Origin: Cristatella mucedo | Lineage: Eukaryota > Bryozoa > Phylactolaemata > Cristatellidae | Assembly (NCBI GenBank): GCA_009760855.2 | Contig: WPIO01000005.1 | Coordinates: 8,094,001-8,158,000 of the forward strand | DNA length: 64,000 nt | Direction of reading: 5' to 3' | Notes under the pieces: generated by a model | Databases searched by the model: none | Told to the model about the DNA's origin: nothing | The model's input: the letters and a program-made list of their open reading frames with translations, nothing else | Shown: positions 1 to 64,000 of the stretch, piece after piece | How the letters are laid out: each line of letters starts with the position of its first letter | Position numbering within the stretch: the stretch's first letter is position 1 | Made by a program: the position numbers and the translations under genes

Positions 1-519
1 AAAGAATCACTTTTAGGTAAATGCTGGCCTATGCCAATGGGGACCTTCCGAAGCAAATAGCTCCTAAGCATGCAAGTGTACTTTATCACCATTTTTTTAA
101 TTTTTTTCGTGCATGGGGTACTTCTTAGACATGTATGGATTTAGCTAAACGCCGGTCCATAAATATTCAGACCGGTGGGGACTTTCAACGGGGAATAATT
201 GCTAAACAAGCTAGTGCACTCCTTTCCCATGAGTAAAGTTATCAGATACACACTGCAACTACTCTAGAACAATGAATTAAGAAATGCTAGCAAACGCATG
301 CTGCACATCCAGCACAATGCGAAAATTGAAAGCACATTAAATTATTTTTTTTTAAACAAGCAGCCAACAGCAAAGAGGGCGAGACAGTGCAGGAGCACCC
401 ACGAATGCCTGTGCCAAATATTTGAGCACTTGCATGCTGATGTGCACACGTATGGGTGTGAGCATGTGTATGCATGCACATGCATAGGAGGAATGTGGTG
501 GCAGCCTCTCGACCTAAAC

Positions 520-1155
520 GTGAATGCTACACTGGCTCCCAATCAAGCAGCATATCGACTTCAAAGTCCTGTCACTTACTTTCAGGTCCCTTCATTCTCT
601 GGCTCCAGCCTACCAATCAGAACTATTCCCCACGAGGCCAAGAATCGTACAACCCCCTGTTCTGACTCAAATCGTTTAGCTGTACCTCGTATGAGCCTCA
701 AAACCTTTCGAGACCGTACCTTTAGTTTGTATGCTCTCAAAGCCTGCAACTCACTCCCAACGCAGGTCACAATGTCCCCTGATATGACGACATTTAAAAA
801 GAAGCTCACAACACGCCTATGTATTGCAGCATTTAGTAGGTTTTTGCGATTTGTGTGCATAGTTGTGTTTATAACAATATAAAATAATAATAATTCATTT
901 GTATAGCACACTAAGAGAACTTAATCTCTATTCGGACACTTCACATATGTCATGGGGTTCGACCCCACGACCTCGGTCAGACCTTGATCGGGGCGAGCAC
1001 CTTAACCACTGGGCCAAACCAGCTCTGCGCCTGCTGCTTGCAGGTGTTACCACAATCATTTGGTAATGCTTTCTATACAGGATCTATAAAGTGCCTAGAA
1101 AGACATTCGGTTCTGAGGGTGCTATACAAATGTATTATTATTATTATTACTAATG
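520..1155 (+). mobile_element. LINE (L2/CR1-like) 3' end, interrupted by a SINE
   Basis: Decayed C-terminal reverse-transcriptase region (MSLKTFRDRTFSLYALKACNSLPTQV, then a KKKLTTRL-like end) to about 882. The 3' tail continues at 1040-1155 (aaagtgcctagaaagacatt...gctatacaaatgtattattatt). A SINE-A copy at 893-1027 splits the two parts. Confidence 0.75.
893..1027 (-). mobile_element. SINE-A copy inside a LINE
   Basis: tRNA-derived SINE in reverse orientation. It has a box-A-like head (ggtttggcccagtggttaag on the minus strand), a box-B-like gtcgtggggtcgaacccca, and an L2-like tail (gagattaagttctc...tgctatacaaatgaatt). It sits within the 520-1155 LINE. Confidence 0.75.
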
Positions 1156-1444
1156 CAGGGGCATGCCACCCACTGTGATTGGCTGGCTCGGGTGAGGTCA
1201 GGGTGTGGGCCTTCCCTTGGAAGGTTCAGATTCCCTTGACGAATTCACGGTTAAACCCCTCCTTATTAATGCCACTCTCAGTAATGCTGCTTAAGCCTGT
1301 ACCAGTACAGCCGGTTTGGAGGCCTGCAAGCAGTGTAGAAGCAATCAGCCCCAAACAAGTAGCTCTAAACTGAGTCTAAGCTTCAAAAAAGAGCAGATAC
1401 CAGTTGTTAGGGAGCAGATTGTAGCTATGGAGCGCAGTGATTGC

Positions 1445-1590
1445 CACTGAGTACTAGCCCAGTGGTACCGTGCTAGCAGCACTTGAAGAGCCAGGCTGTG
1501 GGTTCAAGTCCTGCTCAGCAGCCAATACTTCATTGCTCACTGCAAGCAGAGTGATAGCCGACAAATATTCTTCTTCCACTAGTTTTTTTC
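1445..1590 (+). mobile_element. SINE-B copy, diverged
   Basis: Box-A-like tagcccagtggtaccgtg and box-B-like tgggttcaagtcctgc are followed by the SINE-B body (cactgcaagcagagtgatagccg). Confidence 0.6.
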
Positions 1591-1787
1591 ATAAACTTGA
1601 AATACAAGATGACCGAAGCACGCCTGCAGTAAGACTTGGTGTCGAAATGATTTTGCTTCGAGTGGGTAACAGCCTAGTGGTTACCAGTCTAGCAATTGAG
1701 TTGCCATTTCCACGGCAGTCAGCTCAGGGCTTAAAGCATCGACTTATAATTTCCCCGCACGAAGGCTGCTGCCGTTCGCAAGAGTGC

Positions 1788-1830
1788 CGAACTGGTTTGG
1801 CTCAGTGGTTAAGGTGCTCGCCGCGACTAT
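1788..1830 (+). mobile_element. SINE-A head fragment
   Basis: gaactggtttggctcagtgg and ttaaggtgctcgcc match the tRNA-like head of SINE-A. The rest is missing. Confidence 0.6.
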
Positions 1831-2101
1831 GAATGCTGCCTCGAGTGAACACCGATAGCGTAACCTCCGGATTACTCTACCAACTGGTCTACAAATGGGC
1901 AAATGAGACTGTGCAACTGAGCAACGAAGGCGGTGCGCTGCCACCTCGAACTGAACCCCCCCCCCCCCCCGTCGAAAAAGTACGCCGAAAAAAGCGACAT
2001 CACGAAGCAGTGTCGGCAGCAGCAGCAGCATGAGCAGGAAGCGAAACGGCAGCAGCTGCACGGCACACGAGCAGCAGCGGGAGGCCAACTAGCTCCCACA
2101 C

Positions 2102-2845
2102 CTCTGGTACATGGTGAAGAGCTCGTGGCTGAACAGCATGGCCTCCTGACCTCCGATCCCGGCCGTGACCTCCAGCACGGTGCTGCAGTCGTCGCCCGGC
2201 TCGGGAGGCACAAGGGCCTGCAGCAGCCGCGCCTCGGCTTGCCGGGCAGCGGCCAGCAGCGTCAGCCGCTCCTCCTCCAGCAGCTGCCGCAGCTCGGCAG
2301 CCTCGGTGCTGCCATCGTCGGCGTCGCCGAGGTCGTCGGCCGACGCAGCTGCGGCGGCCGCGGCCTGCCTGCATGCTTCGTACTCGTCCACTAGTCGAGC
2401 GAGCAGCGTCAAACGAGGCAGCAGCCTCGCCCTGTCTCCACTGCCGCCACTGCCATCCACCACGCTGGACAGCGGCAGCGACAGCCGTCCGTCGACGGGG
2501 CCAGCGTCCGAGGCCGTGAGCAGAACGTAGTCGGATTTTATCCTGGCCACGTAGGCACGCAGAGCCGGGTCGGCCTCAACCGACAGACTGGTGCTGGCGT
2601 ACCGGCGGGTGGAGGCGGTGGCGACGGAGAGTGGTGGCGTCCAGCGCTGACTGCCGGCAAATGCAGTTAGCACGGCCGAAGCGGGTGCACGAAGTACGAC
2701 GGCCGCAGAATCGGTGCTGACTGGGACGGCGCCATAGAGGAGGCGGCGCACGCAGCGATGGCTGCACACTGCTAGTGACACACTGTCCGGGCAGCGAGCT
2801 GCCCTGGACGAAACAAGTGACAGCACCCTGGGGCACAGCATTGGC
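2102..2845 (-). CDS. MTRF1L: Mitochondrial peptide chain release factor, first coding exon (partial gene)
   Basis: This exon encodes the N-terminal part of a class-I translation termination factor of the mitochondrial RF1 group, which reads stop codons on the mitoribosome. The likely start ATG is at 2841, four bases after a splice acceptor (pyrimidine tract then tag, minus strand). About 100 Arg/Ser/Ala-rich residues look like a mitochondrial targeting sequence. A helical, Glu/Ala-rich stretch (LLEEERLTLLAAARQAEAR) follows. The exon ends in the family signature LEVTAGIGGQEAMLF and FTMYQ, which is the PCRF domain. It stops at a donor (CAGAG then gtgtgg) in phase 2. The GGQ catalytic domain is not in the window and must lie left of base 1. 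MTRF1 and MTRF1L cannot be told apart from this part. The conserved block is clear. The start and the rather weak donor are inferred. Confidence 0.82.
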
Positions 2846-3114
2846 CTACAAGAAGGAAACACCACACTGAACATTACAGTCACAACAGCAGAATTCCCAA
2901 TGAGGCAGCCGTTGTTCAAAACGGTAATAATCTGTCTGACAGATAACTACTCACTACATAATATTAACAACGATTACAATAAAACATGTATACAGCACCA
3001 TCAAGATAATTAAATGTCTTGCTAAGTATTTTACATACGTTGGAAATGAAGCGAGTCAATAACTAAGTGATGACATGCACGACTTCACCACATATAAGCA
3101 CATAAAAGACATAA

Positions 3115-3116
3115 CA

Positions 3117-3147
<31 letters not shown>
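3115..3147 (+). repeat. CA microsatellite
   Basis: Uninterrupted CA dinucleotides, placed just beyond the tail side of the reversed LINE fragment at 3150-3440. Confidence 0.95.
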
Positions 3148-3149
3148 TC

Positions 3150-3440
3150 AGATATGGACAGCCCACACTGACGGACCACAGGCTTTGAGAAACATGCAGG
3201 TTTTTAGCTTCTTTTTAAATGACATCAGGTCAGGGAACGACGTGACGTCAGTCGGCAGTGAGTTCAAGGCGTCAGGAGCATGCGAACTAAAGGCACGGTC
3301 TCCAAACGCTTCGAGGTTTGTTGGAGGCACAGCCAAGTATACAGAGTCCAGAGTCATAGTTACAGGGGATACGTTGCAGAGCCCGATTAGGAAGTATTTC
3401 AGATGGGTGGGGTCAAGGGAATGAAGAGACATACAAGTTT
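3150..3440 (-). mobile_element. LINE (L2/CR1-like) reverse-transcriptase C-terminal fragment
   Basis: Minus-strand translation LDPTHLKYFLIGLCN...[18 protein letters not shown] and LNSLPTDVTSFPDLMSFKKK is the C-terminal region shared by the LINE copies in this window. It is 5'-truncated. Confidence 0.75.
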
Positions 3441-3735
3441 AGCAGCATCACTCGATTCGTACGTGCACACAAGGGGGGTTTCATATTTATAAACTGCTCT
3501 CAACTAAATTCTCCCAGTAGAGCCTTCTTTGCACACTGTGTCAGAGACGATCACTAAGCCGAACAGCACAGCGTGGCTACCAGCGCAGCCCCTGCATCAT
3601 GTGCAGCTAGAGCAGTCGCACTGCCGCTGTACCACTCACTACATTCATGTCTTGCATACCGTAGCTTTCTTTTAAACGATTGCCTTATTTTTAAATTGTG
3701 GCTCGAGACCATCAGGCTATAAGCACTATCAATGA

Positions 3736-3895
3736 ATGCTCAATGTGAGCATGCTCACATTGAGCATGCTCACACACACCACATGCATAAGCATGCCAGC
3801 CCACGCGCACCCACACATGCACTCACGAGCGCAGTCGCACGTATGAACGTATTCGCGAACACACGCCGGTATGCATGCATGCATACCGACGTGTG
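3736..3895. repeat. Pair of palindromes in CA/CG-rich sequence
   Basis: A perfect 32-bp palindrome occupies 3736-3767 (half site ATGCTCAATGTGAGCA). A perfect 22-bp palindrome occupies 3867-3888 (half site CGGTATGCATG). After one mismatch its arms extend to CACACG/CGTGTG, spanning 3860-3895. Both could extrude as cruciforms. Confidence 0.8.
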
Positions 3896-4100
3896 ATGTG
3901 GTTGCTACCAGGAACGCAATCGGTCGCCAAACGTGCTCGGCATGACAGAACAGGCTCCCTGGCTACTCTCGGCACAGCAGGAGCAGGACCACCACGACCA
4001 TATGTACGCACTGCATCTGCCTCGCTGGCCGGACAGGTTCCCTGCCCGAAGTAGGGGGCGGCTTCCGGTACAGCCTCCGGCGTCTAATATATAATACATA

Positions 4101-4238
4101 TAATTCATTTGTATAGCACCCCAAGAGAACTTAATCTCTATTCAGGCACTTCACATATGCCTCGGGGCTCGACCCCACGACCTCGGTCAGACCTTGGTCG
4201 GGGCGAGCACCTTAACCGCTGGACCAAACCAGCTCGGC
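4101..4238 (-). mobile_element. SINE-A copy, near complete
   Basis: Same structure as the 893-1027 copy, from attcatttgtatagcacccc to ccaaaccagctcggc on the plus strand. It contains the reversed box B (ggctcgaccccacgacctcg). Confidence 0.8.
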
Positions 4239-4249
4239 ATACCCCACGC

Positions 4250-7200
4250 TTGATTTTTCAGTGAACCGGTGTGCAGCAGCAGCAGAGTCTTGGCTGCTAT
4301 CGACCCACTCGCAGTGGCCAGTAAAAAATTGCCTGTTCCGGGTCTCAAACGTGCGATTTGGCCCCTGGGGCTTAGCTAAAGGTCCAAAGTCCAAATATCC
4401 GTGGTACTTTGCTTTCCGAAGCCCTTCGCCTTGTTACAAGTGTGAAGCCGAGTAGCGCACCTGCCGACTATGGCGACTCTTTTTCTTGGCTCTGCAACTA
4501 GCACAAGGCGCTTGTGTGAGGAAGAATTGTTCACTTTCTCGCAGCCCATACTGTGGCGTTCTCTTACCCTCAACTATGAACTTAAATAAGAGCCTGTCTG
4601 CTATGGGTGCCCCACGCTGCTGATAGCCCCTTTAACCCCCAAGGTCACAATCTGCCTGCCGACATGTTGGTAACAACGTTGGTCACGAAGGTGTTCTGTT
4701 GCTGCAGCCAACTGGAGAAAGCGCTCTTTGAGCTGCATCAACGCATGCACGCCCTCCGAGTCCTCGATCGTGATGCATGTGGTCATCGCACCCACTTCCA
4801 TTAAGAGTAATACATGCCCCTGAAACTAGCAGGTGCCAGCGCCGTACTTAATGTGCCACCCAGTTCACATTCCCGTGAGCTGGGTGCAGCAACCATGCTA
4901 TACATGCGGCTAGTACTATATAATTAGTGCATTAGTAACGCTAGCCTTGCACGCTTCTGCAGCTGTTATACCTTCCATTAGGCGTTCAAAAAGTACAAAC
5001 CGAATTCTTCCAACACTGCTACGCAAGTAGCATAGGATATGATCGCTGACTACACATTTCGCTAGGACATCTAGCACTGTGTAACTGGGGCCAGTTAGGA
5101 GGAAATTTATCGCGTCGTATTTCTTGGTATCTAATCAGAATTCAGCCTTAGTAATTCCTAAGTTGACCGCGGGGGCCCCTCCCCTCCCCTACAGGCAGGG
5201 ATCCTGCATGGCACCGTGACATGGCCGACGCTCGAGGTCGGCCTCCCTTTTCAGCTCCAGCTACGGTTGTAATAATTCCGTACGAGCGACAAATTCAATA
5301 AAAAGAGGTTACGATTAAAAAAACAGCACACCTTAGGTAGAAATGTGGGCGATTGGACGAGGCCCAGTACGTACGCGCACTTCAGCGATATACCGGGGCC
5401 ACCGGCGGCTAGCTCCTTCGGTTTCCAATAGCTGCTTTTTCCTGAAAATCAAAATGGGCTGATCCAATCTCTGAATTTAAATCACGGTCTATTGTTGAAG
5501 ATGCGCTCTTTCTTCTTAGCACAGGTACTACGCGAACTCCTACAGGTACCCTAACAAACTCGACAGTCAAATACGGACTATGAAGAATGAGAAAAACTAC
5601 GGTCGCACGAGCGGCGGAAGCTAGCTTCGCGGATCGGCACGGGTCGCTGTGCCTCCCTTGGGAACCGGAGGCCGACCGACGGTAACTGGTGGGACGAGTA
5701 AGAAGACTAAGAGTTATATTTTGCTAATAGGACACATCGTAATACTTCAGATTCTATGCTCGGCCTCCGAAAACACTGCAGTGCCCAAATCTTTTGCACC
5801 CCGCCGCATGGCTTTTCATGTTGCATTGTGACTCGATACTCCACCGTTGCGAGAGCTTCACCTGTAGCTGTCTCCACAGACTTTGATGGCCGTTCCCATA
5901 CCACCAAACATGTAGGTTCCCTCTCTTTCTACTTTTATTTACCTCGAGATCATTTGCATAATTCCAATAACCTTACAGAGGCTCAACTTGATCTCATCCG
6001 AGGCTGCTGACCTGAGCTGTTCGTTGGTTCACCGTTCTACTTTCATGTATTTCTTCAGTTTAAGACGTTAATTATTAAAACTGCATGTGAGCACTAGCAG
6101 TTACATTAAATGACTATCACCTATTCCAGCCTTGCACCAAGAGACGTTCGCTGTCTGCGTGATTAGATCCTTCCAGTGCCTATTAACGCAATTGTGAGAT
6201 CTGACGTATACCGGTTTGCAAGCTTTCGTTCAGCAAAAGCTGTGTAGCGTGCACCTGCAGCTTCTGCTGCTGTAATTAGCGAAGCGTCTTGGACATGAAT
6301 GCACACGCCTCACCTTTGGCCAATAGTTAAGCGTCGACTCAACGCAGCGTCAGGCCACTAATGCATGTTATATTTTGCGTCGTTTGCTGCGATTGATCAG
6401 GCTCTCGTATATGTGCCCGTTTAGAGTAATAAAGAAGAGTCTCGTTTACCGCGCATGTTCGCTCGCTGTGTCTCCGCGAGACTCCCACCAGAACAGCGGC
6501 CGCCGGAGCCGTCATACAACAGCTGCAGCTACCCAGGTTGCATGCATTGGAAAGCGAGCAGATGTCGACATGAATATTCCGTCGTTCTAAAAAAAACTAA
6601 AGTTTCTCGAAAAATTGTATGCTAGTAGGTGCAGCGTATGTAAGTGCACGTACCCTCATTTTCAGTTACGCTTCGGAGTCTTAGGTCGCGCATTTTTTAG
6701 ATCCGAGTGGCTTTCGGTGCAGGTTACCAGTTGACCTGATCCGACGCAAGAAAAAGAAGCATGGCTGAGCCAGCAAAGCTGTCAGGAAAAAGTAAGTAGC
6801 ATAGACGTAGGACGCTTGAAATGGAAGTTTCAAAGTCGGCAGTAGAAAGGAAGGTCAGTGCCGCTGCGAAAGACTACCTAAAAAGAGTTGCACGGCCTAT
6901 GACCTTCAGAGCAAAGCTGCTGGCACCAACATAGATATTAAATTGAAAAAAATTAAAAGCTAATGCATTGTTCTGAGGGAGCAGCTGAGCCCGATGAGGC
7001 TGCAACTGTACCTGCAATTTAAGCTAGATAATGAATGAGCTAAGCCATCGATCGTGCTTCCTCTACAGCAGAGGTAAAATGCCTTGAACGAAATTCCGCT
7101 CACTGAGGGTACTATAACAAACGTTGTATTAGTAGTATTATTACGGTGCTTTACGGATCAGATATAATTTTGATTTTTACTCTGTTATCAATAGAGAACC

Positions 7201-8830
7201 ATCAAAGCACCTTAGGCAAAGGAAATACGCGACTGAATTTAAGGACCGGTCCGGGCCTTATTAAGCTGCCCAACTGTATTGGCTTAATGGATTTTCCAGC
7301 CTGTACTTAGTTACAGTAGGCTAATCTAGAGAGAACCGTGGAAATTGCAGTTTGGCATTGCCGTTGCGCAGAACGCACAGAACGCCAGCCGACGAGCAAC
7401 ACCACCAGTGTATTCCCCTGCGAACGGAGCCGCGCGAACGTCCGCGGGACTGCCGTCCCGCGGACGTTCATGCTAAGCGCGCTTCTGTCGACTGCGGTTC
7501 AGGGACGCTGCGCTGCGATTCCGTTAGCGTTGTTGCTAACGCCTAGTAGTATGAATGCTGCGCTCCGAATGGCTAGTCGTTGGTCAGAAGGGCCCTCCAG
7601 CCTAGTACTGGCAGACTACAACATTTAGGCGCGGCACTGTCGCAGGCTGAGGTGTGCATTATCACTCGTACAACGATCAGGGGCAGTGCCATCAACTAAA
7701 CAAAACCACAGACCTAGTAAGATCTTTTGATTCAGTCAGCCACTTGGTTGAGTAGCCTTTAATCCTTTTTAGGGATCGGGCGCGATTACTGGCTGCGAAG
7801 ATGGTCTCCTAAATAAATCCTTTAAAAACTTCAATGGACAGTGATCGTTTCAGGTGCAGCACCTTCATTTAAGAGCAACCACTACGTTGATGTTTTTTAA
7901 ACGTATCCAGTTCATTCATTCTTGGGCTGAATTTTGTCATGTGGACTTTCCTGCAATTTCAATAAGGCTATGCCGCTTCCCATTGTAGACAAAGTGGCCC
8001 TGTCAGCCGTGTAGCTCCGGTGTCGTACGACGGCTCACTCCTGCCTGCGCCGGCTGTTGCAAGTCTCCACCATCCTGACCTTCAACAACAGCTAACCCTC
8101 TGCCTCCTCCATCTTATCGTGTCCTGCATATTTCATTCTCACCCACGCCTGCATTTTTTCCTGCGAAAACCAAAAGGACGCACAAGCCAACCGAAAAGCG
8201 ATGTTGCTAACCTCCTTTCCCTTATTCTGCACATCAAGCCAAAAGTGTACCCACCAATCCAGTAACGTTACCAACGATGTTGCAGATAGAGAACCTCATC
8301 TTTGCGCTCAGTCCGCCAGACGGCGCTGTTGGGCTGCCCTTCGTACCTGGAAGCTTGCAGGTCTGCTTTTAGATTTACTCGACAGCTAAGAGTGTTTCAC
8401 GACTCTATGTGTTTTTGTGCGCGAGGTATTGGGTGTATCAGTGATAGCGGTCTCAACATCTCCCTCTGAACCAGCACATTGGGCGGAGCCGCGTCTCTAC
8501 TCAAGCGCATCAATGGGTGGAGAAGAAAAATGAGCTATTCCTTCTCTGCTTGGTCTCGAATCGATCTGGACATTCAAGGTTTTCATCACTGGAGATCAAA
8601 CTTGCTGCTCGTATCCGATCAAGCAGCTACTGAATAAGATATTTTTGTTCTTTTCGCTCCGGTGATAGTTATATGGCATATGTACAACCAAATCCTATCT
8701 GCGATGCTTCTCCTCCCCCGGGGGGAGACTGGAACTGCGATACAGCTTTTTGAGATCCAATCCAACCATCCAATTTGTCACGTCCTTTTTGGTCGACAAT
8801 TGCATAACGTCACAGTGTAGGCTATTCCGA
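4250..8830. other. Gene-poor stretch
   Basis: I find no convincing exon apart from a very short possible one at 6763-6791. The stretch contains a LINE 3' tail near 7055-7145 (aaatgccttgaacgaaattc...actgagggtactataacaaa, then attatta). It also holds hairpins near 7436-7541 and a dispersed repeat at about 7540-7690. The open frames here have no recognisable content. Confidence 0.5.
7436..7541. repeat. Two consecutive perfect hairpins
   Basis: Arms GAACGTCCGCGGGAC (7436-7450) and GTCCCGCGGACGTTC (7455-7469) pair perfectly around a TGCC loop. A second pair, cgttagc (7522-7528) and gctaacg (7535-7541), follows. The first is very CpG-rich. Confidence 0.75.
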
Positions 8831-8839
8831 AAGTTCAAA

Positions 8840-9271
8840 ATGGCGGACGACGAAGAAAATCCTGCTTCTTATTCATCTTGTCGTGCGGAAAATCCAAACT
8901 ACCACACCGCGATTGATCTCCGATATGTCGACTCCGACACTAATCTGCCTTATGAGGAGTGCATAGACGAAGATGGTTTGTACTCGCTCGCCCCGGAAGC
9001 TGTCGACGCAGCCGGCGCGCCACCGGGCGGGCAGAGCGCCCCCGTCGTTTCGGCTAGCTCGGAGAAACTCAAGGTCGCCGAAGCGGTGGGCGCTGAGCTC
9101 GGAGCATCCGACGCAGACCACCAGCCGCAGGAGGAGGTTCCGGCGCAGCTGAAGCGCCTGCACTACGACGTGTCGCCGGCGGCCAAGAAGGCTGCCTCGA
9201 AGAACGACTCGGAGACGCTATTAAGCGGAGAACAGCTCCAGCTCGTTCGCCCGCTGAATAGCTCGGCCTGA
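8840..9271 (+). CDS. Small acidic protein of unknown function, single exon
   Basis: This is an open frame of 143 residues starting MADDEENPASYSSC and ending VRPLNSSA before a TGA. The ATG is the first one in good context (aaaATGG) in the frame. The protein is acidic at the N-terminus, with Tyr-rich motifs (NPNYHTAIDLRYVDSD, LPYEECIDEDGLYSLAPE). An Ala/Glu-rich middle and a short basic patch (SPAAKKAASK) follow. I see no signal peptide, membrane segment or known domain, and I do not recognise a family. Its GC- and CpG-rich composition differs sharply from the flanks and resembles a promoter-associated CpG island. An AATAAA at 9431-9436 gives a plausible 3' end, so the mRNA could be short and unspliced. 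It could also be a first exon if a donor is used. Confidence 0.55.
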   Translation: MADDEENPASYSSCRAENPNYHTAIDLRYVDSDTNLPYEECIDEDGLYSLAPEAVDAAGAPPGGQSAPVVSASSEKLKVAEAVGAELGASDADHQPQEEVPAQLKRLHYDVSPAAKKAASKNDSETLLSGEQLQLVRPLNSSA

Positions 9272-9430
9272 CCGTGCCTCCTCAGGCCGCCGCGGGCCCG
9301 GGAGACGTCCGAGCGTTCACTTCCAGCCCGCCAACCGACGTACGCGCGCGCGATAGCGATAAATCGAACAGAAAGCCGGAAAGCCGCTTGACGGCGGATT
9401 CGCGAACTCTTGCGTTCGAGGTGGGAATGA

Positions 9431-9436
9431 AATAAA
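9431..9436 (+). terminator. Poly(A) signal of the small gene
   Basis: An AATAAA lies about 160 bases downstream of the TGA of the 8840-9271 frame, in the same strand sense. It is the first canonical signal after that stop. Confidence 0.45.
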
Positions 9437-9724
9437 TGGACGCAGCCTGTCGCATCCAGCTGCTCTCCGGCTTACTCTCTTTACTACTTGACCAGCGCAC
9501 TCGAGCTCGCCTCGAGTGCGGCCGAGCTGCGGCGGCCGAGCTGCGGCGGCTGCTGCTGCCGGAAGCTTGCTGCCCCAGGTTCAATCGCCCCTCGCTCGTA
9601 CATTCACGCCTGTCGTCGCCCCAAAGTGTCGACGGCAGCCCCTCGAGGGTGCTCGTCCAACGCTCGCTTCTACGTACAGTACAAGCGCCGAGCATAATGC
9701 ATGAATTCGCACGAGCATTGCACT

Positions 9725-10210
9725 GTAATGTAATGTAATGTATCTCCGTCAGTAACTCCACAAAGTCATAAAGACCATGTGGGTGTTACACAGGAGAGTT
9801 TTGTATAGCGCACTCACAGCCTAGGCGGCTTTCGGTACGCATTCGGTAGCCAACAGACTTCGTCTCACGCAACAAAGAGAAAGTGGGAAGCATAGCAGAG
9901 TCATTAGAGCAGTTGAGGTAGTGAGTAGCATAGAAGTAGCAGTTCAGGACCGCTGAAAAGGACGAGCCATAGTCGGCAGCAGGAGAGTAGTTGTCGTTGC
10001 GTAAGAATTGTGGAAGTGAGTTCCACAGCGAGTTCCACACCTGCAGAGCTAACGCTTCTGTCGCCAACTGTCTTTAAGCGGAGGAATGGAACTGCTAATT
10101 TATTGTCCACACAGGACCTGAGGGTGCGAACAGGCTGAAACTGATGCAGAGTTCAGCTATGTACAAAGGAGCCAAGCCGTGGCGGGCCTTGCGGGTCAGC
10201 GTAAGAACTT
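9725..10210 (-). mobile_element. LINE family 2 (ATTAC-tailed) 3' fragment, copy 1
   Basis: The minus-strand 3' end is an ATTAC repeat (plus taatgtaatgtaatg at 9725). The minus translation has [23 protein letters not shown] and VWNSLWNSLPQFLRND, a reverse-transcriptase C-terminus distinct from the main LINE family. It is a close match to 28876-29352. Confidence 0.75.
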
Positions 10211-10689
10211 TGCTTTGTATCCGTTGCTCAACCGGCATCCATCCTAGCTCTTTTAGCAAAGCAATGCCCCGCGATTACGAATTACGAGCTCGGCCACTCC
10301 GAATCATAACTGATAGCCGCTTGCGAAATAGCCACGATTGAGATGCGGCTTATGAGCAGTGCGATTTATGATTATGCACGACCAAGACTCTGTAAAAGAG
10401 TCTTTAGTGACCTTTCACCGGATGACCACCACACCAGCTCCAGAAGTCATCTGCCCATTGCTAGTCACTCGATGTCGCATCTTGTGCCATATCGTCTAGT
10501 CTTCGGCAGCTCTAGTCTCCTTGCATCACTGCATGCCTCCGCCGTACAGCATTTAGTGATTGTGCAAGTTCTGCAGCTAAGCTATACAGTCGTTAACGTT
10601 GCAACTGCCAAAAATCATGACATCATGTTTCTCCAACCTGCATTAGCCCTCCATTGAGAATCGCATTGCCTTAAAATTTCTGTAGCTCA

Positions 10690-11080
10690 CCATTGAATCC
10701 CTTCATCCTCTCAAGCTTGCTTGGCTTAGGCACTCACCTCGCTCTCTCCTGAGTTTGGTCCTTCAGCTGGGCCTTTAGCAAAGCTCAAATCCTTCGGAGA
10801 TCAAGTCTTCAGCTACTATGCAGCTGAAGCTTGGGACCGACTCCCAACTGACTGACATCAAGACATCCCACGATCTGACGATGGTTTTAGCAAAGCTAAG
10901 AATCATGTTCAGCTGAGCAATTGCTTAGTTCAAGTGGATCGTCTCCTATGCGTTTCGGGTGCTGCTGCTGCTGCATATGTTATTGCTGCCTATTTAGTTG
11001 CTATACTTTTCTCAAGCCTGAGTGAAGCGCCTGGAAAGGGATTTAGTTCTCCTTAGGCTCCAGGCAAATGCATTCTCATT
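10690..11080 (+). mobile_element. Decayed LINE fragment and SINE-A-like tail
   Basis: tccttcggagatcaagtctt...gcttgggaccgactcccaac corresponds to the [17 protein letters not shown] region with many changes. gaagcgcctggaaagggatt tagttctcc at about 11026-11054 is a tail fragment. Confidence 0.45.
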
Positions 11081-11933
11081 ATTTTTGCAATTAAATCCGT
11101 TTGCAATGACATAAAAAACCTCAACATAATGCAGTGAAATTCTGGTCACTCGCTTCGCACTGCTAACGCCTCCAAATATTGTATCCAGTCGGTAGGGTAA
11201 CTCGAGGCTACGGTAATTTAAAGCGGCCATCGGATTAACTAATCAAGCTAGTAAGTTCAGAGTCATAGTGACGCTTTGGTTTAACGATCAACCTTCAAAA
11301 CCGGTAAGCCGTCAGAGGCAGGTACTTTTAATGGGAACAGCGGGTCTAAACGTTAAGCGACACTGCAACCCACCCGTCTTCCCGGCTTCGAAAACCACGA
11401 AAACGAGTGCCCGACTAAATAGCCGCATTTAGATGGCGGCAGAAGTGCAGCTGGCAATTAAAAATTCCCAATTGCAGAACTCAGAAAATCACAACCTCTG
11501 TCGAAAAGTTCGAGCCCCGTGGACTAAAAGTCAGCGTAGGCGAAGCGTAGGTGCTTTCACTCGCGCTACACTCGCGAAGACCGACCGACGGGTGGAGCTC
11601 GGCGTTTTTAAATTAATTACGCGTCCGAGCGCCATTCAGCTACTGCCTAGCGAAAGCTGGATCTCGGCGAAGTTGTCTCAGCCCACGGTGCACGTGGATC
11701 GTGGACACATTCGACTCCTCCAAAGGCAGAAGCGAGGCATATCCTTACTTTGTCGAAGTGATGAACGAGGCCAGAGCAGAAATCCATTATTGCTGTACGA
11801 GTCCGCCCGAGCCGCGGGCTTTGCGTCGTTAGTTACCTTTGATTATTGCTCAGAGGCAAGCCCCGCCGCAGCGGCATTTCTCCGGGCCTGTCTGCCTCGT
11901 TTGCTCGGTTTCTCTTCCCAGATTTCGATCTAT

Positions 11934-11935
<2 letters not shown>

Positions 11936-11965
<30 letters not shown>

Positions 11966-11984
11966 AATACACGCACGTGCGTGC

Positions 11985-12035
<51 letters not shown>
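11936..12035 (+). repeat. Compound CA/CG microsatellite
   Basis: A CA array, a cacgcacgtgcgtgcgcgcacg interior, then a second CA array. The interior is purine-pyrimidine alternating (Z-DNA-prone). A G-run follows near 12126-12137. Confidence 0.95.
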
Positions 12036-12039
<4 letters not shown>

Positions 12040-12919
12040 CGCGAGCGCCCATTAGTCGGATACACTTACTCTGCAGCATCACATTTCCCGCCCGCCGGTC
12101 CAACTAGCCAGTCCGGTGGGTATTGGGGGGGGGGGGAGCGAGAGAGATGATTCATTGACCTGGATTTAGCGGTCGGTGGAGTTATCCCACCTGAGGGCGG
12201 TGACTTGTCAGTCATCCGCCCCTGACCCGTTCTGCTGAGTTCGCCCGATTACGGACTTGCCGTGGTTAGTCGCTGACCGGTGGACCGTAGCTGACGCGCT
12301 GCTACCTTCAAGTCCTGCACCTAGCGACCAGCTTGGTGAGTGTCTGCCATTTCCAAGGTTCTGTTAGGCTGGGTACGGCATGACTAAAGGTGTGACCATT
12401 TTCGCCGCTCTCCCGACCCGACCGAGGCGGAACTGTACAGCAGCGCAGTCGCGTGCTTCATCGCTCGCTTGCAGCATATGATACTCGATTTATAGGATTG
12501 TGACCTGCCCAATTTCAGAAAGACCCTCTCATTTACTGACAGTGCATCGGGATGGAGCCTACCGTATCGACTTCCGGCGGGTCCGGTGATTCCCCATCGG
12601 TAGCGCTAGTACCCTGCTTGTCCAGCTTTAGCTTTAGCCCTCGCCGGTGCTGAATGCGCGCATCGCCGACCGCTACATTCACTCCGGCGAATCTTTGGAC
12701 TTCCGGTGCTTCCAGCCCTTGGCTCCTCATGGCTTCGCTCTCCAGGAGAGATTCGGCCAGCACGAGGCGGCTAACTTTATTAGAAAAACGCGAGGTTTGA
12801 ACTTGAACTTGAAGAGCCGAGCGTCGTGCTGCCCCGTGTGAATAATGTTGCATCAAGCTGTTTGCTAGTAAAACGTTCGGCCGATCGCATGGCCTGGTGA
12901 TTTGACCGTCCTTCCTTCG

Positions 12920-13000
12920 CAGCGTATGTAAAGTGCCTAGGGAAGAGATTAAGTTCTCCGATGTCAGCATGCAAATGTATTATCATTATTATTGTTATGT
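12920..13000 (+). mobile_element. LINE 3' tail fragment
   Basis: gcgtatgtaaagtgcctagg and gaagagattaagttctcc, followed by cattattattgtta, match the tail of the main LINE family. Confidence 0.6.
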
Positions 13001-13189
13001 TAATGTGGAGATTATTCTGGAAGCCTGCGATCCCGTGTCCGCTTCTGCGTGCGGGCGCTTCAGTTTTTTGGCTGATCAGTTGGCACCAGCCATAACTGGG
13101 CGGACTGCAGTGCTTGTGTGCTGCGGTACATTGGGCGACGGTATTCTGGAGGGGTGCTTCAAAAATCCACCATCTATTCCTGCCCGAAT

Positions 13190-13335
13190 GTGCTCCCACT
13201 CACCAGCCAGGTCGTGGGTTCGACTCCTTCGGTAGGCAATGCTATATCTCCAGCTGCTGCAAGCAGGAGGGGTGAATGCTGCAACGGCTGTACGAGTTGA
13301 CGGCTAATGGCATGCTTAAGTAGCGACTGAAAACT
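13190..13335 (+). mobile_element. SINE-B fragment
   Basis: caggtcgtgggttcgactcc (box B) is followed by a diverged SINE-B body (gctgctgcaagcaggagg). Confidence 0.45.
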
Positions 13336-13989
13336 TCTGTGTCGGTGTGCAAAACCCGACGCCGATATTGTTGCCAGCAGCGTTTTGAGTGGCCAGCCAG
13401 CCAGCCAGCCAGCTCGTGAGGCTTTTGCCACTCTTTGCTCTGCGAGATTGCGATTGTGAGTTAGCTATTGTCTGAGCAGGGCGTCTAACGGGTCGTGCTC
13501 TTGTGCTTGACACCCAATGAATCGCCATCGAAATCCTTCGAAAGAAAAACCTGCTGCCAGAGTATAGCAACCGTGTGAAATTTCGTTACTGCTAGTGCAG
13601 CTCGGTGAAAAGCTTAGGAGGAGTGTTTATGTAGCACTGCCCCATGGGCATTTGACTTGGTGTAGCACAGCTAGCATCGGTGCTGTGAGCTGCCGAATCA
13701 GCTCCTGTGTGTGCAGAGTAGGACAAGGCTCGCTGACTATTGTTTAGCTCACTTACCTCTGCCGGTCTCGCTATTGTACAGGTAGCTGGCTTGGCTGGCC
13801 TGCCCGAGGCTATATGCTGCAATAGCATGTCGTTAATGCTTAGGCTGTGCACTAGGGAGGGTAGCTGCTGGTCGCTGCTGCAGGACTAGTCCAATAGGGA
13901 TGCTGATCGATCACCTGCTGTATACCAAAAAATTAATCACTACAGGTACAGCCGAGCTGCTGTCCTTTGACCTTGTAGATGTGTGGGTT

Positions 13990-14375
13990 GCCTTCCCCTC
14001 CTCGGTCCCCTAACTTTAATCTTTTAGCCTGGAACTCCCTCCCGACCTGCATCAGAACATCCCCCGACCTTACCACATTTAAAAGGAACCTAAAAACACA
14101 CCTATTTAGGACAGCATTTAGCGGGTCCCTGTGATTCGTCCTTGATGTGCTTATGCGTGCTGACACTGTGCATGCTGCCACTAACCACATTCACATGCTG
14201 ACTCTGTGCATGTCACCCCTAACCATATTATTCATTTGGTTTGTTTATCAAGCATGATTTTACTTACCATTCAATTGCATTTCCCTTTGCAGCAAATGTA
14301 AAGCACCTAGAGAGAGATTGAGTTCTCTAAGGGCGCTTTATCAAGTGAATTATTATTGTTATTATTATTATTAAT
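13990..14375 (+). mobile_element. LINE 3' end, 5'-truncated
   Basis: Carries the PNFNLLAWNSLPTCIRTSPDLT-type coding remnant, then ctatttaggacagcatttag and gcaaatgtaaagcacctaga, ending in attattgttattattatta. Confidence 0.75.
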
Positions 14376-15329
14376 CTGACTTCGTGAGCCTGCAGAACGG
14401 GTATATTGCATGAAGCATTAATTGCAAAATTTGTTGGCACTGCCTACTGGCACGGCAGCCGGCTCTATCCTGACTGTTTTATCTATGCTGACAACGCCCC
14501 ATCAGGTCAGACCAATAGAGAGCTAGCTAGCCATACCCTAGGGCTGCTAATAGTCCTGCACTTATGGCGGCCTGTGGACATGTAAGTAATAACGTCAGCC
14601 GACGGCTTGTAATCTTCCTCAGCTTGAGCTCATACATTGCACGTGAAGTAGGATAGCCGGATTCAGGCATAGACATGGGGTGTCTGTGCCCCCTACCCGT
14701 GTGCGTCCCCCACTTGGAGCGTCCCCCCTTGGAGCATCCCCCTTGGACCGGCCCCCCTTGGAGCTTCTCCCTAGGAGCACGGCTTGCTGCTAGCCATTGC
14801 CATGCCACCTTCACTTGATTGACTGTCTCTGACAAGGTCAAATTCTGGCCCCACTGTAGCTAAATCCTGGCTACACTCGAGGTCCGGGAATATCAAGTGT
14901 TGCCATTCGATCGCCTCTAATAATCCGGCGTTCTGACTTGTCACTAGAAGTGGAGTCCCGTCCGAGTATGTTTCAGTCAAATGCAGCAACTACTATTATT
15001 ATCGTCTCACAGTAGAAGTCAAGGCAGCTGATTCACCTGCCTCATTTATATAGAGAAGCCCGGTCACCTAGCTTGCAGCAGCAATTAAGACTTGCCTGCT
15101 ACTGCTGCTGCTGAAACTGTTGCTTCGCCTGTTTCGGCAGCTCATTTTCTGCTGATGCTGCTGTGCTGGGCTGTTCCTGCTTCCTCTGTCGGCCCATCCT
15201 GTCAATCAATCGGCCAAATGTCATGCCGACTGTTGAGCTGGTGTGTGAGTGCTACAATTACAGTTTGCTAACCTAATAGCTTTGCTTACCGATAGCCTTC
15301 GAGCAGCAATAGATTAACGCTTGCAGCAA

Positions 15330-15635
15330 ATGGCATAAACACATCTATTTATGACAGCATAAAACGCATCTATTTAGGACAGCATTTAGTGGGTCCCTGC
15401 GATTCGACCTTTATGTGCTTATGCATGCTGACACTGTTGCATGCTGCCACTAACCACACGTGCATGCTGACCCTGTGCATGTCATCCCTAACCGTGTTAT
15501 TCATGTTGTTTATTGAGCACGATACCACAATCATTCGATCATGCTTTCTGTGCAGCAATTGTAAAGCTCCTAGAAAGAGATTGAGTTCTCTGAGGGCACT
15601 TTATCAAATGTGTTATTATTATGATTATAAATGTC
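15330..15635 (+). mobile_element. LINE 3' end, 5'-truncated
   Basis: Non-coding LINE 3' region from ctatttaggacagcatttag to tgtaaagctcctagaaagag and gggcactttatcaaatgtg, then ttattattatg. The copy begins with a short internal duplication (aaaacgcatctatttaggac preceded by aacacatctatttatgacag). Confidence 0.7.
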
Positions 15636-16391
15636 CCAAATATTGCAAGTTGAAGCCATTCCTGGTGTGTTACGGCCACCTCTCTGAGCACCTCTGTTGG
15701 ACAGTGGGCCTGCTGTGCCTGGCCCTTTGCTGCACACAGCTGGCGTGCTAGCTCGGCGGGCAAGCTTATGTGTGTTAGCACGCTCGGTGCCGGCGAGTGC
15801 ATATGCACAGGTTATCTCGTGCATGCAGGCGTGTGCTGAGCTGATCGCCTGAGCTGCTACTTGGTGTAGGCTTCCACAAAATCTACCCCAGTGGCAGCCG
15901 TGGAATGGAATGACGTAGCTTCGCTCCATCGGGCACCCCGGTCGGTTAGACTGCTGCTGCTGCCTGCGTGACCTGGCCAGCTCTCTGGTCTCGAGTATAC
16001 AGGCATCCTTGGCTTGCAAAGCAGCTGGCCTTTTGGAAGGTCGTCCGGGCAGCTAGAACATGCTAACCTGCTGGCGAACAGCGAGCTTTGTTTTAGTGCC
16101 CAGCCGTGCCGAAGTGCTGGCTAGCACGGCGCATGTGGGAGGCGATGGCACACTTCATCCCCGGCGGTAGGGGGTGGGGGGCGATGTTTATGTGGACGGC
16201 GTGGGCGGTTCACTTGTAGGGGTTCATGTGGGCGGTGTGGGTCGATGGCACACTTCATCCCTCGGCCTGGCACGGCCATACTGTGGTCGGTGGTGCTCAG
16301 CTGTGTGACCAACCGTCTTCATCTCGTCCCGAGCGCACCTTCATATTGAAGGAAGTAATTTTATTTGTTAGCCTGAACTACTGTCCAGCCA

Positions 16392-17419
16392 ATGGCTCAC
16401 GACGCCCTCGCCATCACTGGCCTGTGCATCGTCACTCTGAAGGCTCCACCAGGCTACACGATGGTAAGCCATTGCTGCTACGGCTCTCTCCACTGCCGCC
16501 CCCACGCCTCCAAAAATGCCTTGCCACGACTCTACTGGGCCGTGCACTAGGCGATAGCTCTGCTGCTGGGCTCGCAGAGTCGTCCGTGCTGCTGCACTTG
16601 ATGGCACGGGTCAGTTGTCGGCTTCCGCTGCAGCGGCCACCAGGGGCAGAGCCACCGGCACTACTGTAGCTGTTCTCTCCCGGTGCCCGGCCAGCTGTCG
16701 CGGCCCTGCTTATCGGACCTCATCGCCAGCCGCCCACTGTGGCTGCTCGCTCGTGTCGTTGCGAGCAGTCGGGCTGCCCACCCCACGCTCGCTGTAACAC
16801 AGCAGCGGCGCCCCTGGTTTGCTCGCCCACACAGCTGCCGCTGTCACTTTGGGGACGCTCATGCTCTCAAGCAGGCGCCGCCCGTCCGCCTCGGACATGG
16901 CTGGCTGCCTCCCTGCAAACAGTTGCGGCAGCCGCCTCGGTTGCTGCTGCTGCTACCGGTGCTCATGCTGCTAAAGTGTTTAGGCCACCGAGCTGCCTGC
17001 GTTTCTCGTTTTTCTGTGAGCTTCCTTCCGGCTGCAGCTGCTGCCATCATAGCTAAGCTTGCATGCACTTGTCTCCGGTCGATGTCGGGCTGCATTCTTG
17101 ATTCGTGTCTCTCATCGTGTGCAAGATTGAAAAATGTGCGGATAAACCAGAAGAAGCCAACCTGTGGAATAGTGGTCAGCTATTTTCCAAGAAGGCCAGG
17201 AGATTCCTCTGCATCACCAGGCAGTTTCCTCTCGATAATGTAAGTGTGCCCACAATGTGGGCATGCATGTCCACTCGCTTGCTGCCACCCCCACACTGTC
17301 CATCCTGAAGCTGGCAGTTTGTGGCTGTGGCTGTAGTGTTAGCTTTCTGATTTGACGCAGTCTTTCATTCCTTTCACTGTCTCTCTCATTCTCTCTCTCT
17401 CCCTCTGTGTGTGTGTGTA

Positions 17420-17496
<77 letters not shown>

Positions 17497-18213
17497 ATGC
17501 GTGCGTGTCACTGCCACTATGTCATTGTCTCTGTCTCTTACTCAAAGGCAAACCGCATGCTAGGAGGCAGGCTAACCTGTGTACTACTTTTCGGCATATC
17601 TGCTAGGGTCGTCTTAACAACGTTCTGGTCGGCATGGTGGTGATAGATGAAAAGGACCCGGCACCAGACGGCTACTCGCTAATGAACTCCACCATTGATA
17701 CACGTGAGGCTCGCTTAATTGCACGACTCCACCTCCCGGCATTTTTCCTTGGTCTGGTCAACTGTAGGTGGTGTAGTCAGGAATTTTGCATGCTTAAGCT
17801 GATGCGGATGTCACGTCCGTAAAGTTGAAAGCTTGAAAATTCAAGGCAGTGAACCGCTAGCCTGCTTATGCACATCCACATTGAATTAGCCTCAGTAAAA
17901 TCTGTTGTAAATGCAGTGAAAGAGGGGTAAAGTTCACCTGATTCTTCAATCTCATTGTGGAAGAAGGCTTTTGACGGCTATTGCCAGCTCGCCGGTCAAT
18001 AAGACAAACTACTTGCTGTAGGACTCTAGCCTGATGACCTGGGTCGTGAAGACCCAAGCAGCTAATCGTTTGGTTTGGTTAATACTCAGCTGTTCAGTGA
18101 TAATTTCACTCGGGCAGGTGGCTGTGTGTGTGTGTGTGTGTGTGTGTGCGCGTGTGCGCGTGTGCGCGTGTGCGCGTGTGCGCGTGTGCGCGTGTGCGCG
18201 TGTGCGCGTGTGC

Positions 18214-18248
<35 letters not shown>

Positions 18249-19762
18249 ATGGCGAACTAAATATTAAATGTGCATGCCACAATGTGGAATTAAAACCAAA
18301 GTTGTTTGATGCCTATTGTGGAAATGGCAGCTATATCGCATTTCGAATTTGTTAATATGCTGGCTTACCTGGGTCGTTTGAGGCCGTAGCATGAAGAAAT
18401 GCAAGCGAAATTGCATGAACTTTGATGGGTTAACTCGTAACACCCTTTTGTATAATTTGGAAGAAATACCAGTGTTTTGACTATTGTTAGGTAAATGACA
18501 GCTGTATTGAAGTGTACTGCAGTTATTTGTGGGCCTCGAATTTTTGTGCTCGAAACATCAACAACCTACCTCGGAACAGTCCTAGTTGGAGATTACCTTC
18601 AAGGACTCGCTCACAACCTAAGCATCTAATTAGAGAAATAGCCTAACATCATTAAGCTCTGTTAACTCGTTCTACATAACTATACTATTTCAAAATATAT
18701 TTAAAAGCTGGCATAAACTGTAATACGATGTGACTTATGCAAAGTATGTATACCTTCTAATAAAATACTCTAGCTATAAATATTTATTTAAACCAGCATT
18801 CCTTAAGATGATTTTTGTGTGCTTTTGTCAGCGCACTTTTGTCCTTGGCGCTTATGTTGTTGCACTCTGTTGTCCTGTCCACTTCTGTCACCTACCTAAC
18901 CCACACCCTACCTTGGGGTGTAATGTCATTTAACCAGCGCTTTCAGAACTCAATTTAGCACTCAAATAAATTGGTATGAATTATTTTGCCTTCTCGGTTA
19001 GTTTTTGGAAAACTGTGACAACTGATCTATTAAAAGGTGTTATTATGCCGAATATATGTGAAGCTTAAAGGTGCCCATTGGGTCCGGTTCGTAACCCGGA
19101 ACCTGTTCTTAATACCCGAGGCGTTTGTGACCTGGACCCCACTGTATTATTAAGCACTCAGCTGTGAGAATGAGACCGGACGAGGGACCTGCACTCACGA
19201 AACCCCCTCCCCCGCACGCATGCATGCACAAGCACACACAGTACCGAGGCGAATCGCAGTGCTCTCCAGTGGCGCATACTCCATGCAGGGGACACACTGT
19301 CTGAGTAGGCCTAGCAGTGCAGCTGGCCTGAGACCTCAGTGGAGCACCAACGATGGCATTCTGCGGTAGTTTGGCAACGAAGGGCTTCAGTTAGGCCTCT
19401 AACCGGATTGGCTGCTTGTTGGCGTGCATGTTTTCTCTTTTCTTAGTTCCTAAGTATCCCGCGAAAATGACAAGAGTGTCGCCCTAGCCGGCTTTTGCGG
19501 ATCTGTTTCACGTGGCCTGCATACTTTTTTGGTCGATCTCCACTCTGCCAGAAATGCTACCACGTGCTGTGGTTTCGTATGCTGTGACTGCCCTTGCTCG
19601 AATTGAATACTTGTCTGATCGCCACGCTGCAGAAGATGTGGCGACGTGCAAAAAAGTGATCGCCGTGAAAATGGTACCTCGGCATTTCGCCCGAGAGGCC
19701 ATCTGCGATATTGTGTTTCATTCAAAAAACCGGAAGCTGCCGGCACCGTACCAGGCTGTGGG
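16392..19762 (+). CDS. MVB12: MVB12 exons 1-4: MABP domain
   Basis: Four exons together encode residues 1-138, the MABP fold. In MVB12 proteins this fold binds acidic phospholipid membranes. Exon 1 (72 nt) carries the start and the first strand. Exon 2 is preceded by cgtgtgcaag. Exon 3 ends after ...NSTIDT in phase 1. Exon 4 resumes with [19 protein letters not shown] and ends in phase 2. Intron 2 contains a GT array at 17407-17500. Confidence 0.9.
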
Positions 19763-22030
19763 GTGAGCAGCGCTGTCAGTGCTGCTGCCCGGTGGGCGCT
19801 GGCCTTGCGTCCGATCCCATCGTCGGCAGGCATGGGCAGTGGTGGCGATTTGCTCATGCGCACGAACCCCGGCATCTACAAAGCTTTTTCTATGGTGTCG
19901 GCAGTGTCATGGTTCGATCGTCTGAATTAGCCCAACTCAGATAAGCCGCTGCCGTCGAGGCACTGCATCCGGTCCTAGCGCCTGCGCTGCTTAATGGACT
20001 ACTGAAAGCCCAGGAGGTAAGGTGCTCGCTCTTCACGGCCGAGTTAGTGCAGTCAAGAAAGACATGGTGCTCAAGAAAGACGTGATGACGAATGTTATCA
20101 AAAACTGCCCCTAGATCTAGCAGAGAAGAGAGAGTCTACCCATATTCATAAGCATTCCTTATATAATATATCCTGTATATATCCGTGATGGCACACTGGG
20201 TAAGGCGGTTGCTTTCACGACCTCGGTCCTGAGGTCGTGGGTTTGATTCCTGCGGTGGGCGATCCTTTATCGCCACTGCAAGCGTTGGTGATAGCCGGAA
20301 AGGCTCTTCTGTCGCTATACAAAAAGAGGCTGTTTAATCAGCTAGGATTTATTTATTGATCTATAATTAAAAAATATAATTCATTTGTATAGCACCCCAA
20401 GAGAACTTAATCTCTATTCCTGCGCCTCACATATGCCTCAGGGCTCGAGCCCACGACCTCAGCCAGACCTTGGTCGGGGCGAGCACCTTAACCGCTGGAC
20501 CAACCCACTCCTTAGAAAAGATTGTCATGCACTAGCGGTTGTGCCGACTGGAGAGTGATGTGCGCTCTGGGTGAGCCTAGCCTTGGCTGGTCGTATGAGT
20601 CTGAGTAAGAATGTTGCTTCATCTGATGATGTATGTTGGGGCCATTGGAGTTCCTTTTATCGGATTTAAAAACCAAACTAATGGCCGTAATCACCACCAA
20701 CCGTGTAGCGTTGATGGCTGTTTTCAGTCGCAGTGCCAACATTTAGCTCCAGTTGTCTCGAGAGGACCAGAGACCTAGCAAGATGTTTCAGCCACTGCAG
20801 AAAGTAGCCTCTATTCCTGAACATCTATTAAGCATGTGGACTAGCTGTGGAGGCTGTCATCAGAATTAAAATTGTAGGTCTCACTGTGAGCTAATTTAAC
20901 AGCCTGATTTATATAGCAGCAGAAGAGCCTTAATGGCTATCACCACTGCTAGCAGATGGCAATAAAGGATTGCCCACTGCAGGATTCGACCCACTACCTC
21001 TACCATCACCGGTTGATGGTTACGCTGTCGGCACTGCCAATTTGGTGAGCTTATTAGGGGGTCATTGTCGCTTGTTCGACCAGTACGTTAAGGGTAAGGG
21101 TTTTCTGTGAGTAGGTACGGTTTTATTATCGTTTAGTTTTAGCGCATCGGCCGACATGAAAGACTTATTATGGCAAATCGGCTCTCAGCTTATTAGTTGC
21201 CACAGATCAATCTGAGGCCCTGAATGACATGAATAAATGGGTTTCGTCGGCATAGAAGTGATCGTCGACACCGTGGGCCTGAATTGCCTCCTTCAGATGC
21301 TGTGGCAAAAGTGTCAGTCACCCTGAAATAGCTTTTAGAATGTAACCTGTGACTGGTAGTATAAAGGAAGCTTGTTACACTCGGCCTTTGGATCACCTTA
21401 GCAGAATTGGGTGTGGTGGACCGGCCGCTGGCAACTTCGACCAGAGATGTCGAGGCTTAGTCGAGCTGCTAATTACTCATACCCTGGGCTTGATAGTTGT
21501 ACTACTCGAACAGCCTTTCCTCCTGAGGCTGCCTCTCCTTTTAACTTTTCTGGGCTAAGGTCAGATCTTCTGCAGCTGCCCAGAGCTGCTTCCTGCCGTG
21601 ATAGCCATTTGGGCTACTTTCCGCATAGTTTGCTTCCTGCCTTCCCCACCCACCCTCTGCGCAGGGGGGGGGGAGAGAGGCCTCTGTATAGGCTTTCCCT
21701 GGCACCCGATGCACACGCCTGTGGCTCCAAGCTAATGCTGGTGCTTCTTCTTTTTCCCCTACAGGGATATTGGCGGCCTGCTCATAGGCGTCCGAACGGC
21801 ACCCGTGACCCAGTTCGGTGCAATGGCACCATCGTCAACCAATTTTGTGCCAATGACTTACAATGGAGGCATGTTGCCCCAGCAGCCTGGATACATGATC
21901 CAGCCGACTATGATTCCCTCTCAGTAAGTGCACTGGCCGTCCCCTCACAGAGAAAAAGAGAGACATAGACGAAGAGGGAGGAGAGCAGCAGAGACAGAGA
22001 AGAGAATGAGAGAGACAGACAGGCAGAGAC

Positions 22031-22093
<63 letters not shown>

Positions 22094-22128
22094 TAGAGAG
22101 ACAGAGAAGAGCAACAGAGACAGAGAAG

Positions 22129-22200
<72 letters not shown>

Positions 22201-25200
22201 GAGACAAAAACGGCTCGTTGCAGCTACTTGCCACTATTGCTGCCTGCTGCACATGCCACTGACAATCATGCTGCTCGTTGTGGTGAGGCAACAGCTGCGT
22301 CTTTGGTCTCGGCATGTCACACTGGGTTGTCCATAGTGCACACTGTTCTACTCCTCTCTTGCAGGACCACAATGCAGCAGCCTCTGCCATATCCAGTCAG
22401 TCCGCGGACTCAGCTGCCGCCGCTTGGCACTTCCACTACGCTGGACTCTGCTTCCCAGGGAGATTTCATCGGTGCTGCTCCCAGTGCCGCTCCCATTGCC
22501 GCTCCCAGCGGCCCCCGGTTGCAGCACCAAACGTCACAGCTGGGCTCGGTGTTCAAGTCTGGACGTGAGTGATCAGCACGCAAACGCATTGCGCCGTCAT
22601 TGCCTTGCCCTCATCGACTTGCCTCCCTGGACCGAGGCCGCTCAAGGAAGTGTGGCCTGCTCTGGCAGAGGACTGAGAGAGGGAGGGCCGTCTAAGCAAT
22701 GTGGGGGGCTGGGAAGCAGCCGGTCAACCACCAAAAGAAGGAGGCGTGCATGCATGCTAGCGATCAGCAGAGCTTGCCGACGTGTGTCCATTCGTTCGCC
22801 TCCGAGAGTCTGCATAACTGCCGTTCGTCTGCTTCAGTCGTCTCATTGCTCGTTTGTCCCTTCCCCCCCCCCCTTAGTTTCTCTCGATGGTCGTCCTTTT
22901 GCTGTCCTTTTTTCCTGCTCTCTCTCTCTCTTTAGCTGTTGGCCGAGTCCCGCATGCGTTGTTGGCTTGCTGCATGTCGAAGGGAGCAAGCTGGCTGAAG
23001 CTGCAGCCAGCCAGCTTGCTCGTAACCAAATGACCCACCCCTCCCCCCAGTTCTGAACGTGGTATTGTCTGAGGAGGCTAGCCAGTGCGATTGCTCTGTG
23101 CGTGCAGGGTGTATGCCATTTCTGTGCCTCCGGTGACACGATAGTGTGTCCTGCTGTTACACTTAAGTATCCTCTCTTCATCCTCCCTGCTGTAGTGCCG
23201 TGCTAATGGAGCCTCAGCAGCAGTGTTAAAGCCCAGTATAGCTTTGCAGCCTCTGCACCGGTGTAAGGCGAGCTTCAAAAAGAGCAGACGTTGTTACTTA
23301 CTTTGTGGACCTTGTCCTCTGCCATGTGCATCTATGTGTGAGGAGGAGCTAATCCTAGTCCGGAGGGCTTCAATCGAGCACATTGGCTTCAGTATTAGTA
23401 TGATATTCTGGATTGCCTGTCGAAGTATGACTGGGTTTATGGTGGTCTCTATGGGTACTATCGAAGGAGAGACCTCCTTCGATAGTAGCCACTTGGTGAG
23501 GCCTGCTCTGACCAGCGCTGCAGGAGGAGGAGTGAGAACGTCTCACGATCTCATTCCGAGAAGTGCCGACGGACATTAAAAGAAACACTTCTGTAACATC
23601 CTGAGTCGCTTTACGTATTATATCTGCACCTCATATTTGACAAGTGCCTCGTGCAGGGAAGAAGATCAAATCAAAAATGGTGGCATCTGCTGAGGGGAGT
23701 TTCTGCACTTCCCAGCTCACCCCGACTCTTTTGTCAGTAGTAAAGCAAGCCCTCTCTTACCTACAGAGGCCCCCTCCTCCTTGTGCTCCTTTGCACTCGG
23801 CTTATGCTAGCGCTGAGCAATGCCGATCTTGTCTTGTCCTGACAGGTGTGGGGGAATAGGCATCCAGCTTTTTATGATAGGGTCGATCCCACGCCCACGA
23901 CATCTGCTAATATACCCTGTCCCGTCAAGGCTCTGTCACATAACTTTCGGTCACCTCATTCTCTTGCTCTGGCCTACCCAACTGAACCACTTTTTATTTT
24001 TGTTGGCTTCCCATCGGACCACCTGCTTCTCTGACTCAGGTCTCGAAGTTGTGCCCCTAACCAACTTCAAACTCTTTTCAGAATTGCGACTGCAGTTCCT
24101 TTGCTCCCGAAGCTCACATATGATGGAACTCACATATGAAAGGCTAACACTCAAAATCGGCTCTCCTGATGAATCTGCACGAAATCTAGGTGTCGTGTTT
24201 CAAAGTGACCTTTCATTAGACGACCTAATCAGCTCCACAGTCAAGTCTGCCTACTTTCAGCTACATAAAATTGCTTTAAAAAATTCGGGCTTGTTTAGAT
24301 GGGATGCCACATCTAAATTCGTCCATGCATTTGTGACATCCGTCTTGACTTCTGTAACTCACTGCTTCTTGCACTCAGGCGCTTATAGTTGGTGCAAAAC
24401 TCTGCAGCTAGGCTTGTCTGTCGTGAGCATCACAGTTGCCACATCACACCACTTCTGGCCGACCGGACTGGCTACCAGTTAAGCAACTGATTGACTTCAA
24501 GGTTACGTCACTCACTTTTAAGTCCCTTAATTCTGTGGCTCCAGCCTACCTATCAGATCTACTCCCGTACTATGCCAAGCATCGTACCACCTGCTTTTCG
24601 AAATCAAACTTTTTATCTATACCCCGTACAAACCTCAAAACTTTTGGAGACCGTGCCTTTAGTTCATATGCTCCCAAGGTCTGGAACTCACTCCTGACAT
24701 GCGTCACGACATCCCCTGACTTGACCGCATTTAAAAAGAAACTAAAATGCATCTATTTAAGACAGCATTTAGTGGGTCCCTGTGATTTGTCCTCATGTGC
24801 TTATGCTTGCTGACACTGTGCATGCTGCCACTAACCACACTTGCATGCTGACCCTGTGCATGTCACCCCTAACTATGTTATTCTTTATTGAGCATGCTAC
24901 CACTAACCATTCGATCATGCTTCCTTTACAGCATATGTTAAATGCCTAGAAAGAGATATGAGTTTTATGAGGGGCGCTTTATCAAATGTTTTATTCTTAT
25001 AATTACTATTACTATTATGGCAAAAATCTCATGATCTCCTGTGGAAATGACCTTGTTAGAAACATAGCTTATTCAACTGCCTTATTATTTTACATGTTGA
25101 CACTGCTTGTCACCTCTAACTATGTTATGCTTGTTGAAATTGTGCATTCTACCACATATCATCGATCATGCTTCCTTTACAGCATATGCTAAGTGCCTAG

Positions 25201-28112
25201 AAAGAGATTAAGTTCTACAAGGGTGCGATGCAAATGTATTATTAATTATTAATATAGCGGCTAAAGAGGCTGGTAACCCACCTGTTCTTCTTGACAGCCT
25301 GATTGTTCTGTTTGCATCAATTGTCTTTTCTGTGAGTGGGCATGCCAAAATCGTGCACGCTTTAGCTAGCCAGTTGACGTGCTTACTTTCCAGCATAGGT
25401 GCTCACACTTCAATACCCAGGTCATGCGTCCGAATTCTTCAGCAGACAATCTTGTATTACCTGCTGCAAGCAGTTGATGCCCGAAAAGGCTCTTCTGCCG
25501 TTATGTAAATGAGGCTCTCTTATCTGCCGGCGGCCTTTACTTTCTGTAAATTCCATTGAAAGATTCAGCTCTCATAGAGTGCCTCATAAAATATATAATT
25601 CATTTGTATAGCACCGTAAGAGAACTTAATCTATTGTCTGGCACTTTACATATGCCACAAGGCTCGAGCCCACGACCTCAGCCATCGAATGCATTCACCT
25701 TGGTCGGGCCGAGCACCTTAACCACCGGGCCAAACCAGTTCATGAATGTTTTATTATTATTATCTTCTACCGAAGGGACCAAACTTGCTGACACCAGAAC
25801 ACTTAGCTTAGCTTGGGGTTGGGTGTCACTTAAGCAATCTCGTTCTGCTTGCCCTTTTTGGGGGCGGGGATAATCTGGATAAATAATGAATAAATAATAT
25901 GAATAAATCTGGGTCTGTCTTGCCTTGTCCGAACTGCTACCAGTCGTGGCACGGCGGCCTCCACACTTCCGCCGTCGCCCTGTTTGATTCGTCTCGCTTG
26001 CCTTGCAGCGCTCGCCGACGTGCCGTTCGAGCTGAATGCACGACTGAAGGAGGCAGGCAGCTTCTCGCAGGTGAGAGCCCTCTGGTGGCCGACGATCGCA
26101 CTGGGGCAGCCTCGGACCCGCTTCTGGGGCCACTCGTGCCTGCCTAGCAGAGCAGCAGCAGCGCAGCGAGGGGTAGTGGCAGTCGAAGGGCGCTCGGCAT
26201 TGTCAAGAGGGTGCCGTCGGGATGTGCCCCTCGACCAAGAAGATTTTTGGCCAAGCCGCCAGTGCTGCTGTGGCTGCTGCTGTCACCACAGCCTCCGCTG
26301 ACTGAGCGGTGTAATGTGGCTCTTATGAGTTTCACGACAGACAAAAGCTCAGGGGTAAGGTACCCTCGTTTCACTACCCAGGTCGCAGGTTCTGGTCCTG
26401 CACCAGGCAATCCTTCATTGATATTGACTACACTTGTCCAGAAATGCTAGTAGGTATGGTCCACTAGTTTGGCCTGCTAGTGTGTTGCCTTGAAGTCGCT
26501 TAGTTCGAACCGATAGCCTCGATCATGCCATGCCGGCCATGCCCTCCTTGGTCGGGATAGCGTGCTGAGTTCAAAATTTGCGGTCCAACAACTATTCAAA
26601 GGGAACTGCTTGCCTAGCCTACCTAGCAGCCTTTGTGCCCTTTTGGGTCACTTCATTTTTTGGCTCCAGCATATCTCTCCGATATACTCCCCCATCAGGC
26701 CAAGCATCGTACCACCCTCTTTTCGGAATCCAACAGTCTACAAATACCCCGTACAAACCTCAATTTTTTTGGAGACCGTGCATTTAGTTCGTATGGTCCC
26801 AAAGCCTGGAACTCCCTCCCGACCTTCGTCAGCACATCCCCTGACTTGACCACATTCAAAAAGAACTTAAATACACACCAATTTACGACAGCATTTAGTG
26901 GGTCCCTGGATTCGTCCTTGATGTGCTTATGCGTGCTGACACTGTGCGCACTAACCACATTTGCATGCTGACCCTGTGCATGTCACCCCTAACCATGTTA
27001 TTCATTTTGTTTGTTTTTCAAGCATGATTTTACTTACCATTTAATTGCATTTCCCTTTGCAGCAAATGTAAAGCGCCTAGAAAGAGATTGAGTTCTCTGA
27101 GGGCGCTTTATCGAGTGCATTATTATTATTATGATTATTATTAGTGGTTGCAGGATCATTTCCCTCTCGATGCAAAATTTTGTCGGTTCCTCCGCCGACG
27201 GTCTTTTGGGGTTTTTCGGAAACTGTAGGTGTGCTTGATGGCAGTAGCGCCCTACGCCAGCCGCCGAAGGGGAATGGGCAGGAGCGCTGAGTGGTGAGCT
27301 TCGATGATCGGCCTTTGATACCATACTGCAGTCTCGTTGCTGCTGCATTCGTTGGAACTAGCTGGCTTCTTGCCTGCTCGGAGCCGCGTGCAGTCGGCCT
27401 CGCCCTGCCGCTGTCTGATGGCTGCTGTCGGCGAATCTAAATCGCAGTCACCGTTCGTTTCGCTGCAGTTGTGCACACCGGTCAACTTCCGCTACCGCTC
27501 CGCCGCCGACCTGCAGCGGCAGGTAAGCCCGAGCCTATGAGAGGCGTGTGCAAGCTCGTGCGAGGCTGCGGCAGTTGCGGTTGCAGTCGTTGAGCAAGAC
27601 GTGCCATGCTCTCTCGTTGCGAATCAACGGCGGCAGACGCTCTCACTCGAACCTAGCCGGCATCAGCATGCGTAGCCAGCATGCCGACGCTGCCATCCAG
27701 GTCGGTGCTTTGCCGCCCGTGGCCGGTGTGCAGACGTGCTCTGACGACACGCTTTCTGCCACCGTGGCTGCTACGACTTTGCGAGTGAGCCTCGGCTGGC
27801 GCTCCCTGGCCGCTGTCCCAGCGGCCGAGCAGCTGCTCGAGCTGACGAGCGCCGCTCTGGCACCGACGCGAGCAGCTCACCAAGTGCCGGCAGGCTGCTG
27901 GAGGGTGACGACGGGACCATCGTGGAGTGCGCAGCAGAAGAGCTGGCAGGAGTCTCGCCTCAAGCTCTCCCTGCCGTTACTTCTAAATAGCATCTGCTAA
28001 GACTACCTGAGCTCGTGCTTTGTCGAACTGATCGTGCAATGGGGGGAGAGAGAGAGGAAGTTGCAGGGAAGAAGGACTGGGGAGTAGGCTGTGCATCCAA
28101 CGCACTGATTAG

Positions 28113-28179
<67 letters not shown>

Positions 28180-30276
28180 GCTAGGCTAAGGGCAGCAAGA
28201 ATCGAGAAAAAGCTGTGCCTCGCTCGCAGCAAGCTCGAGGTGGCAAGCATGAGCATCAAGCACGCCACTGCCAAGCCCACTGTCGGCCACCGACGACGAA
28301 CGACGACGTAACAGAAATAGAGAAATTCTGTGTCTAGTCTTGCTGGCCTTTGGGCGACGTCTGTGTTCATGAAATAGCCTGGTTGCAATGTTGATTGTGC
28401 ACCATTGACTGTCGGATGGGTGAGTGTGCGTGCGATTTTTTGTGTCCCCCCTACACGAAGTAACTGCTGATAGGGTTAAGTAAGGTCTGGTGAAAGTTCG
28501 GCTGATTCAGCGGTCGCATTTCCGTTGCTGCATCGGGCATTTATTGATCTCACTACTATCCACACCCCGGCTACAGCTGATGACAAAAGATTGTGTGCTT
28601 CGGGATTAGAACCACTAGATCTGGGTCATAAAATCCAGCACCTTGCGGTGGCTAAAGAAAGCTCCCACCCCATTGAGGGGTCCGGCTGATGTAGAGGCAC
28701 GGACTGCTCCAACCGAACCTGTAGCCGTTCGTGCCTCCTCCTCGCTTTGTGGGGAGAGGTCTCCTTTAGCCTATCTCCCTCTTGTTGGGAGCCCTGAAGC
28801 TGCTTCCGGTTGCTACCGTAATTCCTGGGTGGGGGGTACAGACTTGGAGAGCGACTCTAGAGACTTGTCCGACGCCATGTAATGTAATGTATCTCCGTCA
28901 GTAACTCCACAAAGTCATAAAGACCATGTGGGTGTTACGAAGGAGAGTTTTGTATAGCGCACTCACAGCCTAAGCGGCTTTCGGTACGCATTCGGTACCC
29001 AACAGACTTCGTCTCACGCAACAAAGAGAAAGTGGGAAGCATAGCAGAGTCAGGAGAGCAGTTGAGGTAGTGAGTAGTGTGGAATTAGCCGCTCAGGACC
29101 GCTGAAAAAGATGTGCCTTAGTCGGCAGTTGGAGAGTAGATGTCGTTGCATAAGAATTGTGGAAGCGAGTACCACAGTCTAGGACCTGCGAAGCTAAAGC
29201 TTCTGTCGCCAACTGTCTTTAAGCGGAGGAATGGGACAGCTAATTTATTGTCCACACAGGACCTGAGGGCGCGAACAGGCTGAAACTGATGCAGCAGTTC
29301 AGCTAGGTACGAAGGAGCCAAGCCGTGGCGGGCCTTGTGGGTCAGCATAAGAACTTTGCTCTGTGCCTTCGGTTTGTCCTCGCATTCGCTATTAATGGGG
29401 TCACCCTTCTTGTAGGGGGGCCTAGAGAAGGCCGAGCACCGGGACTTGGGTGCACTTCAGTGTGGCTTTCGTTTGTTTTTTTTTTGTTTTTCTTAAGAGA
29501 TGACCAAATTTTAGATGGGTCTACCAGAAGTCTGCAGAGCGGCGATGCTGCTTCTAGCTCTCCAAATGGGAGACCAGATTCCATTTCAGTCAGTGCGGGT
29601 GTCCAGAGGCTTCTAGGTGGTGTGCTCCTGGTACAGAGCTTCAGTCTTCAGTTCATGAAATGGGAAGCAGAACTTCGTCGGAAAGCTAAAGAACCCCTGC
29701 GATTGGCGTGCTTTCGGTATGCAGCGTCGCAGTGTTTCTCCAGAATGAACAGAAGTGTGTGCCTATGCATTTATTTATTTTTAGATAGGGCTGGGAAGGT
29801 GATCTGTCGGGTACTGAATACTTTAGCAGCTTCTCACTTTCAATAAACACTAAGAACAGCAACAGTTGTCCGGTAAGATGGCGACCAATACTTCCGGGAG
29901 TGTAATAGAAGCCTAAATCTATGTACAGTACTGTATAGACTCAGCGAAGCGAGTCCACAGGCAGTGAGCCAGTAAGTAAACACTAGGAATAGCACACGTT
30001 GTATAGAGGCTATGGAGCTTCTTCCTGGTGAACCTAAAGAAGAAAGTCTGAGCCTAATGTCAAACCCATGACGGTCGAGGTGTATAGCTCCATTTGCCAC
30101 GATCCTGGTTTGCGCCCATGGCTAAAATTCTTGTGTTGGTTTCTGTGAGTTTCCCTTGCAACAATCGGTAGGCCTGATTGCATGTCTACCTTCGGCTGCG
30201 CTGCTGAAGCTGCAGCACTACCTGCCAATTGGCTGCTATTGGCTTGCCTGGAATTACACTGCCTACCTCAAGGGTG

Positions 30277-30332
<56 letters not shown>

Positions 30333-30385
30333 TGTGTGTGTGTCTGTGTGTGTGTGTGTGTGTCTGTGTGTGTCTGTGTGTGTGT

Positions 30386-30480
<95 letters not shown>

Positions 30481-30928
30481 TGAGCATGGTTACTCACCAA
30501 GGCACTTGCTTGTTTTGCATGACGAATAAAATAATTAAACGAGATAAGAAATGCTGCAAAACACCTGCCCCATGTAATGCCAAATCGATCACTGCACTAT
30601 AATAAGTAAAAGTCGGCAAAGTTAAATCTCTTCTGATTCAACAGCCTTATTTCTACAGCAGCAGAATAAACATGATGCTCATGGCTTTACTTATAGCAGG
30701 CTAAAAGGTTACCTCATGTAGGACTCGAATATAAGACCTAGTTCGGCAAGAGCAAACGTTGTGCTGCTGCTGCTGGGGCCCAAGGGCTGCTGGCTGTCTT
30801 TCGGTACACTTATGAATAGTTGTCAAAGCCGGCGTCCTATCTTTTCTTACTTCTGCCTTTATCTCCGCTAGCTCTGCACCTGTACTTCGGTGCCCCTACC
30901 TCTTGCTATATATTTGTCCATCTCTCTG

Positions 30929-30986
<58 letters not shown>

Positions 30987-31072
30987 AAACAAACAATGCA
31001 CATGTGTGTGCACACATAGACACACGTACACATAGAAATACACACACTCAGTCACTCTTTTTCTATCTCTTT

Positions 31073-31130
<58 letters not shown>

Positions 31131-31511
31131 TCTCTCTCGACCTCCACCTGGACGAATTACCTCTCTGTTCTCTTCTATCTTTATCTCCACTTACGTCTCT
31201 ACGTGTCTCTCTCTCCTTCTCATTTTGCTCTCTACTCACTCACTGGCTTGCTCTTATCTCTTCTCTCTCTTTCTCCCTCTCTCTCGACCTCTATTTGTAT
31301 AGCTCTCTATCCGATATCTGTCTTACCTAATTCATTGTGTACCTTTTTGGACGATTTTCTGCCTTACTCTCCATGGGTTGGACTGCAATGCATATTTCAT
31401 ACTTATCGCGTTCCTCAGTTGACAGCTCTGTTCTTGTTCTCTTTTTGCCTGCAGTATAATTACTCGTTCGAAAGCGAGGAGAGTGCAGCAGCTCGAGTGG
31501 TTGGTCAGTGA
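16392..31511 (+). CDS. MVB12: Multivesicular body subunit 12 (ESCRT-I subunit), complete, nine coding exons
   Basis: ESCRT-I subunit that helps sort ubiquitinated cargo into multivesicular bodies at the endosome. Coding exons: 16392-16463, 17126-17239, 17607-17703, 19633-19762, 21765-21923, 22365-22564, 26009-26070, 27469-27522, 31455-31511. All junctions are GT-AG and phases match throughout, giving 314 residues (human MVB12B is about the same). The N-terminal MABP domain (about 7-140) shows [44 protein letters not shown] and REAICDI. A Pro/Gln/Met-rich linker follows. The C-terminal UMA domain (about 258-314) carries ADVPFELN and [14 protein letters not shown]. The start ATG is preceded in frame by a TGA at 16374-16376. 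Introns contain long simple repeats and retroelements. MVB12A and MVB12B cannot be separated; an invertebrate would probably carry one gene. Identity is very secure and exon boundaries are by eye. Confidence 0.93.
17407..17500 (+). repeat. GT microsatellite in MVB12 intron 2
   Basis: Nearly pure GT over about 90 bases, preceded by a short CT run, between MVB12 exons 2 and 3. Confidence 0.95.
17940..18070 (-). mobile_element. SINE-B fragment, diverged
   Basis: gaaggcttttgacggctatt, gtaggactctagcctgatga and cctgggtcgtgaagacccaa on the plus strand correspond to the reversed body and tRNA-like head of SINE-B. Confidence 0.4.
18121..18248 (+). repeat. GT array with a regular internal tgtgcgcg octamer repeat
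   Basis: Flanking GT runs enclose about nine tandem units of tgtgcgcg. The alternating pyrimidine-purine pattern is Z-DNA-prone. It lies in MVB12 intron 3. Confidence 0.95.
20185..20350 (+). mobile_element. SINE-B copy, near complete
   Basis: Box-A-like gtgatggcacactgggtaag, box-B-like aggtcgtgggtttgattcct, body gcgatcctttatcgccactg and aaaggctcttctgtcgctat, and tail aggctgtttaatcagctagg. It lies in MVB12 intron 4. Confidence 0.75.
20377..20512 (-). mobile_element. SINE-A copy, near complete
   Basis: attcatttgtatagcacccc to ctggaccaacccactcc, with the reversed box B intact. It lies head-to-head beside the SINE-B at 20185-20350. Confidence 0.75.
20895..21025 (-). mobile_element. SINE-B copy, diverged
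   Basis: aacagcctgatttatatagc, agaagagccttaatggctat and gcaggattcgacccactacc are reversed SINE-B tail, body and box B. Confidence 0.6.
21765..22564 (+). CDS. MVB12: MVB12 exons 5-6: low-complexity linker
   Basis: Residues from about 138 to 257 form a Pro/Gln/Met/Ser/Ala-rich linker ([31 protein letters not shown]). It connects the MABP and UMA domains and is expected to be disordered. The 441-bp intron between the exons is largely a GA-purine array. Confidence 0.85.
21961..22200 (+). repeat. GA polypurine array in MVB12 intron 5
   Basis: About 240 bases of almost pure purine on the plus strand, with GA dinucleotide runs and a few interruptions. It fills over half of a 441-bp intron. Confidence 0.95.
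22984..23021. repeat. Perfect 14-bp-arm hairpin in MVB12 intron 6
   Basis: GAGCAAGCTGGCTG and CAGCCAGCTTGCTC pair around a 10-base spacer that itself contains gctgcagc. Confidence 0.75.
23456..23487. repeat. Perfect 14-bp-arm hairpin in MVB12 intron 6
   Basis: TACTATCGAAGGAG (23456-23469) and CTCCTTCGATAGTA (23474-23487) pair around a four-base loop (AGAC). Confidence 0.8.
23940..25250 (+). mobile_element. LINE 3' region with duplicated tail
   Basis: Remnants of palm and thumb coding ([60 protein letters not shown]) in shifted frames. A first 3' tail ends near 25015 (taattactattactattatg) and a second tail lies at about 25090-25250 (cttcctttacagcatatgct...ttattaattatta). It lies in MVB12 intron 6. 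Confidence 0.8.
25380..25540 (+). mobile_element. SINE-B copy, diverged
   Basis: cccaggtcatgcgtccgaat (box B region), ctgctgcaagcagttgatgc and aaaaggctcttctgccgtta follow the SINE-B order. Confidence 0.5.
25596..25742 (-). mobile_element. SINE-A copy
   Basis: attcatttgtatagcaccgt, agagaacttaatctattgtc, ggctcgagcccacgacctca and caccttaaccaccgggccaa: reversed SINE-A with a 14-base insertion in the head. It lies in MVB12 intron 6. Confidence 0.75.
26009..31511 (+). CDS. MVB12: MVB12 exons 7-9: UMA domain and stop
   Basis: Three very small exons (62, 54 and 57 nt) encode the UBAP1-MVB12-associated domain, through which these subunits join the ESCRT-I core. Exon 7 holds [18 protein letters not shown]. 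Exon 8 holds [18 protein letters not shown]. Exon 9 holds [18 protein letters not shown] and TGA. They are separated by 1.4- and 3.9-kb repeat-filled introns, so automatic gene finders could miss them. Confidence 0.9.
26340..26440 (+). mobile_element. SINE-B fragment
   Basis: ggtaaggtaccctcgtttca, caggtcgcaggttctggtcc and caggcaatccttcattgat resemble the SINE-B head and start of body. It lies in MVB12 intron 7. Confidence 0.4.
26570..27145 (+). mobile_element. LINE 3' end in MVB12 intron 7
   Basis: Coding remnant [20 protein letters not shown] and [20 protein letters not shown], then the standard 3' region and tail (aagcgcctagaaagagattg, ttattattattatg). It is one of the better preserved 3' ends. 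Confidence 0.8.
28115..28176 (+). repeat. GA microsatellite
   Basis: Uninterrupted GA dinucleotides in MVB12 intron 8. Confidence 0.95.
28505..28665 (-). mobile_element. SINE-B fragment, diverged
   Basis: ggctgattcagcggtcgcat and ttcgggattagaaccactag, then ctgggtcataaaatccagca, follow the reversed SINE-B order. Confidence 0.4.
28876..29352 (-). mobile_element. LINE family 2 (ATTAC-tailed) 3' fragment, copy 2
   Basis: Minus translation [20 protein letters not shown], then [20 protein letters not shown] and [16 protein letters not shown]. It is nearly identical to 9725-10210 over its whole length, with the same ATTAC-repeat 3' end. It lies in MVB12 intron 8. Confidence 0.8.
30279..30479 (+). 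repeat. Long GT microsatellite
   Basis: About 200 bases of GT with regularly scattered tctg interruptions in the first half, in MVB12 intron 8. Confidence 0.95.
30635..30770 (-). mobile_element. SINE-B copy, diverged
   Basis: caacagccttatttctacag, cagcagaataaacatgatgc, gtaggactcgaatataagac: reversed SINE-B body and box B. Confidence 0.45.
30930..31300 (+). repeat. CT-rich arrays before the last MVB12 exon
   Basis: Pure CT at about 30932-30985 and 31068-31138, then CT-rich sequence to about 31300. The strong pyrimidine bias lies 150-500 bases upstream of the exon 9 acceptor. Confidence 0.95.
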
Positions 31512-32075
31512 GTAGCAGCCACCGCCGGCCTTGGAACACAGTGGCCCTGAGGAGCACCGCCTCGCCTGCCGAGGTGCCTGCACCGCCAACTGTGTGCTGC
31601 CGAGTAGGCAGCTCACATTCGTGCGCACTGCCTCCAGTCGCCGCTTCGGCCGAAGATGTGCATGTCTCCTTCCTCAGCACCGCTGCCCGGCTATCGTGTC
31701 GGCTCAGGCATGCTCAGGCAGCATTAGCAGCTCTGCAGGCCGCTGGGCTGCTTGCTGCTAAGCCTAAGTCTGGTGTTCCCATCTGGTTTTGGCCATCTGT
31801 CTATGCTTACTCACCGCCCTACGCTAGGTGAGGAGTGAATGCTGCGCCGAATCCCGATTACTTTCTGCATCTGGAGCGCTACTGCTGCTCTGCTCAGTGG
31901 ACAGCCAGTGCCTAGCAGCACCAAAGCTTGTCTCTTCGGAGCTTCATCCGTGCCAAGACAATAGCCAATTTCCTCAAATGATTATCGATTCGTGTAAAGT
32001 TTACTATATTCTCAGAATTTTGCTACCAGGCGCATCTCGGTTATTTGCAGAATAAAACCACTGTACCTGGCGATA
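31512..32075 (+). other. Probable 3' UTR of MVB12 with poly(A) signal
   Basis: No further donor or coding sequence is evident after the MVB12 stop. The first AATAAA on this strand is at 32051-32056, so the mRNA probably ends near 32075. Confidence 0.5.
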
Positions 32076-32929
32076 GGTCTTGGTAGCTGCAGACCGGAAG
32101 CTTGTGTTTTTTCGACGTATCCTTGTGTTCCATCCGAGCGTTGGTGCCGTAATGACCTTGTACTCTGCTGCTCTTTTAACCAAAGAATCGAGTGTTTCGG
32201 CAGCATTTGAGCTGCGATTACGAAGTGATCTTGCTTTTTCGAGTTAGCACTTCATTCAAAAGATAGTAGAAGCTGGCTTGGAAAATCACGTGAATACAGT
32301 GGGATGCCTCCTCACTAAACTGAATGGAGCTGCCAGACAGTAGAGTAGAGGGAGAAGTATGCTGCCTTTCCTTTGCCGGCTAGCTTTTATGCTTATATTT
32401 ATCTTATATTTATCTTATTTTATGCTTATATTTATGCTTATATTTATTGTATGCTTATATGTATTTGCCGGCTAGCTTTTATGCCACATCTAGTTGACTA
32501 GGCCCTACGTTTGCAGTGCCATTCGTGTCTGAGTTCAGAGTGTCACGCCGTAGCCGGCAGGTAGAGTTCGAGCAGCTCCGGACACAATCGTGAGTACAAT
32601 TTGAATGTGAACATTCCAGAAAGTGGGCATTGCGACTGGTCGGAAGCTGCAGCCACCTAAATGTATCACCGATGGAGCCCACGGTACTTGAAACCCTTTC
32701 AATGAGCAGCAGCTGCTCCAAAAGCAGCTGTCTGGTGACTTGCAGCAAAGTTATTCACAGAAGAGATTGAGCATCTATCTTACAGCGTCAAGTCCAAGAA
32801 ATTAGGTGCTCTGTTTGTTGAACGAGCTTGGGCGCTTCCTGGTTGGTAGCCTACCATTTGACAGCCAATGGATAATTGCTCTTCCTGTCAATCCAGCCAT
32901 AGAATGAAACCACTCATTGTCTGCCTGCA

Positions 32930-33672
32930 GGGATGCCACATCTAAGTTGGTCCGTGCATTTGTGACATCCATGTCCTGACTTCTGTAACTCACTGCTTGC
33001 TGGTCTACCGGCCTTAGCAATCAGGCGCTTGCAGCTTGTGCAAAACTTTGCAGCTAGGCTTGTCTGACATGAGCGGCACAGTTGCCACATCACACCACTT
33101 CCACCAATTCTCCTCGCCGACCTGCACTGGCTCCCAGTGCAGCAACGCATCGACTTCAAGGTTTTTGTCAGTCACTTTTAGGTCTCTTTATTCTTTGGCT
33201 CCAACCTACCTATCAGATCTACTCCCCCACCAGGCTAAGCATCGTACCACTCTCTTGTTGGAATCTAATCGTTTACCTATACCTCCAACGAACCTCAAAT
33301 CCTTCGGATACCGTGCCTTTAGTTCATATGCTCCCAAAGCCTGGAACTCACTCTTGACTTGCGTCACGACATCTCCTGACTTGACCACGTTTAAAAAGAA
33401 ATTTAGAACACCTATTTAGCACAGCATTTAGTGGTTTTTATGTGCCTATTCGTGCTGACACTGTGCATGCTGCCACTAATCATACTTGCATGCTGACCCT
33501 GTGCATGTCACCCCTATCCATGTTATTCTTTTAGTTTATTGAGCATGCTACCACTAACCATTCGATCGTGCTTGCTTTGCAGCAAATGTAAAGTGCCTAG
33601 AAAGAGATTGAGTTATCTGAGGGTGCTATATCAAATGTAGTATTATTGTTATTATTATTACTATTATTAGTT
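32930..33672 (+). mobile_element. LINE 3' end
   Basis: Coding remnants ([20 protein letters not shown], then [20 protein letters not shown]) and a full 3' region ending in tgtagtattattgttattat. Confidence 0.8.
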
Positions 33673-33889
33673 ATTCCTCTCGTTCGCCTAAATATTGTGG
33701 GGCTTTCACCGTGCAGGCTGTAGATTGTGGTACTCAAAACTAGTGTTGCTTATACACCGGGGATCCTAATCCTCAACAGTTTCGAGGCTACCCCCCCCCC
33801 CAGCCTGTGCACCAAATCTGGGCGTCCTATTCCTAAATTGCCTTTCGCTAAATGGCTACTTTAGCTCCATAGTCTGAGCTTGCTTGGAT

Positions 33890-34654
33890 AAGGATAATGC
33901 AGTCAAGCTGATCCGTGCAGTTGTGGAATCTCATCTAGGCTTGTGTAGCTCACTCCTTGAAGGTCTTGCTGCCTATGCCACTCGCCACACGTGGTGCTAA
34001 ATGGGGCAGCCAGGCTTGTCTATCGTTAGCGTTGCAACTGCCACAATGAACCAGCTTTTCATTAACAGTGGATCGACTTTAATCCGTGTCGTTTTGCTCA
34101 ATTTTAGGTCCCTTCATTTCTTTACCAATCTTGAATACACTCTCCAGGCTTCCTCTAGTACCACTTCTGATTCAGTTCGTTTGGCTGTACCCCTAATCGA
34201 GCTGGAATAACTTGGAGATTGGGCCTTCAGTTTGTGGCGAGCCGTGGTGGCACACTAGGTAAGGCGGTTGCTTTCACGACCTCGGTCCCTAGGTCGTGGG
34301 TTCGTGTCCTGCGGCGGGCGATCCATTATCGCCACTGCAAGCGGTGGCGACAGCCGTAAAGGCTCTTCCGTTGCTATAAAAAAAGGCTGTTTAATCAGCT
34401 AGGATTTTTTTTTTGTTTATGCTCCTAATGCCTGGAACTGGCTACCGACTGACGTAACGACATCCCCTGACTTGATGGCATTTAAATGGAAGTTAAGAAC
34501 CCACCTGCTTCTCCATCTTGAAGTATTGCCCTGTCCATATGAATTGTCCTTTAATGGGTGCTTGCTAAAATTGAGGGCCTAGTCACTAATAAGTGTATAT
34601 GCTTCCTTTCCGGCATACGTAAAAAGCCTGAAAAGAGATAGAGTTCTCTTTTGG

Positions 34655-34655
<1 letters not shown>
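33890..34655 (+). mobile_element. Diverged LINE copy carrying a nested SINE-B
   Basis: RT C-terminal remnants before 34242 (ttggagattgggccttcagt) resume at 34414 (tatgctcctaatgcctggaa) and run to the tail near 34600-34650 (cttcctttccggcatacgta, agagatagagttctc). Confidence 0.7.
34243..34413 (+). mobile_element. SINE-B copy inserted in a LINE
   Basis: Complete SINE-B from gccgtggtggcacactaggt to ttaatcagctagga and a T-run. It is flanked by a short direct repeat (tttgt) that is consistent with a target-site duplication. Confidence 0.8.

Positions 34656-34690
<35 letters not shown>
34655..34690 (+). repeat. TA microsatellite
   Basis: Uninterrupted TA at the 3' end of the 33890-34655 LINE. Confidence 0.95.
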
Positions 34691-34980
34691 TGTTTTCAGC
34701 CACAGTCCTGCCTCCAATTCCGATCCTCAAGTTCCAGCCGACCTTGTCTGCCATTGCTTGCTGCTGTGTTCCATGGTGTCCCTATTCATATCCAGTCGTG
34801 CTTCTCCTCTTGAGTTGAAGTCTGTGTGCTACAGCGTGGGCATCCAAAGCAGCACAGGCTTTCAGTTCGTTAGGGCTTGAGCTCATGGTCATGTGATCCT
34901 TACCCTCGGTGAGCACCGATTGATTTTTTCTTGTATTACAGTTTTTAACGTTCATAATAATTCGTGTGTATGTGTGTTCG

Positions 34981-34983
<3 letters not shown>

Positions 34984-35014
<31 letters not shown>
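34984..35014 (+). repeat. GT microsatellite
   Basis: About 30 bases of GT, followed by an AT-rich tata/tgtat region to about 35130. Confidence 0.9.
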
Positions 35015-35019
<5 letters not shown>

Positions 35020-36129
35020 GTATACATGTATGTAACTGTATATATATATTTATATAAATGTATATATATTTTTATATGCCTGTATATATTTACATACAGG
35101 TTCATATGCAGTCAATAAATATATACGTTTATGCGTGATAGATCTCATATCCTGTGCGAGCTCATTCGGGCAGCTGCAAAGGACTTTCGAGGAAAGTAAA
35201 AACAGATGGATGAAGTCAGTCTAACGGACGGCAGAGGCCAAAACTGCCCACATCTGGCTCACCCTACCCCTCCCCTGACCTGCATAATGGACTGCCTGTC
35301 GCCATTGAAAGCGACAGCGTCCAAGCGGTCTGCGGCGATGTATAACTGTTCCGGTGCATAGTCGTGACTCACCCGACTTGCCCAAGCTAGGGTTAGCTGG
35401 AGTTAGGTCTTCCAACCCTGCTTCTGCGATTGCAGGCCAGCAGCATTCTAGCATTTGTAGTTGCGATCGATGCAGTGCAGTTGTGGTAGGATCCGTTCCC
35501 TCACGGTCGCTCTCAAAAAAATGCAGGTTATTTTTTATGTCTTAACGAGAGCCATCCTGCATCGTTCCGAGAAGTGTACCGGCATCTCTAGGCCCACACC
35601 GACAGATTTTCTCGTGACTAACCAAGTATTGGTATTGGGACGGCTCATGCCTAGCGCATGGGAGAATGTGCTGGGTTAGCACGAAATCAGAGCCGGACCA
35701 GCGAATGTGCAGGGAAGCGGCTACCCACCCCCCGGCACAAAAGAGCAGCTCTCACTTATATTCATGATCCATTATATCCTTATATCCATTCGGCTTCAGT
35801 AGGTTTTGACAGACAAAAGCGCCGGGAGCCACCAGAATGTGAGTGTAGCCTGGAAGATCAGCAGTAATCCATTATTCAAGCTGAGGCGAGCGAGCGATGA
35901 AGGTAATCCGACTGCGAGACCTACTAATACCTACCATTAAGACCTAAAATAGATGAAAGCGACAAAACTGACAAAACTTAGGACTGGCGAGTACGCCGAC
36001 TAATCCACTACATTAACCAAGAAGCAAGGCTGGTAGCCATGCGAAAGAATGCCGTCAGCTGAGGGTTTCAAGAAGATTTGCCGTCAGCCGAGGGTTCCAA
36101 GAGAATTAACGAGACGAGCGAACCTAATG

Positions 36130-36275
36130 CCGAGCTGGCTTGGTCCAGCGGTTAAGGTGCTCGCCTCGACCAAGTTGTGGCTGAACTCATGGGCTCGAGC
36201 CCCGAGGCATATGTGAAGCGCCTTAATAGAGATTAAGTTCTCCTTGGCGCTATACAAATGAAATATATATATATA
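36130..36275 (+). mobile_element. SINE-A copy, near complete
   Basis: Box-A-like gctggcttggtccagcggtt, box-B-like gggctcgagccccga, tail gtgaagcgccttaatagaga ttaagttctccttggcgctatacaaatg, then TA repeats. Confidence 0.8.
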
Positions 36276-36454
36276 TTATATATAATGCACTCAAGGGTAG
36301 GTAGTGCGAGCGTGAATAACGATTTCACAAGTGAAGAGAAGCAAGAGACCGAAAAACGGCTAACGAAAGCGGCAACGAAAAACTACGTCTAACTTTGACT
36401 GCACAGCAAAATTGTTTCCTTAGTTTAATCTGCTAGCAGCTTATATCTTGTTAA

Positions 36455-36960
36455 TAATAATAATAATAATGCACTTGATAAAGTGCCCTCTGAGAACTTA
36501 ATCTCTCTCTCTAGGCGCTTTACATTTGCTGCAAAGGGAAATGCTATTGAAGGGTGAGTAAAATCATGCTTGATAAACAAACAAAATGGATAACGTGGTT
36601 AGGGGTGACATGCACAGGGTCAGCATCCAAATGTGGTTAGTGGCACCATGCACAGTGTCAGCACGCATAAGCACATCAAGGACGAATCCAGGGACCCACT
36701 AAATGCTGTCCTAAATAGGTGTTTTTAAAATTCTTTTTAAATGTGGTCAGGTCAGGGGATGTTCTGACGAAGGTCGGGAGGGAGCTCCAGGCTTTGGGAG
36801 CATACGAACTAAATGCACGGTCTTCAAAGGATGTGAGGTTTGTACGGGGGGGGGGTATTTTTAGGCTGTTGGATTCCGAAAAGCGGGTGGTACGATGCTT
36901 GGCCTGATGGGGTAGTATATCTGAGAGATAGGCTGGAGCCAAAGAATTATGTTGTGCTTA
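36455..36960 (-). mobile_element. LINE 3' end, reverse orientation
   Basis: Minus translation [40 protein letters not shown]. The 3' end is the TAA repeat at 36455-36471 on the plus strand, followed by the reversed tail (gataaagtgccctctgagaa). Confidence 0.8.
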
Positions 36961-36996
36961 AGAGCTCGGCCTTTATGGTCTGAACAATAACTATAA

Positions 36997-37300
36997 ATAA
37001 AATTCATTGGTACAGAGTCCTAAGAGAACCGTACCTCTATTTAGGCGCTTCACATAAGCCACGAGGCTCGAGCCCACGACCTCGGTCATTAATAATATAA
37101 CAGTAATAGCGATATTGTATTTGTATAGCGCCCTCGGAGAACTGAATCTATATGTAGGCATTTTACAGATGCTGTATGGAAAGCATTACCTAATGGTTGG
37201 TGGTAATCAGCAGGCACGGTGTAAGCACGCACTTACATTAAATACATTCATTTTGCACCTCGGTTGTCTAGGCGAGCGCTTTAACCGCTGGACCATCGCT
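36997..37300 (-). mobile_element. SINE-A fragments around a LINE tail
   Basis: Reversed SINE-A tail and box B at 36997-37089, reversed LINE tail at about 37090-37235 (tatttgtatagcgccctcgg), then a SINE-A head piece at about 37255-37295 (aggcgagcgctttaaccgct ggacc). Confidence 0.6.
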
Positions 37301-38334
37301 AGCGATCGCAGACCTGCGGTCACTTGCGATTCTCGTCTGAAAACCCGAGCTCTTGGAAACATTGCCGACGAAAACCGATACAGCTAAGACCTGTTTAAAG
37401 CTGATCTGTTTGTTTATTGACCCTATTGCATAAGAAATTACGTGCCTCTGAAAATCTAAAGGCTAGTCTCTTCAGGCTGGGTTAGCCGGCAGGCGGCTCC
37501 GTCTGATACCCTGGCGGCTAGTAACCTGCATATTAGTTATGATTGAGCGTACCCTTTATCTCTCCGTTATCGTAGTTCAAATGCATTCCTAGATGTTATT
37601 GCTGTTGCTAAGATCCATGAATTACGCATTACCAAAAGAAAATCTTCCAGGAGGTTCTGGATACCGCGATTCCAGGTGGAGTGGCTCTTTCTGGTTTTTA
37701 ATCCGTAGGGCCTCGTGCCACGTAAGGCACTTGCCCTGGCGCAGGCTTATAGACTACTACTAATCTGCCCACTATAAGCTGCCGCTTTCAGAGCCCCGTT
37801 GTGGCTGTGTATACTTTAACCGCACACCACCAGTGCAGCATTTCAGTCTTTCAGCGGGGGGGGGGGGAGCCGGGGAAGACAGACGCTTCCGGTACAAGTC
37901 CGGTCGGGCTACGAGGCGCCACCCAGTGGCCCATCCTCTCTCACCTCGCTAATACAGCAAAGAAAAGGCAGACGTCTTTCGGAACGACAGCCTCTGTAGC
38001 TACCACCGGCTTTATTCCTGGCGATGCAATCGATCTTTTTGAGACAGGAACCTCACAACTTTCATAAGGAAATGATTTCGGACTCTGCTCTGAAGAACCT
38101 CTGTGGGACGCTTTCCGATCTTATAGTGGTGCCCGCGGTGTCCGGTCTCGCCGAGGACGTGTCTAGTCTACTATATCAACCTGTGCGACCTATTATGATT
38201 CGGCCAGTGTCAACTGCCAAGGCCTAACGTTTGTTTGGCATGTTAAACTTATCTAGAGACCCTTCGAACGATAGTGGGTACGAATTACCACGACACCATG
38301 CTTTAGTATCTGCCTGTCATCAGAGAACCCTCTA

Positions 38335-39360
38335 AAGCACGGGCTCGGTTTTTGGTCCACTTCTTTTCACTATTTATAATATTTCTCTTTCAGATGTGGT
38401 CGCCAAGCACAGGCTAGGCTTTAATTTCTACGCAAATGACACGCAGCTGCATCTATGCTCTGATCCCTTCAAGCCTACCAGTATGTCGAACTCTCTCAAA
38501 TCCCTTACTGCATGTACTGCTGACATTCACACTGGATGGCAACAAACTTTCTCCAATTGGATGGCAATGAAACCAGTTTACCTTTTATGGGAAAGCCTAG
38601 GTTCTCTCGGAAATTGGAAAACCTATTATGTCGGTTTTGCCTAAATATCTCATGTAGTCTCAGAGCGAAATGTGGGTGTCGCGTTCCAAAATTATCGTTC
38701 CCTAGCCCGTGCAAAAATTCGGTCCAGCTGAGACAGAAAGGGATCCCTGGCTGGTTCATGCGTTTCTAGCGTCTCTTCTCAGCTTCTGTAGCTCACTACT
38801 TGCAGCTGGTCCTGCCTCTTGCGAAGTTCAAAGTTAGTGCAAAACTCGAAAGCTGTGCTTACCTGTCGTGAGCCTATTGGTATGATACGCTACTCCTCAC
38901 CGACCAATCACTGGCTGCCCAATAAAGCAGCCCGTCGACTTCAAGTCTCTGTCACTAGCGTTTAGGTCTTCGTCACTCTCTCGCTCCAGCCTATCTATTA
39001 GAGCTGCTTGCCAATTATTCTAGGCAGCGCACAGCCCACTCTTGTGACTCAAATCATCTAGCCGTGCCTCGAACCAACCTCTAACTCATAAGAGGCTGTG
39101 CTTTGCTGTCCATACGACCCTGAAGCCTGGAACTCACTACCGACGGACGTCGCGACATCCCGTGACTTGATGACGTTTAAATTAATACTAAAGACGCACC
39201 TGTTATGCGAAGCATTCGCTGAGATCTAGTGAATTGACCTTTATGCGCTATTGCGTACTTACGCTGTGCATCTTGTAAGTGACCATATCGACACGCTTCT
39301 TGTGCAGCAAACATAAAGTCGCTAGAAAGAGATCGGGTTTCTGAGGGTGCTAAAAACGGC
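38335..39360 (+). mobile_element. Highly decayed LINE copy
   Basis: Remnant VVAKHRLGFNFYANDTQLHL corresponds to the YADD active-site region with Asn replacing the first Asp. Later fragments (cctggaactcactaccgacg) and a tail (gtcgctagaaagagatcggg) follow, in several frames. Confidence 0.65.
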
Positions 39361-39984
39361 GAAGAGCTACGGGGGTGGCAGGAGTGGCAATTGCCACCCC
39401 TGGTGGGAGCCGAGTCCGACACCCACCGGTCGGGCGGCCAGCGGCCGCGCTTTGGCGGCGGCCTGTAGTGCGTAGCATCTGTTCGATTTCGGTAACCATC
39501 AATATCTGGAAAGAATTCCGAAGAACTAATAAAAAGTGAGGCGCCTCTTACCCCGGCCGCTGGAGGGTAGTCGGCGCTGCGTGCAAGCGTTCTGAGCGCC
39601 GGATTCAATGCCACATGTCGGATTAGTCATGCTACAGCATCACTCTTGACATCGCATCAAATTTGCTCATGCCTTTCTCCAGCGCCAGGCTTCACGGTAA
39701 GCCGGCCGGAAATTTCGAAGAATGACCTCAACATTTTTTTGGTAGCCTCTTGCTATGTATATAGATAACCATGGTTATAGACGCCGCCCAGAGCCCGTAG
39801 ATAAGATGGTGGCCTTTCTCGAAACTAAATCGTTAATTAAAGTGACGCAGCAATTTGTATCGCCTGCAGCTAACGCGTAACGCCCTTCAGCCGCTTTAGA
39901 AATGAGGCTGCTGAATCTGCTGCTACTCGACTTTTACGTCGCCAAAGTGTCGAAAGGCTCTGAGTCTGTCAGGTTATTTAATCA

Positions 39985-41325
39985 AAATTGTATACCTCGT
40001 CAGCTACAAACTACCGAAGAAAACGAGGAACGTGCAGTTCTGCTCTGCAGTGGTTCAGGTCCTATCTCAGTGTGAGACTCCGGAGTTTTGACGTGAATGG
40101 ACAAAGTTCATCTGAGGTACCTTTGAAATATGGAGTACCTCAGGGCTCCGTGCTAGGTCCGATTCTTTTCACGGTTTATACTCTCCCTCTTGCTGATGTG
40201 ATTGCCAAGCACAATCTAGGCTTTCACTTCTATGCAGATGACACTCAGTTGTACCTTTCCTTTGATCCCTCCCAGCCTTCGAGCATCTCAAATTCTCTCA
40301 ACTCACTTGCTGCATGTATTGATGACATCCGCACATGGATGGCAGCAAATTTTGTAAAACTAAATGACGATAAAACGAACTTACTAGTTATGGGCAAACC
40401 CAGTGTGGTTCGCAAATTGGAAAGGCTGACGCTCAAAATTGGCTCTGCCAGCATATCTCCAGTTGAATCAGCTCAAAATCTAGGTGCCATATTCCAAAGC
40501 GACCTCTCGTTAGACGACCATATCAGCTCCACGGTCAAATCTGCCTATTTTCAGCGTCATGACATTGCTTAAATTCGGGCTTGTTTAGATAAGAATACCA
40601 CGTCCAAGTTGGTCCATGCATTCGTGACATCCCGTCTCGACTTCTGCAACTCACTGCTTGTTGGCCTATCGGCATGTGCAATCAGGCGATTACAGCTGGT
40701 GCAAAACTCTGCAGCTAGGCTTGTCTGTCGTGAGCGTCGCAGTTGCCACATTACTCCACTTCTCGCCGACCTGCACTAGCTACCAGTCAAGCAACGGATT
40801 GACTTCAAGGTTTTGTCACTCAATTTTAGGTCACTTCATTCTTTGGCTTTAGCCTATCTCTGAGATATACTCCCCCATCAGGCCAAGCATCGTACCACCC
40901 ACTTTTCGGAATCCAACAGTCCACAAATACCTCGTACAAACCTCAAATCCTTTGGAGACCGTGCATTTAGTTCGTACGCTCCCAAACCTGGAACTCCCTC
41001 CCGACCTGCGTCAGAACATCCCCTGACCTGACCACATTTAAAAAAAATTTAAAAAACACCTATTTAGGACAGCATTTAGTGGGTCCTTGTGATTCGTCCT
41101 TGATGTGCTTATTCGTCCTGACACTGTGCATGCTGCCACTAACCACATTTGCATGCTGACCCTGTGCATGTTACCCCTAACCATGTTATTCATTTTGTTT
41201 GTTTATCAAGCATGATTTTACTCACCATTCAATTGCATTTCCCTTTGCAGCAAATGTAAAGCGCCTAGAGAGAGATTGAGTTCTCTGAGGGCGCTTTATC
41301 AAGTGTATTATTATTATTATTATTC
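39985..41325 (+). mobile_element. LINE reverse transcriptase 3' half, best-preserved copy
   Basis: Frame 39988-40572 keeps the RT palm: LKYGVPQGSVLGPILFTVYT, then FHFYADDTQLYLSFDPS with the catalytic Asp pair, and DDKTNLLVMGKP. It breaks at a stop after FQRHDIA. The downstream part continues as fragments in other frames to a standard tail with ATT repeats. The copy lacks the endonuclease and is inactive. RT domain order and tail indicate the L2/CR1 group. Confidence 0.85.
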
Positions 41326-41879
41326 TTTCTGCTTTGCATGCATCAATTGACAAGACTAACGAGCCAACAGCGTTAAGCTCTAGACCTCCCAAGGTCAACC
41401 TGGCCCCATTCATTAACAGAAAGTAACGCTTTCCCACCGCGCCCGCCAATTATCGTAATGCGTCGTTCTCCTCATAAATGCCAGACGGGAGCGCATGCAC
41501 TGATCGTGCTTGCCGAGCACGGTCGGCACTTGGTGGTAAAAAGCACAATCGATTTATTTCGAGACGCCAAGGATCAAAGCATGCATCCGGCAGTTTCATG
41601 GGGTAACGACAGAGGACTTCACAGCAGACACCGAGAAGCTTCCGACGGACGAACTTACAAGTAAAAAGGTCTCATGTTAACAACATCGGCCTCAGCCAGG
41701 TCGGTAAAAATCGGGAGGGGGAGGGCTTGAGCTGGAGTTGGAGCAGGCTTCGGTCGCATATGCAGGACATTCTGTGCACTGCCTACCTGTCGACACCGAC
41801 GCGGATGCATGGAGTGGTCAGCTCCGGCTCAGCTTCAGCCACTAGCCCAGTATGGCGGAGCCATCAGGCATGTGGTGCA

Positions 41880-42060
41880 GTGTAACGTAATGGATCTCCG
41901 CCCAAGTCGACAAAGCCACAAACACTAAGTGGTGTTGCGTAGGTGGTGTTGCGCATTTTAGTTTTCTATTAAGAATTCAAAGCTTAAGCGGCTTTCGGTA
42001 TGCATACGTTAGCCAACCGACTTCATCTCAAGAAACTAAAGTAGTATGAGTAAAGAGAAT
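41880..42060 (-). mobile_element. LINE family 2 fragment, diverged
   Basis: taacgtaatggatctccgcc, aagcggctttcggtatgcat and ccgacttcatctcaagaaac match the 3' end of the 9725 and 28876 copies with many changes. Confidence 0.55.
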
Positions 42061-42220
42061 TAGGAGCTGACACAAACACCGTAGTGGACTCTAGCTATAC
42101 GTGTATTCTTAATCGGGCCGACGTACCTTCGCTCTCCTGGGTCAACGGCAGACGACCGCCCAGACCGGCGTCTACGTTCGCGTTCGCTGGGCAGCGTCAG
42201 CATTAAAATGATTGCCGCAC

Positions 42221-42323
42221 TGGTTTAGCTCAGTGGTTAAGGTGCTCGCCTCGACTAAAGTCAAGGTGAATGTGTTTGATGACCGAGGTCGTGGGCTCGA
42301 GCCCATAGCCTATGTGAAGCGCC

Positions 42324-42394
<71 letters not shown>
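42221..42394 (+). mobile_element. SINE-A copy ending in a long TA array
   Basis: gcactggtttagctcagtgg, box B gtcgtgggctcgagcccata, tgtgaagcgcctgaa. At 42327 the tail is replaced by about 68 bases of TA. The head contains a 14-base insertion like that in the 25596 copy. Confidence 0.75.
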
Positions 42395-42396
<2 letters not shown>

Positions 42397-42554
42397 GATC
42401 CCATGGCCCCGAATCACTTTTCCCAGAGGCTTGCTATATAATCGAATTACAGCAAATGACCGAGAATGAACGCTTTCCTTGCGGAACTGCACAGGTCTGC
42501 TGGACGAGACATGACCACCACACGACACAGATTTCGCGACTGGACAAGGACGAC

Positions 42555-42775
42555 CTGAACTATGCCAGTACCTCGTCTGCCAGGGTGATCATTGTTCTCA
42601 ATCGTTCAAGTAGGATACCACGATCGACAGTGTCGAAGGCAGTTGATAGATCCAGCAGAGCAAGGGCGGTGACATTCCCATCATCATTGTTGCATAGGAT
42701 GCCGTTGGTTACACGGAGATCAGTTTCAGTGGAGTGGTGTCGCATGAACCTGACTGAAAATTGTTCTGACAATTT
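42555..42775 (-). mobile_element. Reverse-transcriptase fragment of another LINE
   Basis: Minus translation HHSTETDLRVTNGILCNNDD and ALALLDLSTAFDTVDRGILL is the RT domain 2-3 region (LDLSxAFDTVD motif). Its neighbours belong to a different part of the element and it differs in sequence from the 63-kb copy. Confidence 0.7.
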
Positions 42776-42999
42776 GATGATGAGGAAGAAGGGAAACTGA
42801 GCTGTAGTTTGCTAGCATCGCCGAATCCAATTCTGACTTTTAAGTATCGGTCGAACTGGCAAGTGTGTAGGTATGCGTCTTGCTGAATAGCAAGCGACTT
42901 TCGAGAACGCTCGCACTAAACAGTATTCGACAACGCTGTATTATTAACTGGGGTACAGACGCTAACTCAAGCAGCTACTGTCAGTCATCTACGACTCAG

Positions 43000-43625
43000 G
43001 AGCGCTGTACTCCGATTGGCTAGCGTCTTGGCTTCCGCCAAGCAGCAGGAACGCGGCACTCGGATACGCTGGCCCGGTCCGGGGCCCCAAACCTTGTCCC
43101 CAGCACACGACAACAGTTAAGCGGCGGCACTACATTAGGCTAGGGTAAACACTCTCACATAAAGCTCGCTTTCATAATCGCTTCATTTCTCCCTCATTAC
43201 TCCTAGCCAATATGCATGCTAGCTTAAGGGATAGCGTACTCCTGGCACCATCTAGGCGGTCCTTGTAGGCGACGGGGCCCGGCGGCAAGCCGCTCGGAGT
43301 CTTGCACCGCAGGGTCTTGCACCACAGGTGGTACAGGCCAAGTAAGGCTCAGCTGGTGACTAAACATTGAGCTAGTAAGGAGGGAGGAATGTAGCGATCT
43401 TTGTGTGAGATTGTGTACCCTAACCAATGGCAGCGCAGCCGCCACGTGTGGTATTAGGCGGGGGGGGGGGGCGCTGACCTTGGCTAGCGAATCAGAGCGC
43501 AGCGTTACTGCTGCTAGGTGCGAGCCAAGCCATGGTCAGGGGCCCCAGCCTAGTACCAGCATACCGCCAGTTAAGCGGCGGCATTGCCATAAGCTGGGTA
43601 CACACTTACATAACGATCACTACAA
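43000..43625. repeat. Two copies of an unclassified GC-rich repeat
   Basis: agttaagcggcggcactaca, then aacactctcacataa (about 43108-43165), and agttaagcggcggcattgcc, then acacacttacataacgatca (about 43568-43618), are two copies. Both are preceded by ggccccaaaccttg or ggccccagcctagtacc. A third, more diverged copy lies at about 7590-7690. Confidence 0.5.
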
Positions 43626-43939
43626 AACGATGCCAATTTGAGACTTTGGAACGACCTTGTTATCCGGAGAAATATTAAGAACCTGCGTTATGTCATGACT
43701 AAGTTGATCTGCCAACGAAGACCCGAGCAGAGATGGGTCTTCAGGAGACGAGCTCTTACACAGCTATACTTTATTAAGCTAGCTTTCGTATGCAGGTAAC
43801 TGGGGAGAAATTTCTTGAGTAAGGTCACAAATTGCAACTTAAGAATTTTTATAGTCGACGACTTATTGTAGACATGCATAAGTGCAATTTTTCAACGAAG
43901 GTGGAAAACTAATCGGCCTAGCCGCGAATAACCAGTAAG

Positions 43940-44025
43940 TGAGACCTAAGGTATACTCAGCTGATAAGAACACATACTACACTTTGATCTTAGCCATAAG
44001 GCCTAAGAGTTGAAAAGCGAATGAA
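43940..44025 (-). pseudogene. U2 snRNA-like sequence (5' half; probable pseudogene or variant)
   Basis: Read on the minus strand, the segment has attcgctttt, then aggccttatggctaagatca, aagtgtagta and gtgttcttatcag. These are the stem I, branch-point-recognition (GTAGTA) and stem II region of U2 in order, with a few substitutions and small insertions. Beyond about 65 bases the similarity stops, and no Sm-site block (the U2 attttttgga region) follows at the expected place. It is therefore probably a truncated retrocopy. A lineage-specific variant cannot be excluded. Confidence 0.6.
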
Positions 44026-44029
44026 TACT

Positions 44030-45430
44030 GTCTTACCAATTTTTTTTAGGTCTGACTGGCAGTTACTTCATTTTTCGAGGGGAAAACGCCCTGGTTTCCC
44101 TGAGCTTCCGGGTGTAGACTGAGGAAGTATTCGCAACTAGCTAGATCGGCGTCAAACGTCGGCTTCGTAAACCGGCGTTCAAGCCTTCGCTTTACTTTTC
44201 ATAAGTTTTTTTAAGTAAACTAACAAAAATGTCCACGGCTCTGCAGTACACGGACAGAATGTAGGCGAGCCTGCTCGTTGAGAGCACTCTTTAGGTTTCG
44301 AGTTTACTGCATCGATGATGGTATCGATGCTGTCAGCACAGTCGTGGTTTAGAACAAGCCGAAAACTTCTCCGTAAACAAGGTTAGATAGTCAGTAGATC
44401 ACAACTGTGTTGCGTGGTCTTTGACGAGGATCTGATAGCCAATCGGTTGACGTACAATGACAGCAACCCACCTTGTCAGACCGCATGGACTGAAATAATG
44501 ATAACTTAAAGGGTGTCTCCCATGGATACGCAGCAACCGTAGTAGCTTGCCATCCATGTCTTGGTCACCGTAAATTCGTCGCGGACTAGTCCGTCGCTTT
44601 TTTTAGTGAGCGACATTTAGCACGGGAAAGAGGCTTTGCCATTCCTCATAGCGGTCGGTTAGAAAGACAGGAGCTTCGGTGAGCATATTTAGCATTTGCT
44701 GTACGACTGCGGGTCCACGTAGACATGAATTTACTGGTGGTCTATCGTCCGTAAGCATTAACTGAGTTAAGGCCGATTAAGTGACCTGCATGCTAAGGGT
44801 CATTTACCCGAGCGGCAGTCAAGTCGCACTCATACACTTGATAAGAATCTCGGTAACGTCATATGCATAATAGTAATGACGTTTGCATACCCGTCAGATA
44901 ATTTGCATACCCCATTAGTCGAAGGAGGTGGTCTGAGTATAATAGGAAGCTTGAGTACGTCATTGAGCTAAGCAGACCAAACGAAGCAAGAGTAGGCACG
45001 GACCATCCGACCGTGGGTAGATAGAACCATTACGTCAACGTTCTACTGGATGGGGTCCACGGCAGGTTGGCAAGAGGCCTAATGCACCAGTTGCAACGTT
45101 CAGACACAGACAAGACTAGCTTCCGTCATTGTTCACCAGCTTCAAACTTATTTCACAGGCTTGAGCTTAGCTGAAAGGAGGCAGTCTTGAATGAGGAGCC
45201 GATCTGCATAGCCAGCACACCAAGAACCCTAGCTTAGTAATACACGAGGAGCACTAAGCACCATATTTACTCTTACTCCACAATCAGCAACCACAAATAA
45301 TTCACCACACATTTTCAAGGCAAAGCCCCATTTTACGTTTCCGGTTCAGCTATAATGCCAGTGCCACAGTGTCTTATGAGCACCAAGGTTATAAGCACGT
45401 TTCGAAAAGCTTAACGGCAAAGACTGTAGG
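44030..45430. other. Stretch with no recognisable gene
   Basis: Apart from the promoter-like cluster at 44855-44960, I see no exon, known repeat or RNA gene here. Confidence 0.5.
44855..44960 (+). promoter_or_regulatory. Promoter-like cluster: CRE-like, octamer-like and TATA motifs
   Basis: Within 85 bases there are two inverted CRE-like half sites (gtaacgtcat and atgacgtttg), three octamer-like motifs (atatgcat at 44861, gtttgcat at 44881, atttgcat at 44901) and TATAATA at 44938-44944. A cgtcatt follows downstream. No long frame or known RNA gene follows on the plus strand, so the driven unit is unknown. It could be a retrotransposon LTR promoter. Confidence 0.35.
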
Positions 45431-45970
45431 TACAAAAATACAAACGATTTTATTCGACATGAATAACACAGAAATTGTGACACAATGCACTTGATATGAT
45501 AAATATGTTACCGAGTAATTATGTACATCTTTTGTTTACAGATAATTGCCACCAGATTACGTACAATAAGTCTTGACGGTAATCCAAGTTGAGAAATATT
45601 TTGTTGCTGCTTGTGCTTTGCATTGCCGGTGGCTGGCCATCGGCCTCCCGAGTATGCAGACCAGAGAATTTGAAGAGCAGCAATGGTATGACAAATAAGC
45701 GTCGGACATTAATTAACCTCCACGAAAGGTTTTTATCACAACTGGGTACTCGAGCATGAATGCCTTTTTGGAAGCAACAAAAGTTACGGTCGGTTGATCT
45801 CAAGAGGCAGCCGTTTCCCTCATCACCCATATCACCAAATACATCGTTTTGCTACCACCGCAGCATTTACGGAGCATGGCCAAGTCGACGAAATGCCACG
45901 GGCAATGCTCCATCCTAAATCCTGGTGAATACGATGTGTATACGATGAATACGATTAGCAACATGTCTGC
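45430..45970 (-). other. Probable 3' UTR of the BET gene with poly(A) signal
   Basis: Downstream of the BET stop, the first AATAAA on the minus strand lies at plus positions 45449-45454. It is followed by a T/GT-rich element (tttgtatttttgt) of the kind found at cleavage sites. Confidence 0.5.
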
Positions 45971-46502
45971 CTACAACATCTCTTCGAACGATGCCATAAC
46001 CTCACTCTGCTCATTCATGTTGATCTGGTTGGCCATCTACAACAGAGAAGACAGGCCTTCCCTAGTGACAGGCCAAACCGAAAGAAGAAGCGAGATCGAC
46101 AGTTTACACCGGCAGTCGGACCAAACGCGAAGGACGTCGGCTCGAGGCCACCGATCGGGTTCTCGAAAGCGACTCGCCTGTGATGAGCAAAGGCAAGTTA
46201 AGAGCCAACGAAGCATGCAACGCCTTCCGACGGCGCTTGAGCATACTCACGGCGGCTCGCCTACGTCGATCCTGCTCCTTGAGCCGCTCTCGATTCTTCT
46301 GCTCGGCGGCTCGAGCCTGCTCCTCTCGGCTGCGCTTCTCGGCTTCCTCTTGCTGTGCTTTCCGAGCCTGGGCCACGCTCTCTTCCTCGGCCTCGCGCCG
46401 CCGCTCCTCCTCCACGCGTGCCCGCTCCTTCTCCAGGCGCTCTCTTTCCTGCCTTTCTCGCTCTTGCTTTTTCATCTCCTCTTGCTGCTTCAAGACTCTT
46501 TC
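45971..46502 (-). CDS. BRD4: BET exons 15-16: charged coiled coil and P-TEFb-interacting C-terminus
   Basis: Exon 15 (46251-46502) is a long Glu/Arg/Lys/Gln helix ending [12 protein letters not shown] at a strong donor (gtgagt). Exon 16 (45971-46036) encodes 21 residues, [21 protein letters not shown], then a stop. In long BRD4 and long Fs(1)h this motif recruits P-TEFb. Reading straight through the donor instead gives 48 unrelated residues and a stop at 46104. Confidence 0.9.
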
Positions 46503-49500
46503 CTGAAACCAGAGAGGTTCATTATTCGCAGCGTTCGACAGCAACCGCAAGGAAACCTTACTTCGAGACATGCTCCTAGCTTAGCATAGCTTTCAACGAG
46601 CATGTTCCTAGGGAACGTGGCTAGTTGTTCATCGAGCTTTTTTGTGGGCAATTTACACAACCCTGATGATGATCCACCCGGCCGGGCCCTCTGCATGTTC
46701 GACCAAGGCTCGGTAAGTATATATATATGGGTGTGTCAAGGCAGCAGGGTTACGAAAGAGTAGTAAACCACCACTGCATGAAGTGGGGGCCTCGCTTTGC
46801 TCCAGCCGCTGTTGAGCAGAAATATGTTGCAGTGGACAAACACATCTTGCCGAAGAGTTTGTGGCGGGCGTTCTGTGCACCAGGGCAGGTGGCAAGCAAC
46901 AGCCTACAGAACGAGGAATAGGTTCTAGTATTTTCCAATTATTGGCTATTTTGCCTGTCAACCAAATGACTTGAGATGCCGGGATCTGAATTAATGTAAA
47001 GAAACACAGAACAAAGTGCTCACTTCACCGGGTAAGACCTGATCCAGAGAGGCGTACAGGTAAATGGTAGTTCACTTACATCGATTTATCTATTTGCTAC
47101 ACTCACACTGCGTGCACAACGGTCGATCTGCAAAGGGATAACCCAGGAGGTAAGGTGCTCGCTCTTCAAGACCGAGGTCGTGGGTTCATATTATGCTGTG
47201 GGCGATCCTTTAATGCCAACTGCAAGTGGCGGTGACAGCTGTTAAGGGTCTTTTGTCGCTATACAACTGAGGCTGTTAAATCAGCCAATATTTACTATTT
47301 ATTATTCAACCCTTCACAACTCTCACAAGCAAAGGAGCCTGCAACAGTGGATGCCACAATCCTTTACTTAAGTATTTTCTGCTTGCTTGCATTTTAGTTC
47401 AGACAGCCGATGAATGTCCATTGCATTCGCACAGCTTTCTCCAATTGCCTCGATTTGCCCTGACTAATACCTGACAACAGGATGCTATTTAGCCACAAGC
47501 TTATCACCTGATAGCATTCAGCCATTCACAATATTCGCCGCATTAACAAAATAAGAGGCTACGTGCCAGAGATCTTTCCGCCTGAATTAGGCTAGATCAG
47601 TACGTCGATGCAGTGTTGCCAAAAAAACAGTCAACTCTCTGGATAGATGCTTGAGCCGTCTACCAAATTTCAATTAGGCAAAGATGTATCAGCCACATGT
47701 TAACATTATTAAACAAACAAAGAGGCAGATTTCTCAAGTTCTCACACGACATTCAATGCACAGACTGCTTCGAACGGCTGCACTGGCCTTTTCATGCCCT
47801 GAGCTCATCGCAGTACATTAAGCTGGCTATCCTCTCCTCCTCACCCTCTCTCAATCGTGCAGGTTAGACGGTTGGCAATAGACTCTTTCAGTCTACAGGC
47901 CACCACAGAGAGTAAGAACTGTTTCTATCTTAGCAGTATAACGATGCTTTGCACCACTACAGCTGCATGCTCTGCGGCACTGAACCCTTAGCCACACTGC
48001 GTTTTACACCTTGGCCGCCTACTTCCTAAGACGCCGCTCTCTTCGGACATACTTCTCTCAACTCGGCTTTGTTGTGTGGGCCCTACTGGCAACTGTCGAC
48101 GACAGATGAACAAAGGAGGTGGGCTAGTGTAAGCAACAAAAGACCCAACAGCTACAAGCTGCTAGAGAAAAAAAGCAAGAGCCCATTCCAGGTAATCCGT
48201 GACTTGCAGGGCAGCAGATAATTACTGGCTTTAAGTCACTTCAGCTAGACAAGGGCGATGGTGCAGCTGAACGGTCAGCAAGCATAAAAAAAAATACTAG
48301 CTGATTGAACAGCCTCTTTTCTAAAGAGGCAGAAGAGCCTTAAAGGCTATCACAACCGCTTGCAGTGGCAACAAAGGATAGCTCACGACAAGATTCGAAC
48401 CCACGACCTGGGACCAAGGTCGTGAAGATCAACCTATCATCTAGTGGGCCATCACGACTCTAAGCCGTCTCCCTCGAATAGTCTGCTTGCGAATGGACGT
48501 CATGGGGCATCCGACAGCAGTAATGTCCAACCATACAGCTGCGTCAATACAGTGATTCAGCCAGGTGGCTCTGTTAGCAAGCAACAAGCCAAGCATTAAT
48601 TAATGAGGGAGGATTCGAGGTCTGGCCCACGTGACCAACGTAAATATCTCACCACTCTCCTCTCGAATGAACACGACAGTCGGTGCTCGATGCTTTCACA
48701 TAAACTTACTCGCTCCTCCCGCTCTTTGGCTTGGCGCTTGAACTGCTCAAAGCTGTCCTTGGCAGGTACACTTTTAGCGGTCGACATGCCCAGCCCTGGA
48801 TGGTTGGCAACATTCGACCAGCCGGCAGCGTTCTTCAGCGGCTCGGGCACAGCCTGCAGCTGCTTGACCAGAGCACCGCCTGGTGGCTGCTGACTCCTCT
48901 GTGGTGCCATGCTGGCCAGCTGTGGCTGGCTAGTGGCAGCACTGCTGGAAGTGGGCGTTCCAACGTGCTGCTGCTGCGTCAGCCGAGGTGGCAAGTCCAG
49001 TGCGACCGCAGTGGGTTGTACTGGAGAAGACATCGGCGCAGTGTGATCGCCATGCCAGGCACAGCGCCACTTCGAAAGCTGCTAGCGTGGACGATATGCA
49101 ACGCACAGCTGAATTGCCACGCTGCTCAATGTAAGCTACCAGAGTAGTCGCGTAAAAAGTCAACTTACACACAGCAGCAGAGCCTGCAAACTGTGGTTTG
49201 GGGCTGGAGTGAATTTGCCCATCTGCCTCATCTAGGTGAAATTTCACCGGTGTACTGCTGTTAACCGAAGATACTTTCGGCGGTTGAGTCCTGGAATCTG
49301 TTAGAGTGACTACACCTGTCCTCTGAGGGCCTGCAGGCTGAGCCTCAACGTGTTGCGCACTTTGACCCTTATGGCCGTCAGACATAGCTGCCGTTGAAGG
49401 ACATAACCTAGGCGGCTCGCTAGCTGCCGCTGCTCGGGCTGTCAGTCCATCAGGTAACCGAGCCTGCTGCTACAAACAGAGTCCCAGCTACGATGGCAGC

Positions 49501-52500
49501 AGCTGGAAACGGAAGTCCAAAGCTAGGTCCCGCTAAGCTCAGACAAGCAGCCGGGCCGTGAGCTCACTACGACACTTACCTGAACCAGTGACAGAGTATT
49601 GGCAGGCTTCTTATGTACAAGTGCTGCAGGCTTATCTGGAACAAATCGTTTTATTTAAATTTAAGTGCCAAGTAGAAGAATACGACCCCAAAGCAGAGGT
49701 CTGACTGACACATGCAAGCAACAGCAATTGCTTTCCTGATTACGCAGATCATTGAAACAGGCATCCTTAAGAGCAAACAGAGTTTACTGTTGCTCTGAGC
49801 CATTTGATTTGTGTGCTAGAAAATGAGAAAAAATGTGCCGTCGAATGGCTTTTGTGTGCCATGTACCATGCAAAACTAGACCTGACTCACAAGTGGGAAA
49901 TGCTAAGTGAATATATGGTTGGGGTACAGAAAGACTTTACTTCCAATCTGAACGGCCGAATCTAGAGTGCTGGGCAATCAGCCAAGGAATATGTATCAAC
50001 AGGTTAACTGCCAAGTGTAGAATCCTTAAGTGAATTGTTAAGTGGATCAAGGGGAATAAATAAAGCAGCATTACACAAAGAACTCAGCTAAAACGTGACG
50101 AAGAAAGTATGCAGTGAAGTCACCCAAGTGCTATTAAGCAAATCAGCCATATGCTTAGGAGTTGGTATTATCATTTATTATTGTTACACTGTAACAAAAC
50201 GATCGTTTGTATAGTCACGACACAAACCAGCACAAGAATGCAAAACGATACAAAATATAAGTATCTGTACATGTAAAAATGCCAATACATACATATCGGG
50301 AGTGCTGTTCACCTAACAGCAATGAGTACATCTACAGGTTCCTTGATTGTGACACCGCTTACTAGTGCACACGCACGCATTTCACTTATTGTCAGCAGGT
50401 AAACATAGGAGCACGCAGGATGATTGTGCAGTCTGCATCTTACTATCAAGCTGTTCTATGTTTTGGTGGCTCATTGCATTAATTTCTCCATGGTGGCTAT
50501 GACTGGGTATGGTTCAATTAACACAACAATCTTGGAAAGTAGCTGACTACATCAAAACAACTGCAAGACCACACAGGGTCACAGTCTGGCCAGCTTTCAG
50601 AACCTCCTTGGCAGCTATTGCATACGTATGTACAATAGGGGAGTCTAACCTGATTCACTGTCACTGGAATCTGACGAGTCAGATGAACTACTGTCACTGC
50701 TGGAGTCCGAGTCTGACGAACTGCTGCTACTTCCACTTAACCTACGCGTCCTCTGATCATTAGCAGCAGCTGTGGTGGCTGATCCACCATTGTTAGGCTC
50801 GTCTACAACGAGGCAACAACACTGTAAACTGTAGTAGGTGACTGACAACTCGATACATAAAGATCGAAATAACTATTATCGAAATAACTAAATTACAGCT
50901 ATGGTGTAGGCACACAAAAAACCACACATAAAAAATACCTTTTTATGACGTTTCAAAGTAAGCAGAATGTCCGCACTCGACCTTCTCTTGACAGTGGAGG
51001 CTCACACAGCGACATACGGGCCAACCGACACAAACCACGAGCAAAGGATTACCTACCAGTGTCACTATCTGTCGGTGCTTCGATCGGAAATTGGTGCAAG
51101 CAGGGCAACCTTTCATTTGCGACATCAGACGAAGCAAGGTCAGGCCTCTGACATGCATGCCCTTTGCACACATGACACACCTCTCAAATCTGAATGCTAA
51201 GCTCAAGAAACCCGTAAAAAATCGAATAAATCGCGATATGGCCGAAACTGTTGGGTTTGTAAATTTGTTTGGGAAGTATTTTCAACCATTTGTGGGATGC
51301 ATATGAAAATATTTATTGACAACCCAAAAACAAACGTGCTAAGCCAACGTGTAAGGTTATGGTTTATGTTATGGTTTGCAACCATAGTGTGCTGTGTCCC
51401 ATCACGATTCTTGCGACCTCAATTGTCTAACCAGGCATAGTGGCCTCCAGCTTCTGTATTGTCTCTTCTGCTGCAGCATATTCCACAGAGCCCCAGTTTT
51501 ACTGAAAAGCTCGGCTACTGATCTGTGCAGAAACACTCGACCTCGGCAGCCTGTCGATATCGACCTATTAACGTTCTATGGGCTCTGATGAGGCAACATG
51601 GTCAGCCACTGCATTAGCACCACACAGAATTTGGCAAAAGTACTTCACTCACGTTATCGCTGGTCATGCGTTGGATTTCAAGGTTCAAATACGACATTCT
51701 GCTAGGGGACCGTTACTTTGGCAGTAAGATAAGTTTTCTCAGCCGTCCCAATGCCACGACCCTTTAATACAGTATATCATGTTGTGACAATCCCCAACCA
51801 TAAAACTGTGCACGAAACGTGGAAATTCATGTTTTCAGATGGTCTTAGGCGACCTCTGTGAAAGGGTCGTTTGATCCCCAGGTTGAGAATCACTGCCATA
51901 GGACCACGGAAAAATACTGACAGGCAGCTGAGGCCCCGTTAGGCCTACACCAATAGCCGATCATTTCAGTGAAACTCAAGCTCTGAGGAATGCACTACAG
52001 CAGAAGGGACAACGGTGAAGCTTGTAGTATCTATGTCTTTCCAGACAAGGGAGTCATAAAGAATAGTGATGGGACGTCAAATGCACAGCATGTGCTTGTT
52101 TTTGGTCTGTCAATAAACATTTTCACGTACTTGGCATAACTTTACCATGGCTGGCATTCTAGAAAATCATATTACCGGAAGGAATTTACAGTCACAGCAG
52201 CTGTGGCCATACTGAGGATTCCTTTTGTAAGCTGAGTATACTAAAAAAAAATATGCTTGATAGAGCTAACTGAAAAGGGCTGCAGCCATGTGAGAATAAT
52301 GACCAGTCTCTAAGCAGACTGGAAGTGTATTGACGACATGTTACCAACTGCCAAAACAGCACGAGTGAGTGTCATGGAGTTCTTCAATTGATAGCTTGAC
52401 ACATGCAGTTCACTCTACATTCGCTCTGTAATTGCATTGCTGCAAATATATAGATCTAGGCATACTATCTGTACTAGGCATACTGCCCCCCATCCTTTGG

Positions 52501-55500
52501 TCAGGTAGTTAGTCATACATGTGCATCTGATTCAATGAGATGCTACTGCACAAAGCAACAAACAGAAAATGGTAGAGCGCATGTAGGTATGAACCAGGCT
52601 AACTTGCCCCAGCCGAATCGAGGTTCATTTCACTGTGGTAATAAAGATCCATTCGTTGCCCACAACTCAGTTCTGAAGCCCACTCGATTCAAAATGCCAA
52701 AATTTATTCGTCGACACTTGATGAATATGGAGAGCTCCATCTGCCCCCTCCACCAATCTGACAAGGTGAGGGCCTCTTCATCAGGAAATGCCAATGTGTA
52801 CCCCAAAAAGATTTTTAAAATTTCGCACAAACGAGCAGGCACTAACTTACCTTTCATGCCTTTAGCAGGCACAGCACCTGTCTTCTTTCCAGACAGAACA
52901 GCACCTACATCCTGCAATCTCTTTTCTAGTTCCTCCTTCTTTTCGCGCTGGGCCTCTTCCTTGGACTTTGCAGAGCTACCTCGCTTCCCTGCTGAAAAAC
53001 AAATTTTGCTATAGGTCATCAGGGTGCACAGCACCAGGGTGCTTAAGTGATCTATTCACTGATCAGAAAACCACAGCAAACGATGCATTGCAAATGCGTT
53101 ACCACACAGCAAAGCAGCAGCTAAGACGTAGCAAAAAATTAACCACAACTAATGACGTCTGGTCAGCCAACCGGTTTACGAAAAAAATGCCAGCACTTCA
53201 AGGGCAGAGCACTCATCCGAAAGAAAGACTGGTGCCAATCTGACTGAATTCGAACAGAAAGCAAACAGCCCCTCCACATTAAGCATACCTTCACTGTACG
53301 GCTTCCGAGGCTTCTTCTTAAGGACGGACATGACGTAAGATTCTAGTTCTCTCAGAGTCGAAGGCTTCAGTGTCTCGAAGTCAATCTCTATTTCGTCTGG
53401 ATTGGAATCTCGAAGAGCAGGTTCACGGGACTGAATTATGTGCACGACACGTCCGAGCTTATCACCTACGAGTACAGACAGCGGTGACAGGCACCTTAGC
53501 CAGCCAGATCCAAGGATGCCCCTTGGCCCTCGTTTAGTGATAGCGTGACGAAGAAGCCATTCACAAGAGCAGTTACCTGGAAGTTTGTTGATGTCCAGAC
53601 TTAGCTGCCTCTTTTCGTCATACGTCATTGGCTTAGCATTGTCCTCGTCTTCACTGTCGAAAGCCGGCTGAGGAATAGGAGTCATGCTCGTTTTCAATCC
53701 GGGCTTCTTTGCAGCCGAGGTCGGTGTCTTCTTTGGTTTTTTGCTTGTGCCGGGAGTCTTCGTCTTCAGTGCTACAATGGCCATTTTACAAGCACATACG
53801 TGAGGATGCAACAGCCACGCTGCCGAGCAGCCCCGTGCCCCAATGGTTTGTCAGACAACGACAAGAGCAGCACGGCACGATGCTTTCCCAGCAAACCAGG
53901 GGCCACATCGAATGTCGTCAGTCAGTCAGTGCCACATCGCACCGGTTCACGTGACGGCTAGCAGCACATGCGACATCGACATCAGTGCCTCCTTGCATGC
54001 TGGGTCAGCCTCGCAAGCTCCTCTGTCCCGAGAAAGACAGCCTATTATTATGACACCAGCGCAGCAGGCCAGGAACCCCTTGCGTCGTTCCAGTTACCTT
54101 TTCCGGCATCTGTGTTCGTCACAGTGCCAGGTGCTGAAACGAACGGCTGGCAGGACGATGGCGACATGGCAGCCGGAAGCTTGGGCTTGGTGGATGCCGA
54201 TTTTTTCTGCTCGGTGGCAACGTGAAGCTGAGCAGATTGAGGCTGAGCAGCCACGGGCGTCGGCACCTGTGGCAGGAGTGCAGGTGCCGAACTCTTGTCT
54301 TTCTTCTTCTTAGGTTTGATGACCATCTCTTTTTTCTTTTTGGCCTCTTCGCTTAAGGCGTTGAACTGCTCCTGCATCTTCATCAACTGAAGAACGGTAG
54401 CCATAGCAGACACACCGGTCAACACAACAGATCTTGTCGGTAAGTACACATTGAGACAAGTGCATGCTCACACTTCTGCAAGCCTGCGGGAATGTTGCTA
54501 AAGCAGGAGACGGCGAGAGGCTGCACTCCCAGTTCGGCGGCAGCGGCATACTTGCTCCTGCAGATCCTTAAGTCGCTTCTCCCTCTCCTGCTGGTCTCCT
54601 TCTTCAAGAATGTCGTCATCGCTACTTGACGAACTATCTTCGGCACTCGAATCGGTTCTGTTTGCCTCCGAACCAGTTTCGCCGGCTCCACCAGGAGGCT
54701 CCTGCACAATCACGACAGCACACAGGTCAGGCAAATCGTCCGTGAAACCGGCATAGCTGAGGCCTGCAATGCTGGTCACAGCAACCAGACTCGTTAGGAC
54801 AGGCAACTTACGTCGGGCATCTTGGCATATTTGACTTCAAAGAAATCCTGTAACTTCCTGGCCATAGCAACGACATCGCTATCGGGGGAATTATACCGAT
54901 AACAGTTGGTGAATATTAACCGTACATCTTCCGCAAACTCAACAGGAGTGCCATACTCTCGTCCTTCAAGCTTCCGCTACAATCACGAGATGCAACTATA
55001 AGAAACACAGCTCAACATTGCAGTTCACCACACCGGCTATCAAAAGAACTATTGCTCACCCGAGTAGTCCCCAGATCCATCGGCTTTTTGATGATCTCGT
55101 GGTAGTCATGAAGCCCAAGGCCTTGCACGTCGACCGGTTTATAGAAAGGCCATGCATACGGCTGCAACAGTTTTTCCTCCAGTTCCCACGACGCACACTC
55201 GCTAGCTCTACTCTGCTGCTGCACACAGACCTCGCGAATACAATGCCGCCAGCTGCACAGCGCCTACTAATAGCCTACTACTTAATAGTGCCACTACTCA
55301 CCGAGTGCTTCTTGCCAACCATCTCCTTCAGCAAGTTGCAACAGTACTTGAGCTGCTCAGACAGGCGTCCTCGCTTGTTCTTCGAGCTGTGCTGCGCCTG
55401 ATCCTCGGGAAGGTCCCTCATAGGCTTTTTAATCGGCCTGTTGCTCTCTCGCCGAGTGGGCGCCATTTTGCCGCCGATCGAGCCTTCGTCGTACGCCGAC

Positions 55501-56581
55501 ATGTCGTACACGGGGGCGACGCTGGGCACAATTGCACCGGGCGTGGTAGTGTCGGCCTTCCGCTTGACGCCCTTCTTGGTTTTGATGGGCTGCCCGGGCG
55601 GCAACACGACGCCAGACGGCAGAGAAGAGGCCGCGGGCGCCGGCACGAGTCCGGTGGTGTAAGTCAATGTCGCCTGAGGTATCGGCGGAGGATGGGGTGC
55701 GGCATGGTGAGTGGCCATTGCCACCGACGAGGAATGCTGGGCAGCCGGAGCAGCTGACTGCAGATGCTGCGCACCGCCGCCCGAGTGGAGCAGCTGCTGC
55801 TGCTGGTGCGTCGGCGGCGCCACCGCAGCCGGCTGCGGCGAGCTCTGGGCGGCCAGCGCGGCGGCTGCCGTCTGTTGCCGGGTGGGCAGGGTGCCAGTCA
55901 CTGCGCCGCCGACCTGCGACCGGCTTGCTCCCGGCGCCTTCTTCTTCTTGGCAGGCGGCGGAATCTCGACCTCCTCAGGAGGCATCGTGCTGATTTTTGC
56001 GAGGAACTGCCGCTCTAAGGTCTGAGCCATCAGCACGATGTCCTGCAGAAAACCACAGCCTGAACAACTGTGCCAACGGCTGCCAGGTGCTTAAACGCCT
56101 GCCGCATGACATAATGCCAGGGCAGCCGACGGCACTGACCTCACCAGGCTTGTTGTACACGTAACAGTTCGTGAACATCAAGTTAAAATCGGCAATGCAT
56201 TCCTTGGCATTTAAATAAAAGTTATTTTCAAGTCGCTTCTTGATCGTACCAAGATCCATTGGATGCAAAATAAGCCTATGGTAATCCTGCAAACACGGAA
56301 GCTCAGGTTGCAAACAAATACAGACCCCCAAATGCTTGCTGCTCGGATAATAACATGTGAACTATACACTCGAGACTTACAGGTAAGTTCAGCCGCACGG
56401 CATCGACGGGCACGTGAAACGGCCAAGCGAATTGGTGCTTCCATATTGCTTTCATAACAGTTTTCTGAAGATACTGTAGCTGATTTGTTGGTCGCCCTTT
56501 GCGGCCTGTAGCGACGGGTGGAGGGGGATTCTGCGAGACCGGGGCAGGCTGAGCGTCGTCACTGTCGTGATCCATTTTCAT
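45971..56581 (-). CDS. BRD4: BET-family double bromodomain protein (BRD4 / Fs(1)h long type), complete, sixteen coding exons
   Basis: Nuclear reader of acetylated histones that links chromatin to transcription elongation. Coding exons, in order: 56381-56581, 56140-56286, 55302-56042, 55060-55161, 54812-54976, 54552-54701, 54098-54386, 53577-53771, 53289-53465, 52851-52991, 50650-50802, 49580-49635, 49169-49469, 48710-49020, 46251-46502, 45971-46036. Splice phases agree at every junction, giving about 1148 residues. Order: BD1, linker with [10 protein letters not shown] and [13 protein letters not shown]2, acidic Ser/Asp cluster, Lys-rich patch, ET domain, Ser/Asp-rich tract, Gln/Pro-rich region, [16 protein letters not shown], charged coiled coil, and a final FEEML. 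Both bromodomains keep the WPF shelf and the acetyl-lysine-binding Asn (CYVYN and CYRYN). Invertebrates usually have one BET gene, so BRD4 here means BRD2/3/4/T co-orthologue. The acceptor of the 48710-49020 exon is the least certain boundary. Confidence 0.95.
47140..47300 (+). mobile_element. SINE-B copy in a BET intron
   Basis: ggaggtaaggtgctcgctct, gaggtcgtgggttcatatta, gcgatcctttaatgccaact, ttttgtcgctatacaactga, aggctgttaaatcagcc. It lies in the 46503-48709 intron. Confidence 0.7.
48295..48460 (-). mobile_element. SINE-B copy in a BET intron
   Basis: Reversed SINE-B: ctagctgattgaacagcctc, gcagaagagccttaaaggct, aagattcgaacccacgacct and tagtgggccatcacgac. It is near complete and lies in the same intron as the 47140 copy. 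Confidence 0.75.
48710..50802 (-). CDS. BRD4: BET exons 11-14: Ser/Asp tract and Gln/Pro-rich region
   Basis: Exon 11 is an almost pure Ser/Asp tract, the SEED region that follows ET in this family. Exon 12 is only 56 nt. Exons 13-14 encode low-complexity sequence ending in [21 protein letters not shown], which matches the conserved DSFEQFRRAAREKEER stretch of the long BRD4 isoform. All four are linked by matching phases. Confidence 0.85.
51730..51895 (+). mobile_element. Short non-autonomous hAT transposon resembling SPIN
   Basis: This lies in the BET intron between 50803 and 52850. The left part (aatgccacgaccctttaata, then catgttgtgac and ccccaaccataaaa) and the right part (gatggtcttaggcgacctct, gtgaaagggtcgttt, ggttgagaatcactg) correspond in order to the two halves of the SPIN hAT family as I recall it. 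The middle is deleted. The ends are imperfect inverted repeats (tttctcagcc and ggttgagaa). No clean 8-bp target duplication is visible. It has no coding capacity. Confidence 0.72.
52851..54701 (-). CDS. BRD4: BET exons 6-10: acidic cluster, basic region and ET domain
   Basis: Exon 6 holds a Ser/Asp cluster ([17 protein letters not shown]) that in BRD4 is a CK2-type phosphorylation region, followed by a short coiled coil. Exon 7 holds a Lys-rich segment. Exons 8-9 encode the extraterminal (ET) domain: [20 protein letters not shown], then [12 protein letters not shown] and [19 protein letters not shown]. The ET domain docks chromatin partners. Exon 10 is a Lys/Glu-rich spacer. Confidence 0.92.
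54812..56042 (-). CDS. BRD4: BET exons 3-5: linker, motif B and bromodomain 2
   Basis: Exon 3 (741 nt) finishes BD1 ([17 protein letters not shown]). It then carries a Pro/Ala/Gln-rich linker with a KKKK patch, and the [20 protein letters not shown] motif that leads into BD2. Exons 4 and 5 complete BD2, with the [10 protein letters not shown] shelf, [18 protein letters not shown] and [21 protein letters not shown]. Confidence 0.93.
56140..56581 (-). CDS. BRD4: BET exons 1-2: start codon and bromodomain 1
   Basis: The start ATG at 56581 lies nine bases after an acceptor (ttttacttag), so a non-coding 5' exon precedes it. Exon 1 holds an acidic start ([14 protein letters not shown]), then [20 protein letters not shown] and the WPF shelf. 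Exon 2 holds [17 protein letters not shown] and [12 protein letters not shown], with the conserved acetyl-lysine-binding Asn. The intron between them falls in the ZA loop, just after LNLP. Confidence 0.93.
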
Positions 56582-56590
56582 TGCGGCAGG

Positions 56591-57420
56591 CTAAGTAAAA
56601 TACAAGACAGAACAAAGGCTGGCATATCAGGCTCAAAAAATGAACGGCTCGCAGCGTGCAAGCTCGGCAGAATGCAATGACTAGATGCTGCCTTCCATTG
56701 TCTAGCTCGAGGTACTTACTGACGCAGCATCCGATGAGCTATTATCACCAGGTATCTGTGACGCCCTGCAACGAGTAGACGGCTCGGCGGTTGAATGATA
56801 CTTGAACACGATACAAGCAAGGGCAAGAGCATCGATAACTGTGCCACCGTCGGCACAGCACACTGAACACCACCGAAAACCTAGCAAGGCAGCGCGTCTC
56901 GTTCGCAAACGCGCGACTGAAACTATCTTTCTATTTCCCGCCAACCAAGGCTCGCACGCAGCTGACCCATTTCAATACCGCGGCCGTCCTACGGCGGCGA
57001 CGCGTCAAAGGCGGGAAGAACGGCATTTACGTAACCTTGACAATCACATCTACTTCCTGTAACACGACGGTCGACAAGCGCGACGGAGCGCACGGGTGAT
57101 TCAAGTTAAGATGCGAACAGACTGCGGGAACGGCGAGAACGATACACGCAAGACGACAGACCGCGGGCAACGGCGGCGGAACCTGAAACACGACCGCGGC
57201 CGTTCGCCGGGATCTCGGAGACCTATCTCTTTGCGAATACTCCCACCTTAGCATCCAGTTCAAACTTTCTCGAGGGAGAAATAGCACAATTCAAGATAAA
57301 GCTTAACATGGGCCCCAACACTGCTTTAGATTTGACTCGACCAACCGTTTAAAATGGCGGCGGGCAAAGGCGGCGGTCGTAGCCTGCGCGTAAATATCGC
57401 CACAAATCCTCTTCTAGGAG
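56591..57420 (-). promoter_or_regulatory. BET 5' region: non-coding exon, CpG-rich promoter with E2F-like sites
   Basis: A donor (CGTCA then gtaagt, minus) at plus 56720 closes a probable 5' UTR exon, to be joined to the acceptor at 56591-56592. Upstream, TTTCCCGCCAA at about 56934-56944 and aggcgggaag at about 57009-57018 resemble E2F sites. A plus-strand aaaATGGCGGCGGG at about 57351 resembles a YY1/initiator start. The region is CpG-rich compared with its flanks and may be bidirectional. The transcription start itself is not visible. Confidence 0.45.
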
Positions 57421-57424
57421 CACG

Positions 57425-58425
57425 TTACAAAAAATGACGATGCTATAACATTCATCGTACATTACTGAATCATCCTGGTTGGCGTAGCCAGCAAGATGGG
57501 TCGATGCATCCATACCATTGATAGATACGAGAATCCAGTCTTCTACGAGAGCTTCGTTGGGCCGCGCAGCCGCGGTTATATAGCGTTGGCTAGTCTAAGC
57601 CGACGAGTATTGGTTGCTTATGATCATGTGACTTATTTACGAGCTTAACTCGGTCGGAGTGCCGTTGCAGTTAACGCTACCTAGGCGGCTCTCCGTGTTA
57701 CCACTAAGGCAGTACTTTATTATAAGCTAACATTGACAGCCTACCCGCATGTGCACCCTATGCAGCCGCTACACCGTCCAGCTCAACCAACCTTCCCGAT
57801 CGGCGGCCAGGCAGTTAATGGCATCCGACACGTCACCCATGCCTGCTAGCAATCCTATTGGATAGTACGATCACGTGAATAACAAAGAGTATGGCTCAGA
57901 AATTAGCGTCTTTTATTTCAAATTAATTTAATGTCTTCCTTGAGCCATCTATTCTTCACAGGTGTCTTTGCGTTTTGGGTCTGAGTCTGTGACTACGACC
58001 CCACCCACGTGACTAAGCTCCACCCACTTGGTGCGGCCCGCGCTCCATGCTGACCGCCGCCGTGCTCAGTATTCGAAACGAGGGTCCGCTATATCTCAAA
58101 CGCTTATCGATAGCTGAAGGTCGGAGCCTTATAGCAGTGTGACTAAATACCTGAAAACCTTCTTATGAGCGGTAAAATTTGCTGGAGCCAGTGGGCCTTC
58201 GTAAGAATGAGCGACTAGCTACCTCCTTACGCGACCGGCTTCCTTGATAACAGCACGATACGAAAATACACATTTGGCCTGCAACAAATTGGTGTGCGCA
58301 TTGATTCGGAGCAATTCCTTTGTCAGAAGCTTGTCCTTCTTCCAAAGCTTTTGATAATGCGCTCGCTGTATTGCATGGTTGCCTCTTAAATTCACGTGCA
58401 GCCAGTCTAGCTTAGTCGGTTGTAT
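57425..58425. other. Intergenic stretch without recognisable features
   Basis: Upstream of the BET promoter I see neither exon nor familiar repeat. Confidence 0.45.
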
Positions 58426-58429
58426 GTAA

Positions 58430-59120
58430 TAGTAATAATAACAAAAATGATGATAGTATTACATTTTTATAGCACCCTCAGAGAACTTGCTTTTTCTAGG
58501 CAATTTACCTATGCTGCAAAATAAGCACGATGACATGGTTAGTGGTAGCAAGCTCAATGACAACAGGCATATGTTCGACGCTTGTTAAGGGTTCCCGCTA
58601 AGATACTCGGCGAAATGAATCCGTGATACTTTACCGCATAAATCCTTAAAAATAAGTCGATATTTCTAACAAAGAATTTATTATTTTTTCCTGGTTGCGT
58701 TAAACCACGGGGCTACGCTGTGTTGGACTGACACGATGGTGTTAAGGTGCCAGTCATCTGCCGTTGCTTCCTTAAAATTACGTTTTGCAAAAGACGGATT
58801 TCTAAAGAGGAGGTACACAAATCTGTCCATGGGCTTGATTTTTATTGAATTAATTTGACAGACCGTGTACCACACACAGGCCCAAGGCTAACTTTTCGAG
58901 TCGTCTATCTCGATGTTTGCAGCAGACTCGGATTGCTATTTTGAAGAATCCTATGCTGTCAAGGCATTCTTCAATAAATGCTGAGGGCCAGCCGGACTTG
59001 ATTTGATCACAGTTAGTAATAATAAAAATAATAACGAATTTTTACAGCGTCTTCAGATAACTTTAGCTCTTTCTAGGCACTTTACATATGCTGTAAAGGA
59101 AGCGTGTCAATAAAGGTGCT
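58430..59120 (-). mobile_element. Two reversed LINE tail fragments
   Basis: At 58430-58600, TAATAA repeats are followed by tatagcaccctcagagaact and gcaatttacctatgctgcaa. At 59015-59120, a similar reversed tail (acagcgtcttcagataactt, gcactttacatatgctgtaa). Both are diverged. Confidence 0.6.
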
Positions 59121-59469
59121 AATATAGCTCTATTGACTGTCTTTGCTATGTCTGACGGTCTGCTTGGGGACCACAACAACTGAAGTCGCACGGCCTTGCC
59201 TAATTTTCTTTTCAAATATATATCCAATGACTGCAGTCAGTTAATTGAATTTTGACGATCTTATGCTTACTAGCAAACGAAGGTGGCCTTCCAGAGTCCG
59301 GGACCGGGATTCCCTCGAGATCTGTCTTCGGAAACAATTTTATACAGATTAGGAATGATCTGATCACATGACATTGTTAACCTTGAACTTTACTATACTA
59401 ATTGAGATACGGATGGTTTTAAAACCCTCGATGCTGGACACAAAGCAAATAAGTATAAGGATATCCTGT

Positions 59470-59675
59470 AGCTTAAAACGCACCTGTTTGTTGCAGCGTT
59501 TGGTGGGTCTTTGTGATTTGTCCATCGTGTGCCTATACCTGCTACACTGCCTGCCGCTCGCGGATGTTACCACCGATCATGTAGTAATAGTTTGTATACA
59601 GCATCTTTAAAGTGCCCAGAAAGAGATTCAGTTATCTGAGGGTCTTATACAATTGTATTATTATTATTATTATTA
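59470..59675 (+). mobile_element. LINE tail fragment
   Basis: gtttgttgcagcgtttggtg to ttaaagtgcccagaaagaga and ttattattattattatta. Confidence 0.65.
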
Positions 59676-59679
59676 GTTG

Positions 59680-61615
59680 CTTGAATTTTCACGTCATGAG
59701 ACCTCTCAAATCTCACTATCAGAATCTATTCTAATTTTAAATGAATCAGTAATTGTCTGTCCTCTTTTAAAAGTATATATTCTACTGAGATGGAATTTGT
59801 AGTGCATTTCTCTGTGGCTATGACACAATTGCAAGCATGTGTTTTCGTGCTCTGGTGTCCACTAAAGCCTTATACAAAGAGATTTTCATTGGCTTCAAGC
59901 AAAGGCATAGCCTTATTTGGCATACATAGAAAGGGCGCTGTGCTTATTTTGATCTACTACTGGAGCCATAGTTCAAGCTTTTTCCTTCATCCATGACTTG
60001 GGGAGATTCTCACTTTCTCTAGTTACTCCTCTTGGTCGTCTTTCAGTTTATAGTCACAAACCTTGTGATATTCCATTCTCAGTCATCCAAGATGGTGAAG
60101 GGAGCCGTTCAATTTCTTTTCTAATCTATTAGCGTCCATCCCACATCTGATACTCACTGGTAGCTCTTTGGATATTTTTTGATAGATGCCCTGACATTTG
60201 AAGCGAGCCAAAAGTCTACCCGTTCTTCACACTATCGGTTTCTCACATGTGAATCATGCTTAATGCACGATTCGTGCAATTTCGCATGCTGTATCACTTA
60301 TCGGTTTATATGAGTATGCTTAATTTCTGGCCTACTTGACTTGTTCGGTGAATGAAAATCTCTTAAGCCTTGTATTCGCACGACTCATCTGTCGTCGGCG
60401 CCCTTCTCGAAAAATCCTGCAGCGAGTGAATCTGCAGGAAAGATGGGTCTTAGATTGCAGGCTTTACTCTCCGGTAACGTAAAAGGATGGTAAATGTCGG
60501 CTAATTCAGCAGCCTCACTTGCAGTCTTCGGATGAAGAGAATACAGCTAAGTTTATATTTTTAAATTGTACTTGACCAAATCGTCCAAATTTATCCAATG
60601 GTCGTGATGTTGTCTAATGGTAAGGGCCGAATTTCTCGATAATCTTGCTTGCTGACAGGATGGTCATAAAATGATGGAATATAGAAGCTTAGCTCAACAG
60701 GCAGGTAGTACATAGTAGCCACAACCCATAGACATGAGCAACACTAGTTTCGATGGTTAAAAAGACCCAGGGGCGAAATAAAATAATACCTAACTTCATA
60801 GCGATACTGGTGGGCTGCGATTCTTTTAGCAGACGGTGCTTTTATATTGGCGGATTTCAGACAATACAGTAATAAGTTAAGATAAATATAAATAAATATA
60901 AAAAATTAAATTAAAATAATACAACCTTACTCACTGAAGAATATTCAGTAATGTGCTCCCAAAATTTAGACTGGCATTCCAAGTAAAGCTACATATTGTA
61001 CATTAACAACCTGTACCCTTGCACAGTCGCACAGCCCCCTTAGACGTAATAGCTGCACAGCATGACTTTTACAAATGTAAAGCGATAACGTAGACTCTGT
61101 CTCTAATAGACAAGCGATGCATGCCCTCGGCAATGTTAGCACGACTATGAATACATCACGGACAGCCCAGCGGGTTTTAAAGCACTAGTGCAATATTGGC
61201 AATGGTGACAGTTGGTACGCCCTATTGCAACAATTGCTAATGCAACATAGAGATAAGGGTTTTACCTTGTCATCCAGAAGGCTGAGACTTATCTCCAGTT
61301 AGAAAGTATCCCAATAGAGGCGGAATTGCAAAGATAGTATCTTGCTTCAGCTCGGTCGAACGTCAAGCTCGTGCACATATGCTAAGAGATGTGAAAAATC
61401 CCAAGATACCTAAGGGATTTAATAATAAAATCGCCCAATCTTTATTCATAATAATGTACTTGATAATTCATGACCTATTTTTCTCAATTTATTGGTTATG
61501 CGATAATCGGACCCTGTAACTAACCTGAAATACAGCGAGACTATTCATATTAATACATTTATAAATAAGCCTTTCTAATAAGATATCTTTGATGTCAACA
61601 GCTAACAGTCATATA
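59680..61615. other. AT-rich intergenic stretch
   Basis: No gene is visible. The only familiar item is a weak SINE-B-like trace near 60490 (gtcggctaattcagcagcct). Confidence 0.45.
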
Positions 61616-61619
61616 CTGA

Positions 61620-61995
61620 GCCTTTGAGGTATGGGGTAGGCCAGGGATTTGTTCTACATCTACTGTTTTCGTAAATTTATATTTGTTGTCTTGCCGACCT
61701 GATCGGTGGGCTGAATTTAGGCTTTAATTTCTGTGACAATAATACGCTATCTTTTAATCTTTCCGTGCCTAACAGCATCTTCAAGTCCTCATCTTCCACA
61801 CCCTGACTGTGCAATAGCAAGCCCGGAGTTGGTGCAAAACTCGGCAGCTATGCTTGTCTATGGGGAACATTGTGAGAAACCTACACTGGTTCCCCAACTA
61901 GCAGGGTATCGACTTCAGGATATTCCCACTAACTTTTATGTTCAGTCATTCTCTTGCTCCGCCTTGCCTTTCTGCAGTATTTAGTCTCCATGCTT
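61620..61995 (+). mobile_element. Decayed LINE fragment
   Basis: tgaggtatggggtaggccag and gggctgaatttaggctttaa correspond to the GVPQG and LGLNFYADD region with frameshifts. 61800-61990 recalls the C-terminal part. Confidence 0.5.
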
Positions 61996-62034
61996 CAGTC
62001 TGATCTAATTTCGATTCTGTGTGCAAGAAATTAA

Positions 62035-64000
62035 CCTTTCCTCATTATGGGCGATTTCAACGTTCATTTTGATAACTTATCTGACGCCTTCAGCACTGAA
62101 TTTCGTGCATTGACTGACTCATTATCTCTCGTGGCTCATGTGCATGGCCCTACTCACATCAAGGGTCACACACTCAACCAAATGTTTTCATGCAACTGCA
62201 CTTTGTCATCACCCATTAATACCAAATCCTGCTTATCTAACCATTTGCAAATCTCATTCAGTCTACAATGTGTGCTCTCCTCCACCTCATCTAAGATCAC
62301 CTCTCAATCGCGAAAGCCTCAAGACCCTTGACACTGTCCGTGCGAGAATATCTGCCTTGCAGCTTCTGCTCAATCCCCCTTCCGACCTGTCATCGTTGGT
62401 AGATTGCTAAAACACGGCACCAGCTGACATGCTCGACGGGTTTGCACCTCTGACTAAGCACTCTGTGCACGCTCGCCCAGGCGGCCTCTGGTTTACTACA
62501 TACATTAAACTAGCTAGGTCTACTAAGCACAAGCCTGAAAAAGCATACAAAAGATCATCACTGACTATCTATCGACAAGCATAGGAGGACAACTGTAGAT
62601 CGTTCCAATCGATTCTAGCGAAGGCCAAGTATATCAAACATTGTTGAATCCCAGATGCACAATCCAAAAAACCTGATGCGGACGATCAACCATCTCCTTA
62701 ACTGCTCCCAGGTTAGCTCCTTACCAAATGATCCCTGTGATGATCTAGTGGATCGCTTCTCTAACTTCTTTGTCAAGAAGATACACCAGATCAGAGAGTC
62801 CATCCCTAAGATGGCAGCATCCCCTTGGAATGCTGTCCCTCAATTCCATGTACCAGCTCAATGTTAACATTGAAGCAGGTCACCAGTGATCTCGTCCTGA
62901 AGTTCATATCCCATTCAAAGAAGACAACTAGTCCTTTGGACCCTCATCCACTGTCCTGCTTCTACGATGCATTGATGTGCTGCTGCCATGCATAAATAAC
63001 ATTCTAAATAGTCATTAGCCGCAGGTCATGTCCCAGCACTTTTCAAAAAGCTTGTAGTTAGGCTACTACTCAAGAAAGCAATACTAGACCAAGAGAACTT
63101 GAGCAACTTCCGCCCAGTCTCCCTTCAAGCATTCCTATGAAAGACACTGGAACGAGTCGTGGCAGACCAGCTGAACTCATATCTTGAAACTTCAAACCTT
63201 GCTAGTAAGTTCCAGTCTGGCTTTAGAGCTAATCACACCACAGAGTCAGCACTGCATCAGGTGTACAACGACCTACTTTGGAATGCAGACATAGGTAGAG
63301 TATCTTTGCTTGTTTTGCTCGATCTTTCGGCAGCTTTTGATACTATCGACCACCAAATCCTTCTGGAGTGCCTCTCATCTCGCCTGGGCATCACTGGCAC
63401 TGCATTCCAATGGTTCAAGTCATATCTCAGTGAGAGACTCCATAATGTTGATGTGAATGGACAAATATAATCTGTAGAACCCCTGAAATGTAGGGTATGT
63501 CAGGGCTCTGTGCTTGGTCCAGTTCTTTTCACGGTTTATACTTTCCCTCTTGCCGATGCCAAGCACAATCTAGGCTTTCACTTTTATGCGGATGACATTC
63601 AGTTGTATCTTTGCTTTGATCCCTCCCAGCATTTGAGCACATCAAATTTTCTCAACTCCCTTGCTGCACGTAATGATGACATCCACACATTGATAGCAGC
63701 AAATTTTCTTAAATTGAATGGCGATAAAACCAAACCTACTAATTATGAATAAATCAAGTGTGATTCAGAAATTGGAAAGGCTAACGCTCAAAATCGGCTC
63801 ATGCAGCATATCTACTGTTGAAGCTGCACGAAATCTAGATGTCATGTTCCAAAATGACCTTTAGTTAGACGATCACTTTAGCTCCACAGTCAAGTCTACC
63901 CTACTTTCAGCTACATAGCATTGCTAAAATTCGGGCTTGTTTAGACAGGGATAAAAATCCAAGTTGGACCATGCATTTGTGACATCCCGTCTTGTCTGCT
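62035..64000 (+). mobile_element. LINE (L2/CR1-like) with endonuclease and reverse transcriptase remnants, runs off the window
   Basis: The longest LINE copy. 62047-62331 has MGDFNVHFDNLSDAFSTEFR, an apurinic-endonuclease-type GDFN motif. 63159-63470 has the RT fingers and palm (FRANHTTESALHQVYNDLLW, LDLSAAFDTIDHQILLE, QWFKSYLSER). 63510-63752 has [10 protein letters not shown] and [12 protein letters not shown] with the catalytic Asp pair. Several stops and frameshifts (for example after SLQAFL and at 63470) make it inactive. It continues beyond base 64000. Confidence 0.85.

Follow-up and report, generated by a model that had tools for sequence, protein, structure and literature searches.

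SPIN (Space Invaders), a member of the hAT superfamily, is a leading example of a transposon that crosses animal phyla; most of its known hosts are tetrapods, and it is also found in a pond snail. A target-site duplication centred on TA is a feature of SPIN and the Buster group. The family described here resembles SPIN in its hAT ends, in its target-site duplications, and in combining a short MITE of high copy number with long copies that are rarer. Two invertebrate hosts provide comparisons. In the snail Biomphalaria glabrata, a SPIN-like hAT is reported to occur in about 1,000 copies (PMC5440852); our host is likewise an invertebrate, with an estimated 5,700 copies or so (690-20,700). In the bug Rhodnius prolixus, SPIN is present and has been ascribed to transfer from vertebrates, its identity with the elements of vertebrates going up to about 98.1%, a figure that the paper gives for four transferred families together (PMC11614815); the resemblance to our case is that of a SPIN-type element in an invertebrate. 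Murine rodents are among the SPIN hosts named in PMC5857283, and the 3' region of our MITE is common to a mouse repeat. The present case differs from SPIN as described in having another host, and in that the likeness was measured against mouse repeat DNA rather than against a tetrapod SPIN consensus.

A limited literature search, from which we claim no absence, yielded no further report of SPIN in invertebrates that we recognised beyond Rhodnius and Biomphalaria. The first-pass annotation of this DNA had proposed that the element extends the pattern of SPIN to another animal lineage. One more host is indeed added, but the proposal was overstated, as a SPIN-like element had already been reported from Biomphalaria (PMC5440852) and SPIN itself from Rhodnius (PMC11614815). 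What we describe is one further SPIN-like case in invertebrates, not a new kind of thing, and it leaves the known mechanism of SPIN unchanged. Its moderate interest rests on the copy number and on the surviving parents: an animal that holds remains of autonomous parents and a great many copies that can be dated would supply a date for the invertebrate side of the spread, and sequence for the SPIN tree.

The window copy and its MITE family

The window, by which we mean the whole stretch of 64,000 nucleotides that was analysed, contains a single copy of the element as judged by a profile search (E = 2.7e-47), and its features are collected in Table 1 together with those of the adjoining gene. 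An element of about 166 bp had been annotated at this position in the first pass, and the sequence blocks named there are present, in order and where they had been placed, with borders that look exact. In a global alignment to the family consensus, 139 of the 164 aligned bases of the window copy are identical, and the copy carries an 18-base and a 5-base deletion as well as 2 extra bases. Locally aligned to the consensus, the copy scores 176, and the best of the 494 other stretches of 166 bases in the window reaches 23, where the consensus was built from 40 rows, one of which is the window copy itself. An automatic count of the target-site duplication of this copy gave agreement at only 2 of 8 positions, because the deleted end of the copy was misplaced in the alignment; the duplications in Table 1 were read by hand. 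Rfam at its gathering thresholds gave zero matches in the window, and Tandem Repeats Finder reported zero repeats in its positions 48000-56000.

Table 1. Coordinates, in the window, of the element, its parts and the neighbouring gene frames
Feature	Position	Strand	Basis
Decayed SPIN-like non-autonomous hAT element (copy of the 187-bp MITE)	51730..51895	+	Consensus alignment, 139/164 identical; profile E 2.7e-47
Left target-site duplication, decayed, cagTAaga	51722..51729	.	Read by hand; 5/8 shared with the right one; TA core
Right target-site duplication, decayed, ccaTAgga	51896..51903	.	Read by hand; 5/8 equal to the left one, TA core
Left terminal inverted repeat, many mutations (consensus CAGTGGTTCTCAACC)	51730..51744	+	Consensus alignment
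Right terminal inverted repeat, CAGTGATTCTCAACC read on the - strand	51881..51895	-	Window sequence and alignment
Junction at which 18 consensus bases are absent from the window copy	51878..51879	.	Consensus alignment
Open reading frame encoding the ET domain of the adjoining BET gene	53176..53850	-	Pfam BET PF17035, 4e-24
Open reading frame encoding a bromodomain, presumably part of the same BET gene	55975..56361	-	Pfam PF00439, 3.3e-17

The genome to which the window belongs comprises 572,011,866 bases in 688 contigs. A first look produced 1684 candidate copies, of which the best 40, the window copy included, were scored; identity to the window copy is 79-85% in the other 39. These 39 were fetched with their flanks and aligned with the window copy to give a consensus of 40 sequences. 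The consensus is 187 bp long, has the ends CAGYGGTTCTCAACC, and runs CAGTGGTTCTCAACC...GGTTGAGAACCGCTG. Its terminal inverted repeats are about 15 bp long, as seen in hAT elements and MITEs; one terminus carries CAGTGGTTCTCAACC, the opposite one CAGCGGTTCTCAACC in reverse. The 187-bp MITE has no coding capacity, and its longer relatives, found at two places (C133 and C5, see below), share its 3' end, the one end of them that was read.

Target-site duplications of the hAT kind are frequent in the family. At the unadjusted alignment borders, the 8-bp flanks are equal at 7-8 of 8 positions in 22 of the 39 other copies, and the remaining 17 score 0-6 of 8, with no clear duplication at those borders. 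TA occupies the middle of the duplication (positions 4-5) on both flanks in 22 of the 39 as well, a set that overlaps the first without being identical to it. It is because of these duplications that we regard the element as a transposon, and its copies are scattered over many unrelated sites in the genome.

On four long contigs that were already known to hold copies, we sampled 20 stretches of 10 kb (200 kb in all), placed at round coordinates. The profile found two full-length copies in this sample (E = 4.3e-60 or better), which gives a genome-wide estimate of about 5,700 copies in 572 Mb, with a 95% range of 690-20,700; the family probably has hundreds to thousands of members. The two copies from the sample agree with the consensus at 173 and 172 of 187 positions. 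One of them (L071) has gtttagtg on both flanks, equal at 8 of 8 positions; the other shows no duplication at the scripted border and, after a shift of the border by one base made by eye, agrees at 6 of 8 positions with a TA core.

Among the 39 copies, 360 of 6375 non-CpG sites (5.6%) differ from the consensus, compared with 136 of 848 CpG sites changed (16.0%), a pattern that looks like decay without selection; since the 39 are those of the 1684 candidates that match the window copy best, their divergence does not represent the family as a whole. The first-pass annotation had held that copies so diverged as to be explained by vertical inheritance would tell against a horizontal origin; with 40 copies collected and a consensus built from them, such divergence was not seen. 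Nor did its other refuting outcome, a best match to an unrelated old hAT family, turn up in the comparisons with mouse DNA and with the hAT families of this genome. We found 245 variant states, of which 140 are private to one copy, and the private share of all differences is only 140 of 496. Simulated star phylogenies gave 143-200 private states, as against the 140 observed. Nine states occur in at least seven copies (simulated mean 3.3, maximum 10), and the commonest state occurs in 16 copies, where the simulated maximum is 14. With too few private states and too many that are widely shared, a single star-like burst of copies was dropped as a description of the family, and subfamilies within it are likely.

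Transposases and longer relatives

Three kinds of hAT transposase were met in the genome. The first is Hermes-like, with frames that are often 635-642 amino acids long; a score of 76.8 bits recurs in 55 of the 138 hits to the hAT dimerisation domain, and given these equal scores and the many frames of that length this family is probably young. The single copy of this kind that was read (L076, C210:1959500-1962300, frame 462-2384) contains a BED finger as well as the dimerisation domain, and it matches the Hermes transposase in PDB. One place of the Hermes-like family, C550:8038312-8038548, lies about 56 kb ahead of the window. The second kind is a DUF4371-positive family with frames of up to 563 amino acids. 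Its one tail that was read (L077, C645:1541150-1541640, 491 bases) was not recognised by the MITE profile, run with filters off, and closes, by eye, in ...GGTTGGACACCCCTG, unlike the end of the SPIN-like MITE.

The third kind is represented by five pieces that are 55-63% identical to a putative C-terminal motif of Charlie/Buster transposases, used as the query, whereas the other 143 of 148 matches are 33-47% identical (150 of 284 candidates were scored). The query motif itself had no match among PDB chains or Pfam families. On contig C133, the transposase C-terminal piece is followed by 80 bases that match the MITE profile from its position 1 (E = 2.6e-19), and after this MITE end comes ATCTAAAT, which carries the TA core. 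On C5, a C-terminal piece is again followed by the MITE end (E = 2e-22), and behind the best-scoring transposase piece, on C658, no MITE end was found within the 121 bases read. Transposases of this third kind are known here from C-terminal pieces and tails. Neither of the other two kinds was retained as the partner of the MITE: the DUF4371-positive family was rejected for the different end of its one read tail, and the family with 640-amino-acid frames by its kind of transposase only.

When the 391-bp tail from C133 was used as a query, ten of the best 40 of 749 candidates, C133 included, spanned it from base 1-6 to at least base 364, and nine of these ten reach base 381 or beyond, the end of the element being at base 382. 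Four of the five best Charlie/Buster pieces fall among these ten long matches. Another 26 of the 40 scored places match only from base 168-195 to base 377-390, with 11 of them beginning at base 179, and in the remaining four other parts are matched. Decayed autonomous parents of the MITE appear to be present in the genome, accompanied perhaps by a second non-autonomous type that shares only about the last 200 bases, the 3' part, of the autonomous tail.

Likeness to mouse repeats and the origin of the family

To the intron sequence of mouse Adh5 printed in PMC8376875, the MITE end can be aligned over 80 bases with 67 identities and one gap; the score is 90, and the maximum in 2000 shuffles is 28. 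The same intron sequence matches the C133 tail at 66 of 95 columns, scoring 74 where 1000 shuffles reached at most 43. Two mouse Ate1 primers quoted in PMC2767504 agree with the MITE end at 18 of 19 bases and with its inner block at 18 of 20, scores that were reached by none of 2000 shuffles of each primer, and a mouse Drc1 primer from PMC8522639 contains GTTATGAAGTAGCAA, for which the counterpart in C133 is, by eye, GTTATGAGGTAGCAA. The match to mouse intron DNA demonstrates a likeness to a mammalian repeat. The mouse repeats matched here may be URR1, a rodent relative, rather than SPIN, and the subterminal sequence of URR1 is presumably related to that of the MITE. Over longer stretches, both subterminal regions of the MITE appear to agree with what we take to be the SPIN sequence. 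Exact words of the MITE consensus had zero matches in viral contigs and zero in the genome contigs scanned. We have high confidence, on the sequence comparisons, that the MITE family is SPIN-like, and it may belong to SPIN in the strict sense. The original assignment to a SPIN-like hAT element is borne out by the ends, the target-site duplications, the MITE form, the transposase pieces with the same end and the likeness to mouse repeats.

The window element is very probably a dead copy of a SPIN-like MITE, that is, of an internally deleted hAT of the Charlie/Buster type. The MITE might instead derive from a different hAT-Charlie family, inherited vertically, that resembles SPIN at its ends only, and the first 15 bases are indeed common to several Charlie families. 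We nevertheless consider such a family unlikely: the match to the mouse intron, in the sequence as printed, spans 80 bases of non-coding subterminal sequence, and over 95 columns of the C133 tail it goes somewhat past the part that the MITE retains. The Ate1 primers, as quoted from PMC2767504, likewise fit not only the end (18 of 19) but also the inner block (18 of 20), and a non-CpG divergence of 5.6% in 39 copies would make their copying recent in comparison with any split between invertebrates and mammals.

Less probable still is that another hAT family of the same genome mobilised the MITE. The two other families, with frames of about 640 amino acids in one and DUF4371 in the other, do yield more matches, but the MITE end is found behind the third transposase type, and the DUF4371-positive tail, in the one example searched with filters off, ends differently and is not matched by the MITE profile. 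As for contamination of the assembly with vertebrate DNA, which would be suggested by sequence likeness alone, we give it almost no weight, since all but one of the 39 fetched copies are on contigs at least 1.57 Mb long (the exception is on a 60-kb contig), copies are present in the sampled stretches, and COX1 of this genome contains 11 AGA/AGG codons, which are stops in the vertebrate mitochondrial code.

For the dead SPIN-like MITE, the proposed course of events is that a non-coding element was cut and pasted by the transposase of a longer relative, and a transposase of the type on C133 and C5 would have moved it. The family probably entered the invertebrate lineage by horizontal transfer, after which it would have multiplied and then decayed. 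A fuller account, which we put forward tentatively and rate at somewhat less than even, is that the SPIN lineage entered a lophotrochozoan group from which it had no prior report, expanded there into 187-bp MITEs by the thousand as well as one or more further non-autonomous types, and still has its autonomous parents in place as decayed remnants. If this is true, the invertebrate side of the spread of SPIN becomes datable and rootable.

Host and gene neighbourhood

The element sits 1.3 kb past the frame with the ET domain, and an intronic position in the BET gene is likely. The location had been given in the first pass as an invertebrate BET intron; the invertebrate mitochondrial code and the nearby bromodomain and ET frames agree with this, and it is the intronic position that we would call likely only. 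Lying beside the BET gene, and probably in its intron, the window copy would have no present-day effect.

The nature of the host was read from a mitochondrial contig of 21,008 bases, on which COX1 (L055:5438-6991, - strand) reads through with the invertebrate mitochondrial code, the 11 AGA/AGG codons of its frame being those that would be stops under the vertebrate one. Pfam identifies ND5, ND4, ND4L, CYTB, ND3, COX1, ATP6 and COX3 on one strand of this contig; the opposite strand has an ND2-like frame, ND2 being our own reading, and the frame of ND6 matched no Pfam family. The run ND6-CYTB-ND4L-ND4-ND5 is what we take to be the gene order of ancestral lophotrochozoans, and because of this order the host was taken for a lophotrochozoan. 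The mitochondrial contig (C688; L054 and L055) also seems to hold a direct repeat of about 2.1 kb together with an inverted copy, the same frames appearing at L055:1632 and 3747 and, on the opposite strand, at L054:3075. COX1-like pieces that are perhaps nuclear mitochondrial copies occur elsewhere in the assembly, at C166:4375626-4376390, C83:2826-3735, C549:2641741-2642010 and C299:634220-634540. Within the window itself, reverse transcriptase pieces (Pfam RVT_1) on the + strand at 39982-40572 and 63141-63470 probably belong to a non-LTR retrotransposon.
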